A DNA stretch of 53,147 nucleotides, taken from Desulfobacterales bacterium (GTDB lineage: Bacteria; Desulfobacterota; Desulfobacteria; Desulfobacterales; JALSRD01). Under the pieces are notes generated by a model. That model did not search any database. It was not told where the DNA came from and saw only the letters and a list, made by a program, of their open reading frames with translations. The stretch lies in NCBI GenBank assembly GCA_026984935.1, contig JALSRD010000060.1, positions 1 to 53,147 of the forward strand, written 5' to 3'. Positions 1 to 53,147 of the stretch are shown here, piece after piece (position 1 is the first letter of the stretch; each line of letters starts with the position of its first letter). The translations under genes and the position numbers were made by a program.

Positions 1-200
1 CTCAGCTCCACCAAAAAATCAAGGGGTCTGCCGTCTTCGGCAAACTCCTTTTTTTATCGCCTTCACTCACCCCCACCTTTTCAAGTCGTCCAGCACCAAA
101 CGGCGGCGATACGGCATCTGTCACCGGCATTTGCGAACCCGGCATTTTCGGCAACGCAAAGCTTCTAGATTCATTCCCGAAAATGGGCCCGTTCCCTGCC

Positions 201-230
201 TTGACAATTGCCGATTTGCACGCATTTTAT
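201..230 (+). promoter_or_regulatory. Candidate promoter of htpG
   Basis: TTGACA at 201-206 is followed, 18 bases later, by TTTTAT at 225-230, a usable sigma-70 pair. The same stretch also reads as a heat-shock (sigma-32-like) promoter: CTTGACA at 200-206 and ACGCATTT at 220-227, which matches five of the seven defined bases of CCCCATnT. The overlap fits a chaperone gene but is an inference from motif matching. Confidence 0.4.
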
Positions 231-293
231 GGCAAAATTCGATTCTGATCGTGGACCTGATCTCCGCATTTTGAACGAGGAGGAATGCATCAA

Positions 294-2216
294 ATGGCTG
301 CCAAAAGCGAAACCCATCAGTTCAAAACCGAAGTCAAACAGCTACTCAACCTGATCATCAACTCGCTTTATTCCAACAAGGAAATTTTTCTGCGCGAGCT
401 GATTTCCAATGCCTCGGACGCCATCGACAAACTGCGCTTCAAAGCCCAGACCGACGAGAGCATCCTGGGGGATGACACCGAATTTAAAATCAAGATCACG
501 CGCGACGGCATCAAGAACACGCTCAGCGTCGAAGACAACGGCATCGGCATGACCCACGACGAGGTCCTGGAAAACATCGGCACCATCGCCAAGAGCGGCA
601 CCCAGGCCTTTCTCGACGCCATGGAGCAGTTCAACCAGGGAACCGCGCTCACCCCCGAACTCATCGGCCAGTTCGGCGTGGGATTCTACAGCGCCTTTAT
701 CGTCGCCGAAAAGGTGACGCTGCTCACCAAGGCGGCCGGATCGGACCGCGCGGTCCGCTGGGAGTCGCACGGCGACGGCGAGTTTACCATCAGCGAGGCC
801 CAAAAAGAAGGCCGCGGTACAATCGTCACGCTGGAGTTGCGCAAAAGAGAAAAGGATGAGCCGGATTTTACCGACGAATGGACCATTCGCAACATCATTA
901 AACAGCACTCCGATTTCGTGGCCTATCCCATTGTCATGGATGTGGAGAAGGAAGAGCCCATCCCCGAAGCTGAACAGCTCAAGGACAAGGATGGCAAGCC
1001 CATCGGCAAAACCACCCGCACAGTCGTGCGCGAGGAGACCCTCAATTCCATGCAGGCCATCTGGTCCAAAAACAAGAAGGATGTCAGCGACAAGGAATAC
1101 GAAGAATTCTACCGCCACATCAGCCACGACTGGAACCCGCCGCTGGAAAAGCTGCACCTGAAGCTGGAAGGCACCACCGAGTACACCGCACTTCTGTATA
1201 TCCCGTCCCAGGCACCTTTGGACCTGCTGAATCCGGAATTCAAGCACGGCGTGCACCTCTACTGCAAACGCGTTTTCATCATGGATGACTGCCGCGAGCT
1301 GATGCCCGAATACTTCCGTTTCATCAAGGGCGTCGTGGATGCCCCGGACCTCAACCTCAACATCAGCCGTGAAATCCTGCAGCAGGACCGCCTGGTGCGC
1401 AACATCCGCCGCAACCTGGTCAAAAAGCTCCTGGAGCTGCTCAAAAACATGGACGCGGAGAAATACGGGAAATTCTGGGAGCAGTTCGGCGCCGTGCTCA
1501 AAATCGGTGTGCACACGGACTCTGAAAACCGGGGTAAAATCGCCGACCTGCTGCGCTACAAGACCACCAAATCCGACGGCGCCTGGAAATCACTCGCCCA
1601 ATACGTGGCCGACATGCAGCCGGACCAGAAGGAAATCTACTACCTAACCGGCGAAAACCCCAGCGCCCTGGCGCACAGCCCGCTCATCGAGCAGCTGCGC
1701 TCGAAGGATTACGAGGTCCTGCTGATGACCGACCCCATCGATGAATGGGTCGTCCAGGCCCTTACAGAATACGACGGCAAGAAGCTGAAAAGCGCTGAAA
1801 AAGGCGAACTGGACATCGAAAAGCCCGATGAAGAACAAAAGGGCACCTATGAAACCCTGTTCAAGCACATCCGCGCACGCCTGGAGGATACGGTCAAAGA
1901 GGTGCGCCCCTCCAGACGGCTGGTGGACTCCGTGGCCTGTTTTTCCGGCGACAGCCAGGACATCAGCGCCTATATGCAAAAGATCCTGAAGTCGGCCGGG
2001 CAGGAGGTCCCGGAAAATAAGCGTGTGCTGGAACTGAACGTAACTCACCCGGTGATGGAAAAAATCCAAACCTTGTTCGAGGCTGACAAGGACGATCCGC
2101 GACTCGACGACTATATCCGCCTGCTCTTCGATCTGGCCGTCATCGGCGAGGGCGGCAAGGTCGACGACCCCTCCCGGTTCTCCCGGCTGGTCGGTGATCT
2201 GATGGCCCGGGCATAG
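294..2216 (+). CDS. htpG: Chaperone protein HtpG (Hsp90)
   Basis: Cytosolic ATP-dependent Hsp90 chaperone that helps fold and remodel client proteins under stress. The 640-residue product has the normal bacterial length and the GHKL ATPase fold at the N terminus: NASDA with the catalytic Glu just before it (ELISNASDA), DNGIGM, and the glycine-rich lid [11 protein letters not shown]. The middle and C-terminal dimerisation domains follow without interruption. An upstream ATG at 285 exists, but the GAGGAGGA ribosome-binding site at 277-284 abuts it, whereas the ATG at 294 sits at normal spacing, so 294 is preferred. It appears monocistronic with its own promoter. Identification is secure from these motifs. 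Confidence 0.97.
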
Positions 2217-2605
2217 GCCCGCCGCCGGCGGTTGGATCATCGGCGCTGCGGCTGAAAATGCCGGAAACAGGCAGCGGTAAAAGCACGCCACCAACGGCTT
2301 TCCCGCTGCCAGGGCTCCGGCCTGCAGACATGCCGGCCCACAACCTCCCGGAGGGCGGCTTTCTCGCCCGGACAAGTTCACCCCGCGGGTGCGTACCCGG
2401 GCCTGCCTGTTACCTCCAATACCCAGCGCTTGCGAAAATCTGTTATAAATATTGAGGCAGTCATTACATAATTGGGCGCCGGCCCATGCCCGACAGATTG
2501 CAACCGGCTGTTTTCGTTGTATTTCAGTGCTTGGCACCATAATCGGCATGCTTTTTGCTTGAACTCAATCCCAGTCCGGGATCCATCTTCAAATCTGAGG
2601 CTGAC
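2217..2605. other. Intergenic region without a recognisable gene
   Basis: About 390 bases between htpG and the next small gene. I see no ORF with a ribosome-binding site, no tRNA and no convincing terminator. A TTGGCACC at 2531-2538 resembles the -24 half of a sigma-54 promoter but the -12 half is not at the right distance. Confidence 0.5.
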
Positions 2606-2863
2606 ATGGGAAAAAGCACCAAACGCCAGCGCAAGACAGACAATCTGCCTTTAAAGGATGAAATCCGCATCGTGCGGGGCCTGATCATGGGATTTGACGG
2701 CCATATCAGTTTCGAAAGCGGCCGGGGCATGCTGGACGGCCGTTTCGAAAAGCCGGATGATGCCCGCAAGGTATTTGAATTGGTTCAGCGCCTGATCCCG
2801 GGCATCGCCATCGATCTGATCGACGAACATGTGGTCAGTATCCGGCTGCAGTCAGAGCCGTAA
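2606..2863 (+). CDS. Small conserved-looking protein of unknown function
   Basis: An 85-residue soluble protein I do not recognise. It begins with a basic stretch (MGKSTKRQRK), followed by a mixed alpha/beta-looking body with GFDGHISFESGRG and a C-terminal segment rich in Ile/Val (LIPGIAIDLIDEHVVSIRL). There is no signal peptide, Cys motif or membrane segment. The start at 2606 is chosen because CTGAGG lies a few bases upstream; an in-frame ATG at 2555 would add 17 unremarkable residues. Codon use resembles the neighbours and the frame is open throughout, which supports a real gene. The name is not assignable. Confidence 0.6.
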   Translation: MGKSTKRQRKTDNLPLKDEIRIVRGLIMGFDGHISFESGRGMLDGRFEKPDDARKVFELVQRLIPGIAIDLIDEHVVSIRLQSEP

Positions 2864-3143
2864 ACCCGGCCGAACCGCGCCCACAGCGCATCATCGCCGG
2901 CGGTCCAGTGCCGCACGCCGGCTCCCCCCGCCGGGTGGAAGGATTAAAAGAGCGCCACGGATGGACCGTCATCTTCCGCCCGATCCTCTTCCGCCGGGCG
3001 GAATTGAGGTGCCTTCCGTTTAAAATCATCCCCCCGAACCTTTCCAACCCCACAGAGAGACGGCCGCTGCCCAGACACAGGCCACTCCCTTCCGGTGATG
3101 GCTTGAACTTTCACTGTTCCCGGCGGAAAATCCCAATATACAC
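2864..3143. other. Intergenic region upstream of perR
   Basis: Noncoding GC-rich stretch between the small gene and the perR promoter. Short open frames here overlap each other on both strands and lack ribosome-binding sites. I see nothing else in it. Confidence 0.5.
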
Positions 3144-3201
3144 TTGACATCTTCGTAATGATTATTTATAAAGAACAATTATTGACAGAAAATAGTTCTT
3201 T
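3144..3201 (+). promoter_or_regulatory. perR promoter with overlapping dyad (candidate autoregulatory operator)
   Basis: TTGACA at 3144-3149 and TATAAA at 3167-3172 are separated by exactly 17 bases, a near-consensus sigma-70 promoter in an AT-rich island. Starting at the -10 box is an inverted repeat, AAAGAAC at 3170-3176 and GTTCTTT at 3195-3201, with 18 bases between the arms. Fur/PerR family genes are commonly self-regulated through such AT-rich dyads; that this one is a PerR box is an inference. Confidence 0.6.
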
Positions 3202-3213
3202 GCAAGTAGGCCC

Positions 3214-3696
3214 ATGTTGACAGAAACCACCGCCCTATCGGGAAAAGCGGACGCCCGCTTTCGTGAAATGCTGGCGCGCATCAAACAAAACGGCTTGCGG
3301 TTGACACCCCAACGGGTGGCCATCGTCCGGATGCTGGCCGGCAGCAGTGCGCACCCCAGCGTGGAACAGATCCACGCCGCCGTTCGCCGGAACTTCCCTA
3401 CAACCAGTCTGGCCACCGTATATAAAACCGTGGCAATACTGAAAGAAATGGGGGAAGTCATGGAGCTCGGTTTTGGCGATACCTCCAACCGCTACGACGC
3501 CAACCAGCCCTTCAGCCACCCGCACCTGATCTGCACCCGCTGCCGGCAGATCACGGATTCGCACCCTGCCGCGCTGGATTCTCTGGCCCAAGAGCTGGCC
3601 CGGGAGTCCGGGTACCGCATTTTGCATCAACGCATCGATTTTTACGGCATCTGCCCCGCCTGCCAGAAAAAAGAGCCGCATGCCACCGTAACCTGA
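3214..3696 (+). CDS. perR: Fur-family peroxide-responsive regulator (PerR-like)
   Basis: Metal-dependent DNA-binding repressor of the Fur superfamily, most like the peroxide sensor PerR. The 160 residues contain the winged-helix part (LTPQRVAIVRML, TSLATVYKTV) and a dimerisation part with the two structural zinc pairs C107-TR-C110 and C147-PA-C150. The expected regulatory-metal ligands are present as H47, D95, H102 and H104. In PerR proteins oxidation of such His ligands by peroxide releases the repressor; Fur itself shares much of this pattern, so the PerR rather than Fur assignment rests mainly on the neighbourhood. Rubrerythrin and rubredoxin, a peroxide reductase and its electron donor, follow on the same strand and are likely targets. 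A strong promoter with a dyad precedes it. Confidence 0.85.
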   Translation: MLTETTALSGKADARFREMLARIKQNGLRLTPQRVAIVRMLAGSSAHPSVEQIHAAVRRNFPTTSLATVYKTVAILKEMGEVMELGFGDTSNRYDANQPFSHPHLICTRCRQITDSHPAALDSLAQELARESGYRILHQRIDFYGICPACQKKEPHATVT

Positions 3697-3751
3697 AAGC
3701 TGCATTTCCCGGCGCCGCCTGCAACAGCCGGCGATTTCCGTAGCGTCAACT

Positions 3752-3780
3752 TTGATCCGTTAATATTTCAACGCTAAAAC
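3752..3780 (+). promoter_or_regulatory. Candidate rubrerythrin promoter
   Basis: TTGATC at 3752-3757 and TAAAAC at 3775-3780 with 17 bases between. The pair is nested in a short dyad, TAGCGT at 3741-3746 and ACGCTA at 3771-3776, which could be an operator. The match is moderate. Confidence 0.35.
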
Positions 3781-3794
3781 TGAAAGGAGCACTC

Positions 3795-4292
3795 ATGAGT
3801 CAGACAGAACAGAATCTGCGCGAAGCTTTTGCCGGTGAATCCCAGGCCAACCGGAGATACCTTGCCTTTGCCAAAAAAGCCGATCAGGAGGGCTATCCCC
3901 AGGCGGCCAAACTTTTCCGGGCAGCCGCCGAGGCCGAAACCGTCCACGCCCACAGCCATCTGCGCACACTCAAGGGCGTCAAGAGTACCGCCGAAAACCT
4001 GCAGGAAGCCATTGCCGGCGAAACCTTCGAGTTTAAAAGCATGTACCCCCAGATGATCGAAACCGCCCGGGCCGAAGGCGAGTCTGCAGCCGAACGCAGC
4101 TTCACCTATGCCAACGCGGTCGAAAAGGTCCACGCCGATCTCTACCAGAATGCATTGGACAGCCTCGACCACCCGCTGGATGTGGAATGCTACTACGTCT
4201 GCTCCGTATGCGGCTACACCTGCGCCGACGAAGTCCCGGACATCTGCCCGGTGTGCAAGGCCGACGCCAAAGTCTTTTTCCGGGTGGACTGA
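3795..4292 (+). CDS. rbr: Rubrerythrin
   Basis: Cytosolic non-heme iron peroxidase that reduces hydrogen peroxide to water in anaerobes. The 165 residues hold a ferritin-like four-helix domain with repeated carboxylate motifs (FAGESQANRRY, EAETVHAHSH, AGETFEF, EGESAAERSF, VEKVHADLY), which supply the diiron ligands. A C-terminal rubredoxin domain with CSVC and CPVC Cys pairs follows. Start is clear from AAAGGAG just upstream of the ATG. It lies between a PerR-like regulator and a rubredoxin, the usual peroxide-defence arrangement in sulfate reducers. Length is slightly short of the classical 190-residue form but both domains are complete. Confidence 0.95.
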   Translation: MSQTEQNLREAFAGESQANRRYLAFAKKADQEGYPQAAKLFRAAAEAETVHAHSHLRTLKGVKSTAENLQEAIAGETFEFKSMYPQMIETARAEGESAAERSFTYANAVEKVHADLYQNALDSLDHPLDVECYYVCSVCGYTCADEVPDICPVCKADAKVFFRVD

Positions 4293-4316
4293 TATCCGTC
4301 ATCCGGATGGCAGGGC

Positions 4317-4350
4317 GCCTGCCGGCGGTACGCATCGATCACCGGCAGGC
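4317..4350 (+). other. Inverted repeat between rubrerythrin and rubredoxin genes
   Basis: GCCTGCCGG (4317-4325) and CCGGCAGGC (4342-4350) form a 9-bp GC-only stem with a 16-base loop and no T tract. It could act as an mRNA-stability or partial attenuation structure within the rbr-rub transcript; function is inferred. Confidence 0.4.
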
Positions 4351-4391
4351 CTGCCGCGTTGGAACGAGAGGCGCCCAAAGGAGAGAGAACC

Positions 4392-4592
4392 ATGGCAAAT
4401 CCCGAGGAAATGTACCAGTGCCAGACGGCGAGCTGCGGCTACATTTACGATCCGGATCGCGGCGACCGCAAGGGCAAGATCAAAAAGGGCACGCGCTTTG
4501 AAGACCTGCCCGACGACTGGCGCTGCCCGGTGTGCGGCGCCGGCAAGAAAATGTTCAAACCGCTGGCCGGCCCCGGATCGGCCGCCGCCTGA
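4392..4592 (+). CDS. rub: Rubredoxin (CX4C type)
   Basis: Small one-electron carrier with a single Fe(SCys)4 site, probably feeding rubrerythrin. The 66-residue protein has Cys pairs C10-QTAS-C15 and CPVC, with [23 protein letters not shown] and FKPL typical of rubredoxins. The first pair is spaced by four residues instead of the usual two, as in the known Rd2 rubredoxin of Desulfovibrio desulfuricans. The start at 4392 follows AAAGGAGAGAG; an in-frame ATG at 4359 lacks such a site and adds non-homologous residues. Lies about 100 bases after rubrerythrin and probably shares its transcript. Confidence 0.9.
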
Positions 4593-4680
4593 ACCACTCC
4601 GCCGCAACCGGCAAAAGCGCCCATGCCGCCATGTACGGGTGCGTTCAGGATTGATGACGGTCAGATAGGTGGGATGGCGC

Positions 4681-5289
4681 TCAGACGATGCGCCCGCTTT
4701 GTGCGAAGGCGGACAGCACCAGGTAGGCCTTGGCGTCGATCTTTAGCCGTGCATCGGCGCACATGGCTTTCGCTTCGGCGGCTGACAGAAAAAGCACCTC
4801 GATGAGCTCGGAGCCTTCGTTTCCGGCCGTGGAGGGCTCGCCGCTGCACTCCACATAGACCATGGACACGGTTTCGTCCGTCATCCCGGCCGACGAGTAT
4901 ATGGGTGGACCGATTTCAAGAAAGCGGGTCAGCGTCAGCCCGGTTTCTTCGAGAAGCTCCCGCCGGGCCGTATCCTCAATGGCTTCTCCGGCGTCCACCA
5001 GGCCGGCCGGAAAGCCGAGCTCGAAATCCGCCAACGGCACCCGGAATTCACGGGTCACCACCAGCCGGCCGCGCGCACTGTGGAAGGGAACGATGACCAC
5101 CGCATCCGGCCGGTGAAATGCATGGTTCACGCACTTCGGCTGCGACTGGCGGGTGGCCAGCTCCCATCGCCGTTTTGCCCCCGACTTGTCGATGTAGGTG
5201 ACCTCGAACAGGTTCAGCCATTTTCGATTGGTGAGTTTCTGCGCGCCCAAAATCCGCACCGGCGCATGAGTAGCATCCCTGGTCTGCAT
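4681..5289 (-). CDS. NUDIX hydrolase (ADP-ribose pyrophosphatase-like)
   Basis: Hydrolyses a nucleoside diphosphate linked to another group; the layout resembles ADP-sugar/ADP-ribose pyrophosphatases. The Nudix box GX5EX7REUXEEXGU is intact in the stretch GLVDAGEAIEDTARRELLEE followed by TG. The preceding FELGFPAG and an N-terminal beta domain with RWELATR fit the ADPRase subgroup. The ATG at 5289 is preceded by AAGGA at 5300-5304; a GTG at 5307 would add six residues and cannot be excluded. Substrate is not predictable with confidence. It is the last gene of a minus-strand run with a small membrane protein, an alpha/beta hydrolase and RNase D. Confidence 0.85.
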   Translation of the reverse strand: MQTRDATHAPVRILGAQKLTNRKWLNLFEVTYIDKSGAKRRWELATRQSQPKCVNHAFHRPDAVVIVPFHSARGRLVVTREFRVPLADFELGFPAGLVDAGEAIEDTARRELLEETGLTLTRFLEIGPPIYSSAGMTDETVSMVYVECSGEPSTAGNEGSELIEVLFLSAAEAKAMCADARLKIDAKAYLVLSAFAQSGRIV

Positions 5290-5328
5290 GCAAAACCCGT
5301 CCTTCACCCGCCTGCGGCGGCAAAAAGT

Positions 5329-5664
5329 CTATCGTCCCTGGTCCGGCGGGGCATCATCTTCGGCCTGCTGCCGCAGCATCGTCCGCAGCCCCATCCAAAG
5401 CAGCAAAAGCACCAACACGGCGAATCCGGCCCCGCCGGCCCGCAGCTTCCACGTCGCGAGGTGCCGGTAGCGGGGCGGTGGGTGCCTGGCAATGGCCTCG
5501 TACATCGGTCGGTCGACCACGTAGGCCTGGCGCCAAACCCGGTACTCGGGCGTCTCGGACCTGGATACCACGTCCATGAGAAGCATCCCCGTAAAATAGG
5601 CCGGAAGCAGCACCACGAAAGCCACCAGCAGTGCAATCCGCCGCATTCCACTGCGATTCGCCAT
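5329..5664 (-). CDS. Small two-helix membrane protein of unknown function
   Basis: A 111-residue inner-membrane protein I do not recognise. It has two hydrophobic helices, one just after the start (ALLVAFVVLLPAYFTGMLL) and one near residue 80-100 (GFAVLVLLLLWMGL). Between them is a soluble loop of roughly 50 residues rich in Arg, Tyr and Pro. A charged tail (QQAEDDAPPDQGR) closes it. The start at 5664 has a good GGAGAGG site seven bases upstream; earlier ATG and TTG codons (5697, 5742) lack one. It sits between the NUDIX gene and an alpha/beta hydrolase on the same strand; no functional inference is justified. Confidence 0.65.
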   Translation of the reverse strand: MANRSGMRRIALLVAFVVLLPAYFTGMLLMDVVSRSETPEYRVWRQAYVVDRPMYEAIARHPPPRYRHLATWKLRAGGAGFAVLVLLLLWMGLRTMLRQQAEDDAPPDQGR

Positions 5665-5751
5665 GCAGGCCCTCTCCGTGTCGTTCCGGGTTTCCATCGC
5701 CCGTTTCTTACCCCACTTGCGCCAGTTTGACAAGGCGCTCAAGCACGCGCT

Positions 5752-6357
5752 TCACAGCCAGGCGGTCAGAAGCTGCTGCAGCTGCTGCAGACAGCCACCG
5801 TAAAAGTGGTCCGCCCCGGCAATGATCTCCAGCCGCGCACCCGGATTCCATTTGGCCAGCAGCCGGCGTATTTTCCCGATGGGGGCGATCTCGTCACGGT
5901 CGCCGGCCACCACCAGATACAGACCGAAGATAGCGTCCGGCATGTCAAATCCGGGAATGCCCACCGGAGGGGAAATCATCATCTGTTTTTCGATGCCGCA
6001 GTCCGCGGAAGCTACAGCGGCATTGACCCAGCTGCCGAAGGAGTAGCCCGCCAGATCGAGACGGCCGATTCGTGCCCGCTGGCGCAGACAGGAGATCGCC
6101 GCCCGCACATCCTGCTGTTCGCCGGATCCCTCATCATAGCGCCCCCCGCTGCCGCCGACACCCCGGAAGTTAAAACGCAGCGTACTCCAGCCTTTGCTCT
6201 CACAGGCCGCTGCAACGGCAGCCACCACCGGGTTGTGCATATCTCCGCCGTATAGCGGATGGGGATGGCTGATCACCATGCCCCGGTCGGCGGTGCCAAC
6301 CTTCAGCAGGCCCTCAAGTTGCAGTCCGCCGGACGCGAAACGGATTTTCTGCACCAT
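5752..6357 (-). CDS. Alpha/beta hydrolase (COG2945-type)
   Basis: Soluble serine hydrolase of the dienelactone-hydrolase-like COG2945 group; substrate unknown. Visible features are HPHPLYGGDMHNPVV near the N terminus, typical of this group, RFNFRGVGGSGG, the nucleophile elbow GYSFGSW, an Asp in AGDRDE and a His in GADHFYGG, completing a Ser-Asp-His triad. About 201 residues, normal for the group. The ATG at 6357 begins MVQKIRFASGG, where family similarity starts, and has GAGG nine bases upstream; ATG 6372 is an alternative. It lies 47 bases downstream of RNase D on the same strand. Confidence 0.8.
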   Translation of the reverse strand: MVQKIRFASGGLQLEGLLKVGTADRGMVISHPHPLYGGDMHNPVVAAVAAACESKGWSTLRFNFRGVGGSGGRYDEGSGEQQDVRAAISCLRQRARIGRLDLAGYSFGSWVNAAVASADCGIEKQMMISPPVGIPGFDMPDAIFGLYLVVAGDRDEIAPIGKIRRLLAKWNPGARLEIIAGADHFYGGCLQQLQQLLTAWL

Positions 6358-6404
6358 CGTACCAAACCTCATATGGCAGCCGTCCCTGCCACGGCATGCG
6401 GAGC

Positions 6405-7556
6405 TCAATCGGCGGCGGCCAGGGCTGCCAGCAGCTGCCGGCCGAAATTCTCCACCTGCCAGGGGTGCAGTTCCGCCACACGCGCCAAATCAGCCACATT
6501 GGCGGGGCGCTGCAATGCGATGGCATGCATGGCGCTTTTGGTAATCAGGCGCGCCGGATCGATATCAAGAGTTGCGGCCGTATGGTCGCGCCAGTTTTTC
6601 AGGGCCTTGACGCGGCGCAGGGCCGCGGCCGGCAGGCGGACACCCCTTTTGCGCGGATAGGCCGGCAGCTGTGCTTCGGGAACCGCCAGCCCTTCCGAAA
6701 CCGCAGCGACCACCAGATGACCATAGCGTTGGGTCTGCAGCCTGCTGAGTGCCCGGGTTTTCTCCAGCGCTTCGCGGGAACGGGGCTGTGCCATGGCCAG
6801 TTCGAAAAGGGCACGGTTGGAAATAATCTTGAAGTGCGGCCGGTCTTTTTCTGCGGCCATACGGTCGCGCATCTGCAAAAGGGCTTCCAAGACGGCCAAC
6901 TCACGAGGCGCAAGTTTTCCGGCACCCTTAAAATTTAAAAACAGCGGGTGATCGTTTGCGGCTGCAGGCCGGACAAGCGACAGGCGCTCGCACTCCTGGC
7001 GCACCCACGACAGACGTCCCCTGCGGCGCAGCTCACCGATGAGGTGGTTGGCCAGCGGGATCAGATAGTTGACGTCCTCAGCCGCATATTCAACCATTTC
7101 TGCGGGCAACGGCCGCCGTGACCAGTCTTTTTTCTGGAATTTTTTATTCACCTGCACCGACAGGCAGCGGTTCAGCACCGCGTCCAGGCCGGTATGCGCA
7201 AAACCCAGAAAACGGCCGGCCAGCTCGGTGTCAAACAGGTTGTTGATGCGGATGCCGAAATCCCGGTACAATGAACGCACATCGTAATCGGCGCCATGCA
7301 GCACCTTGACGATGCGGCCATCTGCGAAAAGGGGCGCCAGCGGCGTCATATCCCCTACCTTCAGGGGGTCGACGACCGCTGTTGTGCCATCCGCGGCCAT
7401 CTGGATAAGACAGACTTTTTCGCGGTAGTGGTATAGTGAATCGGCCTCGGTATCGACGGCCAGCATGGTCACTCTGGCCAGGCGGTCACACAAGGGTTGC
7501 AATTCTTCCGCTGTCTCGATGAGTTTGTACTGAAAATGCTGCATGTATCTTTCCAT
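6405..7556 (-). CDS. rnd: Ribonuclease D
   Basis: 3'-5' exoribonuclease that trims tRNA and other small RNA precursors. The N-terminal DEDD-y exonuclease domain shows exo I (AVDTEAD), exo II (LHGADYDVRSLY) and exo III (EYAAEDVNYL). A C-terminal HRDC-type helical region follows (ELAVLEALLQMRDRMA, RPHFKIISNRALFELA). At about 383 residues it matches the E. coli enzyme. Start choice is between ATG 7556 and ATG 7544 (MQHFQYKL); the first is preceded by a very close GGGGAG. It is divergent from thrS with a shared AT-rich intergenic region at about 7557-7694. Confidence 0.92.
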   Translation of the reverse strand: MERYMQHFQYKLIETAEELQPLCDRLARVTMLAVDTEADSLYHYREKVCLIQMAADGTTAVVDPLKVGDMTPLAPLFADGRIVKVLHGADYDVRSLYRDFGIRINNLFDTELAGRFLGFAHTGLDAVLNRCLSVQVNKKFQKKDWSRRPLPAEMVEYAAEDVNYLIPLANHLIGELRRRGRLSWVRQECERLSLVRPAAANDHPLFLNFKGAGKLAPRELAVLEALLQMRDRMAAEKDRPHFKIISNRALFELAMAQPRSREALEKTRALSRLQTQRYGHLVVAAVSEGLAVPEAQLPAYPRKRGVRLPAAALRRVKALKNWRDHTAATLDIDPARLITKSAMHAIALQRPANVADLARVAELHPWQVENFGRQLLAALAAAD

Positions 7557-7694
7557 GCTCCCCGGCGGTTCGAGTTTTCCCTTGACCCCGAAAAGCATAT
7601 CTTCTAATGCATTTAGATTTCATGTATGCTATTTAGAAATGCTCAACATGCCAACAACGGAACATCGCATACGTTGCGGGAAAGCGTTTACCAA

Positions 7695-9605
7695 ATGATT
7701 ACCGTCACACTTCCGGATGGAAGCCAAAAAAAGTTTGAACAGCCACCCACGGGTCTGGACGTCGCCCGCACCATTTCCGAAGGTCTGGCACGCGATGCCG
7801 TTGCCATGGAATTAAACGGAACCCTGACCGATCTGTCAACCCCCATCTTGCAGGACGCCCGGGTCCGCCTGGTGACCACCCGGGATCCCGAAGCTTTGCA
7901 GATCATGCGCCACAGCGCGGCGCACGTCATGGCCCAGGCGGTTCTGCGCCTCTACCCCGACGCCAAGCTGACCATCGGGCCGGTAGTGGCAGATGGTTTC
8001 TACTACGATATCGACATGCCACCCGTTTCGGAGGAAGATCTTGCAAAAATCGAATCCGAGATGAAAAAAATCATCAAGGCCCGGCTGCCCATCTCCCGTC
8101 GCACAGTCCCCAAATCCGAAGCCCTGGAGTTTTACCGCCGGGAGCCCTACAAACTGGAGATGATCTCGGAGCTTGCGGACGGCAGCATCTCGTTTTACCA
8201 GCAGGGCGAATTCACCGACCTGTGCCGCGGGCCCCACGTGCCGCACACCGGTTTCGTCAAAGCGGTCAAGCTGATGAAAGTCTCGGGGGCCTACTGGCGG
8301 GCTGATCCCTCAAGGGCGCAACTGCAGCGCATTTACGGCACGGCCTATTTCAGCAACAAGGAACTCAAACAGTACCTGCGCTTCATCGCAGAGGCCAAAA
8401 AGCGCAACCACCGCAAAATCGGAACCGCCATGGACCTTTTCAGTTTCCACGACGAAGCGCCGGGCATGCCCTTTTTCCATGCCCGCGGCATGGCGGTCTG
8501 GAATGTCCTTCTGGACTACTGGCGCGCAGAGCACCGTGCCGCCGGTTACGTGGAAACCAAGACGCCCATCATGCTGAATCGTGCCCTGTGGGAACGCAGC
8601 GGGCACTGGGAGAACTACCGCGAGAACATGTACACCTCGGCCATCGACGACACCGAGTACGCCATCAAGCCCATGAACTGCCCTGGCGGCATGCTGCTCT
8701 ATGCCAACCGGCCGCACTCATACCGGGATCTTCCCATCCGGGCGGCCGAGATCGGCCTGGTCCACCGCCACGAACTTTCCGGCGTCCTGTCCGGTCTTTT
8801 CAGGGTACGTGCATTCCACCAGGACGACGCACATATTTTCATGCGACCGGACCAGATCGAAGCCGAAATTCTGGGCGTACTGCAGCTGGTGGACCGCATT
8901 TACAGCACTTTCGGCCTGGGATTCCACCTGGAGCTTTCCACACGGCCGGCAAAGTCCATCGGCACCGACCAGCAGTGGGAGCAGGCCACGAACGGCCTGG
9001 CCTCGGCGCTGAACGCCTACGGCCGGGACTACAAGATCAACGACGGCGACGGCGCTTTCTACGGCCCCAAGATCGATGTACACATCAAGGATGCGCTGGG
9101 CCGTACCTGGCAGTGCGGCACGATCCAGCTGGACATGTCGCTGCCCGAACGTTTCGACCTGAGCTACATCGGTGCGGACAATGAAAAACACCGCCCCATC
9201 ATGATCCACCGGGTCATCTACGGGTCCATCGAACGCTTTTTCGGCATTCTGATCGAACACTTCGCCGGCAAGTTTCCCTTGTGGCTGGCGCCGCTGCAGG
9301 CGGTGATCCTGCCCATCAACGACGAACTGGCGGCCGGCGCCCGGCAGATTCAGGCAACCTTCGAAGATGCCGGCCTGCGCTGTGATGTCGATGACCGCAC
9401 CGAGAGCCTGAACCGCAAAATAAGGGAGGCGCAGCTGCAGTACATTCCGCTGATTTTGACCTACGGCAAACGCGAGGCTGACGCCGGCACGCTTTCGGTG
9501 CGCACCCTGGACGGCAAGGTGCGTTACGGCATCCCGCACGACGATTTTTTAAGGCGTGTGTCCGCCGTCATCCGGGAGAAACAAATCGAAGCGGAAGTTT
9601 TTTAA
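7695..9605 (+). CDS. thrS: Threonyl-tRNA synthetase
   Basis: Charges tRNA-Thr with threonine. The 636 residues carry, in order: an N-terminal TGS domain (VTLPDGSQKKFEQPPTG), the SAD editing domain (MRHSAAHVMAQA, CRGPHVP), the class II core with MNCPGG, HELSG and FRVRAFHQDDAHIF, motif 3 (HRVIYGSIERFF), and the anticodon-binding domain. The zinc site Cys/His/His is represented by MNCPGG, RHELSG and IMIHR. The real start is ATG 7695, giving MITVTLPDG; the in-frame extension to 7626 is upstream leader. Unlike in many bacteria, infC-rpmI-rplT do not follow; a VanZ-like gene does, after only eight bases. Confidence 0.97.
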   Translation: MITVTLPDGSQKKFEQPPTGLDVARTISEGLARDAVAMELNGTLTDLSTPILQDARVRLVTTRDPEALQIMRHSAAHVMAQAVLRLYPDAKLTIGPVVADGFYYDIDMPPVSEEDLAKIESEMKKIIKARLPISRRTVPKSEALEFYRREPYKLEMISELADGSISFYQQGEFTDLCRGPHVPHTGFVKAVKLMKVSGAYWRADPSRAQLQRIYGTAYFSNKELKQYLRFIAEAKKRNHRKIGTAMDLFSFHDEAPGMPFFHARGMAVWNVLLDYWRAEHRAAGYVETKTPIMLNRALWERSGHWENYRENMYTSAIDDTEYAIKPMNCPGGMLLYANRPHSYRDLPIRAAEIGLVHRHELSGVLSGLFRVRAFHQDDAHIFMRPDQIEAEILGVLQLVDRIYSTFGLGFHLELSTRPAKSIGTDQQWEQATNGLASALNAYGRDYKINDGDGAFYGPKIDVHIKDALGRTWQCGTIQLDMSLPERFDLSYIGADNEKHRPIMIHRVIYGSIERFFGILIEHFAGKFPLWLAPLQAVILPINDELAAGARQIQATFEDAGLRCDVDDRTESLNRKIREAQLQYIPLILTYGKREADAGTLSVRTLDGKVRYGIPHDDFLRRVSAVIREKQIEAEVF

Positions 9606-9613
9606 CGGTCGCC

Positions 9614-10027
9614 ATGCTATCATCACGCACCCGGGGCCGGATTCTCCGCTGGCTGCCGGTTATCCTCTACTGCCTGCTGATTTACATTCAGTCATCGCGG
9701 CCTTCCCCGGTGGAGCTTCCGGGCTGGGACGGGGCTGACAAACTGCTGCACGTGGCCGGATACGCCCTGCTGGGGGCTCTCATGGTGCGTGCGCTGGGCA
9801 CCGGAATCAGCATGCGCACCGGCCTTCTCATCGCAGCCGCTACTTCGCTGGCGTTGGCCTATGGGATCAGCGACGAAATTCACCAGGCCTTTGTGCCGGC
9901 GCGCGAGGCGGATGTGCTGGATGCCGCGGCCGACGGCCTGGGAAGCTTTATAGGCGTGATTGGCTACCTGTGGATCACCCGGCGCATGGCGCGCATCAGA
10001 AGCGAAACGGTACACCCGGAGAAATAA
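9614..10027 (+). CDS. VanZ-like membrane protein
   Basis: A 137-residue inner-membrane protein of the VanZ family, named after the teicoplanin-resistance accessory protein, but generally of unknown role in Gram-negatives. Four hydrophobic segments are visible. The conserved core includes DKLLHVAGYALLG and SDEIHQAFVPAREADVLD, and ends AADGLGSFIG, the most characteristic VanZ signature. It begins eight bases after thrS and is probably co-transcribed with it. The family assignment is good; resistance should not be inferred. Confidence 0.85.
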   Translation: MLSSRTRGRILRWLPVILYCLLIYIQSSRPSPVELPGWDGADKLLHVAGYALLGALMVRALGTGISMRTGLLIAAATSLALAYGISDEIHQAFVPAREADVLDAAADGLGSFIGVIGYLWITRRMARIRSETVHPEK

Positions 10028-10084
10028 CGCCCGGGGCAGCCGTTTTTTTATGGACCGCCCCGCCGTGCCGCCCCAGCAACCGGG

Positions 10085-12475
10085 CTACTTCTCTTCTTTT
10101 CCCTGTTTGGCGGCGCGGGCCTGCTCATCGGCCAGAATTGCGGCGGCGGCCCCGCCGGCGGCAGCGGCGGCGACTTTCTCATGAACGCCGCCGGCGCCGT
10201 CCGTGGCGGGCTGCGTCCTGCTTTCCGGGGGGATGTAAACCGTGACGTCGCGGTGGGCGAACTGGATGCCGTTTTCCCGGAAAGCCTGCTGCATCATCTG
10301 AAAGACATGCCGCCGCACGACGAACTGCTCGCCCGGGTAAGTCTTGAACTTGACGCGCATGATCATGGCCGAGTCGTCCAGCTCGCGGATGCCCTGGGAT
10401 TTGACCTTGCTGAGCAGCACCTTGGCGATCTCCGGGTCGGCGGCCAGCTTCTTATTGATTTTCTTGATGATCTTGCGAACCTTGTCCACGTCCGTGTCGT
10501 AGCGTACGCGGAAATCGAGCTTGGTGATGATGTAGTCACGGCTCAGGTTCTGCACCGAACCCATGCTGCCGAAAGGAATGGTGTACACCATGCCCCGCGG
10601 GTGGCGCAACTTCAGCGAGCGCAGGGAGATATGCTCCACCATACCCTTGGCGCTGCCCACGCGGATATAATCGCCCACGCGGAAGGCATCGTCGATGAGA
10701 AAAAAAACGCCGGAGATGATGTCCTTGACCAGGGTCTGGGCACCGAACCCGATGGCCAGGCCGACGACGCCGGCGCCGGCGATCAGCGGACCGATGTCGA
10801 TGCCTACGGAAGACAGTACAATCAACGAAACGATGACCAGCATCACGGTAAGGATGAACTTGCGCAGCAGCACCAGCAGGGTGGCGCTGCGCGAGCCGCC
10901 CTTGCCGCCCTCTTCCATCTCCCGGTCGTCATCGGGCATCTCCTCATTGAGGCGGCGGTCGATGCGCGTCTTGATCAGTTGCCAGGCGATAAAGCCCAGC
11001 AGCAGGGTAACCACGACGTTGAGCACGTGCCCGGTAAAAATGCGGCCCACCGACAGGTCGATGCCCCACAGCCGCAGCACCATAAAAAAGAAAAAGACCA
11101 CCAGCACCGTTCGCAGGATGCGTCTGATCAGGGGCACGTAGTCTTTGATGTCCGTCCCGCCGGCAATTCCGCGCTCTTGACGCGCAAGGACGGCTTCTTC
11201 ACCGCTGAGGTCGATCACTTCGCGCATCTCGCCCGACATCATCTTGAGCAGCCGCTGGCCCCACGCGTCCAGGCCGATGAAAGCCGGGATCAGAAACAGG
11301 CTGACGATCAACTTCACCACCGTGACCTGGCCATGGACGACACTGATCTGCCAGAAAAATCCAATCACCAGCACGTACAAAATGGCGAACAGGTGCCACG
11401 TGCCGGCAAAACGGGCCCGCAGCGACGCGCCGGCGGCGCACTCGGGCAGCGCTGGCGGACAGATGGCCGCCGCCACCCGGCCGCGGGCCTGCCAGACCAT
11501 GGCGGCAATGAGCAGCGTAATGCCCAAGCCCGTGGCGCAGGCTGCCATCAGTGAAACCCCCGGTTGAAAACCGGTCTCTTTGAGGATCGAGGCAACCGGC
11601 GCCGTCACGGCTGCAAAAGCCGTCACCGTCCGCATCCAGCGGTAGAGGAATTTCGCGTCGGCATCCGCCATGGGCGCCAGCCGCAGGCGGCCGGCTTTGG
11701 GCGCGAGCAGTACCCGTGCGGCCAGCATGATGACGCGGTAGTAGTAGGCGGCGAGCAGAAAGCCGGAGACCACCGCATGTTCGGCGCCGGCCCGGGGAAA
11801 GACCACAACATAGGCAATGAAAGTGGCCAGGATGAAAACCGCAACGCCCAGTACGTCCAGCAGAAAGCCGGACAGGATATGGCCGGATTTCTGCAGAAAC
11901 CCATGGGGCATACTCCTTACCAGCTGCCGGCGCAGCCCGTCGGTGAATGCGCAGCTCAGACGCTCGAGCGCCAGGCCGCCGGCGATCAGCAGCACCAATC
12001 CGAAAAGCACCAGCACCAGATGGCCGGCGCCGCGCCCGCCGGACAGCTTGTCCAGCCAGGCGCCGCCGACGTCGGAACCCCGGGCCTGAGCCAGCGTCGC
12101 ATAAAAAACGCGCAGCTGCCCGGCGGCATCCCGGAGGCTCTTTTCGGCGCGTCGGAACCAAATGATGATGAGCCCGTTGCCCTGGGTTCCCACCTTTCCG
12201 CCGGCGGCAGTCCGGACCGCGGCGGCCGCCTTCTGCCTGAGAGTTAGTGCGAGCACCTGGCGGGCCTGGTCGTCGCTCAAAGTGGCCAGATAGGCGTCGA
12301 CTTTCTCGGGGGTCAGATCCTGGGGGACTGCAGCAAGGGGGGGTGTTTCAGAGCTTTTGCTTTTCTTGCCAAACCGCGGAATCTTGCCCGCCTGCAGCGG
12401 CATGCTGCCCGCAAAAAGCAGCACAGTCAGCACACAGAGGCATGCCAAAAGTACGCGACGGCCCTGGTGTCGCAT
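10085..12475 (-). CDS. MscS-family mechanosensitive channel, large multi-helix type
   Basis: Inner-membrane channel expected to open under membrane tension and release solutes during hypo-osmotic shock. The 796-residue protein starts with a signal peptide (ALCVLTVLLFAGS-like hydrophobic stretch), a short periplasmic part, then about ten hydrophobic helices. The pore-lining helix and start of the beta domain lie at about 561-607 (GAGVVGLAIGFGAQTLVKD, VFFLIDDAFRVGDYI). The cytoplasmic MscS domain and an Ala-rich tail rich in charged residues follow. It is far larger than MscS itself and resembles MscK/YbdG-like long members. AAAGGAGGAG precedes the start. It is the last gene of the metV-cytochrome run; a functional link is not evident. 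Confidence 0.9.
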   Translation of the reverse strand: MRHQGRRVLLACLCVLTVLLFAGSMPLQAGKIPRFGKKSKSSETPPLAAVPQDLTPEKVDAYLATLSDDQARQVLALTLRQKAAAAVRTAAGGKVGTQGNGLIIIWFRRAEKSLRDAAGQLRVFYATLAQARGSDVGGAWLDKLSGGRGAGHLVLVLFGLVLLIAGGLALERLSCAFTDGLRRQLVRSMPHGFLQKSGHILSGFLLDVLGVAVFILATFIAYVVVFPRAGAEHAVVSGFLLAAYYYRVIMLAARVLLAPKAGRLRLAPMADADAKFLYRWMRTVTAFAAVTAPVASILKETGFQPGVSLMAACATGLGITLLIAAMVWQARGRVAAAICPPALPECAAGASLRARFAGTWHLFAILYVLVIGFFWQISVVHGQVTVVKLIVSLFLIPAFIGLDAWGQRLLKMMSGEMREVIDLSGEEAVLARQERGIAGGTDIKDYVPLIRRILRTVLVVFFFFMVLRLWGIDLSVGRIFTGHVLNVVVTLLLGFIAWQLIKTRIDRRLNEEMPDDDREMEEGGKGGSRSATLLVLLRKFILTVMLVIVSLIVLSSVGIDIGPLIAGAGVVGLAIGFGAQTLVKDIISGVFFLIDDAFRVGDYIRVGSAKGMVEHISLRSLKLRHPRGMVYTIPFGSMGSVQNLSRDYIITKLDFRVRYDTDVDKVRKIIKKINKKLAADPEIAKVLLSKVKSQGIRELDDSAMIMRVKFKTYPGEQFVVRRHVFQMMQQAFRENGIQFAHRDVTVYIPPESRTQPATDGAGGVHEKVAAAAAGGAAAAILADEQARAAKQGKEEK

Positions 12476-12533
12476 TTACACTCCTCCTTTTCCGTAAGCT
12501 GCCCTCCACTGTTTCCCCGGCTTCTTCCCGGGT

Positions 12534-12932
12534 TTACGGCTGGGGGTGCCTGAGATGACACTCACCGCACAAAAGCGGCCCCTTTTTCTCCTTTTTATGG
12601 CAGGAAATGCACAGGGTATGAAAGGCCTTGCGCAACCCGGGAGCGGTTTTCGAAGATTTCAGCGGGTGGCAGTCGGAACAGTTCTGGTCCTCGGAGGACT
12701 CGTCCGGAACCAGTTTCCCATCCTCGTAGAGGTGATGGCAGACGCTGCAGTCCTCCAGCCCGGCCTTTTCGTTGTGTGCCTCGTGACGAAACACAGCGGC
12801 CGGCCGCTGGGGGTGAGCGAAGTCACCGCGGTCAACGGCGACCATGTCCTCCTGGCAAAAAGCGGCGGCACAAAAAAAAGCCAGCAGCAGGAGAACGGCA
12901 CAGGGCAGATAAAAGCGATTGTATTTCCTCAT
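12534..12932 (-). CDS. tmcA: Periplasmic tetraheme cytochrome c3, acidic TmcA (type II) like
   Basis: Periplasmic electron carrier with four c-type hemes. The 132-residue precursor starts with a hydrophobic export signal. Four CXXCH motifs follow at 62-66 (CSVCH), 85-89 (CSDCH), 108-112 (CISCH) and 122-126 (CGECH), with candidate distal ligands H50, H53, H67 and H105. The acidic insert DGKLVPDESSEDQNCSDCH resembles the type II cytochrome c3 TmcA, which in Desulfovibrio passes electrons from periplasmic hydrogenase/type I c3 to the TmcBCD membrane complex. The start at 12932 is the first good ATG before the signal. It is directly downstream of an Fe-S protein and a membrane cytochrome b, consistent with a Tmc-like complex. 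Confidence 0.88.
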   Translation of the reverse strand: MRKYNRFYLPCAVLLLLAFFCAAAFCQEDMVAVDRGDFAHPQRPAAVFRHEAHNEKAGLEDCSVCHHLYEDGKLVPDESSEDQNCSDCHPLKSSKTAPGLRKAFHTLCISCHKKEKKGPLLCGECHLRHPQP

Positions 12933-12982
12933 CGGCCCATCCAAATCACACTTGGGCTTCCGAATCAACGTTAAAAACGGCT

Positions 12983-13402
12983 TTATCTCTCACCGGACAC
13001 CGTAAAATCAGGATAGACGCCCTGGCTGCGGCAGATGCTGCGGGCCAGCGAGATCAATCCCGGAATATCGATGCCGCAGATACAGTAGCAGCGGGTGCAC
13101 AAAACGCAGTCCTGCCAGACGATGTCCCGGATCTTCTCCAGGCAGGCACGGTCGACCTTTCCCTTTTTTTTGTAGAGCAACCCGGTGGAATGGATGAACT
13201 TGTAGGCCGGCATGTACCGTGGGTCGCGGTGATGGGACGTATATAGGAAACAGCTTTCGGCGCACAGGCTGCAGTGCACGCAGGCCCGCAGGCTGATCTT
13301 GATCTTCGCCTTGTGCCGGTCCAGCATGTGTTTGATCTCGGCGGTGTCGACTGCGGTCGTTTTACCGGACGCAGCAACTTCTGTCAGTGCTCTGTCAAGC
13401 AT
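12983..13402 (-). CDS. HdrC/TmcB-like protein with two [4Fe-4S] clusters
   Basis: Cytoplasmic-side electron-transfer subunit of 139 residues. Two ferredoxin-type cluster motifs are visible: C41-VH-C44-SL-C47-AES-C51 and C99-VL-C102-TR-C105-YCI-C109, with an additional Cys at 107. The second motif lacks the Pro usual after its last Cys. The spacing resembles HdrC and the N-terminal part of TmcB/HdrD, but the CCG domains that bind the noncubane clusters are absent and the gene ends with a normal TAA, so this is not a disrupted longer gene. A GGAG site precedes the ATG. It lies 24 bases after the cytochrome b gene and 50 before the tetraheme cytochrome, implying one complex. Confidence 0.82.
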   Translation of the reverse strand: MLDRALTEVAASGKTTAVDTAEIKHMLDRHKAKIKISLRACVHCSLCAESCFLYTSHHRDPRYMPAYKFIHSTGLLYKKKGKVDRACLEKIRDIVWQDCVLCTRCYCICGIDIPGLISLARSICRSQGVYPDFTVSGER

Positions 13403-13426
13403 GCGTATCTCCGAACATCAACTTTG

Positions 13427-14140
13427 TTACCTCCAGACTCGGCGCCCGCTTCCCAGGCTGTATTCGTGAGCCACAAGAAAACGCAGCACGAAGAACAAAA
13501 ACATATGCGCAATCCTGGTAAACGGAATGGAAACCAGCATGAGCTCGCCCAAAAGCATGTGCAGCGTGATCACCATCCGGTAGTCGAATATCTGGTGATA
13601 GGCCAGAAAGCCGCTGGCAAACGGCGCGGCCGCCAGAAAGAGAATATAGTAATCCTGAAACGAGCTGAGGGCACGCACGCGCGCCAGCAGCATGCGCCGC
13701 AGCAGAAAAAACAAGGCACAGGCCAGAAACAGCCACGTCAGATAGTCGGACAGTTTTTCACGAACGGCAAAAAGGCTGAACCCCCAGGCCTCATCGACAA
13801 GGATGTTGTGCGCCAAAAGGAAAAGCGGCACCAAAAACAGCAGCGTATGGAAGATCACCGTGACGCCGATCGTCAGCGGCTGGGTCCCCGCGATGGAAAG
13901 CCGCAGCCGGGCCGTCCACCTCCCGGACAGTCCATCCGCCGGCCGGGTTCCGGAAAGCGGGCCGGCATCAGGGGTCCGGCCCCATCGATGCGCTTCGGTC
14001 TTGCGCGTCAGCGCAAGCAGCCGGGTCACCTGATAAACACTGCCGGCCACAAAAAGGATGAAGGCCACCCACACCAGCGGGCCCTGCGCCAGGTTGTAAA
14101 GCATGCGGAGTGCACTATCTGCCGAACCGAATTGTGCCAT
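13427..14140 (-). CDS. Membrane cytochrome b subunit (NarI/DsrM/TmcC-like)
   Basis: Integral membrane electron-transfer subunit of 237 residues with about five hydrophobic helices. Histidines suitable for heme b coordination lie within helices: FHTLLFLVPLFLLAHN in the second and LHMLLGELMLV...RIAHMF in the last, a layout known from NarI and the Hdr-linked HdrE/DsrM/TmcC subunits. A hydrophilic loop of about 45 residues follows the first helix. It would carry electrons across the membrane between the periplasmic cytochrome c3 and the cytoplasmic Fe-S protein encoded just downstream. The ribosome-binding site is weak. Which of NarI, DsrM or TmcC it resembles most cannot be decided by eye. Confidence 0.8.
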   Translation of the reverse strand: MAQFGSADSALRMLYNLAQGPLVWVAFILFVAGSVYQVTRLLALTRKTEAHRWGRTPDAGPLSGTRPADGLSGRWTARLRLSIAGTQPLTIGVTVIFHTLLFLVPLFLLAHNILVDEAWGFSLFAVREKLSDYLTWLFLACALFFLLRRMLLARVRALSSFQDYYILFLAAAPFASGFLAYHQIFDYRMVITLHMLLGELMLVSIPFTRIAHMFLFFVLRFLVAHEYSLGSGRRVWR

Positions 14141-14193
14141 TGCGAACGCGTTTCACTTCCGATGTCCGGGCAGCGGACAATTGCCTCCCGGAC

Positions 14194-14865
14194 TTATTTC
14201 CGGTGTTTTTGGGCATAGGGAGCCTGCACGGTTACGCGCAACACCTGGTTGCGCCAGGCCATGGGCGGCCGGATCTTCAGGATATCGTCCAGCCGGTGCT
14301 GCCCCTTGAGCCGCTCGTAGATGTTGTACCAGGCACAGGGCGTATCATCGCCGATCTCGCACATGCCTTTGTCCGTGCCGCCGCAGGGTCCGTTGAACAG
14401 GCTCTTGGCACAGCAGGTCACCGGGCAGATGCCGCCCGTATAAGCCAGCACGCACTGCCCGCAGGCGCGGCACCTTTCCTCGAAAACACCGACTTCGCGG
14501 TCGATGCCGATGGAGACCGTGTTTAACGCCGGAAACACCGGGATATCCGGAAATGTCTCCGCAACCAGCTGCACGCCGGCGCCGCAGGCCATGGAAAGCA
14601 GGCAGTCATAGCCCGCCGCCATTTCATACAGCTCATGAAAATACTGGCGGTTGCACTGGCGCTCGATGGTGGTTCCATCCACGCGCGAATCTGTACCGGC
14701 GGACTTGAAAAACGCATTTAATTCGAAATTCAGGGTATTGACTTCACGCTGCCCGCCGGCAAGACAGACCGATGAACATCCACCGCAGCCGATATTCAGG
14801 ATCCGCCGGTATCCCTTGATTGACGCCCTGATCTCTTCCAGGGGCTTTCTCTCTGATTTAACCAC
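14194..14865 (-). CDS. metV: MetV-like Fe-S/zinc protein (methylene-H4folate reductase C-terminal family)
   Basis: A 223-residue Cys-rich soluble protein. The C-terminal half has RCRACGQCVL, TGGICPVTCCAKSLFNGPCGG and later Cys residues at 169 and 177, the signature of the MTHFR_C domain found in MetV. MetV is the partner that links MetF of the Wood-Ljungdahl pathway to its electron source in acetogens and sulfate reducers. The N-terminal half has a CGGCSSVC motif (C27, C30, C34) plus C71, C88 and C94. The GTG at 14865 is chosen as start because AGAGAGG lies six bases upstream; a TTG at 14916 opens the frame but has no site. No metF is nearby. It heads a minus-strand set with cytochrome b, Fe-S protein and cytochrome c3. 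Confidence 0.82.
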   Translation of the reverse strand: MVKSERKPLEEIRASIKGYRRILNIGCGGCSSVCLAGGQREVNTLNFELNAFFKSAGTDSRVDGTTIERQCNRQYFHELYEMAAGYDCLLSMACGAGVQLVAETFPDIPVFPALNTVSIGIDREVGVFEERCRACGQCVLAYTGGICPVTCCAKSLFNGPCGGTDKGMCEIGDDTPCAWYNIYERLKGQHRLDDILKIRPPMAWRNQVLRVTVQAPYAQKHRK

Positions 14866-14999
14866 ACCACACCTCTCTATAAGGAGCGCCTGCGTCCATA
14901 TAACGGCACATCGCAAACGTCAAGGCCCTATATGGCCGCATTTTTATTTAAACCCGGATAAATATACCACAATGCGGTATTTACATCAAGGCCGACGCC

Positions 15000-15677
15000 T
15001 CATTTTGAATTGGCGAGATGTTTCGATATGACCTTCAGGCTCTTGGGGCCGGCGACCATGAACACTTTGTCCCCCGGAAACAGCCGGTCACTGCCGTGGG
15101 GCACGACGATACGTTCGGCGCCTTCCTGCAGGATACCCGTAAAAATGCAGTTGCCGGAAAAGGCGGGTTTTTGCGCCAGCTCCTGGATCGGGACGCCTTC
15201 CCGGGGCCATGAAGAAGGGACCTGGAACATCACCAGCTGTGCCTGGCCGTGCTGCAGCGGGGTGATCACCTTGATCTCCCGGGTTTCCAGCTCGGTGATC
15301 ACACGCGAACGGAACATGCCGATCATGTCGCAAATGGCCGTCACACCGGCGATTTTATAGGCCTCCGCGTAGTCCGGATCGCGCATCTTGACGATGATCT
15401 GCGGTACGCCGAAGCTGTGTGCCAGCAAGGCAAAGGTCAGGTTGTCCACATCCCGGTACAAGGCGCCCAGAGCCACATCGGCCTTGTGGATGCCGGCCTC
15501 TTTGAGGGCGCCGATTTCGGTGGCCTTGCCGTTTACCGTAACACTGCCCGTGCGGGCATACAGGTTCTCACAGGCCTGGGCATCCATGTCGATGACCACC
15601 ACGTCATGTTTGCGGTTGACCAGTTCCATGGCAATGGTCGCGCCTGCGATGCCGCCGCCGGCAATAATGACGTACAT
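15000..15677 (-). CDS. trkA: Trk potassium uptake regulatory protein TrkA
   Basis: Cytosolic NAD(H)-binding gating subunit of the Trk/Ktr K+ uptake system. The 225-residue protein begins with a Rossmann fold (YVIIAGGGIAGATIA, acidic VVVIDMD at the second strand) forming a TrkA_N/RCK domain, followed by a TrkA_C domain (residues about 140-220, ending VFMVAGPKSL). It has a single RCK unit, unlike the duplicated E. coli TrkA. GGGGAGG lies five bases before the ATG; an in-frame start upstream is unsupported. It follows trkH by ten bases, so both are in one operon. Confidence 0.93.
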   Translation of the reverse strand: MYVIIAGGGIAGATIAMELVNRKHDVVVIDMDAQACENLYARTGSVTVNGKATEIGALKEAGIHKADVALGALYRDVDNLTFALLAHSFGVPQIIVKMRDPDYAEAYKIAGVTAICDMIGMFRSRVITELETREIKVITPLQHGQAQLVMFQVPSSWPREGVPIQELAQKPAFSGNCIFTGILQEGAERIVVPHGSDRLFPGDKVFMVAGPKSLKVISKHLANSK

Positions 15678-15687
15678 AGGTCCTCCC

Positions 15688-17247
15688 CTATTTCCATGCA
15701 GCTCTGGAAAAAAGAATCGCAATGGGCAGGATTTCCAGCCGTCCGGCCAGCATGCCCATCACATAGGTCGCCTTGATGACCCAGCTCAACGAAGCCATCT
15801 TGTGGACGGAGAAAAAAAACGGCCCCATGTTTCCCACGGCGGATGCCATGCCGGACAGCGCCTGCCAGGCATTTAAGTCTGAAAACAGGGCCGTGATGCC
15901 GGCGCCGGCCGCAATCAGCATCAGCCAGTTGCAGAACAGGCTGCCGATGCGCTCGATTTCCATGCTGCTGATGATCTTGCCGCGCACGACCACCGCCGAA
16001 GCGGCCCTGCGCGGCGCTGTAATGCGAAAAAGCTGGGTTTTAAACATCTCGACGAGGATCCCCAGGCGCAGCACCTTGATCCCGCCGGCCGTGGACCCCA
16101 CGCATCCACCCACCACCATGAGCATGAAAAAGATCTGCCTGCCCAGGGCCGAAAAAAAAGCCGTGTTGATGTCCTTGGTGGCAAAACCCGTGCTGGTGAT
16201 CAGCGAGGACACCTGAAACAGGCTGGCGCGCAGGACACCCTGGGGGGTTTCTCCCATGGCCGCACCTTTCAGCGGGTGGTGGATGTAATGGTCCATCATG
16301 ATCAGCGCCGTGGCAAAGATGATGATCGCCCAGAACCAGCGCATCTCGAAATCACGCACCAGCGTACCGATCCTGCCGCGCAGGACCCGGTAGTGCACCA
16401 AAAAGTTCATACCGCCGGCCAGCATGAAAAAAATGGTGGCATATTCGATAAACCCTGCATGGGCGTACCGGTGCGCAGCATAATAGCCGATGCTCTCGTC
16501 ATGGGGCGAAAAGCCCCCCGTCGAAATGCAGGTGAGGCTGTGGTTCAGCGCGTCGAAACCGCTCTGACCACCCAGCCGGAAAACCGCAAAGCCGGCCACG
16601 GTAAACAGGATGTAAATTCCCCACAGCACCCGCACGGTGTGGAAAATGCCGGGTACCGGACGTGCCGAGCCGATCTTGTGCCCCTCGGCCCCGAAAAGTG
16701 TCGCCGAGGCACTGCCGCCCCGGAAGGTCACGGCCAGAAAAAAAGTCAGGATACCCAACCCCCCGATCCACTGGATGAAAGACCGCCAGAAGAGGATACA
16801 GCGCGGCATGGCGTCCAGGCCTTCGAAAACCGTGATGCCCGTGGTGGTAAACCCGCTGACGGATTCAAAGAGCGCATCGATGAAAGACTTGTGCAGACCG
16901 ATCATGAACGGCACGGCGCCCACCAGGCAGATGACGAACCAGCCCAGGGCCGTAATGACCATGGCATCGCTGACCGAGGGGGTCCGCAGGGGAATTTTTT
17001 TCTGCAGGATGAGTCCGAGTGTCAACGCCGCGGCAGCCGGCAACAGGAAGGTGAAAACCGAAATCGCATGCCGTGCGGATTCGTGGTACACCCAGAGGGG
17101 AATCAGCGGCAGAAGCATCAGCGCGCCCACCGCCGTGAGCACCGATCCCAGGTAAGAGAGGATAAAGGTGCGCGACCCGATCCCCGTTGCCGCAACGCCC
17201 CTGAGCGGGAAATTGGAGCGCCTGCTTTTTTCAGCCTCAGTGTTCAC
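15688..17247 (-). CDS. trkH: Trk potassium transporter membrane subunit TrkH
   Basis: K+ translocating membrane subunit, 519 residues, with the fourfold repeated pore-loop architecture. The four selectivity loops are visible: SVSGFTTTGIT, SLTCISTGGFSPHD, LITSTGFAT and SAVGNMGPF. Multiple transmembrane helices span the protein after an N-terminal cytoplasmic stretch. The annotated GTG (17247) has no clear ribosome-binding site, so the exact start is uncertain within the first 25 residues. It forms an operon with trkA. It follows the HdrD-like selenoprotein gene after a 117-base gap containing a strong hairpin, so its transcription may be partly independent. Confidence 0.94.
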   Translation of the reverse strand: MNTEAEKSRRSNFPLRGVAATGIGSRTFILSYLGSVLTAVGALMLLPLIPLWVYHESARHAISVFTFLLPAAAALTLGLILQKKIPLRTPSVSDAMVITALGWFVICLVGAVPFMIGLHKSFIDALFESVSGFTTTGITVFEGLDAMPRCILFWRSFIQWIGGLGILTFFLAVTFRGGSASATLFGAEGHKIGSARPVPGIFHTVRVLWGIYILFTVAGFAVFRLGGQSGFDALNHSLTCISTGGFSPHDESIGYYAAHRYAHAGFIEYATIFFMLAGGMNFLVHYRVLRGRIGTLVRDFEMRWFWAIIIFATALIMMDHYIHHPLKGAAMGETPQGVLRASLFQVSSLITSTGFATKDINTAFFSALGRQIFFMLMVVGGCVGSTAGGIKVLRLGILVEMFKTQLFRITAPRRAASAVVVRGKIISSMEIERIGSLFCNWLMLIAAGAGITALFSDLNAWQALSGMASAVGNMGPFFFSVHKMASLSWVIKATYVMGMLAGRLEILPIAILFSRAAWK

Positions 17248-17326
17248 GAAAAAGGTATGTTCTCACAGTTGGGCGTTCGCAGACCCGGCTGACAGTGATC
17301 GGGCTAGTGGCGGGAATTCAACCGCA

Positions 17327-17358
17327 GGGCCGGCTGCAGCACAAGTTGCAGCCGGCCC
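17327..17358 (-). terminator. Strong hairpin downstream of the HdrD-like gene
   Basis: On the minus strand GGGCCGGCTGCA and TGCAGCCGGCCC form a perfect 12-bp stem with an 8-base loop, seven bases after the stop codon. No T tract follows, so it is either a Rho-assisted terminator or an mRNA 3'-end stabiliser between this gene and trkH. Confidence 0.5.
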
Positions 17359-17364
17359 GACAGG

Positions 17365-18687
17365 CTAGAAGTTGGATGATTCAGGGTGGAACACGTCCAC
17401 CTCTTTGAGATCATCGCCGAGGTACTCGCGTTCGTTGGGCCCCAGAATGCCCAGCGACAGGCAGATGATCGTCCACAGGTGAACGGTGTGATACCCGGCT
17501 TTATAATGGTCGCTCAGGTCGTGAATCTGGGCATGGCAGTTGTGGCACGGCGTGATGCAGTAATCCGCCTGGGTGGCCGTAATCTGGTCCAGTTTCAGTT
17601 TGCCGTACTGCCGGCGGGCATCGGGGTACCCGGACTGCAGAAACCCCCCGCCGCCGCCGCAGCAGAAATTGTTGGAACGGTTGGGGGTCATATCGACGAA
17701 ATTTTCTTCACCCACAACCGATTTGACGACGTAGCGCAGATCCTCGGCCACCGGGTCTCCAAAGGACTTGCGCACCAACTGGCAGGGGTCCTGCACCGTG
17801 AACTTGATCTTGCGGTCCTTGTTCCAGTCGGAACTGACCTTGAGCTTGCCCTCCCGGATCCACTGGGCGTAGTATTGAATGATGCTCTTGATCTCGAAGT
17901 TGTAGTCAATCTTGAATCTCTTCAGTCCGGCCCGGACTGCAAACAGTTCGTGCCCTCATTCGGTGTTGAGCCACACCTTGCAGCCCAAGTCCTCCACCGC
18001 TTTCTTTTTGACCTCCACGATGTGCTTCCAGTTTTCCTCGTCTGCCATGAACATGCAGTAGTTCTCCGCCGCCCAGCCCTTGGTGCCGTACGTCCAGTCG
18101 GCCCCCGCAAGGTGCAGGATCTTCCACAAAGGCACCATCTCGTCCGGTTCGGTCACCGGTTCACGGGAATTCTGGTTCAGGAAGAATTCGGCTCCCTGCC
18201 GGTTGATGGGCGCCTGCATGTCCTTGAATTCGGGCTGCGCTTCCTGGTATTCCTCGAGGACATCTTCCACCACGAATTTGAAGTCTTCCTCCGAGGCGCC
18301 CATGGCGCTGCAGGTGTCGCTGCGCAGGGCCATGTCACAGGATCCGACAATCCCCTTGGGCCGTTTTTCACGCGGCCAGGACTGGCGGGCGTAAAAAACC
18401 AGCTGCGGAATATCGATTTTCATGGGACAGACGTAAATGCAGCGCTGGCACATGGAGCACATCCAGACCCAGGGCGTGCTGGTAATTTCTTCATCCAGGC
18501 CCAACGCCGCCATGCGCAGGAATTTCCGCGGGTCCATGTCCTCGAGCCCCGTGGCCGGGCAACCCGACGAACAGGCGCCGCAGGTCAGGCATAAATTCAG
18601 GTTGCCGCCGTCCGGGATCAGTTCTTTGACCTTGTCGATAAAAAAACTCTTCTTCTTGCCGCCAAGTTTGATCGCTTCCTCAGCCAT
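17365..18687 (-). CDS. hdrD: HdrD-like Fe-S reductase, predicted selenoprotein (in-frame TGA = Sec244)
   Basis: Cytoplasmic or membrane-associated heterodisulfide-reductase-type subunit of 440 residues if TGA at 17958-17956 is read as selenocysteine. The N-terminal ferredoxin-like part has C33-LT-C36-GA-C39-SSG-C43 and C77-SM-C80-QR-C83-IYV-C87. A degenerate first CCG module follows (C211, C236, then NTE-U244-GHE). A complete second CCG module has C302, C342-C343-GGGGG, and C381-HN-C384. Reading through the TGA keeps the same frame and gives uninterrupted similarity-type sequence (GHELFAVRAGLKRF...), where relatives have NTECGH. A stem-loop fitting a bSECIS starts 16 nt after the TGA. The start at 18687 has GGGAGGAAG upstream. 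A nonsense mutation is the alternative, but the frame after the TGA is fully intact. Redox partner unknown. Confidence 0.85.
17919..17943 (-). promoter_or_regulatory. Predicted bSECIS element inside the HdrD-like gene
   Basis: On the minus strand CAGTCC (17939-17934) and GGACTG (17928-17923) pair perfectly around a GGGCC loop. Below a single G/A mismatch the stem continues with U-A, U-G and U-A pairs (17941-17943 with 17919-17921). The stem base is 16 nt and the first loop G is 22 nt after the UGA, within the range known for bacterial SECIS elements, whose apical loop needs an early G. Confidence 0.75.
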
Positions 18688-19028
18688 ACGCCATCTTCCT
18701 CCCCGGTATCGTTCTACACATAACGTTTCTGGGCTGCACGCCTGTTCCGCTCCCTTGTGAGTCGTTACGTCAGCCGTCACCGCATTTAAAGGATACTTTA
18801 TATCACAGCCGGGATTCATCTTGCAAGGGCTAAGTGGCCCGATTCATAAATGCGATGGCATTCATCCGTCCAGGCATCCCATCCGGCTGTATGACGAAAA
18901 CATCCCGTATGCCGAAGTTTGCGCGCCTTGCCGGACGGGCGCCTTGACGGCTTCGGTGCATGACCGTATTTCCGAACCTGACCACTAAGCCATTTTCGAA
19001 ATCCGCTTCAGCCCCTGCTCAAAAGCGC
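18688..19028. other. Intergenic leader region of the HdrD-like gene
   Basis: About 340 bases between yjbQ and the HdrD-like start. It holds the candidate promoter at 18797-18826 and a leader of roughly 100 bases. Nothing else recognisable is seen between 18827 and 19028. Confidence 0.5.
18797..18826 (-). promoter_or_regulatory. Candidate promoter of the HdrD-like gene
   Basis: On the minus strand TTGCAA (18826-18821) and TATAAA (18802-18797) are separated by 18 bases, a good sigma-70 pair in an AT-rich patch. It would place the transcript start about 100 bases before the ATG at 18687. Confidence 0.5.
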
Positions 19029-19445
19029 CTATTCACCGATGATTTTGACCAGTACGCGTTTTCGGCGCCGGCCGTCGAACTCGCCGTAGAAAATCTGTTC
19101 CCAGGTGCCCAAATCGAGCCGGCCGGCGGTAACCGCCACGACCACCTCGCGTCCCATGACCTGACGTTTCATATGCGCATCGGCGTTATCTTCACCCACG
19201 TTGTGGCGATACCGGGAAACCGGTGCATGGGGCGCCAGCTTTTCCAGCCAGGCGTCGTAATCCCGGTGCAGCCCGGGCTCATCATCATTTATAAAAACCG
19301 AAGCCGTGATGTGCATGGCGTTGACCAGCACCAGCCCTTCCCGGATGCCGCTTTCTTCCAGGCAACCCGCCACATCCGAGGTGATGTTGACAAAAGCCCG
19401 GCGTGTTGGAATTTCGAACCACAGCTCCCTCCGAAAACTTTTCAT
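19029..19445 (-). CDS. yjbQ: YjbQ family protein (UPF0047)
   Basis: A 138-residue soluble protein of the YjbQ/UPF0047 family; members have weak thiamine-phosphate-synthase activity in vitro and unknown physiological role. Family hallmarks visible are [20 protein letters not shown], the His-containing [17 protein letters not shown] and the closing [13 protein letters not shown]. The conserved His residues in these segments form the presumed metal or active site. Start is ATG 19445 with GGAG eight bases upstream. It is the last gene of a three-gene minus-strand group with a universal stress protein and a CoA-disulfide-reductase-like enzyme. Confidence 0.9.
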
Positions 19446-19482
19446 GGGCTTTCTCCGATCAGAATTCCGGGGCAGCCGCCGT

Positions 19483-19878
19483 TTAGCGGACCGTCAGCAC
19501 CGGGCAGGGCGCGTTTAAAATGACGTACTGCGCAGTGGAGCCGAACAGGAGTTTGCCGACTTTGGAGCGCCTTTTCACCCCCATAACGATCTGGTCAATT
19601 CCGTTTTCCTCGGCAAAACGCACCAGGTCCTCCCCCGGCGTCAGCCCGCGAAAGAGTGCATGCGTGTGGCAGGCAATTCCATTGGCATCGAAATATTCCT
19701 GCTGCAGCTGATCCAGGTCGCGTTCGGTCTGGACAAAGGTTTCGCGGGGCACTTCCGATCCGCCGCTGATGGACGTCACCAGGTGCACCTCGGCACCGAA
19801 TGCGCGGGCGTGCCGCTGGGTAACGACCACTGCCTCCCTGGCAACATTGGAGCCGTCGTAAGCCGCCATGATTTTCAT
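19483..19878 (-). CDS. Universal stress protein (UspA family)
   Basis: Cytosolic UspA-like protein of 131 residues. It begins [10 protein letters not shown], the first strand and Asp of the fold, and ends with the nucleotide-binding signature G-x2-G-x9-G-S ([17 protein letters not shown]), in which the second Gly is replaced by Arg, then PCPVLTVR. The imperfect Gly motif leaves ATP binding uncertain. The ATG at 19878 has GGGAGGAAAC immediately upstream. The ribosome-binding site plus start codon are duplicated in tandem, described separately. It lies between the CoA-disulfide-reductase-like gene and yjbQ on the same strand. Confidence 0.88.
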
Positions 19879-19898
19879 TGTTTCCTCCCGTATGTCAT
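19875..19898 (-). CDS. Possible seven-codon leader ORF coupled to the stress-protein gene
   Basis: The upstream copy of the duplicated ribosome-binding site and ATG opens a mini ORF reading MTYGRKQ and then TGA. That stop overlaps the start of the stress-protein gene as ATGA, the usual arrangement for translational coupling. Whether it is translated is unknown. Confidence 0.35.
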   Translation of the reverse strand: MTYGRKQ

Positions 19899-19914
19899 TG
19901 TTTCCTCCCGTATG
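19875..19914 (-). repeat. Exact 20-bp tandem duplication containing RBS and start codon
   Basis: The 20-mer at 19875-19894 is repeated identically at 19895-19914. Each copy on the minus strand carries ACGGGAGGAAACAATG, that is a ribosome-binding site and an ATG. Confidence 0.9.
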
Positions 19915-19936
19915 ATTGAAACGCAAATTGCCGTCT

Positions 19937-21286
19937 TCAGAGCTTCTTCAGGATCTGGTTGGCCGCCGTCAGAGTGGGGTCCCAGGTGGGGCCGAAAGGC
20001 GGCGCGTAGGCCAGATCGCACTGGGCATACTGTTCCACCGTCATCCCATTGTGCAAAGCCACGGCCGGGGCATTGATGCGGTGGGCCACACCCTCCCGGC
20101 CCACCATCTGGACGCCCAGCAGCCGGCCGGAAGGCTTATCGGCCAGCATGTGCACCCAGATATCCGACGCGCCGGGATGCGCGTGCGCGCGCGAACGGGT
20201 CTTGATAACCACCGGCACCGGTTCGAAGCCGCACGTGCGCGCCTCTCTTTCGGTCAGCCCGGTTCGGGCCACCTGCAGACCGAATACGCGAAAGACCGCC
20301 GTGCCGGCCACACCCTGCAGTTCGGTCAATTTTCCGCACACGTTGTCCGCCACCGCCCAGCCGGCGCGGTTGGCGCGCAGCGCCAGTGGAATCCAGGTTT
20401 TGCGGCCGCTGACCACGTGGTAAGCGTCGGCGCAGTCGCCGGCTGCGTATATATTGGCGGCAGAGGTGCGCATGCGCCGGTCCACGGCAATGGATCTGCC
20501 GACGCTCAGTTCGAGACCGGCGGCAGCGGCCAGCGCGCTGTTGGGTGAAACACCCACGGCCACCAGCACCATGTCCGCGGCAAGGTCCGTCTGTTCGCAG
20601 TGCACCGTGAGCGACGGCCGGGTGCCCGCCGTCATCTCGATGGATGTCACCGCCTGGCCGGCATGCGTGCGCACATCGTTGGCATGCACTTCGTCCAAAA
20701 CCAGACGGGCCATCTCTTCCGGCATCCAGGGCAAAAATGCCGGTCGCGGCTTGACCATGGCAACGCCGATCCCCAGGGCTCGCAGGCTTTCGGCCATTTC
20801 CAGCGCCACGTATCCCATGCCGATGATGACCACCTGCCGTACGCTGCGCTCTTTCAGGAAGGTCTTTATCCGCCGGCCTTGGTCCAGGCTTTTCAAAACC
20901 ATCACACCGGGCAGGCTGAAGCCCGGAAGGTCGGGTCGCAGGGCTGCAGCACCGGTGGCGATCAGTAGCTGGTCATAGGCCTCTTGAAACGGCTGCCCGT
21001 TCGTGTCGCTGCCGGAAACCGTACCGGACGCCGGGTCGATGCGCTCGACGCAACGGCCGGTGCGCAGATCGATACCCTGTTTTTGCCGGAAAACCTCGGC
21101 CCGGCGCACCACCAGGTCCTCGATACTGCGCTTGGCATCGGCGATATTGTAAGGCATGCCGCAGGCGCTGTAAGAAACATCCAGGGTCTGTTCGAGCACC
21201 ATGACCTCAATTTGCGGGTCGAGGCGCCTGGCCCGGCTGGCGGCGCTCATGCCGGCGGCGTCGCCGCCGATGATCACAAATTTCAT
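19937..21286 (-). CDS. CoA-disulfide reductase / NADH oxidase-like flavoprotein
   Basis: FAD-dependent pyridine nucleotide-disulfide oxidoreductase of 449 residues. Visible are the FAD-binding N terminus (KFVIIGGDAAGMSAAS), the single redox Cys C42 in SYSACGMPY, the NAD(P)H-binding VVIIGMGYVALEMAE, a second FAD motif IYAAGDCAD and a C-terminal dimerisation domain. A single active-site Cys in this context is typical of CoA-disulfide reductase, NADH oxidase and NADH peroxidase; which reaction it performs cannot be told by eye. In anaerobes such enzymes serve thiol or oxygen/polysulfide reduction. GGGGAGGGGAAAACC precedes the ATG. It heads a minus-strand group with a stress protein and YjbQ. Confidence 0.9.
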   Translation of the reverse strand: MKFVIIGGDAAGMSAASRARRLDPQIEVMVLEQTLDVSYSACGMPYNIADAKRSIEDLVVRRAEVFRQKQGIDLRTGRCVERIDPASGTVSGSDTNGQPFQEAYDQLLIATGAAALRPDLPGFSLPGVMVLKSLDQGRRIKTFLKERSVRQVVIIGMGYVALEMAESLRALGIGVAMVKPRPAFLPWMPEEMARLVLDEVHANDVRTHAGQAVTSIEMTAGTRPSLTVHCEQTDLAADMVLVAVGVSPNSALAAAAGLELSVGRSIAVDRRMRTSAANIYAAGDCADAYHVVSGRKTWIPLALRANRAGWAVADNVCGKLTELQGVAGTAVFRVFGLQVARTGLTEREARTCGFEPVPVVIKTRSRAHAHPGASDIWVHMLADKPSGRLLGVQMVGREGVAHRINAPAVALHNGMTVEQYAQCDLAYAPPFGPTWDPTLTAANQILKKL

Positions 21287-21460
21287 GGTTTTCCCCTCCC
21301 CGCCGGGTTGCGGCAACTTGGTGGGTTTCAGCCGGCAACCTCCCGCAGTGTCTTGATTTTATTTTACGATCAGTATATTCTGAAAACATGGATCGATGCA
21401 AGCCCCTTTTCATTAACCGGACAGAGACACCTTCCCAAGTTGCCTGATTACAAAGCGCGC

Positions 21461-24400
21461 ATGCGGGCTCTGCAAAAGCGCATCCCCCAAGCTATGCAAC
21501 CCCGGCGGGATTTTTTCCGACACCGCCTGGCGGCCCTGAAAAGAGAGGCCGCCACCGGTTTGGCCGCTGAAATCCTCCAACGTCGCATCGCGAGCCTGGA
21601 AGGTCGGCTGCAGCGTTCCATCGGCACCCGCACCTGGCGCCGGCGGCACCTGCCCCAACCGGCATTGGAAACGTCCCTGCCCATCAGTGCCTGCAGGGAT
21701 GAGATCATCGCCGCTATCCGTGAGCATCCGGTGGTCATCGTCTGCGGCGAGACCGGGTCGGGCAAGACCACCCAGCTGCCCAAATTCTGCCTGGCGGCCG
21801 GCCGCGGCATCGACGGCCAGATCGCCTGTACCCAGCCCCGGCGCATCGCGGCCATACGCGTGGCGCGCCGCATCGCCGAGGAAATGGGCGAGCCCCTGGG
21901 CCAGTCCGTGGGCTACAAGATCCGCTTCCAGGACCAGAGCCGCCCCACGGCCTTTATCAAAATCATGACCGACGGCATGCTGCTGGCCGAAACGCGCTCG
22001 GACCCTTTACTTTCCCGCTACGACACGCTGATCATCGACGAGGCCCACGAGCGCAGCCTGAACATCGATTTTGCGCTGGGCATCATCAGGCGGCTGCAGA
22101 AAAGGCGCCGGGATCTGAAGCTGATCATCACTTCGGCCACCATCGACACCGAAAAGTTTTCGCGTGCCTTCGACGCCGCACCGGTGATCGAAGTCTCCGG
22201 TCGGACCTACCCCGTGGACATACGCTACCGGCCTGCGGAAGACGGTGCGGGCGAGACCAACTACGTGGAAAACGCGGCCGCCGCGGTGCGTGAAATTCTG
22301 CACACCAGCCGCTTCGGCGACGTCCTCGTTTTCATGCCCTGCGAGCAGGATATCCGCGATGCCTGCGAGCTCATGCGGGGCTGGCAGGACCAAACCCTGG
22401 TTATCCTGCCGCTCTTTGCCCGCCTGACGGCCGGGGAACAGGCCGGCGTGTTCGTCCCGCGCCGAAGGCGCAAAGTCATCGTCGCCACCAACGTGGCCGA
22501 GACCTCCATCACGATCCCCGGCATCCGCTACGTGGTGGACACGGGCCTGGCGCGCATCTCGCGCTACCGCCCGCGCACGCGCACCACCAGCCTGCGCATC
22601 CGGCCCATCTCGCGCAGCAGTGCCGACCAGCGCGCCGGCCGCTGCGGCCGGGTGGCCGACGGCGTGTGCGTGCGCCTGTTTTCCGAAGAAGACTACCTGG
22701 CGCGGCCGCTGTACACCACGCCTGAGATCCTGCGCACCAACCTGGCCGAGGTGATCCTGCGCATGATGGCGCTCAAACTGGGTGACATCGCCGATTTTCC
22801 GTTCATCGATGCCCCTGCCCGGCAGAATGTCGCCGACGGCCTGAAACTGCTGGTCGAACTGGGAGCCGTCACCGAAACCGAAAAACGCCGCAAGTCCGCG
22901 GCCGGCGGCCGCCACGCGCTGACGCCCACCGGCCGCCGCATGGCGGATCTGCCCATCGACCCACGCCTGGCGCGCATACTCATCGCAGCCCACGAAAATG
23001 ACTGCCTGGAGCAGATGGCGGTCATCGCCGCCGCGCTGAGCATCCAGGATCCCCGCATGCGGCCCGCCGAAAAATCCGCTGAAGCCGACCGTGTCCAGCA
23101 GCGTTTCCGGCACCCGCGCTCGGACTTCATCACCTGGCTCAACCTCTGGCAGGCCTACCACCACAGCCAGCGGGGAGAGCATCGCCGGCACCTCTCCAAA
23201 AGCCAGTCCCGCAAACGCGCCCAGACCTTCTGCCGTGAGTACTTCCTGTCCTTCCGGCGCATGCGCGAGTGGTGCGACATCCACGAACAGATCTGCAATA
23301 TCCTGCGGGACTTCCGATTTCTGCCGCCTGCGGACAACGGCCGGAAGGATGCCGATATCGCGCCGCCCGCAGAAGCGGCGGAGGGGTTTCCCCCGGGATA
23401 CTGCCGGCTGCACCAGGCGATCCTGACCGGTTTCCTCTCCCAGATCGCCCGGCAGGAAGAAGGCCGGCGCTACCGGTCGGCCCGCGGCGCCCAGATCTGG
23501 ATCTTTCCCGGTTCGGCCCTGTTCGCGGCGCCCGGCCCCTGGATCGTATCGGCCGAAACGGTGGAAACGTCAAGGGTTTACGCCCGCACCTGCGCACAGA
23601 TCGATCCGGCCTGGCTCGAAGAGCTGGCACCTTCGCTGTGCCGCTACAGCTACAGCCGCCCCCATTGGGACGAAACCCGCGGCCAGGTGGTCGCCACCGA
23701 GAAAGTGAGCCTTTTCGGCCTGCCCATCGTCACCGGCCGGAAAGTCGCCTACGCCCGCGTCAATCCCGCCGAAGCCTGCGACATCTTCATCCGTGAAGGG
23801 CTGGTGGCCGGCCGCCTGTCACGGCCGCCGGCCTTTCTGAAACAAAACCGCGAACAAATCGCGGCCGTGCGTAAGATCGAAGACCGGCTGCGGCGCAGGG
23901 ATCTTTTCATCGGCGAACAGCAGCTCTTCGCCTTTTACCGCCGGCACCTGGACGGCTGTACGAACCTGCCGGCAGTCCAGAAAAAAATCCGCGCCGCCGG
24001 CAGCGATGATTTCCTGCGCCTGAGCGCCGAAGACCTGCAGCAGTACCGGCCCGATGACCGGCGGCTGGCGCTCTATCCCGACCAGGTGCCGCTGGGCAAT
24101 TCGGCGTTTCCCTGCCGCTACCGCTTCAAGCCGGGGGCAGCGGATGACGGCCTGACCGTCCAGGTACCGGCCGGTGCCATCGACAGCCTCGATCCAGCGG
24201 CCGCAGACTGGCTGGTGCCGGGCATGCTCGGCGAAAAGATTGCCGCCCTGATCCGCGCGCTGCCCAAACCCTACCGCAAAAAACTCGTGCCGGTTTCGCG
24301 TACGGCGGATATCATCTGCCGTGAAATACAGCCCCGGCAGCGGCCGCTGGTAAGTGCTCTGGCCGAATTTATCCACCGCCGCTTCGGTGTCGACATTCCG

Positions 24401-25465
24401 GGCTCGGCCTGGCAGGCAGTCGAACTGCCGGACCACCTGCAGATGCGCTTTTGCATCACGGATCCGCGCGGCCGGGAAATCCACGCCGGCCGCGGCAGCG
24501 CCGTGCTGGACACCGGCCTAGGCAACGACGAATCATCTGCAGCGCTTAAAGCGGCCCGGGCGCGCTGGGAAAAGACCGGCCTGACCTCCTGGAACTTCGG
24601 GGACCTGCCCGCCGCACTGAATGTCCGTGCCGACGATGGCAGCCCCTGGCGGCTCTACCCGGCCCTGGAAAAGGATCCGGCAGATGACGGCAGCGTCCGC
24701 CTGCGGCTTCTTTCCGACCGCCACCGGGCGCTGACCGCCCACCGCCGGGCCGTGGCCGTGCTGGCCGCCGGGGAACTGAAAAGGCCCATCCGGTTTTTGA
24801 AAAAAACACTCAAACTGCCGCCGGAGGTCGCCGCCGCCGCCGTGCATTTCGGCGGTGCGCAGAAACTGCAGCAGGGTCTGCGCGAAACCGTCCTGGCACA
24901 GCTTTTGGAAAAAGACATCCGGGGCCAAAAGGATTTTGAGGACCTGCTGGAAAAGGCGGCCACAGAGATGCCCGCGGCCGCCCGCCGCCTGCTGGAAGCG
25001 GTTTGCCCGGTGGTCACGGCCTGCGGCCGCGTCCACCGCACGCTGGACGGACTGGCGGCCGAAAACCGCGGCACACCGGCCGCCGTGCAGATACGCGCCG
25101 CCCTGCGCAGCCAGGTCGACCGGCTGGTGCCACAGCATTTCTACCGCCTCTACGATGCCGCGCGCCTGCCCCACCTGGAGCGCTACCTGGCGGCCATCGA
25201 AATCCGCGCCCGGCGGGCGGTGATCGATCCGGCCAAGGAGCGCCAGCGGGCCGGACAGGCGGCCTTTTTCGAAAACGCCCTGAAAGCCCTCGTTGACGAC
25301 CTTGCAACGCCGCTTTCGGAAGAAAAAAAAACGGCTCTGGAGGATTTTTTCTGGTACGTCGAGGAGTTCAAGGTCTCCCTGTTCGCACAGGAGCTCAAAA
25401 CCGCCGTTCCGGTTTCAGAAAAGCGCCTCCGCAAACGTCTGGCGGACCTGGAACGTATGCCCTGA
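21461..25465 (+). CDS. hrpA: ATP-dependent RNA helicase HrpA
   Basis: Large DEAH/RHA-type RNA helicase, implicated in E. coli in mRNA processing and rescue of stalled ribosomes. From the ATG at 21461 it has about 1334 residues, matching the usual 1300. Motifs in order: I (GETGSGKTTQLP), Ia (TQPRRIAA), II (DEAH in IIDEAHERS), III (SATID), V (VIVATNVAETSITIPG) and VI (QRAGRCGR). They are followed by the HA2, OB-fold and long DUF3418 C-terminal regions. The frame is open far upstream, antisense to the flavoprotein gene, so the start is judged from family alignment (ALQKRIPQAM resembling the E. coli N terminus). A TTG at 21440 is an alternative; no strong ribosome-binding site is visible. Confidence 0.93.
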   Translation: MRALQKRIPQAMQPRRDFFRHRLAALKREAATGLAAEILQRRIASLEGRLQRSIGTRTWRRRHLPQPALETSLPISACRDEIIAAIREHPVVIVCGETGSGKTTQLPKFCLAAGRGIDGQIACTQPRRIAAIRVARRIAEEMGEPLGQSVGYKIRFQDQSRPTAFIKIMTDGMLLAETRSDPLLSRYDTLIIDEAHERSLNIDFALGIIRRLQKRRRDLKLIITSATIDTEKFSRAFDAAPVIEVSGRTYPVDIRYRPAEDGAGETNYVENAAAAVREILHTSRFGDVLVFMPCEQDIRDACELMRGWQDQTLVILPLFARLTAGEQAGVFVPRRRRKVIVATNVAETSITIPGIRYVVDTGLARISRYRPRTRTTSLRIRPISRSSADQRAGRCGRVADGVCVRLFSEEDYLARPLYTTPEILRTNLAEVILRMMALKLGDIADFPFIDAPARQNVADGLKLLVELGAVTETEKRRKSAAGGRHALTPTGRRMADLPIDPRLARILIAAHENDCLEQMAVIAAALSIQDPRMRPAEKSAEADRVQQRFRHPRSDFITWLNLWQAYHHSQRGEHRRHLSKSQSRKRAQTFCREYFLSFRRMREWCDIHEQICNILRDFRFLPPADNGRKDADIAPPAEAAEGFPPGYCRLHQAILTGFLSQIARQEEGRRYRSARGAQIWIFPGSALFAAPGPWIVSAETVETSRVYARTCAQIDPAWLEELAPSLCRYSYSRPHWDETRGQVVATEKVSLFGLPIVTGRKVAYARVNPAEACDIFIREGLVAGRLSRPPAFLKQNREQIAAVRKIEDRLRRRDLFIGEQQLFAFYRRHLDGCTNLPAVQKKIRAAGSDDFLRLSAEDLQQYRPDDRRLALYPDQVPLGNSAFPCRYRFKPGAADDGLTVQVPAGAIDSLDPAAADWLVPGMLGEKIAALIRALPKPYRKKLVPVSRTADIICREIQPRQRPLVSALAEFIHRRFGVDIPGSAWQAVELPDHLQMRFCITDPRGREIHAGRGSAVLDTGLGNDESSAALKAARARWEKTGLTSWNFGDLPAALNVRADDGSPWRLYPALEKDPADDGSVRLRLLSDRHRALTAHRRAVAVLAAGELKRPIRFLKKTLKLPPEVAAAAVHFGGAQKLQQGLRETVLAQLLEKDIRGQKDFEDLLEKAATEMPAAARRLLEAVCPVVTACGRVHRTLDGLAAENRGTPAAVQIRAALRSQVDRLVPQHFYRLYDAARLPHLERYLAAIEIRARRAVIDPAKERQRAGQAAFFENALKALVDDLATPLSEEKKTALEDFFWYVEEFKVSLFAQELKTAVPVSEKRLRKRLADLERMP

Positions 25466-25491
25466 CAGCAGTCGCGCCCCGCCTTCCGGGA

Positions 25492-26337
25492 TCAGGATGC
25501 TGCATAGCTGCCGGCCAGGCGGGTGTATGCGCTGCATTCCGCGATCCGGCCGCGCTTGCGGCACCCCTGGGCGTATATCGCGCATTTTTGCTGCAGCACC
25601 TTGACAGCCGCGCGGTGCTGGGTACGCGTCAGCAGGCCGGCTTCGAGCAGCTTCACGATGGCGCGGATGCGGTAGCGGTCCAGGCCCGGCTGCCGGGAAA
25701 GCTGGTCGGCGTGGCCGCCGCGCTTGACGATCAGCGGGGCTTCGATCAGCCCCACCGGGTAACGGCAGCTCACCCGCAGCCACAGGTCGTAATCCTCACA
25801 GGCCGGCAGGTGCTCGTCGAACATTCCGACGGCATCCAGCAGCGTGCGGCGCAGCATAACCGCCGAGGGGCTGACCAGGCACAGCTCCAGGGAGCGCTCG
25901 AAGATCATGCCGGCTGTTTTTTCGTGCCGCCGTTTGGGGTTGACACGACGGCCGTTGCGCACCCAGATCTCCTCTGTCTGGCAGATCCGGCAATCGGGAT
26001 TTTGCTCGAAGAAGGCCGCCTGGCGCGCCAGCTTGCCCGGCAGCCACAGATCATCGGAATCCAGGAAAGCGATCAAAGGGGCCCTTGAAGCGCGGATGCC
26101 ACGGTTGCGCGCGGCGCTCACGCCCCGGTTCGGCTGGCAGATGATCCGCAGGCGGTTGCCGTAGCCCTTCAGCCGTTGCAGCGTATCGTCGGTGGAGCCG
26201 TCGTCGATCACCAGCAGCTCGAAATCCTCGAAATCCTGGTTCAGCACCGATTCGACGGCCGCCGCCACCCAGCGGGCCCGGTTGCAGGTGGGGATGATCA
26301 CGGATACCGCCGGTATTTTTTTCTGCTTCAAAGTCAT
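25492..26337 (-). CDS. Glycosyltransferase family 2
   Basis: Inverting GT-A fold glycosyltransferase of 281 residues, probably acting on cell-surface polysaccharide or lipid-linked glycans. The N-terminal donor-binding motifs are SVIIPTCNRARW, LVIDDGSTDDT and the DXD-type metal site AFLDSDDLW. GVSAARNRGI and a candidate catalytic ACEDYDLWLR follow. No transmembrane segment is obvious. Start ATG 26337 gives the canonical short N terminus; ribosome-binding is weak. It converges with hrpA (26 bases apart) and diverges from the crotonase gene. It stands alone without other polysaccharide genes, so acceptor and donor are unknown. Confidence 0.88.
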   Translation of the reverse strand: MTLKQKKIPAVSVIIPTCNRARWVAAAVESVLNQDFEDFELLVIDDGSTDDTLQRLKGYGNRLRIICQPNRGVSAARNRGIRASRAPLIAFLDSDDLWLPGKLARQAAFFEQNPDCRICQTEEIWVRNGRRVNPKRRHEKTAGMIFERSLELCLVSPSAVMLRRTLLDAVGMFDEHLPACEDYDLWLRVSCRYPVGLIEAPLIVKRGGHADQLSRQPGLDRYRIRAIVKLLEAGLLTRTQHRAAVKVLQQKCAIYAQGCRKRGRIAECSAYTRLAGSYAAS

Positions 26338-26344
26338 TTTTGTC

Positions 26345-26373
26345 TTGAAACACCTGCTATAACAATTTATAGG
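26345..26373 (+). promoter_or_regulatory. Candidate promoter of the crotonase - acyl-CoA synthetase operon
   Basis: TTGAAA at 26345-26350 and TATAGG at 26368-26373 with 17 bases between, about 85 bases before the crotonase ATG, in an AT-rich stretch between divergent genes. Confidence 0.45.
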
Positions 26374-26459
26374 CCGGACAAGAGGGGTCCGGCGCAAATA
26401 CCCAACAAAACCGCCGGACCCGAAACTTTTTAGACCATCCGGGCTAAAGGAGCAACTTA

Positions 26460-27227
26460 ATGGACTTTGAGTGCATCATCTATACCAAAGTGGCCGGCGT
26501 GGCAACCATCACACTCAACCGCCCGCAGGTGTTAAACGCCATGAACAAGCAACTGTGGCTGGACGTCCGGGCCGCGCTCGAAGATGTCCGCAGCGATCCC
26601 GAAATCAGGGTATTGATCTTCACCGGTCAGGGCCGCGCCTTTTCCACCGGTGCCGATCTGAAAGACTCTAAGGGCCGCAGCATCGAGGACTACCGCGACT
26701 ACCTGGTTGAGCTGCAGGAAGCCTCGCGCCAGATCATCCGCTTCGAAAAGCCGACCATCGCCGCCATCAACGGCTATGCTCTGGGTTCGGGATATGAGCT
26801 GGCACTGGCCTGCGACATCCGCATCGCCGCCGAGAATGCCCAGATCGGCTCTCCGGAGGCCAAAGTAACCTCATCGGTGACCGGCGGCGCCATGCGCCTG
26901 GTGCAGGACCTCATCGGACCGGGCAAGGCCTGCGAACTGCTGTTCACGGCGCAGTACATTGACGGCCGCGAAGCCGAGCGCATCGGGCTGGTCAACAGGG
27001 CCGTGCCGGCCGAACGCCTCATGGACGAAGCCCTCGAAACGGCCCGCCAGATCGCCGAAAATTCACCTTTCTCCATCCGCATGATCAAGAAAGGCCTGCT
27101 CATGGCCCGCGGTGAGGCCAGCCTGGAAGCCATTATGGATTACGAAGTGGAAGCCTGCCTGGCATGCGTTTCAACGGCTGAACGCCAGAAATCGCTGACC
27201 GACTTCGCGCAACGCAAAGAAAAATAA
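26460..27227 (+). CDS. Enoyl-CoA hydratase/isomerase family protein (crotonase)
   Basis: Crotonase-superfamily enzyme of 255 residues, expected to hydrate or rearrange an acyl-CoA. Oxyanion-hole segments are AFSTGADLKD and GYALGSGYELALACD, followed by AQIGSPEAKVTSSVTGG. The Glu in the last segment occupies a usual catalytic position; the second catalytic Glu of classical hydratases is not clear, so isomerase, hydratase or hydrolase activity all remain possible. AAAGGAG precedes the ATG. Fourteen bases after it begins an NDP-forming acyl-CoA synthetase, so the pair probably handles one CoA-activated acid, possibly imported by the TRAP system downstream. Confidence 0.9.
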   Translation: MDFECIIYTKVAGVATITLNRPQVLNAMNKQLWLDVRAALEDVRSDPEIRVLIFTGQGRAFSTGADLKDSKGRSIEDYRDYLVELQEASRQIIRFEKPTIAAINGYALGSGYELALACDIRIAAENAQIGSPEAKVTSSVTGGAMRLVQDLIGPGKACELLFTAQYIDGREAERIGLVNRAVPAERLMDEALETARQIAENSPFSIRMIKKGLLMARGEASLEAIMDYEVEACLACVSTAERQKSLTDFAQRKEK

Positions 27228-27240
27228 AAGGGGAAGTAAA

Positions 27241-29409
27241 ATGCCATTGCAACGGGTGTTGGACGCCGATTCGGTGGCCGTCATCGGCGCATCCAAAAAC
27301 GAAACCAAGCGCGGCTTTCAGGCCATCGACACACTGCTGGCCGAAAAATACGACGGCAAAATTTATCCGGTCAACCCCAAGGAAAAGAGCATCCTGGGAC
27401 TGCCCTGCTACGCCAACATCAACGATATTGCCGAGCCTGTCGACATCGCCCTGGTGGCCACACCGGCACGCACCGTACCCGCCGTGCTGGCCGACTGCGG
27501 CCGCAAGGGCGTGGCCGGGGCCGTCATCCTGGCCGGCGGATTCGGGGAACTGGGTGCCGCGGGCCGGCGCCTGGAGGATGAAATGGTGGCCGTGGCCCGC
27601 GAACACGGCATCCGTCTCATCGGCCCCAACACCAGCGGCATGATGAACCTGAAGCGTAACCTGAACCTGGTGGGGCTGAAAAACGTGCCGCGCGGCGATA
27701 TCGCCCTGCTGACCCAGAGCGGCAACATGGCCCTGACCCTTATCACGGAGGCCAAGCTCAAGAGCCGCAAGGGTTTTACCTACTACGTGGGTGTGGGCAA
27801 CGAAGCGGACATCCACTTCCACGAATACCTTGAATTTTTCGGCCGCGACCCGGACACGCGGGCGGTGCTGATGTACGTGGAGGGCATGCGCGAGGGCCGC
27901 CAATTCCTGCAGCAGGCCTACCGTACCACCAAGAACAAACCTGTCATTTTGCTCAAAAGCGGGCGCTCTTCGACCGGCAAGCGTTCGGCGGGTTCGCACA
28001 CCGGTGCACTGGCCGGCATGTCCGAGGTGGCCCGCGGCGCTTTTCAGCGCGCCGGCGTGATCGTGATCGAAAACTCCGATGAGCTGTTCCCGGCCGCCGA
28101 AACCCTCTCCAGCCTGCCACCCATCCGCCACAACCGCGTGGCCATTCTGGCCGACGGCGGGGGGCACGCCACCATCGCCGCCGACCTGCTCACCGACCTG
28201 GGGCTGGAGATCCCGCAGCTGGGCGATAAAACCCGCCGCCGTCTGAAGGAAATCCTGCCGGCTCAGGCCTCGGTACCGAATCCGGTGGATGTGGCCGGCG
28301 GGACAGACGACAACCCTGCCATTTTCGCCGAATGCGCCAAAATTATCCTCGCCGACTCCAACGTGGACGGACTGCTGGTGGTCGGACTTTTCGGCGGATA
28401 CGGCATCCGGTTTGCCAAAAGCCTGGCCTTCATGGAAGAAGACGCCGCCCACCGCATGGGCCGCATGGTGGCCAAGGGCCGCAAGCCCATTGTTTTCCAC
28501 AGCCTCTACAGCTCCGAAAAACCCCATTCACTGGACCTGCTGCGCTACTACGGCATCCCGGTGTACGACTCGCTGGACGTAGCCTGCAAGTGCATCAGCC
28601 TGCTGGCGCACTACGGCCGCTTTTTGTCGAGCTATCACGCCAAGACCAATTTCGTGTTCAACTGGCGCGAAAAGGCCCGGCCCCGCGGCGAGGCCATCAT
28701 CCACCGGGCCGCATCCGAAGGCCGCACGTCACTTTTCGAGCACGAAGCCAAAAAGCTCCTCGCCCTGCACGGCGTCGACGTGTTCGAAAACCAGCTGGCC
28801 ACTACGGCCGATGAAGCGGTGGCGTTTGCCGAACGTGTCGAAGGTCCGGTGGCGCTTAAAATCGTGTCGCCCGACATCCTGCATAAAAGCGATGCCGGCG
28901 GGGTGATGCTCAACCTGTCTTCGCAAAAGGCGGTACGGCGCGCCTTTGACGACATCATGGCCAATGCACGGCGTTTCAACAAGACCGCCGACATCCGGGG
29001 CGTCATCGTCTCGCCCATGGTGGAAGCCGGCATCGAGGTGATCATCGGCACCAAAATCGATGGCCAGTTCGGCCCCGTGATCATGTTCGGCATGGGCGGC
29101 ATCCTGGTGGAGGTATTGAAGGACGTCGCCTTCCGGGTGCTGCCCATCTCGCCGTTTACGGCATCCAGGATGATCGAGGAAATCCGCTCGGCGCCGCTTT
29201 TGGACGGATACCGCGGCCAGCCGGCAAGCGACAAGAAAGCGCTGAAGAAACTGCTGCTCAAGTGCTCGGAGCTCATCGAGTCCTACCCGGAAATCGAAGA
29301 AATGGATTTAAACCCCGTCATTTTGCACCCGCAGGGCGTCAGCATCGTCGATGCGCGCATCCTGCTGAAAAGCCAAAGATCCGGGGATGCAAACGCCGGT
29401 GATGCATAG
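27241..29409 (+). CDS. NDP-forming acyl-CoA synthetase (acetyl-CoA synthetase, ADP-forming type)
   Basis: Interconverts an organic acid, CoA and NTP with acyl-CoA, NDP and phosphate. The 722-residue single chain fuses the alpha and beta parts. A CoA-binding Rossmann domain (SVAVIGASKN, GFGELGAAG) comes first, then succinyl-CoA-ligase-like domains with the phosphorylated His H253 in AGSHTGALAG. A C-terminal ATP-grasp part has ILHKSDAGGV, which carries the second conserved His. The fused form is common in Desulfobacterota and archaea. ATG 27241 follows AAAAGGGGAAG. Co-transcribed with the crotonase. The acid substrate is not predictable; energy-conserving use in acid oxidation or fermentation is an inference. 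Confidence 0.93.
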   Translation: MPLQRVLDADSVAVIGASKNETKRGFQAIDTLLAEKYDGKIYPVNPKEKSILGLPCYANINDIAEPVDIALVATPARTVPAVLADCGRKGVAGAVILAGGFGELGAAGRRLEDEMVAVAREHGIRLIGPNTSGMMNLKRNLNLVGLKNVPRGDIALLTQSGNMALTLITEAKLKSRKGFTYYVGVGNEADIHFHEYLEFFGRDPDTRAVLMYVEGMREGRQFLQQAYRTTKNKPVILLKSGRSSTGKRSAGSHTGALAGMSEVARGAFQRAGVIVIENSDELFPAAETLSSLPPIRHNRVAILADGGGHATIAADLLTDLGLEIPQLGDKTRRRLKEILPAQASVPNPVDVAGGTDDNPAIFAECAKIILADSNVDGLLVVGLFGGYGIRFAKSLAFMEEDAAHRMGRMVAKGRKPIVFHSLYSSEKPHSLDLLRYYGIPVYDSLDVACKCISLLAHYGRFLSSYHAKTNFVFNWREKARPRGEAIIHRAASEGRTSLFEHEAKKLLALHGVDVFENQLATTADEAVAFAERVEGPVALKIVSPDILHKSDAGGVMLNLSSQKAVRRAFDDIMANARRFNKTADIRGVIVSPMVEAGIEVIIGTKIDGQFGPVIMFGMGGILVEVLKDVAFRVLPISPFTASRMIEEIRSAPLLDGYRGQPASDKKALKKLLLKCSELIESYPEIEEMDLNPVILHPQGVSIVDARILLKSQRSGDANAGDA

Positions 29410-29530
29410 GCGGCACCTGTTGGGCGCCGGCAGGAAAATACATGCACGTATGCTGCACATAAAAATCTTGCAAGGCGGTTTCGGATCTGTTAGCAATTTA
29501 CGGCGTGGGCCTTGAAAAAATAACGACCGC

Positions 29531-29560
29531 TTATCGTCTGAACGATGTTCAGGCTATAAA
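29531..29560 (+). promoter_or_regulatory. Candidate TAXI-TRAP promoter with palindromic operator
   Basis: TATAAA at 29555-29560 is preceded 18 bases upstream by a weak TTATCG (29531-29536). The spacer contains a perfect inverted repeat, CTGAAC (29538-29543) and GTTCAG (29547-29552), separated by GAT. A repressor binding there would occlude the promoter. Inferred from motif only. Confidence 0.4.
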
Positions 29561-29662
29561 ATCCCGCCGCGCGCAGAAGGCGTCAAGAAATAGGCGTGGA
29601 ATTCACAACATGGGTATTTACCCTGAATCAGTAACATGTAACTGTCAAAAAAGGAGGTTCGT

Positions 29663-30649
29663 ATGAAGAAAGCCCTGATTCTGAGTGTTGCCGTACTGTT
29701 CGGTTTTGTGCTGCTGATGGGCACGGCCCCGGCTGATGTGCAGGCCAAAACCACGTTTGTCACCATCGGCACCGGCGGCATCACCGGTGTTTACTATCCC
29801 ACCGGCGGCGCCATTGCCAAGATGGTCAACAAGAAACGCAAGCAGTATCACATCCGCGCCACGGTGGAGTCCACCGGCGGATCGGTCTTTAACATCAACG
29901 CGGTTTTGTCCGGCGACCTGGACTTCGGCATCTGCCAGTCCGACCGCCAGTACCAGGCCATCCACGGGCTGGCCGAGTGGAAAGACAAAGGCCCCCAGAA
30001 AGACCTGCGGTCGGTTTTTTCCATCCACCCCGAATCCGTCACCCTGGTGGCGGCCGATGATGCACATATCAACTCCCTGGCCGATCTTAAAGGCAAGCAT
30101 GTCAACATCGGCAACCCGGGCTCCGGGCAGCGCCAGAACGCCATCGACGCCCTGGCCGCCGCGGGTATCGACTACAAGAAAGACTTAAAGGCTGAAGACG
30201 TCAAAGCCGCCGAAGCCCCCGGCCTTTTGCAGGACGGCCGCATCGACGCCTTTTTCTACACCGTGGGACACCCCAGCGGCGCCATCAAGGAAGCCACCGC
30301 CGGCGCGCGCAAGGTCCATTTCGTACCGGTTACCGGCCCGGGCATCGACAAGATGCTGAAGGCCAAACCCTACTACGCTAAATCCTTTATTCCGGTTAAA
30401 CTCTACCCCAACGCCACCAACAAGAAAGACGTCCCCACCTTCGGCGTCAAGGCCACTTTCGTGACCTCGGCCAAGACCCCGGACTGGGTCGTCTATGACA
30501 TCACCAAGGAAGTTTTCGACAATTTCGACACCTTCAAAAAACTGCACCCGGCCTACTCGGTGCTGACCAAAAAGAACATGCTCGAAGGCCTCTCGGCGCC
30601 CATGCATCCCGGTGCGCTGAAATACTTCAAGGAAGTCGGCCTTAAATAA
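29663..30649 (+). CDS. TRAP transporter solute receptor, TAXI family
   Basis: Periplasmic binding protein of a TAXI-type tripartite ATP-independent periplasmic transporter, 328 residues. An export signal (KKALILSVAVLFGFVLLMG, ending near VQAK) is followed by the TAXI hallmark FVTIGTGGITGVYYPTGGAIAKM, then STGGSVFNINAV and NIGNPGSGQRQNA. GGAGG lies upstream of the ATG. The fused membrane component follows after a hairpin-rich gap of 209 bases. The ligand of TAXI receptors is often glutamate, 2-oxoglutarate or similar acids, but it is unknown here. Confidence 0.95.
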   Translation: MKKALILSVAVLFGFVLLMGTAPADVQAKTTFVTIGTGGITGVYYPTGGAIAKMVNKKRKQYHIRATVESTGGSVFNINAVLSGDLDFGICQSDRQYQAIHGLAEWKDKGPQKDLRSVFSIHPESVTLVAADDAHINSLADLKGKHVNIGNPGSGQRQNAIDALAAAGIDYKKDLKAEDVKAAEAPGLLQDGRIDAFFYTVGHPSGAIKEATAGARKVHFVPVTGPGIDKMLKAKPYYAKSFIPVKLYPNATNKKDVPTFGVKATFVTSAKTPDWVVYDITKEVFDNFDTFKKLHPAYSVLTKKNMLEGLSAPMHPGALKYFKEVGLK

Positions 30650-30666
30650 TTTAACTGCATGACCCG

Positions 30667-30697
30667 CCGGACGGCGGTGATCATCACCGCCGTCCGG
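30667..30697 (+). repeat. Perfect 15-bp-arm palindromic hairpin after the TAXI receptor gene
   Basis: CCGGACGGCGGTGAT and ATCACCGCCGTCCGG flank a single C. The RNA hairpin would be very stable, without a U tract. Such intercistronic stem-loops often protect binding-protein mRNA so that receptor outnumbers permease. Confidence 0.7.
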
Positions 30698-30709
30698 ACA
30701 ACAAACACA

Positions 30710-30744
30710 TACCCGTCGCTTCATTTTCACGGGTACACGTTTTT
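30710..30744 (+). terminator. Terminator-like hairpin between TAXI receptor and permease
   Basis: TACCCGT (30710-30716) and ACGGGTA (30729-30735) form a 7-bp stem with a 12-base loop, followed four bases later by five T residues (30740-30744). Probably a partial terminator, since the permease gene has no evident promoter of its own. Confidence 0.45.
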
Positions 30745-30858
30745 CGCTTCCTACCACCCGGCGGCCCGCCGGCTGAAGGCCCGGCAGCCTGCCGGAACGT
30801 AAAAGTCTGGACAGCGGCCCGACAGACGGCCTCCAAACCCCATGAAGCAGGTGAAATC

Positions 30859-32955
30859 ATGACTGAGCTCGAAATCCTGAAAGCCCAGGAAAATGACGAC
30901 GGCATCGAAGCCGCCCGGCGCATGGCCGAAGAGGAAGAGGGGATCGGCCGGCGCCCCAAGGGGCCGGCCAAGTGGGTCATCCCCACCATCGGCGTGATCT
31001 GGAGCCTGTTCCAGCTATCCATCGCCTCGTGGCTGGTGCTCGACTCCACCTATATCCGCGCCATCCACCTGGCTTTCGCCATGCTGATGGTCTTCCTCAA
31101 CTATCCGCTGTTCAAAAAGCCCCGTTGGGGACTCAAGTACTTTTCCCAGATGGACCGCATTCCCCTGCTGGATTACGTGATCGCCATCGTGGGCGCCTTC
31201 TCCGCTTTGTATATCGCCATCGACTACAACGGCCTGACGACGCGCTACGGTTCGCCCATCCTGCGTGACATCGTCATCGGCGCCGTCCTGGTGGTGCTGC
31301 TGCTGGAAGCCTCGCGCCGCGTCATCGGCCCGGCCCTTTCCGTGATCGCGCTGGTGTTTATCGCCTACTCTTTCCTGGGGCCGTACATGCCCGAGGTCAT
31401 CCAGTTCAAGGGGGTGTCGCTGAACCGTTTTGTGGGCCAGATGACCATGAGCACCGAGGGGATCTACGGCATCCCGCTGGATGTGTCGGCCACCGTGGTG
31501 TTTCTCTTCGTGCTTTTCGGCGCCATGCTGGACAAGGCCGGCGCCGGCAAGTATTTCATCGAACTGGCCCTTTCCCTGCTGGGACGCTTCAAGGGCGGCC
31601 CGGCCAAAGCGGCCGTTCTGGGAAGCGGCCTGACCGGCCTGGTCAACGGCTCTTCCATCGCCAACATCGTCACCACCGGCACATTCACCATTCCGCTGAT
31701 GAAAAAGGTCGGCTATCCGCCCACCAAGGCCGCCGCCGTGGAGGTGGCCGCCAGTACCGACGGACAGATCGCCCCGCCCATCATGGGGGCTGCCGCCTTT
31801 ATCATCGCCGAATACGTCAACGTGCCCTATGTGGAAGTCATCAAAGCCGCCGCCATCCCGGCCTTTGCATCGTACGCCGCACTGCTGTACATCACGCACA
31901 TCGAGGCCTCCAAGCTGGGTTTGAGGGGCCTGCCCAAAAGCCAGTTGCCGCTCTTTTTCAAAACGCTGCTAAAAGGCGCCCATTATCTGCTGCCCATCGC
32001 CATGCTGCTCTACGAACTGATCGTCGTGCGGCACACGCCGCAGCTGGCGTCTTTCAACGCCTGCTGGGTGATGGCGCTCATCATGCTTTTCCAGCGTCCG
32101 GTACAGGCCTACCTGAACAAAAAGCCCATCGGCGCCGCCTTCAAACAGTCCGTCGGCGAGATCTTCGCCTCGCTGGCCTCCGGCGCGCGCAACATGATCG
32201 CGGTGGCGCTGGCCACGGCCGCCGCCGGCATCATCGTCGGCGTGGTGGCCATGGGCCTGGGCCAGCTGGTCACCGAAATCGTGGACATCCTGTCGGGCGG
32301 CAACATCTACCTGATGCTGGTCATTACCGCTTTCGCCAGCCTGATTATCGGCATGGGGCTGCCCACCACGGCCACATACATCGTCATGGCCTCGTTGACC
32401 GCGCCGGTCATCGTCACCATCGGCCAGGACAACGGTTTCATCGTGCCGCTGATGGCGGCGCACCTGTTCTGCTTCTACTTCGGCATCCTGGCCGACGATA
32501 CGCCGCCGGTGGGCCTGGCCGCCTATGCCGCCGCCGCGATTGCCAAGTCGCCCCCCATCCCCACTGGAATCCAGGGGTTCATGTACGACATCCGGACGGC
32601 CATTCTGCCTTTCATGTTCATCTTCAACAGCGACCTGATCCTGCACAACATCAACAGCTGGCCCCAGGGGCTGCTGATTTTCGCCATGGCCTGCGTGGGC
32701 AACTTCGCTTTCGCCTCGGCCACCCAGGGCTGGTTTGTGGCCAAAAACCGTTTTTACGAAATCCCGCTGTTTCTGTCGGTGACCGTGATCCTGATGCGCC
32801 CGGATTTTGTCGCTTCCCTGATCGGCCTGCCGCACAGCCAGCGCTACTGGGCCTATCCCATCGGCCTGATTATCCTGGGGCTGGTGTACCTGATGCAGCG
32901 GCCGCGCATCCCCCGGGCGGCGACAACAACGGCAACCGCGACGGCCGCAGTATAA
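30859..32955 (+). CDS. TRAP transporter fused permease (4TM/12TM)
   Basis: Integral membrane component of the TAXI-TRAP system in which the small (DctQ-like) and large (DctM-like) subunits are fused, 698 residues. An acidic cytoplasmic N terminus is followed by four helices of the small-subunit part, then about twelve to fourteen helices. DctM-type motifs include GLVNGSSIANIVTTGTFTIP, EVAASTDGQIAPPIMGAAAF and GMGLPTTATYIVMA. It would use an ion gradient to import the solute bound by the receptor. The upstream gene encodes that receptor and a universal stress protein follows by 22 bases, a known TRAP association (compare TeaD). Confidence 0.95.
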   Translation: MTELEILKAQENDDGIEAARRMAEEEEGIGRRPKGPAKWVIPTIGVIWSLFQLSIASWLVLDSTYIRAIHLAFAMLMVFLNYPLFKKPRWGLKYFSQMDRIPLLDYVIAIVGAFSALYIAIDYNGLTTRYGSPILRDIVIGAVLVVLLLEASRRVIGPALSVIALVFIAYSFLGPYMPEVIQFKGVSLNRFVGQMTMSTEGIYGIPLDVSATVVFLFVLFGAMLDKAGAGKYFIELALSLLGRFKGGPAKAAVLGSGLTGLVNGSSIANIVTTGTFTIPLMKKVGYPPTKAAAVEVAASTDGQIAPPIMGAAAFIIAEYVNVPYVEVIKAAAIPAFASYAALLYITHIEASKLGLRGLPKSQLPLFFKTLLKGAHYLLPIAMLLYELIVVRHTPQLASFNACWVMALIMLFQRPVQAYLNKKPIGAAFKQSVGEIFASLASGARNMIAVALATAAAGIIVGVVAMGLGQLVTEIVDILSGGNIYLMLVITAFASLIIGMGLPTTATYIVMASLTAPVIVTIGQDNGFIVPLMAAHLFCFYFGILADDTPPVGLAAYAAAAIAKSPPIPTGIQGFMYDIRTAILPFMFIFNSDLILHNINSWPQGLLIFAMACVGNFAFASATQGWFVAKNRFYEIPLFLSVTVILMRPDFVASLIGLPHSQRYWAYPIGLIILGLVYLMQRPRIPRAATTTATATAAV

Positions 32956-32977
32956 AAGGGCCGAAAGGAATCAAGGT

Positions 32978-33469
32978 ATGGAAACGATCCGCACGATCAT
33001 GGTGGCCATCGGCTTCAGCAGCTATTCCAAGGGGATCTTTACCTACGCCGCCGGCCTGGCCACACAGTTCGACGCCGACCTGCTGGTGGCCTCCATCATC
33101 AACGCACGCGACGTGGAAGCCGTTGGCAGCGTGGTGTCCATGGGCTATGACGTTAAGGGCGAAGACTATGTAAGCGCCATTAAACAGGAACGTCGGAGTC
33201 AGCTGGATGGCTACATCGAGGATGCAGCCTTTCCAGCCGAAAGGGTCCGCAGCATCTTCAAGGTCGGTAACCCTCTGGAAGAACTTCTGAAAATCACTGT
33301 GAGGGAAAACGTGCAGATGCTGGTCATGGGCGTCAAGGGGCGCACCGACCTGGAACAGCTCATCATCGGTTCCATTGCGGAACGCCTCTTTCGCCGTTCG
33401 CCGGTAACCATCGTCTCGTATCGGGACGAAAAAACCGCCCGGCGTCTGCGAAAACGCATCCACCCATAG
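32978..33469 (+). CDS. Universal stress protein associated with TRAP transporter
   Basis: Cytosolic UspA-family protein of 163 residues. The C-terminal nucleotide-binding motif G-x2-G-x9-G-S is intact in GVKGRTDLEQLIIGSIAERL, followed by RRSPVTIVSYR, so ATP binding is likely. The gene begins 22 bases after the TRAP permease with a GAAAGGAA site; in Halomonas the ATP-binding USP TeaD regulates its neighbouring TRAP transporter. A comparable role here is an inference from position. A basic tail (KTARRLRKRIHP) extends past the usual end. Confidence 0.9.
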   Translation: METIRTIMVAIGFSSYSKGIFTYAAGLATQFDADLLVASIINARDVEAVGSVVSMGYDVKGEDYVSAIKQERRSQLDGYIEDAAFPAERVRSIFKVGNPLEELLKITVRENVQMLVMGVKGRTDLEQLIIGSIAERLFRRSPVTIVSYRDEKTARRLRKRIHP

Positions 33470-33562
33470 GGTGGACACCTTTTCGGATGCAGAGATTTTC
33501 GAAATAGTGTGCATACAACCCTGCGGGCTTTGTGAAAGGCTTATTCGGGAAAGGGGGAAAAC

Positions 33563-34048
33563 ATGACGCAACGGCTGCTAAAATGGACTTGCCTGGTTTT
33601 GGCATGCGTTTTCTTCCATGCTGCGTCCGTCATTGCCCAGGACCGCTTCACCGACAACGGCGACGGCACAATAACCGACCACAAGCTGGGGCTGATGTGG
33701 TCCAAAACGGACAACAGCGGCAACATCAGCTGGAAGCAAGCCTCACGCTGGGTCAAGTACACCTTTCCGGATACGCTGCCCAAAAAATATGACAACTGGC
33801 GGCTGCCGACCTTGCAAGAGTTGAAGAGCCTCTACAAAGCGGACCCGGGCTATGAGGGTTACGAGGCCGACTGCGGCCAGCAGGTCAAAATCATCCCGCT
33901 GATCCGGTTGAGCTGCGGGTGGGTCTGGACATCGGAGGTGGAAGCCATCACGGCGGCCGTTTTCAGCTTTCAGCGCGGCATCCACTATACGGACCGCATG
34001 GTGCACCGCCGCGGCCACCGCGCCCTTCCCGTGCGCACTATCCGCTAG
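33563..34048 (+). CDS. Exported DUF1566 domain protein
   Basis: A 161-residue secreted protein. An export signal (LLKWTCLVLACVFFHAASVIAQ) is followed by one DUF1566/Lcl-C-type domain: RFTDNGDGTITDHKLGLMW at the start, NWRLPTLQELKSL in the middle and HRALPVRTIR at the end. Such domains are common in exported proteins of Deltaproteobacteria and have a C-type-lectin-like or sulfatase-modifying-like fold; function is unknown. Two Cys residues (near 104 and 118) could form a disulfide. It follows the TRAP-USP genes by 93 bases; a link with transport is not established. Confidence 0.85.
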   Translation: MTQRLLKWTCLVLACVFFHAASVIAQDRFTDNGDGTITDHKLGLMWSKTDNSGNISWKQASRWVKYTFPDTLPKKYDNWRLPTLQELKSLYKADPGYEGYEADCGQQVKIIPLIRLSCGWVWTSEVEAITAAVFSFQRGIHYTDRMVHRRGHRALPVRTIR

Positions 34049-34184
34049 AACCGGCGCCGCCATAAATCCACGTTTTGATGTGTCGGTTTTTTGAAGGACG
34101 GCAACGGAGATCAAATGCCCGGGCAGGAACCGGGAGCGGCCGATTTTTTTTCTGCAAGTCGCGCCGGATTCCCGGGTGCGGAGC

Positions 34185-35201
34185 TTAGGCCATGCCGACG
34201 CCGTCGATGCGCACGCCGCAGAACGGGCAGCACCCGCCGGCCAGCCGGTTTTTTCGGATGGAAAAGCCCGTACGCGCGATGAGCAGCCGGCCGCAGGCGT
34301 AACAGAACGTATTTTCGCCCTCCTCCCCCGGCACGTTGCCGGTATAGACGTAGCGCAAGCCGGCGTCCAGACCGATGCGCCGGGCGTCGGCCAGGGTTTT
34401 CACGGGCGTGGGTGGACGGTCCGTCAGGCGGTAGGTGGGGTGGAAGCGGCTGATGTGCCAGGGCGTTTCAGGCCCCAGATCATTGGCGATAAACGCTGCC
34501 AGCTGCATCAGCTCATCTTCATTGTCGTTCATTGCCGGTACGATCAGCGTGGTGACCTCCACGAAAATTCCCAGCGATTTCATCTTCACCAGGGTCTCCT
34601 TGACCGGTTCCAGCCGGGCGCCGCAGTACTTCCGATAGGTTTCGTCGGAAAAAGTTTTCAAATCGACGTTGGCGGCATCCAGAAAAGGGCTGATCATCTC
34701 CAGGGCTTCAGGCGTCATATAGCCGTTGGTAACGAACACATTGCGGATACCGCGCGAACCGGCCAGCTTGGCGGTCTCGTAGGCAAACTCGAAAAAGACC
34801 GTCGGCTCGGTGTAGGTATAGGCGATACTGGCACAGCCCCGGCGCTGCGCATCGTCGACCACCTCCTGCGGCGTACAGGCATCACCGGCGATCAGCCCGT
34901 GATGGTCGGCCGGCAGCTGGGCGATATCGGCGTTCTGGCAGAAGCGGCACTTGAAGTTGCAGCCCACCGTGGCCACCGAGTAGGCCAGACTTTGGGGCAG
35001 AAAGTGAAACAGCGGTTTTTTCTCGATGGGATCCACGTGGCGGGCCACCAGGCGACCGAAGACCAGCGTCTTCAACATCCCGTGCCGGTTTTCCCGCACC
35101 GCGCAAATACCGCGCCGGCCGTCGGCGATCACGCAGCGATGGCTGCACAGGTTGCAGCGCACACGGTGACCGGACATGGTTTCGTACAGGTAGGCTTGCA
35201 T
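34185..35201 (-). CDS. amrS: AmmeMemoRadiSam system radical SAM enzyme (AmrS-like)
   Basis: Radical S-adenosylmethionine enzyme of 338 residues. The radical cluster motif is C81-NFK-C85-RF-C88. Before it lies a second Cys set (C16, C19, C23, C33), and at the C terminus are two CXXC pairs (CYAC, CPFC) like a zinc ribbon. The pattern, with YSVATVGCNFKCRFCQN and AYTYTEPTVF, is that of AmrS, usually partnered by AMMECR1 and Memo proteins of unknown joint function; those partners are not in this window. It resembles pyruvate-formate-lyase activating enzymes but no PFL is near. It lies 33 bases downstream of a methyltransferase gene on the same strand. Confidence 0.9.
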   Translation of the reverse strand: MQAYLYETMSGHRVRCNLCSHRCVIADGRRGICAVRENRHGMLKTLVFGRLVARHVDPIEKKPLFHFLPQSLAYSVATVGCNFKCRFCQNADIAQLPADHHGLIAGDACTPQEVVDDAQRRGCASIAYTYTEPTVFFEFAYETAKLAGSRGIRNVFVTNGYMTPEALEMISPFLDAANVDLKTFSDETYRKYCGARLEPVKETLVKMKSLGIFVEVTTLIVPAMNDNEDELMQLAAFIANDLGPETPWHISRFHPTYRLTDRPPTPVKTLADARRIGLDAGLRYVYTGNVPGEEGENTFCYACGRLLIARTGFSIRKNRLAGGCCPFCGVRIDGVGMA

Positions 35202-35234
35202 GGCTTCACCCCCAGCGCATGGCCGCGAAATCCA

Positions 35235-35969
35235 TCAGAACACCAGTAGATTGGGTTGGATCTTCAGTGCCAGGGGCCGCGTGCGGAAACGGGGCTCCAT
35301 AGTGACCACCATTCCGGCGAAAGCCCCGAAAGGGCAGCGCTGAATCAGCTCGTTCTGTTCGATGCGGCTCATCACCCGCCCGGGCGCGGTCGGCAACTGG
35401 CAGACCGTACGCCAGGAAACGGGTACGTCCCCCAGGATCTTGCGAACCATGTGTTTCAACTCCCATATGCTGAAAAAGCGTGCCCGCGAGTAAATCGTAT
35501 CGAAAAACTTTCCCTCCACCCGCCGCAGGAAGCCCTTGAGCGCATAACGGTTCAAAACACCGAGAAAGACACGGTCTTTGGTGACGCGGAAGGCCTCTTC
35601 CAGGGCTTTTTGCGGATCATCCACGAATTCCAGCGTCGTGTTGAGCACCGCATAGGTAAAAGCGTTGTCTTCAAATGGCAGGTCTTCGGCGAAGCCGCGG
35701 TGCAGGTCCACGCGCTGGCGCGCTTTCTGTCGTGCAATGTCGAGCATGTAAGGCGAGGCATCGATGCCGCTGACCTGCAGGCCGCATGCCAACAGATCGT
35801 CAAAATGCATACCGGTACCGCACCCGATATCGATGACGCTTTCACCCTGCAGCGGTCTGAGCAGGTCCAGCATGAGCCGCTTTTCCAGCTCGGCGAGTTT
35901 TTGGTTGCTGTGGTCCCGGCACCACTTTTCGTAAGCAAGGGCATCCTTGAAATCAAACACATACCCCAT
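35235..35969 (-). CDS. Class I SAM-dependent methyltransferase
   Basis: A 244-residue soluble methyltransferase of unknown substrate. The SAM-binding motif I is VIDIGCGTGMHF, motif II is VSGIDASPYMLDIA, and the later motif AFTYAVLNTTLEFVDDP fits the Methyltransf_11 type. The C-terminal 90 residues are less typical and contain a Cys-bearing segment (QRCPFGAFAGMVV). GAGAGGAAG precedes the ATG. Co-directional with the AmrS-like gene and spaced closely, hence probably one operon; a joint function is not known. Confidence 0.88.
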   Translation of the reverse strand: MGYVFDFKDALAYEKWCRDHSNQKLAELEKRLMLDLLRPLQGESVIDIGCGTGMHFDDLLACGLQVSGIDASPYMLDIARQKARQRVDLHRGFAEDLPFEDNAFTYAVLNTTLEFVDDPQKALEEAFRVTKDRVFLGVLNRYALKGFLRRVEGKFFDTIYSRARFFSIWELKHMVRKILGDVPVSWRTVCQLPTAPGRVMSRIEQNELIQRCPFGAFAGMVVTMEPRFRTRPLALKIQPNLLVF

Positions 35970-36102
35970 GGCTTCCTCTCAGGGATAACGGAACGTATGG
36001 CAAAACGTGAACAGTGGGCTGTTGCCGGTCCGGGACTACCGCAGTCCCCTTTTGACCGATCAGTTATAAAAGATAAGCACTGTCGTGAAAATTGAAAGGC
36101 CA

Positions 36103-37608
36103 TCAATTCTGCGCCGCGGCCTTTTCAGCCGCAGGACCGGCCGCGCTCTTTTTCCTGGAGCGCGACCCGCGCCGGGACCGCCGGGATGGTTTTTTCACCG
36201 TCTCACCCTTGGATTGCGCATCAGCTTTCTGCGGCGGCGGCGCAAAGCCGAAAAAACTCCCGGGCCAGGCACCGGGTTCGCGTTGGTAGCCCTGGGCCCT
36301 GCGGCCCTGCGGCTTCTGGCGCTGGGTGCGTGCCTGCTGACGGGCACGGCCCTTTCTGGCACGGCTGCTGCGCATGGACACCGGGCCGCTTTTGTCGGGC
36401 AGAAACCAGCTGTCGTCCGGCCATATCACCGGAATCTGGTAGCCCAGCATTTTTTCCAAAGGTTCGAGATGAAAAACGTACGTCTCGCAGGCCAGCGACA
36501 GTGCTTTGCCGCTGCTGCCGGCCCGGGCCGTACGCCCGATACGATGGACGTAGTTCTCCGGGTCCTGGGGCAGATCATAGTTGACCACCAGGCTGATATC
36601 CTCGACATGAATGCCCCGCGACGCCACATCGGTGGCCAGCAGGATCTTGACCTCGCCGTTCTTGAAGCGTTCCATCAGTTGGAAACGCTTGGGCTGCGGC
36701 AGGTCCCCCGTGATGCCCTCCGCCGGCCAGCCGTTGCCCTTCAGTTTTTTGGTCAGCCACTCCACACCGCTCTTGGTGTTGACGAAGATGAGTACCCGGC
36801 TCCACTGCTCTTTTTCCAGAATGCCCAGCAGAAGGGAAAACTTCTTGTCCTGCCCCACGTGGAACAGGGCCTGTTCGATCCCCTTGACGGTGATCTCTTC
36901 CGGGGCCACGGCGATAAATTCCGGCAGATTCATGTACTCGTACGTGAGGTCCAGCACGCGGTAGGAGAGCGTGGCCGAAAGCAGCATGGACTGCCGGACA
37001 TTGTAAGGTGGAAGCTTGCTCAACAGGTAACGCATGTCCTTGGCAAAACCCAAATCGAGCAGGCGGTCGGCTTCATCGATGACCAGCGCGGATATGCCGC
37101 TGGCGGTAAATACTTTCTGCTTGTAATAGTCGATGATCCGACCGGGCGTGCAGATAACGATGTCAACACCCCGGCGCAGCTGATCGGCCTGTTTCTGATA
37201 GTCCACACCGCCCACGATCTGCACCAGGCGGAAATCGGTGTACTTTCCCAGCAGGCAGGCTTCCTCGTAGATCTGGCGGGCCAGCTCACGTGTGGGTGCC
37301 ACGATCAGGGCCGCCGGCTCTTTCGGTTTGCGGTCGGTCAGCTTCAGCAGCCGGTTGAAAACGGTCACCAGGAAAGCGGCGGTTTTGCCGGTACCGGTCT
37401 GGGCCTGACCGGCGATGTCCTTGCCAACCAGAGAAAGCGGCAACACCTGGGCCTGGATGGGCGTACAGTATTCGAAGCCGGCATCGGCCAACCCATCCAG
37501 AATTCTTTTATCCAGATCAAAACTGTCAAAGCGCACATCGGTTAAAAAACTGGGCTGGTGTGCCCTCTCGTGCGGTACGGGTGTGGGCACTTCTTTGTCT
37601 TTTTCCAT
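36103..37608 (-). CDS. DEAD-box RNA helicase (RhlB/RhlE-like)
   Basis: ATP-dependent RNA helicase of 501 residues. Motifs in order: Q motif (F-x-YCTPIQAQVLP), I (AQTGTGKT), Ia (PTRELA), GG, Ib (TPGR), II (DEAD in VIDEADRLLD), III (SAT), IV (LIFVNT), V (ATDVASRGIH) and VI (HRIGRTAR). After the core comes a basic, Arg/Lys/Gln-rich disordered tail of about 100 residues ending in repeated SRR/SRK, likely an RNA-binding extension as in RhlB and RhlE. AGGAGA precedes the ATG and a near-perfect promoter lies upstream. Its precise role (decay, ribosome assembly, cold adaptation) is not evident. Confidence 0.95.
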   Translation of the reverse strand: MEKDKEVPTPVPHERAHQPSFLTDVRFDSFDLDKRILDGLADAGFEYCTPIQAQVLPLSLVGKDIAGQAQTGTGKTAAFLVTVFNRLLKLTDRKPKEPAALIVAPTRELARQIYEEACLLGKYTDFRLVQIVGGVDYQKQADQLRRGVDIVICTPGRIIDYYKQKVFTASGISALVIDEADRLLDLGFAKDMRYLLSKLPPYNVRQSMLLSATLSYRVLDLTYEYMNLPEFIAVAPEEITVKGIEQALFHVGQDKKFSLLLGILEKEQWSRVLIFVNTKSGVEWLTKKLKGNGWPAEGITGDLPQPKRFQLMERFKNGEVKILLATDVASRGIHVEDISLVVNYDLPQDPENYVHRIGRTARAGSSGKALSLACETYVFHLEPLEKMLGYQIPVIWPDDSWFLPDKSGPVSMRSSRARKGRARQQARTQRQKPQGRRAQGYQREPGAWPGSFFGFAPPPQKADAQSKGETVKKPSRRSRRGSRSRKKSAAGPAAEKAAAQN

Positions 37609-37678
37609 AATTCTCCTGTCGCAGAAACCTGAATTGGGCCGATGTTCAAAGCCTTTACCCGGTTGTTTTCCGAAAGCT

Positions 37679-37706
37679 ATTATACGCGCTTACAAAAATT
37701 TTGCAA
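37679..37706 (-). promoter_or_regulatory. Promoter of the DEAD-box helicase gene
   Basis: On the minus strand TTGCAA (37706-37701) and a consensus TATAAT (37684-37679) are separated by 16 bases. The helicase ATG is about 70 bases downstream. Confidence 0.65.
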
Positions 37707-37863
37707 GACCAGCTGCTTCCCCCTGCAGGCATCCCCTAAAATCCCGTTCCGGCGTCAGCCGAAGGGCGCAATTCCACCTTGAGTTTGGCATCCAGGCGTT
37801 GTAAGCTTAGGCAAACAACGAGCGGTTCCAAAAACCCGGACAGATGGGGAACGGAATTTTCCA

Positions 37864-39090
37864 ATGAAAGATTTTTTCAAGGTCAACAGCCCTGAAGCGG
37901 TGGCGGCCCTCAGGACTCGCTTTCGCCGGATGGCCGCCGAAAGCGTGCCGCTGGCGGAAACCCGCGGACGCATCCTGGCGCAGGACATTGCCGCCGATAT
38001 CGACCTGCCTGCTTTTACGCGGGCCACCATGGACGGTTTTGCGGTGCGTGCCGCTTCCACTTTCGGTGCCAGCGAGGGAAATCCGGCCTACCTGGAAGTT
38101 GCGGGAGCGGTGTCCATGGGCGAGGTGCCCGATTTTACGGTCGCCGCCGGTCAGGCCGCCAGGATTTCCACCGGCGGCATGCTTCCCGAAGGCGCCGACG
38201 CCGTCGTAATGATCGAACACACGGCCGCCATTGACGACACCATGATCGAGGTTTACCGCAGCGTGGCACCCGGCGGACATGTTATCCACGCCGGTGAGGA
38301 CTTCAGCCGCGGACAGCCGGCGCTTCCGGCAGGCCGGCGCCTGCGGGCCCAGGAAACCGGGCTGCTGGCGGCCTTCGGGAAAACGCGTGTGCAGGTTTTC
38401 AAGCGCCCCGAGGTGGCCATCATCTCCACGGGAGACGAGGTGGTCCCGGTGACCGAAGTTCCGGACGCAGGCAAAATCCGGGACATCAACAGCTACACCC
38501 TGGCCGCCATGGTGCAGGCTGCCGGCGGCACGCCCCACACCTATGGCATCGTTGCCGACAGCTATGAAGATCTGCGCGAGCGCATCAGCCGGGCGTTTGC
38601 GAAATGCGACATGCTGCTGATCTCCGGCGGCAGTTCGGTGGGCATGCGCGACTTCAGCATCCAGGCACTGTCCAGCCTGCCGCATTGCCGCATCCTGGTG
38701 CACGGCATCTCCATCAGCCCCGGCAAGCCGACGATTCTGGCCGAGGCCGAGGGCAGAGCGCTCTGGGGTCTGCCGGGCCACGTCACATCGGCCATGGTGG
38801 TTTTCCAGGTTATTGTCCGTCCCTTTATCGAGCATGTGGCCGGCCTCGACCGCCCGGCAGCGACGCGAAAGCTGCCCGCCCGCCTGAGCCGCAACCTTGC
38901 TTCGGCCCAGGGCCGTACGGACTACGTGCGCGTGCGCCTGACCGAAAAGGACGGCGTCCTGTGGGCCGACCCGATCCTGGGGAAATCCGGCCTGATCAAC
39001 ACCATGGTGCAGGCCGACGGCATCATCGCCATCGACGTCAATTCAGAGGGCCTCGATCAGGGCGCCGCCGTTGCAGTATGGCCCCTGTAG
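37864..39090 (+). CDS. moeA: Molybdopterin molybdenumtransferase MoeA (copy 1)
   Basis: Inserts molybdenum (or tungsten) into adenylylated molybdopterin in cofactor synthesis; cytosolic. The 408 residues have the canonical layout: RGRILAQDIAA and FTRATMDGFAVRA in domain I, GADAVVMIEHT in domain II, and the MoCF-binding domain with STGDEVVP, LISGGSSVGMRD and PGKPTILA. Normal MoeA length. GGGGAACGGA lies upstream of the ATG. It is followed 22 bases later by a second MoeA fused to a binding-protein-like domain. Two copies in one operon suggest separate specialisation, for example Mo versus W, which is an inference. Confidence 0.95.
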   Translation: MKDFFKVNSPEAVAALRTRFRRMAAESVPLAETRGRILAQDIAADIDLPAFTRATMDGFAVRAASTFGASEGNPAYLEVAGAVSMGEVPDFTVAAGQAARISTGGMLPEGADAVVMIEHTAAIDDTMIEVYRSVAPGGHVIHAGEDFSRGQPALPAGRRLRAQETGLLAAFGKTRVQVFKRPEVAIISTGDEVVPVTEVPDAGKIRDINSYTLAAMVQAAGGTPHTYGIVADSYEDLRERISRAFAKCDMLLISGGSSVGMRDFSIQALSSLPHCRILVHGISISPGKPTILAEAEGRALWGLPGHVTSAMVVFQVIVRPFIEHVAGLDRPAATRKLPARLSRNLASAQGRTDYVRVRLTEKDGVLWADPILGKSGLINTMVQADGIIAIDVNSEGLDQGAAVAVWPL

Positions 39091-39112
39091 CCCGACGGCC
39101 CGGAGAGATACA

Positions 39113-41044
39113 ATGGTTCCCAAACGTAATGTTTACCTGCAGATGAAAACCCTGGCGCAAGCCCGCAAGATCATCCTGGAGCAATTTGCACCCCGGACAT
39201 TGCTGTGCCGCGACACCGAGACGCTTGCCGTGCCCGATGCCGTCGGGCGCGTACTTGCCGAACCCGTCTTTGCACGCCTGTCCTCGCCGCACTTTCACGC
39301 CGCCGCTATGGACGGCCTGGCCGTCGATGCCAAATCCACCTACGGCGCTTCTGAGACAACCCCTATGGAACTGGTCATGGGCCGGGAGGCTTTCCCGGTC
39401 AACACCGGCCATGTCCTGCCGGCGGAAACAAACGCCGTGATCATGATCGAGCATGTCACCTTTCCAAAGGCCTCGCGGGCCGTCATCGAAGCGCCGGTCT
39501 TTCCCTGGCAGAACGTCCGCAAAATGGGGGAAGACATCGTGGCCGGTGAACTGCTCTTTGCCCAGAACCACCTGCTGACACCTTACTGCATCGGTGCACT
39601 GCTCTCGGGCGGCATTTTCGAAGTCACGGTGCGCCGGAAACCGAAAATACTGATCATCCCCACCGGTTCGGAGCTGGTTGACTGGCGCTGCACAGACCTG
39701 AAAGACCTGCAGCCCGGCCAGGTGCTGGAGAGCAACGGCTACGTCCTGGGGAAATTGGTGGAAGCCTGCGGCGGCACCTACGTGCAGCGCGAAAAGCTCG
39801 ACGACGACCTGGCGGCGATCACCGGTGCCATCGCCCGGGGCGTCGAAGAAGGGTTTGACGCCGTTCTGACGGTGGGGGGCTCTTCGGCCGGCACCGAGGA
39901 TTATACGCGCAGCGCCATCTCCGAGCTGGGCCGCGTGCTGATCCACGGTGTGACCATCATGCCCGGCAAACCGGTCATCGTCGGCGAGGTGCACGGCCGC
40001 CCGGTGTGCGGTATGCCAGGCTACCCGGTTTCGGCCATCGTGGCCTTCGAGCAGTTCGTGCGGCCGCTGATCTGCGCCATGCAGGGACAGCCGGAACCCG
40101 ACCCGCGGTACACTGAGGTGCATCCCACCCGCAAGATCCCTTCCAAACTCGGAGTGGAAGAATTCCTGCGCGTCAAGCTCGGCCAGGTGGGCGAACGCAT
40201 TGTCGCCACGCCGCTGCCGCGCGGTGCCGGCATGATCACCTCCATAACCGAGGCCGACGGCATCCTGCGCATCCCCAACCATGTCGAAGGGATCCGGGAG
40301 CACGCCCCGGCAACCGTCGAGCTGCTGCGGCCGCTGGCGCGTATCAGAAACACCATCGTGGCCGTGGGCAGCCACGACAACACCCTGGACGTACTGGCCG
40401 ACTGCCTGCGGGCCGCATACCCGGCGCTGTCGCTTTCCTCCAGCCACGTGGGCAGCATGGGCGGTCTGATGGCCATCCGCAAGGGCGTCTGCCACCTGGC
40501 CGGCTGCCACCTGCTGAATGCTGAGGACGGCACTTATAATGCCGCTTTCATTGAAAAATATCTTCCCGGCACGGCGGTGCGGCGCGTCAACCTGGTTTTC
40601 CGGGACCAGGGATTGATGGTGCTGCCGGAAAACCCCAAAAAGATCGCCGGCATTGAAGACCTGGCACGCGAAGACGTCCGCCTGATCAACCGCCAGGGCG
40701 GTTCGGGCACCCGCATCCTGCTGGACTACCGCCTGGCCCAGCTGGGGATCGACACCGGCAAGATTCAGGGGTATGCCGATGAAGAGTTCACCCATATGTC
40801 GGTGGCCGTGGCGGTGCTGAGCGGCCGTGCCGACGTGGGACTGGGCATCTTCGCGGCGGCCAGGGCGCTGGGCCTGGACTTCATTCCGGTGGTCACCGAA
40901 CAGTACGACCTGGTGATCCCGGAGGAACACTTTTTCTCCGAAAACCTGCAACGGCTGCTGGAAATCATCAACAGCCCTGCTTTCAAGGCCCGGGTAGCCA
41001 AACTGGGCGGATACCACACCGCGAGAACCGGCGAATTTTTTTAA
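39113..41044 (+). CDS. MoeA (copy 2) fused to a periplasmic-binding-protein-like domain
   Basis: A 643-residue two-part protein. Residues 1 to about 400 are MoeA, with RVLAEPVFA, HFHAAAMDGLAVDA, AVIMIEHV, IPTGSEL and VGGSSAGTEDY. Residues about 410-640 form a PBP-like substrate-binding domain: VAVGSHDNTLDVLADCL, HVGSMGGLMAIRKG, LINRQGGSGTRILLDYRL and GYADEEFTHMSVAVAV. That part resembles the LysR-substrate/TupA-like domain seen in archaeal and deltaproteobacterial MoeA fusions. No export signal, so it is cytosolic; it may sense or hand over molybdate/tungstate or another anion. Start 39113 is preceded by CGGAGAGA; the frame's earlier ATG lies inside copy 1. Confidence 0.93.
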   Translation: MVPKRNVYLQMKTLAQARKIILEQFAPRTLLCRDTETLAVPDAVGRVLAEPVFARLSSPHFHAAAMDGLAVDAKSTYGASETTPMELVMGREAFPVNTGHVLPAETNAVIMIEHVTFPKASRAVIEAPVFPWQNVRKMGEDIVAGELLFAQNHLLTPYCIGALLSGGIFEVTVRRKPKILIIPTGSELVDWRCTDLKDLQPGQVLESNGYVLGKLVEACGGTYVQREKLDDDLAAITGAIARGVEEGFDAVLTVGGSSAGTEDYTRSAISELGRVLIHGVTIMPGKPVIVGEVHGRPVCGMPGYPVSAIVAFEQFVRPLICAMQGQPEPDPRYTEVHPTRKIPSKLGVEEFLRVKLGQVGERIVATPLPRGAGMITSITEADGILRIPNHVEGIREHAPATVELLRPLARIRNTIVAVGSHDNTLDVLADCLRAAYPALSLSSSHVGSMGGLMAIRKGVCHLAGCHLLNAEDGTYNAAFIEKYLPGTAVRRVNLVFRDQGLMVLPENPKKIAGIEDLAREDVRLINRQGGSGTRILLDYRLAQLGIDTGKIQGYADEEFTHMSVAVAVLSGRADVGLGIFAAARALGLDFIPVVTEQYDLVIPEEHFFSENLQRLLEIINSPAFKARVAKLGGYHTARTGEFF

Positions 41045-41069
41045 ATGCCGTCAACAGGTGCTGGAGGCC

Positions 41070-41483
41070 ATGCCCTACTCGCTGATCGATCATACCGCGG
41101 ATATCGGCATCCGCGTACGCAGCGCGACGGCAGAGGCGCTGTTTGCCGAGGCCGCGGCAGCCATGTTCGACCTGATCTGCGACCGGCGGCAAATCACGCC
41201 CGACAACCACCGGTGCATCAAGGTCGCCGGCAGCGACTGGCCCGACCTGATGGTCAACTGGCTGCGGGAGCTGCTCTACCTTTTCAGCGGCGAGATGCAG
41301 CTGGTCAAGAGCGTCCAGATCAGCCAACTGGAAGCCTACCACATCCACGCCCGGGCCGGCATCGCGGCCATGGATGCCGGGCACTGTGCAATCCGGCATG
41401 AGATCAAGGCGGTCACCTATCACGGCATCACGGCCGGCCCCGTGGCCGACGGCTGGGAGGCCGTGGTGATCTTCGATGTCTGA
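41070..41483 (+). CDS. Archease (RtcB activator)
   Basis: Small cytosolic chaperone-like factor that speeds guanylylation and turnover of the RNA ligase RtcB. The 137-residue protein begins with YSLIDHTADIGIRVR, the strongest archease signature, and ends EAVVIFDV with the conserved terminal acidic residues thought to bind metal. The middle has NWLRELLYLF and AVTYHG. The ATG at 41070 has GGAGG close upstream; a GTG at 41058 is possible. The next gene, 18 bases downstream, is rtcB, exactly the expected partner. Confidence 0.95.
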   Translation: MPYSLIDHTADIGIRVRSATAEALFAEAAAAMFDLICDRRQITPDNHRCIKVAGSDWPDLMVNWLRELLYLFSGEMQLVKSVQISQLEAYHIHARAGIAAMDAGHCAIRHEIKAVTYHGITAGPVADGWEAVVIFDV

Positions 41484-41501
41484 CCGCCGGGAGAGCCTGC
41501 C

Positions 41502-42935
41502 ATGAAACTGACACAAATCGATGCCTACCGCTGGGAAGTTCCCCGCACCGGGGCCATGCAGGTCCCCGGACGCATTTACGCCGATGCGCGGATGATGAGG
41601 GAAACGGGCCAGGAAGAGCCTCTGCGGCAGGTGGCCAACGTGGCCTGCCTGCCCGGTATCGTGGAAGCGGCGCTGGCCATGCCGGATATGCACTGGGGCT
41701 ACGGCTTCCCCATCGGCGGTGTGGCGGCCTTCGACTGGGACAGCGGTGTCATCTCCCCCGGCGGCGTGGGATACGACATCAACTGCGGTGTGCGCCTGGC
41801 CACCACCGCGCTGAACCGTAAGGACCTGATCCCGCACCTGGAAACACTGGTGAATGCCCTGTACCGCCACATCCCTTCGGGCGTGGGCTCCACGGGGTCG
41901 GTCAAGCTGAATGCCAAAGAGGCCAAAAAAGTGCTGCAGCAGGGCAGCCGCTGGGCAGTCGCCCGGGGATTCGGCGAAGCGCGGGACCTGGTGTACACCG
42001 AAGACGGGGGGTGCCTGCCCGAGGCCGATCCGGACTTGATCAGCGAACGCGCCCTGACACGCGGCCTGCGCCAGCTCGGTACCCTGGGCGCCGGCAACCA
42101 CTTCCTGGAAGTGGGTTTTGTCGACCGCATTTACGATGCCGCCACCGCAACCGCCTTCGGGCTGGCCGAAGACCAGGTCACGCTGATGCTGCACTCCGGC
42201 TCCCGGGGGCTCGGTTACCAGGTGTGCGATGACTTCCTGGCCCTGATGAACCGTGCGCGCACCGAAGTGGGCGTGACGCCGCCCGACCGCCAGCTGGTCT
42301 GCGCCTGGACCGCTTCGGATCTGGGCCGGCGCTACTACCGGGCCATGTCGTGTGCGGCCAACTACGCCTGGGCCAACCGCCAGATCCTCATGCACCACAG
42401 CCGGAAGGTCTTTGAGCAGGTATTCGGCACAGGTCCCCGGGACCTGGCCATGGATCTTTTGTACGACGTCTGCCACAACATCGCCAAACGCGAAACCCAC
42501 CATGTGGGCGGCCGTCAGCGGGTACTTTGTGTGCACCGCAAGGGGGCCACGCGCGCACTGGCGCCGGGACATATGTCCATCTGTGAGCCCCTGCGCCCAT
42601 ATGGCCAGCCCATCCTGATTCCCGGCGACATGGGTACGGCCTCTTTCGTGCTGGCCGGCACCCAAGGCGCCATGGAGGAGACTTTCGGCTCCACCTGCCA
42701 CGGTGCCGGGCGCCGGCTGAGCCGCAAGGCTGCCAAGCGTGCCGGCAAGGGCCGGTCCATTCACCGCGAACTGGAAGACCGCGGCATCCTGGTGCGCTGG
42801 ACCGGGCGCTCCACGATGGCCGAAGAGATGCCGGAAGCCTACAAGAATGTCTCACAGGTGGTCGAAGTGGTACACGGCGCCGGTATTTCCAAAAAAGTAG
42901 CCCGCCTGCGACCCCTGGCCGTCGTCAAGGGATAA
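41502..42935 (+). CDS. rtcB: RNA-splicing ligase RtcB
   Basis: GTP- and Mn2+-dependent RNA ligase joining 2',3'-cyclic phosphate and 5'-OH ends, active in RNA repair and tRNA splicing. The 477 residues are full length. Visible are PDMHWGYGFPIGGVAAFD, the metal-binding GYDINCGVR, LGAGNHFLEV, LHSGSRGLGYQV and the GMP-accepting H400 in CHGAGRRLSR. The terminal VVHGAGISKKVARLRP is also typical. GGGAGAGCC lies before the ATG. Archease lies directly upstream. No RtcA or RtcR is present, so it is not the inducible E. coli type operon. Confidence 0.97.
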   Translation: MKLTQIDAYRWEVPRTGAMQVPGRIYADARMMRETGQEEPLRQVANVACLPGIVEAALAMPDMHWGYGFPIGGVAAFDWDSGVISPGGVGYDINCGVRLATTALNRKDLIPHLETLVNALYRHIPSGVGSTGSVKLNAKEAKKVLQQGSRWAVARGFGEARDLVYTEDGGCLPEADPDLISERALTRGLRQLGTLGAGNHFLEVGFVDRIYDAATATAFGLAEDQVTLMLHSGSRGLGYQVCDDFLALMNRARTEVGVTPPDRQLVCAWTASDLGRRYYRAMSCAANYAWANRQILMHHSRKVFEQVFGTGPRDLAMDLLYDVCHNIAKRETHHVGGRQRVLCVHRKGATRALAPGHMSICEPLRPYGQPILIPGDMGTASFVLAGTQGAMEETFGSTCHGAGRRLSRKAAKRAGKGRSIHRELEDRGILVRWTGRSTMAEEMPEAYKNVSQVVEVVHGAGISKKVARLRPLAVVKG

Positions 42936-42955
42936 AGAAAGGAAGGATTGCCGTG

Positions 42956-43795
42956 ATGAACCCATTTCAGGCCGCCGTGCTGGGCGCCATTCAGGGACTG
43001 ACGGAATTTCTGCCGGTCAGCAGTTCGGGGCACCTCGTCATCACCCAGCACCTGTTCGGGTTGAAAGACCCCGAAGTGCTCTTTGACGTCAGCGTGCACA
43101 TCGGCACCCTGGTGGCCGTTTTCATCTATTTTTACCGGGACCTTTACGCCATCGCAAAGGCACTGCTGCGGCATGCGCCAGAACTGCTGCGTCCGCAGGC
43201 CCTGGGCACGGCCATCGACCGTGACCCGGACCTGAAAATGGCTTGGCTGATCGTGATCGGCACTATTCCCACGGGGATCATCGGGCTGCTGCTGCACCGC
43301 ATCGTGGACCGGCTTTTCGGCTCGATCCTGCTGGCCGGTGCCATGCTGGTGGTCACCGGCCTGCTGCTCTTTTTCACCCGCTGGACCACCGGCCGGCCGG
43401 CCGGCGACCGCGGCGGCCGCCTGAAAAACTTTCAGGCCGTTAAAGCCCTGGTCATCGGCACGGTTCAGGGGATTGCGATCATCCCCGGCATCTCGCGCTC
43501 GGGCTCCACCATCGCCGCTGCGCTTTTCCTGGGACTCGAACGCGAAACTGCGGCACGCTATTCCTTCCTGCTATCGATCCCGGCCATCTGCGGCGCCGCC
43601 CTGCTGACGCTGAAAGACGTCTCGGCCCAAAACGCGCCGCAGCTGCCCGTGCTGCTTATCGGTGCACTGACGTCCTGCGCAGTCGGCTACCTGGCGCTGA
43701 AATTCCTGGTTTATATCGTCAAACGCGGGCGGTTGCACTACTTTGCCCCTTACGTGCTGGCCGCGGGCCTCTTTGCCCTCATCTACGGTGCCTGA
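42956..43795 (+). CDS. uppP: Undecaprenyl-diphosphatase UppP (BacA)
   Basis: Integral membrane phosphatase that recycles undecaprenyl diphosphate to the carrier lipid for peptidoglycan and other glycans; loss or gain affects bacitracin sensitivity. The 279 residues show both active-site motifs, EFLPVSSSGHL near the N terminus and PGISRSGSTIAA around residue 180, and about eight hydrophobic helices. GGAAGG lies nine bases before the ATG; the GTG three bases earlier is an alternative. It is co-directional with rtcB at a 20-base distance, so co-transcription is likely but a functional link is not evident. Confidence 0.96.
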   Translation: MNPFQAAVLGAIQGLTEFLPVSSSGHLVITQHLFGLKDPEVLFDVSVHIGTLVAVFIYFYRDLYAIAKALLRHAPELLRPQALGTAIDRDPDLKMAWLIVIGTIPTGIIGLLLHRIVDRLFGSILLAGAMLVVTGLLLFFTRWTTGRPAGDRGGRLKNFQAVKALVIGTVQGIAIIPGISRSGSTIAAALFLGLERETAARYSFLLSIPAICGAALLTLKDVSAQNAPQLPVLLIGALTSCAVGYLALKFLVYIVKRGRLHYFAPYVLAAGLFALIYGA

Positions 43796-43830
43796 AGCCC
43801 GATAAATCCGTACAACCCAGGGTCCTGTGC

Positions 43831-45030
43831 ATGTCCATCACCGAAAAGAAAATCTTCAGCACCCTGTTTTTTTCGATATTCGCCGCGGTCACCGGCGTGG
43901 GCATCGTCGTGCCGCTGCTGCCGGTATACGCGCACAGCCTGGGGGCTTCCGGATTTTACATCGGGCTGATATTCGGAGCCTTCTCCCTCTCGCGCTCCCT
44001 CTTTCTGCCCTACTTCGGAAAGCTTTCCGACCGCAAGGGCCGCAAACCGCTGATCACCGGCGGCCTTTTTGCCTATGTCCTGGTCTCGGTCGCTTTCATC
44101 TTTTCGAAAAGCGTCGAATCCCTGATCGTCATCCGCCTGTTTCACGGCATCGCCTCGGCCATGATGATGCCCGTCATCCAGGCCTACGTGGGCGACATCA
44201 CCCCGGCCGGCAAAGAGGGGCTGTCCATGGGCATTTTCAACATGTCCATGTTCATGGGCCTGAGTTTCGGGCCCCTGATCGGCGGGGCATTGAAGGACCG
44301 CTACAGCCTTCAGGCGGCCTTCATCTGCATGGGAGCCCTGACCGTGGTCGGTTTTTTTCTGAGCAGCGCGCTGCTGCCGCCCACGCGCACCGAACGGGCC
44401 GTCTCCCGGGCCTCCGCCCCGCGCACCTTCAAAACCCTCATCGGCGATCCCTACATCGCCGGCCTCTTCGTGTTTCGATTCGCCTATGCCGCCTGCATCG
44501 GGATTATCTGGGGGTTTATCCCGGTTTTTGCCGACAGCGAGTTTTCCCTGTCGAGTTCGGCCATCGGTGTGCTGGTCACCATCGGCGTGTTCGTCAGCGG
44601 CATCATTCACCTGCCCATGGGGTATCTGGCCGACCGGTTGAACCGCATCCGCATGGTCGCCGGCGGCGGACTGCTGATCGCCCTTTCGGTGGGGTCCTTC
44701 ACCTGGTCCCAGGGATTCTGGAGCATGCTGTCGGCATCGGTCTTTTTCGGCATCGGCGGCGGCATCGCCACGCCGGCCCTGATGGCGCTGGGCGTCTTCG
44801 AGGGCGGCCAGACAGCCTCCATGGGATCGGTCATGGCCCTGCTCACCCTGGCCCACAGCCTGGGCATGCTGGGCGGTTCGCTGCTGGGCGGCATCATGAT
44901 GGACCTGTTTCAGCTGCGCCAGGTGTTCCTGCTGGGAATGGGCCTCATGCTGGCCGGCATGGCCGCCTTCCTGCTGCTCACCCGTTCGCGGCGCACGGGC
45001 GTTGTCAAAATCATCCCCAAAAAGGCCTGA
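43831..45030 (+). CDS. Major facilitator superfamily transporter
   Basis: A 399-residue secondary transporter with twelve predicted helices, probably a drug or metabolite/H+ antiporter. The MFS motif between helices 2 and 3 is clear (GKLSDRKGRKPLI), and helix 5 has the SFGPLIGGALKD motif resembling antiporter motif C. The second half repeats a loop-type motif (GYLADRLNRIR). Substrate cannot be inferred. The N terminus is short and cytoplasmic. It follows uppP by 35 bases and converges with epmA. Confidence 0.9.
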   Translation: MSITEKKIFSTLFFSIFAAVTGVGIVVPLLPVYAHSLGASGFYIGLIFGAFSLSRSLFLPYFGKLSDRKGRKPLITGGLFAYVLVSVAFIFSKSVESLIVIRLFHGIASAMMMPVIQAYVGDITPAGKEGLSMGIFNMSMFMGLSFGPLIGGALKDRYSLQAAFICMGALTVVGFFLSSALLPPTRTERAVSRASAPRTFKTLIGDPYIAGLFVFRFAYAACIGIIWGFIPVFADSEFSLSSSAIGVLVTIGVFVSGIIHLPMGYLADRLNRIRMVAGGGLLIALSVGSFTWSQGFWSMLSASVFFGIGGGIATPALMALGVFEGGQTASMGSVMALLTLAHSLGMLGGSLLGGIMMDLFQLRQVFLLGMGLMLAGMAAFLLLTRSRRTGVVKIIPKKA

Positions 45031-45121
45031 AACCGGGCCCCCGGCATCATCGGCAACCAACTGCACCGGTATTTTCATAGCATGTGCCTTGCAAAGGCTC
45101 TCCAATTCATGCTGCGTGCAT

Positions 45122-46057
45122 TCAGAGCATCTCGGGCGTGAAGGCCACCACGTCGTCGATGCACGCGGTGTCGGCAAACAGCATCACCAGACGGTCGATA
45201 CCCAGGGCGTTGCCGGCGCAAGGCGGCAGGCGTTCGAGGTCTGCCAAAAATTTTTCAGGCATGGGCGTCTGCATCCGGCCGGCCGTCTCCCGGCGCTGCA
45301 GCTCTTCCTGGAAGCGCCGGCGCTGCTCGACGGCGTCGGTCAGCTCCGTAAAGGCGTTGCAGAGCTCCATGCCGGCAATGTAGAGTTCGAAGCGCTCGGC
45401 CAGGGAACCGTCTTCGGGCTTGCACCGCGCCAGCGCCGCCCTTTGGATGGGGTAGTCGTACAGAAAGCACGGCCGCGGATGGCCCAGACGGGGTTCGATG
45501 GCCCCGGCCATGAGTTCATCGAAACGGCCGGCCGCCAGGGCCGCCTCGGCCGGCTGGCCGGCAAACCGCCGGAAAGCCTGCCGCACGCTCAGGCGCTGCC
45601 AGGCGCCGTCCAGCGCAATGTGCCGCCCCTGGTAGACGATACCTGTGCCCCGGTCCAGGGCTCCAGCCACATGGCGGATCATCTCTTCGCAGAATGCCAT
45701 CAGATCGCGGTAGGTGGCGCCGACAGCATACCACTCCAGCAGCGTGAACTCGGGCAGATGCCGCCTGCCGCGTTCACCGGAGCGAAAACAGCGGCAGATC
45801 TGGAAAATGCGCCCATAGCCGGCGCTCAGCAGCCGCTTCATGCAGATTTCCGGGGAGGTATGCAGAAACCAGGATTCCGAAGGCAGGGCATCGATATAAG
45901 CTTCGGGCGCCGGCGCCGGAATACGGATGGGCGTTTCCACTTCCAGAAAGCCGTTTTCGATAAAAAAACCCCTCACGGCCCCGATGACTTCCGCGCGTAA
46001 CGCCAGGTGCCTCCCGTCAACCGCAGGCGCTTTATGGCCAACATGTGAGGCTGCCAT
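45122..46057 (-). CDS. epmA: EF-P lysine ligase EpmA (GenX/PoxA, lysyl-tRNA synthetase paralogue)
   Basis: Class II aminoacyl-synthetase-like enzyme that attaches (R)-beta-lysine to elongation factor P. The 311 residues correspond to a LysRS catalytic core without the anticodon-binding domain. Motifs: 1 around NGFLEVETPI, 2 in FRSGERGRRHLPEFTLLEWY, and 3 in CAGNALGIDRLVMLFAD. Start ATG 46057 gives a short family-like N terminus; the open frame upstream to 46183 lies in the divergent promoter region. Ribosome-binding is weak. Neither efp nor epmB is in the window. It converges with the MFS gene and diverges from the J-domain gene. Confidence 0.92.
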   Translation of the reverse strand: MAASHVGHKAPAVDGRHLALRAEVIGAVRGFFIENGFLEVETPIRIPAPAPEAYIDALPSESWFLHTSPEICMKRLLSAGYGRIFQICRCFRSGERGRRHLPEFTLLEWYAVGATYRDLMAFCEEMIRHVAGALDRGTGIVYQGRHIALDGAWQRLSVRQAFRRFAGQPAEAALAAGRFDELMAGAIEPRLGHPRPCFLYDYPIQRAALARCKPEDGSLAERFELYIAGMELCNAFTELTDAVEQRRRFQEELQRRETAGRMQTPMPEKFLADLERLPPCAGNALGIDRLVMLFADTACIDDVVAFTPEML

Positions 46058-46170
46058 TTTTTGGATTCGACTGCTCCTGCAAAATATGTTAGGTTGGATT
46101 CGGGGTCGGATTGCTGCATCGCTGCGGCAGTCCGTCCGCTGGCCCTTTACCCCTGCCCGGGAGACCGCCC

Positions 46171-47184
46171 GTGTACCTCGCACGCCGCTGCATCAACGGC
46201 CGAACCGGCTACTTCATCGCCCAATCTTACGCCAGGGAGGGGCGCATGGCAAGCCGGGACCTGCTGGCGCTGGGACCGCACCCGGAAAAGTTCATCATCT
46301 ATCCGGGTGGCAACAGCTACTATATCGACGAGGCCGTCGGAGACGGTCTTCGGGCCCGCGGCATCGAACCGGACATCGATGATCTAGAGGCCCTGTTCCT
46401 GCCCTTCGTGCGGGCGGACATCCGCCGCATCATCGACCCGCTGCGTGAACGGGCGCATGCCATGCGGCCGCGCCGGCGCCTTTCCGCCGGCCAGCAGTCC
46501 GAACTCCAGCGCCAGCTTGACATATTCGACAAACGGCGTGTGCATTTCATCCGCTTCGGCCAGATGAACCAGGGTACGCTGGAAGGCATGCCGGCAGTGC
46601 TGCTGAAAAATTTTTACCGCAAATCGCGCGACGAAATCGAGCAGGACTTCATGCGCCTGGAGCAGCCGCTCAAGGCCAGCGAACTCAAGGCTTATGTCTA
46701 CGTCATTTTCGACCTGCAGCGCTTCTTTACACAGAACTACGCCCGCACCGCACCCCAGCTCCTGGATCCGGACGAGGTGGACGCCTGCTTTCTGAAGGAG
46801 GTCTGCCGTCTCAACCGGCGCCTCTTTGCACCCGGCGCCCAGGATTCAGACATTGCGCTGAATGAATACATGCAGCGCTACCTGTGCATGTTTTTTGACA
46901 ATAACTACCCGGAAACGTCTCCTTTTGCCGAAACCTTGCGCCAGTTCATGAACCGCCACCGGGACTATCAGCCGCCGGTCCGCTCTGCGGTGAGTCTGAC
47001 GGACGCTGCCGGCGTCTTCGGGGTACCGGCTGAGATACTAAAGAAAATGAGCGCCCGCGAACTCAGCCGCCGTTATCGCCGCCTGGCCCGCAGGCACCAT
47101 CCCGACCGCGGCGGCAGCCACGACAAATTCATCGAATTAAACGCGGCCTTTCAAAGCCTGATCAGGGGCAAACGGTCTCTTTGA
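46171..47184 (+). CDS. C-terminal J-domain protein of unknown function
   Basis: A 337-residue soluble protein with a J domain at its C terminus (roughly 275-337): KKMSARELSRRYRRLARRHHPDRGGSHDKF, including the HPD tripeptide, so it can probably stimulate a DnaK/Hsp70. The N-terminal 270 residues are not a family I can name; they contain YLARRCINGRTGYFIAQSY, a long charged helical part and several aromatic residues. The GTG at 46171 is chosen because GGGAGA is at good spacing. Placement of the J domain at the C terminus is unlike DnaJ, in which it is N-terminal. Divergent from epmA across 113 bases. Confidence 0.82.
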   Translation: MYLARRCINGRTGYFIAQSYAREGRMASRDLLALGPHPEKFIIYPGGNSYYIDEAVGDGLRARGIEPDIDDLEALFLPFVRADIRRIIDPLRERAHAMRPRRRLSAGQQSELQRQLDIFDKRRVHFIRFGQMNQGTLEGMPAVLLKNFYRKSRDEIEQDFMRLEQPLKASELKAYVYVIFDLQRFFTQNYARTAPQLLDPDEVDACFLKEVCRLNRRLFAPGAQDSDIALNEYMQRYLCMFFDNNYPETSPFAETLRQFMNRHRDYQPPVRSAVSLTDAAGVFGVPAEILKKMSARELSRRYRRLARRHHPDRGGSHDKFIELNAAFQSLIRGKRSL

Positions 47185-47244
47185 GTAAAAGGCGCACATT
47201 TTCTCCGGGGCCCTTATTGTTCTGCGTACATTCTATGCACGGCC

Positions 47245-47433
47245 TCAGAGTTTGGTGATCAGGTACAGGATCGGCGCAATCAGGCTGAGCACGAAAAAGA
47301 GTCCTTCAAAGGTTTTGAAGGCTGCCAGGGCCGAATGGCCCGCTGATCTCTTTTTCAGGTAGACCGAAGAAAACGCCAGGCCGGTGATCAGCCACAGCAC
47401 CAGAACCGTCGTTATTTGTGAAGCAATGTTCAT
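47245..47433 (-). CDS. Small two-helix membrane protein
   Basis: A 62-residue protein with two hydrophobic helices (TTVLVLWLITGLAFSSVYL and FEGLFFVLSLIAPILYLIT) joined by a short basic turn (KKRSAGHSA). I do not recognise it. GGGAGA lies eight bases before the ATG. It is downstream of fabH on the same strand with a 118-base gap that shows nothing else. Probably real because of the ribosome-binding site and clean membrane topology. Confidence 0.6.
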   Translation of the reverse strand: MNIASQITTVLVLWLITGLAFSSVYLKKRSAGHSALAAFKTFEGLFFVLSLIAPILYLITKL

Positions 47434-47551
47434 GGGGAATCTCCCGGATTTCCCGGTTTCTGCCCACCCGTGTTTATTGACGCCTGCGGCAACGGTGATC
47501 TGAAGCCCAGGAAATCAGCCGGAATGCCGCTCGGCCAACCACCGGCTGAAC

Positions 47552-48541
47552 TTACCAGCGGATCAGGGCGCTCCCCCAGGTCAGGCCGCCGCCGAAAACC
47601 GGCAGGCACACCACGTCACCGCTGCGGATGCTGCCGTCGCGCACGGCTTCATCCAGAGAGATGGCGCAAGACGCCGAAGAGATGTTGCCGTACTTGTGAA
47701 TGGTGACATAAAACTTTTCAAAAGGGATCTTAAGGGATTTTGAAATGGCCTGAAACATGCGCAAGTTGGCCTGATGGGGAATGATCCAGCGGATCGCGTC
47801 CAGGGGGATACCGTTAAATTCAGCCGCCTCCTGAATACACTCGGAAAAATGCCGCACGGCCACACGGAAGCTCATGTTTGCAGACACCATGTCCAGGAAA
47901 TGGCGCCCTTGGTCCACGCTTTCGTGGGTTATGGGAGTCGTTTTCGATCCGCCGCCGGGCAGCAGCAGGTCCTGGCCGCTGGCACCGTCGGTATGCAGGT
48001 GCGTGGACAGAATTTCCGGCCCTTGGTCACCCCGCGTCAACAGGGCGGCACCGGCGCCATCGCCCCACAGGATACAGGTGGCGCGGTCTTTCCAGTTCAG
48101 GGTGCGGGTCATCACCTCCGCGGCCACCACCAGCACCGTGCGGTAGGTTTCGTTCTTGAGATACTGTTCGGCCACATTGAGCGCAAAAACAAATCCGGAA
48201 CAGGCCGCCGTCACATCGAAAGTCACGGCCCGCGGCGCATCCAGTTTTGCCTGCAGCCAGTTGGCCGCCGAAGGACAGCAGGTATCCGGCGTGATCGTGG
48301 CCACGATGATCAGATCGATATCGGCGGCCTCAAGACCCGCCCTTGCCAGCGCATTGCGCGCGGCATGGCAGGCCAGGTCGGAGGTCGCCTCGTCGTCGGC
48401 CGCCACACGCCGCTCCCGGATGCCGGTACGCTTGACGATCCATTCATCGCTGGTATCCAGCCCCATTTCTTCCAGGTCAAAGTTGGTCAGCACCCTGGAT
48501 GGCACATAGGATCCGGTGCCTAGAATGCGTATGCTTGGCAT
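47552..48541 (-). CDS. fabH: 3-oxoacyl-ACP synthase III (FabH)
   Basis: Condenses acetyl-CoA (or another starter) with malonyl-ACP to begin fatty acid synthesis; related KAS III-like enzymes serve other condensations. The 329 residues contain the Cys-His-Asn triad C114 (TAACSGF), H256 (PHQANLRM) and N286 (GNISSAS), with the typical GGGLTWGSALIRW end. GGAGGAAAC lies ahead of the ATG. No other fab or acyl carrier genes are adjacent, so it is either a detached fabH or a specialised paralogue. Its leader carries a promoter, a palindrome and a tandem repeat. Confidence 0.94.
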   Translation of the reverse strand: MPSIRILGTGSYVPSRVLTNFDLEEMGLDTSDEWIVKRTGIRERRVAADDEATSDLACHAARNALARAGLEAADIDLIIVATITPDTCCPSAANWLQAKLDAPRAVTFDVTAACSGFVFALNVAEQYLKNETYRTVLVVAAEVMTRTLNWKDRATCILWGDGAGAALLTRGDQGPEILSTHLHTDGASGQDLLLPGGGSKTTPITHESVDQGRHFLDMVSANMSFRVAVRHFSECIQEAAEFNGIPLDAIRWIIPHQANLRMFQAISKSLKIPFEKFYVTIHKYGNISSASCAISLDEAVRDGSIRSGDVVCLPVFGGGLTWGSALIRW

Positions 48542-48563
48542 GCTGTGTATCGTTTCCTCCCGG

Positions 48564-48583
48564 CTCTTGGCACCTGCCAAGAG
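48564..48583 (-). repeat. Palindrome in the fabH leader
   Basis: CTCTTGGCA (48564-48572) and TGCCAAGAG (48575-48583) are perfect 9-bp arms around CC. It lies between the candidate promoter and the fabH start, so it may be an operator or an RNA hairpin in the leader. Confidence 0.6.
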
Positions 48584-48587
48584 TCCA

Positions 48588-48609
48588 TTTATCTATTCTT
48601 TATCTATTC
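48588..48609. repeat. Tandem 11-bp repeat in the fabH leader
   Basis: TTTATCTATTC occurs twice in immediate succession (48588-48598 and 48599-48609), directly next to the palindrome. AT-rich iterons like this can be regulator sites; no function is shown. Confidence 0.6.
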
Positions 48610-48672
48610 CGGCCGGCACACGCAGATTCTGGCCGGCGGCGGAAAATTTGAAATTGCAGCCCTGAGTCTCCC

Positions 48673-48701
48673 CCTATAGATCAAAGGGCGCCGCTTGTCA
48701 A
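48673..48701 (-). promoter_or_regulatory. Candidate promoter of fabH
   Basis: On the minus strand a perfect TTGACA (48701-48696) and TATAGG (48678-48673) with 17 bases between. The fabH ATG is about 130 bases downstream, leaving a leader with the palindrome and tandem repeats. Confidence 0.6.
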
Positions 48702-48709
48702 AAAAAACG

Positions 48710-48981
48710 TCTACTTAGTAAATTTGATGGCAAACCGACGAGATCTGAAAACCCATGGCTGTCCCAGGTGCTTTTGGAGTGGTGGCCGGGTTCACCACAA
48801 TAAAGTGTCGCCGGACGAAGCGCCCTGCTTCGTTATAGTGGGAAATTATACCGGTATCCGCGCAACATCGACGGCCGGGATGAATTGTCGGAGAAACGCC
48901 TTCAAACTTATGAAAGCCGCCACTCGGCCACGCCATTTTTTGGCCGCGACCGCGGCTGTTCGGTATTTTCCCCGGCAGCGC
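48710..48981. other. Noncoding stretch upstream of fabH
   Basis: About 270 bases between the fabH promoter and the terminator of the PEP-CTERM transcript. Open frames here have no ribosome-binding sites. I see no RNA gene or repeat. Confidence 0.5.
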
Positions 48982-49014
48982 AAAAAAGGCAGCAGCCGAA
49001 ACGCGGCTGCTGCC
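48982..49014 (-). terminator. Rho-independent terminator of the PEP-CTERM transcript
   Basis: On the minus strand GGCAGCAGCC and GGCTGCTGCC form a perfect 10-bp stem with a 7-base loop, immediately followed by six T residues. It lies 41 bases beyond the stop of the small Arg-rich ORF. Confidence 0.88.
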
Positions 49015-49055
49015 CTTGATGTATTTGATGTATATTGGATGAGAATGTTTGGCCG

Positions 49056-49232
49056 TCAGCGGCAGAGGCAGACTGCCTTTGCACGCCGGTCGAGATCGCT
49101 TCTCCTACGATCCAGATGCATCCGGCGGTCCCTACCACAGCGGCGCTCCGGAATGTGGTAGGTATAACTGATCTCCCGCCGCTCCAATCCCGTGCGCCGC
49201 CCGCCGTTGTCGTGCACAGCGGCGCATTTCAT
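49056..49232 (-). CDS. Small Arg-rich protein downstream of the PEP-CTERM gene
   Basis: A 58-residue basic protein missed by length-limited gene calling. GGGAGGTG lies about eight bases before the ATG, right after the stop of the PEP-CTERM gene (17 bases between genes), and a terminator follows 41 bases after its stop. The sequence contains RREISYTYHIPERRCGRDRR followed by further DRRRSDLDRR repeats, a pattern I associate with small deltaproteobacterial proteins of unknown role, and four Cys (3, 32, 55, 57). It could bind nucleic acid or an anionic surface. Function is unknown; its reality rests on RBS, spacing and terminator. Confidence 0.65.
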   Translation of the reverse strand: MKCAAVHDNGGRRTGLERREISYTYHIPERRCGRDRRMHLDRRRSDLDRRAKAVCLCR

Positions 49233-49249
49233 GGATTCACACCTCCCGG

Positions 49250-49930
49250 TTAGGCTTTTCTGACCAGTTTGGCACGCCGCGAAAGGCCGACCACCGCCAG
49301 CAGTCCGATACCCAAAAGCAGCATCGTCGCAGGCTCGGAAACCGGAGTCGCCTTCAGCCGGACACCGAGTTTTGCGGTTGCAACAAGGCTGGTGATTCTA
49401 TGCCTATCATTCTCCATATTCTTCATAAAATCATCCATGCCGAACATCGCCACTATACCGTCAGTTCCACTGTACTGAAAAGTTATATCCCCTGTTGCTG
49501 GGTCAGACAGAGGGAAATCAGGTATTACTTGGTAGCTGAACCCGTCCCACATGTCGGCGGAAGCAACCGTCAAGAAGCCATAGACATAGTCGATCGGACC
49601 GTCGAACACATCTCCGGGATGCACGCCCAAGTCCCAGGAATTATGATAATTGCCACTATACGCCCAAGCAATATCCGGAGCGCCGTTGATGAAGGGCTCA
49701 ATTTCGTAGTCAAGCCAAACTTCGACCATCCAGTTAAAATCCTGGTCAGCCGGAGCTTTGTTGACATCGACCGCGTATCCTATTTTCCCAAAAACCTCGG
49801 GGGAATTATAGGGCAAATAGTAAGCAGTTAAATTGGCTTTGAGCTCCGATGTATACGCCATGGCGCCGGCCGTTGCCGCCACCCCGCAAACCAGTAAAAA
49901 TGCAGTTACAACGGCAAACAGTTTTTTCAT
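49250..49930 (-). CDS. PEP-CTERM sorting domain protein
   Basis: Exported surface protein of 226 residues. A signal peptide (KKLFAVVTAFLLVCGVAATAGAMA) is followed by a soluble beta-rich body of about 165 residues (many Tyr, Trp and Asp; DLGVHPGDVFDGPIDYVYGF). The C-terminal sorting signal SEPATMLLLGIGLLAVVGLSRR ends in a basic tail. It uses SEP in place of the usual PEP. Such proteins are processed by an exosortase and linked to exopolysaccharide or biofilm; no exosortase is in the window. GGAGGTG precedes the ATG. Transcription likely starts from the sigma-54-type promoter near 50009-50026. The body domain is not one I can name. Confidence 0.88.
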   Translation of the reverse strand: MKKLFAVVTAFLLVCGVAATAGAMAYTSELKANLTAYYLPYNSPEVFGKIGYAVDVNKAPADQDFNWMVEVWLDYEIEPFINGAPDIAWAYSGNYHNSWDLGVHPGDVFDGPIDYVYGFLTVASADMWDGFSYQVIPDFPLSDPATGDITFQYSGTDGIVAMFGMDDFMKNMENDRHRITSLVATAKLGVRLKATPVSEPATMLLLGIGLLAVVGLSRRAKLVRKA

Positions 49931-49968
49931 AAGACACCTCCTTGAATTTGTTGGTGCGATTTGGTGGG

Positions 49969-49997
49969 GTACTTCATCGCTCGTTGCGGTGAAGTAC
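49969..49997 (-). repeat. Inverted repeat in the PEP-CTERM gene leader
   Basis: GTACTTCA (49969-49976) and TGAAGTAC (49990-49997) with a 13-base loop, overlapped by the palindrome TACTACATTGTAGTA at 49995-50009. Both lie between the sigma-54-type promoter and the start codon. Confidence 0.65.
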
Positions 49998-50008
49998 TAC
50001 ATTGTAGT

Positions 50009-50026
50009 AGGCAAAAAATGGGCCAA
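50009..50026 (-). promoter_or_regulatory. Sigma-54-type promoter of the PEP-CTERM gene
   Basis: On the minus strand TTGGCCCATTTTTTGCC has GG and GC exactly 10 bases apart, matching TTGGCAC-N5-TTGCA closely. It predicts a start near 49999, about 70 bases before the ATG. PEP-CTERM systems often include the sigma-54-dependent regulator PrsR, which fits. Confidence 0.6.
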
Positions 50027-50111
50027 AACCCGGCGGCAATGGATAACAGATGATATCACTCACGCTTTCAATGGGTTGGTGTGCATCGTCAGGCATTTCC
50101 GTGAAGACATA

Positions 50112-50153
50112 TTGTGGCATTCTGGTAATAGACCTGTTACCAGAATGCCACAA
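50112..50153. repeat. 17-bp perfect inverted repeat (candidate enhancer site)
   Basis: TTGTGGCATTCTGGTAA (50112-50128) and TTACCAGAATGCCACAA (50137-50153) flank an 8-base spacer. It lies between divergent genes, so a terminator makes little sense. Its centre is about 108 bases upstream of the -24 element of the sigma-54-type promoter, where activator sites usually are. Confidence 0.75.
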
Positions 50154-50335
50154 AATAGTACTTTTTCATCCTATCCGGTGGGAGTATAGCGAATCTGCAG
50201 GCCATCCGGTCACCGCCGTCGACATACACGGCGGCAAGCTTGACAGTGCCAGTGAGTTTTGTCATGGTGAGCCGGACCGTATGCCGAACATCCATTGAAC
50301 AGAACTGGACAGAACGAATGTCAAAGGGATAAAGC

Positions 50336-52138
50336 GTGGGGCTGGGTCGAAAACTAATAATCTGGGGCAGTGTTTTGCTGATTATGGCGGCCCTTGCCGG
50401 CACCTGCCCGGCGGCCGGCGCGCCGCCGACAAAAACGGTGGACTTTCCCCGCAGCCTGGAAAGCTACCAGGATGCCGGCATGCACAGCATCTGGCTCATC
50501 TTAAAGCACCGTGTGGTCCAGGAACCCTTTAATCTGGTTGCCACGCTCATTTTTTTATGCGCCATCGTCCACACCTTTCTCGCCAGCAAATTCCTGGCTG
50601 TGGCCCACCACTGGGAAACGGCGCATGCCCGCCGGATCGAAAAAGGGCTGGCCGACCCGGACAGTGTCCATCCGGGTGCCGAACTCTTTCATTTCCTGGG
50701 GGAAGTGGAGGTCATTTTCGGTCTGTGGGTGGTCGCCCTGGTGGGCGCCATTCTCTTTTTCTACGACTGGGAAACCGTCATTTTCTATATCACGCGCAAA
50801 GTCAACTTCACCGAGGCTGTTTTCGTGGTGGTGATCATGATTCTGGCCGCCACGCGGCCGATTCTAAAGCTCGCCGAACTCGTTCTGCAGCGGCTTGCCG
50901 ATCTGTTGGGCGGCAGTCTGGCTGCCTGGTGGTTCAGCATCCTGACCCTAGGGCCGCTGCTGGGTTCGTTGATCACCGAACCGGCCGCCATGACCATCTC
51001 CGCTCTGCTGCTCTCCAGGAAATTCTACGATCTGGAGCCCGCACGGAAATTCAAATACGCGACCATCGGCCTTTTATTCGTCAACGTGTCGGTGGGCGGC
51101 ACCCTGACCCACTTTGCCGCGCCTCCCATCCTGATGGTCGCCGGGCCCTGGAAATGGGGAACGCCCTTCATGGTGGCCACTTTTGGGTGGAAGGCGCTCG
51201 TTGGCATCCTGCTATCGAACGCTTGTTATTTTTTCATCTTCCGGCGGGATTTCAGCGCCCTGCAGGAAAAATTCGCGCTTTTGAAGCTCAAGGAGGAAAT
51301 CCAGAAACGGCACATTTTGAAAAAAGACCTGCAGGATGAAATCCGTAAAATGCAGGCGATCGCCGATCTTGAAGGCAGCTTTTCCGAAACCTGGGACAGA
51401 ACCTGTCGCAAAATCAAAGACCGCCTGCGCCAGACGGTGTTCGAACGTATGGCGGATAAGGGCTTTGATCCGGAACTGGTCAAAGCGGCTTTTGAGCAGC
51501 GTTTCGAAGAGATCAAGCTGCATGGTCTGCGCAAGCATATGCCGGCGCTGCTTCCCGAAGAACAGCGTGCGCCTTTTCGCGATCCCGAATGGGATCACCG
51601 CGATGATCCGGTGCCGGCCTGGATCATGGCCGTCCACGTGGCATTCATGGCCTGGACCATTTTCAACGCCCATTATCCCATGATGTTCGTTCCCGGACTA
51701 CTCTTTTTCATTGGATTTTCCGAAATTACGCGCCCTTTTCAGAACCGCATCGACCTGAAACCGCCCATGCTGGTGGGATTTTTCCTGGGCGGCCTGGTGA
51801 TCCACGGCGGCGTCCAGGGGTGGTGGATCGAACCGGTGCTCGGGAATTTGGGCACGGTTGCACTCATGACCACGGCCACAGTACTGACGGCCTTTAACGA
51901 CAATGCGGCCATCACCTACCTGTGCACCCTGATTCCGGGGTTCACGGATGCGTTGAAATACGCCGTGGTTGCAGGGGCTGTCGCCGGCGGCGGCCTGACG
52001 GTGATCGCCAATGCCCCCAACCCGGCCGGCCAATCGATTTTGAAAAAATACTTTAGAAACGGGGTTTCCCCCGGCGGCCTGCTGAAAGCCGCAATCATCC
52101 CCACGGCTATCGTCTGGATCTGTTTCCTGGTCCTGTGA
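50336..52138 (+). CDS. Putative Na+/H+ antiporter (Na_H_antiport_3-like)
   Basis: A 600-residue inner-membrane protein. An N-terminal signal-like helix is followed by about twelve hydrophobic segments in two blocks (about 60-310 and 430-600), separated by a long charged cytoplasmic, partly coiled-coil stretch (about 310-425, LLKLKEEIQKRHILKKDLQDE). The repeated LGPLLGSLITEPAAMT and TAFNDNAAITYLC carry the conserved acidic and Asn residues expected in an ion-transport core. I assign it to the putative Na+/H+ antiporter family on these grounds. The start is GTG with AAAGGGA six bases upstream. It is divergent from the PEP-CTERM gene; ion specificity is not tested. Confidence 0.8.
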   Translation: MGLGRKLIIWGSVLLIMAALAGTCPAAGAPPTKTVDFPRSLESYQDAGMHSIWLILKHRVVQEPFNLVATLIFLCAIVHTFLASKFLAVAHHWETAHARRIEKGLADPDSVHPGAELFHFLGEVEVIFGLWVVALVGAILFFYDWETVIFYITRKVNFTEAVFVVVIMILAATRPILKLAELVLQRLADLLGGSLAAWWFSILTLGPLLGSLITEPAAMTISALLLSRKFYDLEPARKFKYATIGLLFVNVSVGGTLTHFAAPPILMVAGPWKWGTPFMVATFGWKALVGILLSNACYFFIFRRDFSALQEKFALLKLKEEIQKRHILKKDLQDEIRKMQAIADLEGSFSETWDRTCRKIKDRLRQTVFERMADKGFDPELVKAAFEQRFEEIKLHGLRKHMPALLPEEQRAPFRDPEWDHRDDPVPAWIMAVHVAFMAWTIFNAHYPMMFVPGLLFFIGFSEITRPFQNRIDLKPPMLVGFFLGGLVIHGGVQGWWIEPVLGNLGTVALMTTATVLTAFNDNAAITYLCTLIPGFTDALKYAVVAGAVAGGGLTVIANAPNPAGQSILKKYFRNGVSPGGLLKAAIIPTAIVWICFLVL

Positions 52139-52264
52139 CCGGCGGTTCGTAAAAACATCCAAGGGCATGAAACGGCGCAACATCACGATATAAGGTCCAC
52201 GCCGGCAGCTGCCGGGCCCTGGCCGCACGCTGACGGCCAATCCCACCCATTGAAAGGAACGATC

Positions 52265-52867
52265 ATGACGCGTGTTTCAAAATCCGTTGTTCTTATTTTC
52301 ATCGGCCTGCTGCTGGCGTCCTGCGGCGGTACCCGGCTGACAAAGACGTGGCGGAATCCGGCCTACCACGGCAAGATGCTTGCCAACATCCTGGTAATCG
52401 GCGTTTCCGAACAAAAACCGCTGCGCCGCAGTTTCGAAAATAAATTTGTCAACCGCCTCAAGGCCGCCGGGGTCAACGCCCACGCCAGTCACGCGGTGCT
52501 GGCCATCGACGGCAAACTGCAAAAAGATGCGGTGCTGGCGGCGGTGCAAAAACTCGGTGTGGATGCCGTGCTCATCACCCATCTGGTGGATGTCCAGGAA
52601 AGCGAAGTCTATCATCCGGCCCAGGTTCACGGCTTTTACGACTACTACGGCCGCATCTATCATTACGCACACCGCCCGGGATACACCACCACGCACGTGA
52701 AAGTGGCTCTGGAGACCAGCCTCTACGATGTGAAAACCAACGATCTGGTCTGGTCGGCCGATTCGAAAACCGTCAATCCGGGCTCGAAAATGGAAATGTT
52801 CGACAATGTGATCGATGCGGTGGTCAGGGATCTGCAGAAACAAAACCTCCTTCCGGCATCGAAATAG
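52265..52867 (+). CDS. Lipoprotein of unknown function
   Basis: A 200-residue exported lipoprotein. The N terminus has a signal with the lipobox LLASC, followed by GGTRLTKTWRNPAYHGKMLANILVIGV. The body resembles the DUF4136-type lipoproteins (SFENKFVNRLKAAGV, a variable loop rich in Tyr and His around 110-140, then LETSLYDVKTNDLVWSADS). The start at 52265 follows AAAGGA; an ATG at 52250 is upstream of the site. It lies 126 bases after the antiporter on the same strand. Function is unknown. Confidence 0.85.
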   Translation: MTRVSKSVVLIFIGLLLASCGGTRLTKTWRNPAYHGKMLANILVIGVSEQKPLRRSFENKFVNRLKAAGVNAHASHAVLAIDGKLQKDAVLAAVQKLGVDAVLITHLVDVQESEVYHPAQVHGFYDYYGRIYHYAHRPGYTTTHVKVALETSLYDVKTNDLVWSADSKTVNPGSKMEMFDNVIDAVVRDLQKQNLLPASK

Positions 52868-53147
52868 CGCTTCATCCTGGAATCCGCCGCCACAACCGGT
52901 AAAGCCATCCGGTTTGGCGTATTCCAAATTTTCTACCTGAATTTTGCAAGCGTCGCGTTTGCCGCCTATACAAGGCGCAGGGCATGCAGCTGTAGTGTAC
53001 AGACGCAAATGCCCTGCGACACAGTAGATGCGGTAAAATCGGCGCTCCCGCAGGGCAGACAATTTTGAAGTCAAAATGGAAGGTTTCCGAACATACCAAT
53101 GACGCTAGAAAATATCGCGCTTCATCCATAGACAACCATGAGAGAAC
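52868..53147. repeat. Structured intergenic end region, possible dispersed repeat
   Basis: No convincing gene. At 52976-52985 CGCAGGGCAT and at 53009-53018 ATGCCCTGCG form 10-bp arms, with CTGTA-GTG-TACAG nested inside, and a further CGCAGGGCA-like copy follows near 53049. Short frames on both strands lack ribosome-binding sites. It looks like a dispersed intergenic element; that it is repeated elsewhere is a guess. Confidence 0.4.

Follow-up and report, generated by a model that had tools for sequence, protein, structure and literature searches.

Four types of methylene-H4folate reductase (MTHFR) have been distinguished: MetF, MetVF, MetVF-RnfC2 and the Hdr type (PMC9430772). The last of these, HdrCBA-MvhD-MetVF of Moorella and Sporomusa (type 4 in PMC9430772), is built on a MetV/MetF core, and an electrical link from it to the membrane has been proposed. 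For the MetVF-HdrBCA of Sporomusa, however, it was not possible to identify the membrane-integral partner (PMC9430772), and the membrane connection of MTHFR has been drawn as a hypothetical linker only (PMC8578096). An energy-conserving reduction of methylene-THF had been postulated about 45 years before the latter paper (2021), which still called it unproven. The relevant potentials are -200 mV for methylene/methyl-THF and -74 mV for menaquinone (PMC8578096, PMC9430772). MetVF-RnfC2 (Acetobacterium) and plain MetVF (types 3 and 2, PMC9430772) share the MetV/MetF catalytic core; these enzymes are soluble, use NADH or ferredoxin as donor and have no cytochromes. In sulfate reducers, Murali et al. 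describe MetF-HdrABC and the Tmc complex as separate systems (PMC10553843).

Here, we analyse a 53,147-nt stretch of DNA from a Desulfobacterales bacterium (the window), in which metV stands beside genes of a Tmc-like kind. A sequence-only reading had named four genes on one strand, and domain and profile matches agree with every one of the names:

14194..14865, minus strand: metV, MetV-type subunit of 223 aa with a GTG start (Pfam PF12225, E=1.1e-35)
13427..14140, minus strand: tmcC-like gene, TmcC/HmcE-like (NarI-type) membrane cytochrome b of 237 aa (NF045723, E=2e-51)
12983..13402, minus strand: FeS gene, stand-alone dicluster Fe-S protein of 139 aa (partial NF045711/NF045724 matches)
12534..12968, minus strand: tmcA-like gene, TmcA-type tetraheme cytochrome c3, 144 aa from TTG (NF045722)

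The gaps between the genes are short: 53 nt (MetV/cytochrome b), 24 nt (cytochrome b/FeS) and 14 nt (FeS/TmcA). For the cytochrome c3, an ATG at ~12932 is a more likely start than the TTG, and its hydrophobic N-terminal stretch is consistent with export. A promoter scan found one weak sigma-70-like site 5' of metV (14961..14989, minus strand), which is at chance level (1.3 expected in shuffles). The run holds no metF, hdrA or mvhD, as the same reading had said, and the MTHFR-family genes of the genome are all on other contigs.

Two neighbours share the strand of the run. An MscS-type channel with a long N-terminal region (10085-12475, minus strand) begins 58 nt past the tmcA-like gene, so that read-through could occur; this gene does not recur at the other loci described below. 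On the other side, 2.5 kb upstream, lies an HdrD-like protein with dicluster and CCG domains (17365-18819, minus strand). Its frame holds one in-frame TGA at the Cys of an E(C)GH motif, probably a selenocysteine codon. Orthologues at six Hdr-type MetVF loci (L073, L078, L080, L081, L082, L084) are interrupted at the same NTE site. The genome encodes selB, and the selB contig also carries another TmcB-like gene whose frame contains a TGA (G000:C67:35323-36411).

Subunits of the window run

The window MetV keeps all 13 Cys that are invariant across 54 aligned MetV sequences, a set common to the MetV of this gene set (hereafter the module) and to Hdr-linked MetV. That is, it has the conserved Cys of a MetVF-type MTHFR. 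It is 53-70% identical to its orthologues and 43-46% identical to the Hdr-linked paralogues of its own genome.

The cytochrome b is related to TmcC but scores below the equivalog cut-off (174.5 bits against 240 for NF045723). It matches HmcE with E=6.5e-41 and NarI weakly. Four His (98, 111, 194 and 212) are invariant in alignments of 46 and 56 sequences, as in Tmc/NarI-type cytochromes b with two b hemes, and the protein is therefore fit to hold two transmembrane b hemes. A protein search found no second TmcC-like homologue in the genome. The cytochrome c3, in turn, passes the TmcA equivalog cut-off (NF045722; 159.5 bits against 114), so that the acidic tetraheme cytochrome c3 of the Tmc complex is represented. 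Its four CXXCH motifs and further His are conserved in the alignment, and its nearest solved structure is cytochrome c3 (3cao/3car, E=1.2e-32). For the other three proteins no sequence match was found in the PDB, nor did AlphaFold2 models of MetV (pLDDT 77.7) and FeS (87.2) give a significant Foldseek match there.

The Fe-S protein is where the module departs most clearly from Tmc. Its matches to the HmcF/TmcB profiles are confined to the N-terminal third/half (E=3e-28/7e-24), and it has no CCG domain; at 139 aa, it is not a full-length TmcB with CCG (HdrD) domains (compared with the full-length TmcB/HmcF proteins L209-L212). On the FeS profile, stand-alone short ORFs score at least 165 bits and full-length TmcB/HmcF (ORFs of ~250-550 aa) at most 151 bits, the exceptions being a few fragments at contig ends. 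The cluster motifs also differ. The first is CX2CX2CX3C; the second is CX2CX2CXC, generally followed by P, whereas full-length TmcB/HmcF have CX2CX2CX3CP and run on into the CCG half. A DNA pattern of the shortened motif (CX2CX2CXCP) matches nearly all module loci. The window protein itself departs from the CXCP consensus, with CYCICG in which the Pro is lost and a Cys gained: residues 99-110 (~13073-13108, minus strand) read CVLCTRCYCICG; the corresponding residues of relatives are CXXCXXCXCP. Through its additional Cys, the window protein regains a CX3C spacing next to the CXC one.

With TmcABCD of Desulfovibrio, then, the module shares a TmcA-type cytochrome c3, a TmcC-like cytochrome b and the N-terminal half of TmcB; it differs in the missing CCG/HdrD half, in the shortened second motif, in having no TmcD that we could see and in carrying MetV, usually with MetF, at the cytoplasmic end. 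HmcABCDEF has HmcE- and HmcF-like subunits in common with it, and 14-17 heme cytochromes take the place of TmcA at some module loci; we saw neither HmcB, HmcC nor HmcD in the window run, the CCG half is missing, and MetV/MetF are parts of the module. HdrCBA-MvhD-MetVF and the module have in common the MetV core, usually with MetF, and the proposed electrical link to the membrane. In place of HdrA, HdrBC and MvhD, however, the module run encodes a cytochrome b of the membrane, an Fe-S protein with two clusters and a cytochrome of the periplasm. By these sequence features it is placed outside the Tmc complex family, because of its TmcB and TmcC counterparts, and outside the Hdr type, because HdrA and MvhD are absent from the run.

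Since the FeS protein corresponds to the N-terminal half of TmcB/HmcF without CCG, the module looks like a Tmc complex in which MetV(F) has taken the place of the DsrC-reducing head. We consider it quite likely that the four genes encode a membrane electron module of MTHFR, that is, a Tmc-like complex with MetV, and MetF by way of MetV, where the HdrD/CCG head would be. In evolutionary terms, a Tmc chassis would have lost its HdrD head and had MetV(F) put on.

Conservation of the gene set and its link to metF

The window MetV was searched against 291 genomes of the class and has matches at 53-66% identity in many families. All 29 of the 29 best loci besides the window hold MetV, and FeS, TmcC and TmcA recur next to it where the short locus extends far enough. 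By the FeS profile, 64 of the 291 genomes carry the module, as do 31 of 395 in a sample of the phylum. Scanning the species genomes of GTDB yielded 427 relatives, and the best 80 of these include Desulfoluna butyratoxydans, D. spongiiphila, D. limicola, Desulfocicer vacuolatum DSM 3385, Desulfosarcina widdelii and D. cetonica, as well as MAGs named Desulforapulum autotrophicum and Desulfosudis oleivorans, Syntrophaceae, Desulfohalobiaceae, Ca. Tharpella and Ca. Anaeroferrophillacea.

We assembled 95 non-redundant Desulfobacterota loci that carry the FeS gene. MetV is in the same run at 94 of them, TmcC at 93 (directly before FeS at 92) and a TmcA-type cytochrome at 80; the genes are separated by short gaps, and some overlap. 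Such recurrence excludes a chance grouping. The conserved four-gene order by which the sequence-only reading could be checked is another matter: the set is conserved, but its order is permuted. TmcA-MetV-TmcC-FeS-MetF (n=20) and MetF-TmcC-FeS-TmcA-MetV, with or without a second divergent MetF (n=22), are the commonest arrangements, and MetV-TmcC-FeS-TmcA is found in the window only.

A metF gene (>45% identity) is in the run at 57 of the 95 loci and absent from it at 38, some of which are ended by contig edges. At 12 loci, the run is immediately preceded, on its own strand, by acsB-acsC-acsE, or by acsC/acsE alone where nothing further was detected. In three of the 12, Pfam confirms acsB (CdhC), acsC (CdhD-family with an Fe-S domain) and a pterin-binding methyltransferase. 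The link to methylene-THF thus no longer depends on MetV alone. This linkage to CODH/ACS is seen at the orthologous loci and not in the window itself; the window genome encodes CdhC (CODH/ACS beta subunit) on another contig (C106). CdhC is present in 55 of the 64 module genomes, an association that is positive and weak (Fisher p=0.047) because most of the class carries CdhC. The module occurs without CdhC, at the threshold used, in three genomes of few contigs (G124, G127, G212). In G127 (L079), the metF adjoining the module is only 50% identical to canonical metF, and nearby genes read, from their sequences, like CoA-transferase and fumarase. This suggests a TCA-type organism, where the module may have a role in oxidising methyl groups or in making methionine.

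These synteny data also bear on a more conventional explanation, in which the run encodes a normal Tmc complex whose TmcB is split, with the CCG half encoded elsewhere (e.g. by the HdrD-like protein upstream of the window run), and metV/metF are mere neighbours. The TmcA above its equivalog cut-off, the TmcC-like cytochrome b and the presence of a CCG protein 2.5 kb away would fit. Yet that protein has a dicluster domain of its own, its orthologues stand at Hdr-type MetVF loci and not at module loci, and the flanks of the module have no recurring CCG gene. Moreover, MetV is present in 94 of 95 runs, and many module genomes encode a full-length TmcB/HmcF-like protein elsewhere as well. Synteny largely refutes the split, and we regard it as very improbable.

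By Pfam, the flanks hold sensor kinases for the most part, and no additional partner for electron transfer turns up repeatedly. Most frequent among the neighbours (L046-L165) are PAS/histidine kinases and response regulators, with HATPase_c in 16 of 82 scanned. In Syntrophaceae and others, a second, divergent MetF-like gene (28-36% identical to canonical MetF) follows the module (L126:8061-8933, L117, L127, L133, L134, L138, L141, L149, L156, L160), and the window genome has a relative of it (C100:75847).

A window module without its own metF

The assembly of the window genome (3.89-Mb, 99.45% complete) holds two more MetV, on contigs C100 and C32; a MetF comes after each of them, and both pairs stand in operons with HdrA and MvhD (these two named from their sequences). 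These copies, unlike the window run, are thus of the Hdr type. Both canonical MetF are paired with an Hdr-type MetV; one divergent and one short MetF-like protein complete the family. With both canonical MetF paired elsewhere and none adjoining, the window MetV is left without a MetF of its own. As judged from the sequence, an adjacent metF is either lost here or was never present, and for an MTHFR role MetF would have to be supplied from another locus.

Trees of loci holding both genes (with only 12 Hdr-type loci among them) bear on whether this is plausible. Changes of chassis, Hdr or membrane, number two on the MetV tree and seven on the MetF tree, against a shuffled mean of 11.2. We infer that MetV tracks the chassis, as an adaptor to the electron-input module, and that MetF is exchanged between chassis, which makes a MetF acting in trans plausible for the window. 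A separate membrane-type clade of MetF was considered and rejected, since module MetF and Hdr MetF intermix.

The missing metF could also mean that the window copy is a relic, or regulatory or secondary, with MetV off MTHFR duty or the cytochromes alone serving another acceptor. No metF lies on the contig, the window MetV sits on a long end branch (0.44), the window FeS protein deviates from the CXCP consensus, and a genome of the same genus (G001) lacks the module altogether. On the other hand, all frames are intact and every MetV Cys and TmcC His ligand is retained; a module without metF is no rarity (38 of 95), and MetV stays in the run of such modules; and the closest relative (L125) has metF within its run. 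Decay or a secondary role is accordingly an improbable account of the window copy.

As for the membrane route that the sequence-only reading proposed, its link to methylene-THF is supported by metF in 57 of 95 runs and CODH/ACS genes at 12. That it operates rather than the soluble Hdr-linked route does not hold, because this genome also has Hdr-linked MetVF.

A possible electron path and its meaning

A membrane electron module of MTHFR would provide a reversible path. From the cytoplasmic end, electrons would pass between methylene/methyl-THF, the FAD of MetF, the Fe-S clusters of MetV and the two clusters of the FeS protein, and onward through the two b hemes of the TmcC-like subunit to the periplasmic TmcA-type cytochrome c3, with a possible menaquinone branch at the cytochrome b. 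Inward flow to methylene-THF (E0' ~-200 mV) would be electrogenic if the donor were H2 or formate in the periplasm. When acetate or methyl groups are oxidised, electrons would run the other way, from methyl-THF to the c3/quinone pool; this would consume membrane potential if they exit on the periplasmic side and not if they exit at the quinone. The occurrence of the module in Syntrophaceae as well as sulfate reducers fits such a reversible coupling site.

Within this scheme, MetVF might be linked to menaquinone and not to a periplasmic cytochrome, TmcA being accessory and dispensable. This is a sub-variant of the membrane module and does not exclude it; we hold it possible, though on the unlikely side. 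NarI-type cytochromes b are often quinone-reactive, and no c-type cytochrome was detected in 15 of the 95 runs. Menaquinone (-74 mV) would also be a feasible acceptor for methyl-THF (-200 mV; values from PMC8578096). Against this, a TmcA-type cytochrome is kept in 80 of 95 runs. Several loci, moreover, swap TmcA for a 14-17 heme cytochrome (14-17 CXXCH motifs in place of four in six of 43 aligned cytochromes, L107 and L137 among them), and this speaks for a partner in the periplasm. Loci L103, L107, L113, L132 and L137 have several TmcA-like matches or multiheme cytochromes replacing the single TmcA.

In the open-access papers searched we found no description of MetV/MetF with TmcC/TmcA, which does not by itself prove that the module is new. 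The module is real, conserved and probably undescribed, and we read it as a membrane-linked variant of MetVF-type MTHFR; most likely it would constitute a fifth MTHFR type, membrane-bound and cytochrome-linked. It is a genetically encoded candidate for the missing connection between MTHFR and the membrane, and its presence in cultured organisms (Desulfoluna, Desulfocicer vacuolatum, Desulfosarcina) makes the question of MTHFR wiring directly testable. If the proposal is true, the module would show how complete-oxidising sulfate reducers shed the electrons of methyl-THF, and how syntrophic acetate or propionate oxidisers might push them uphill.
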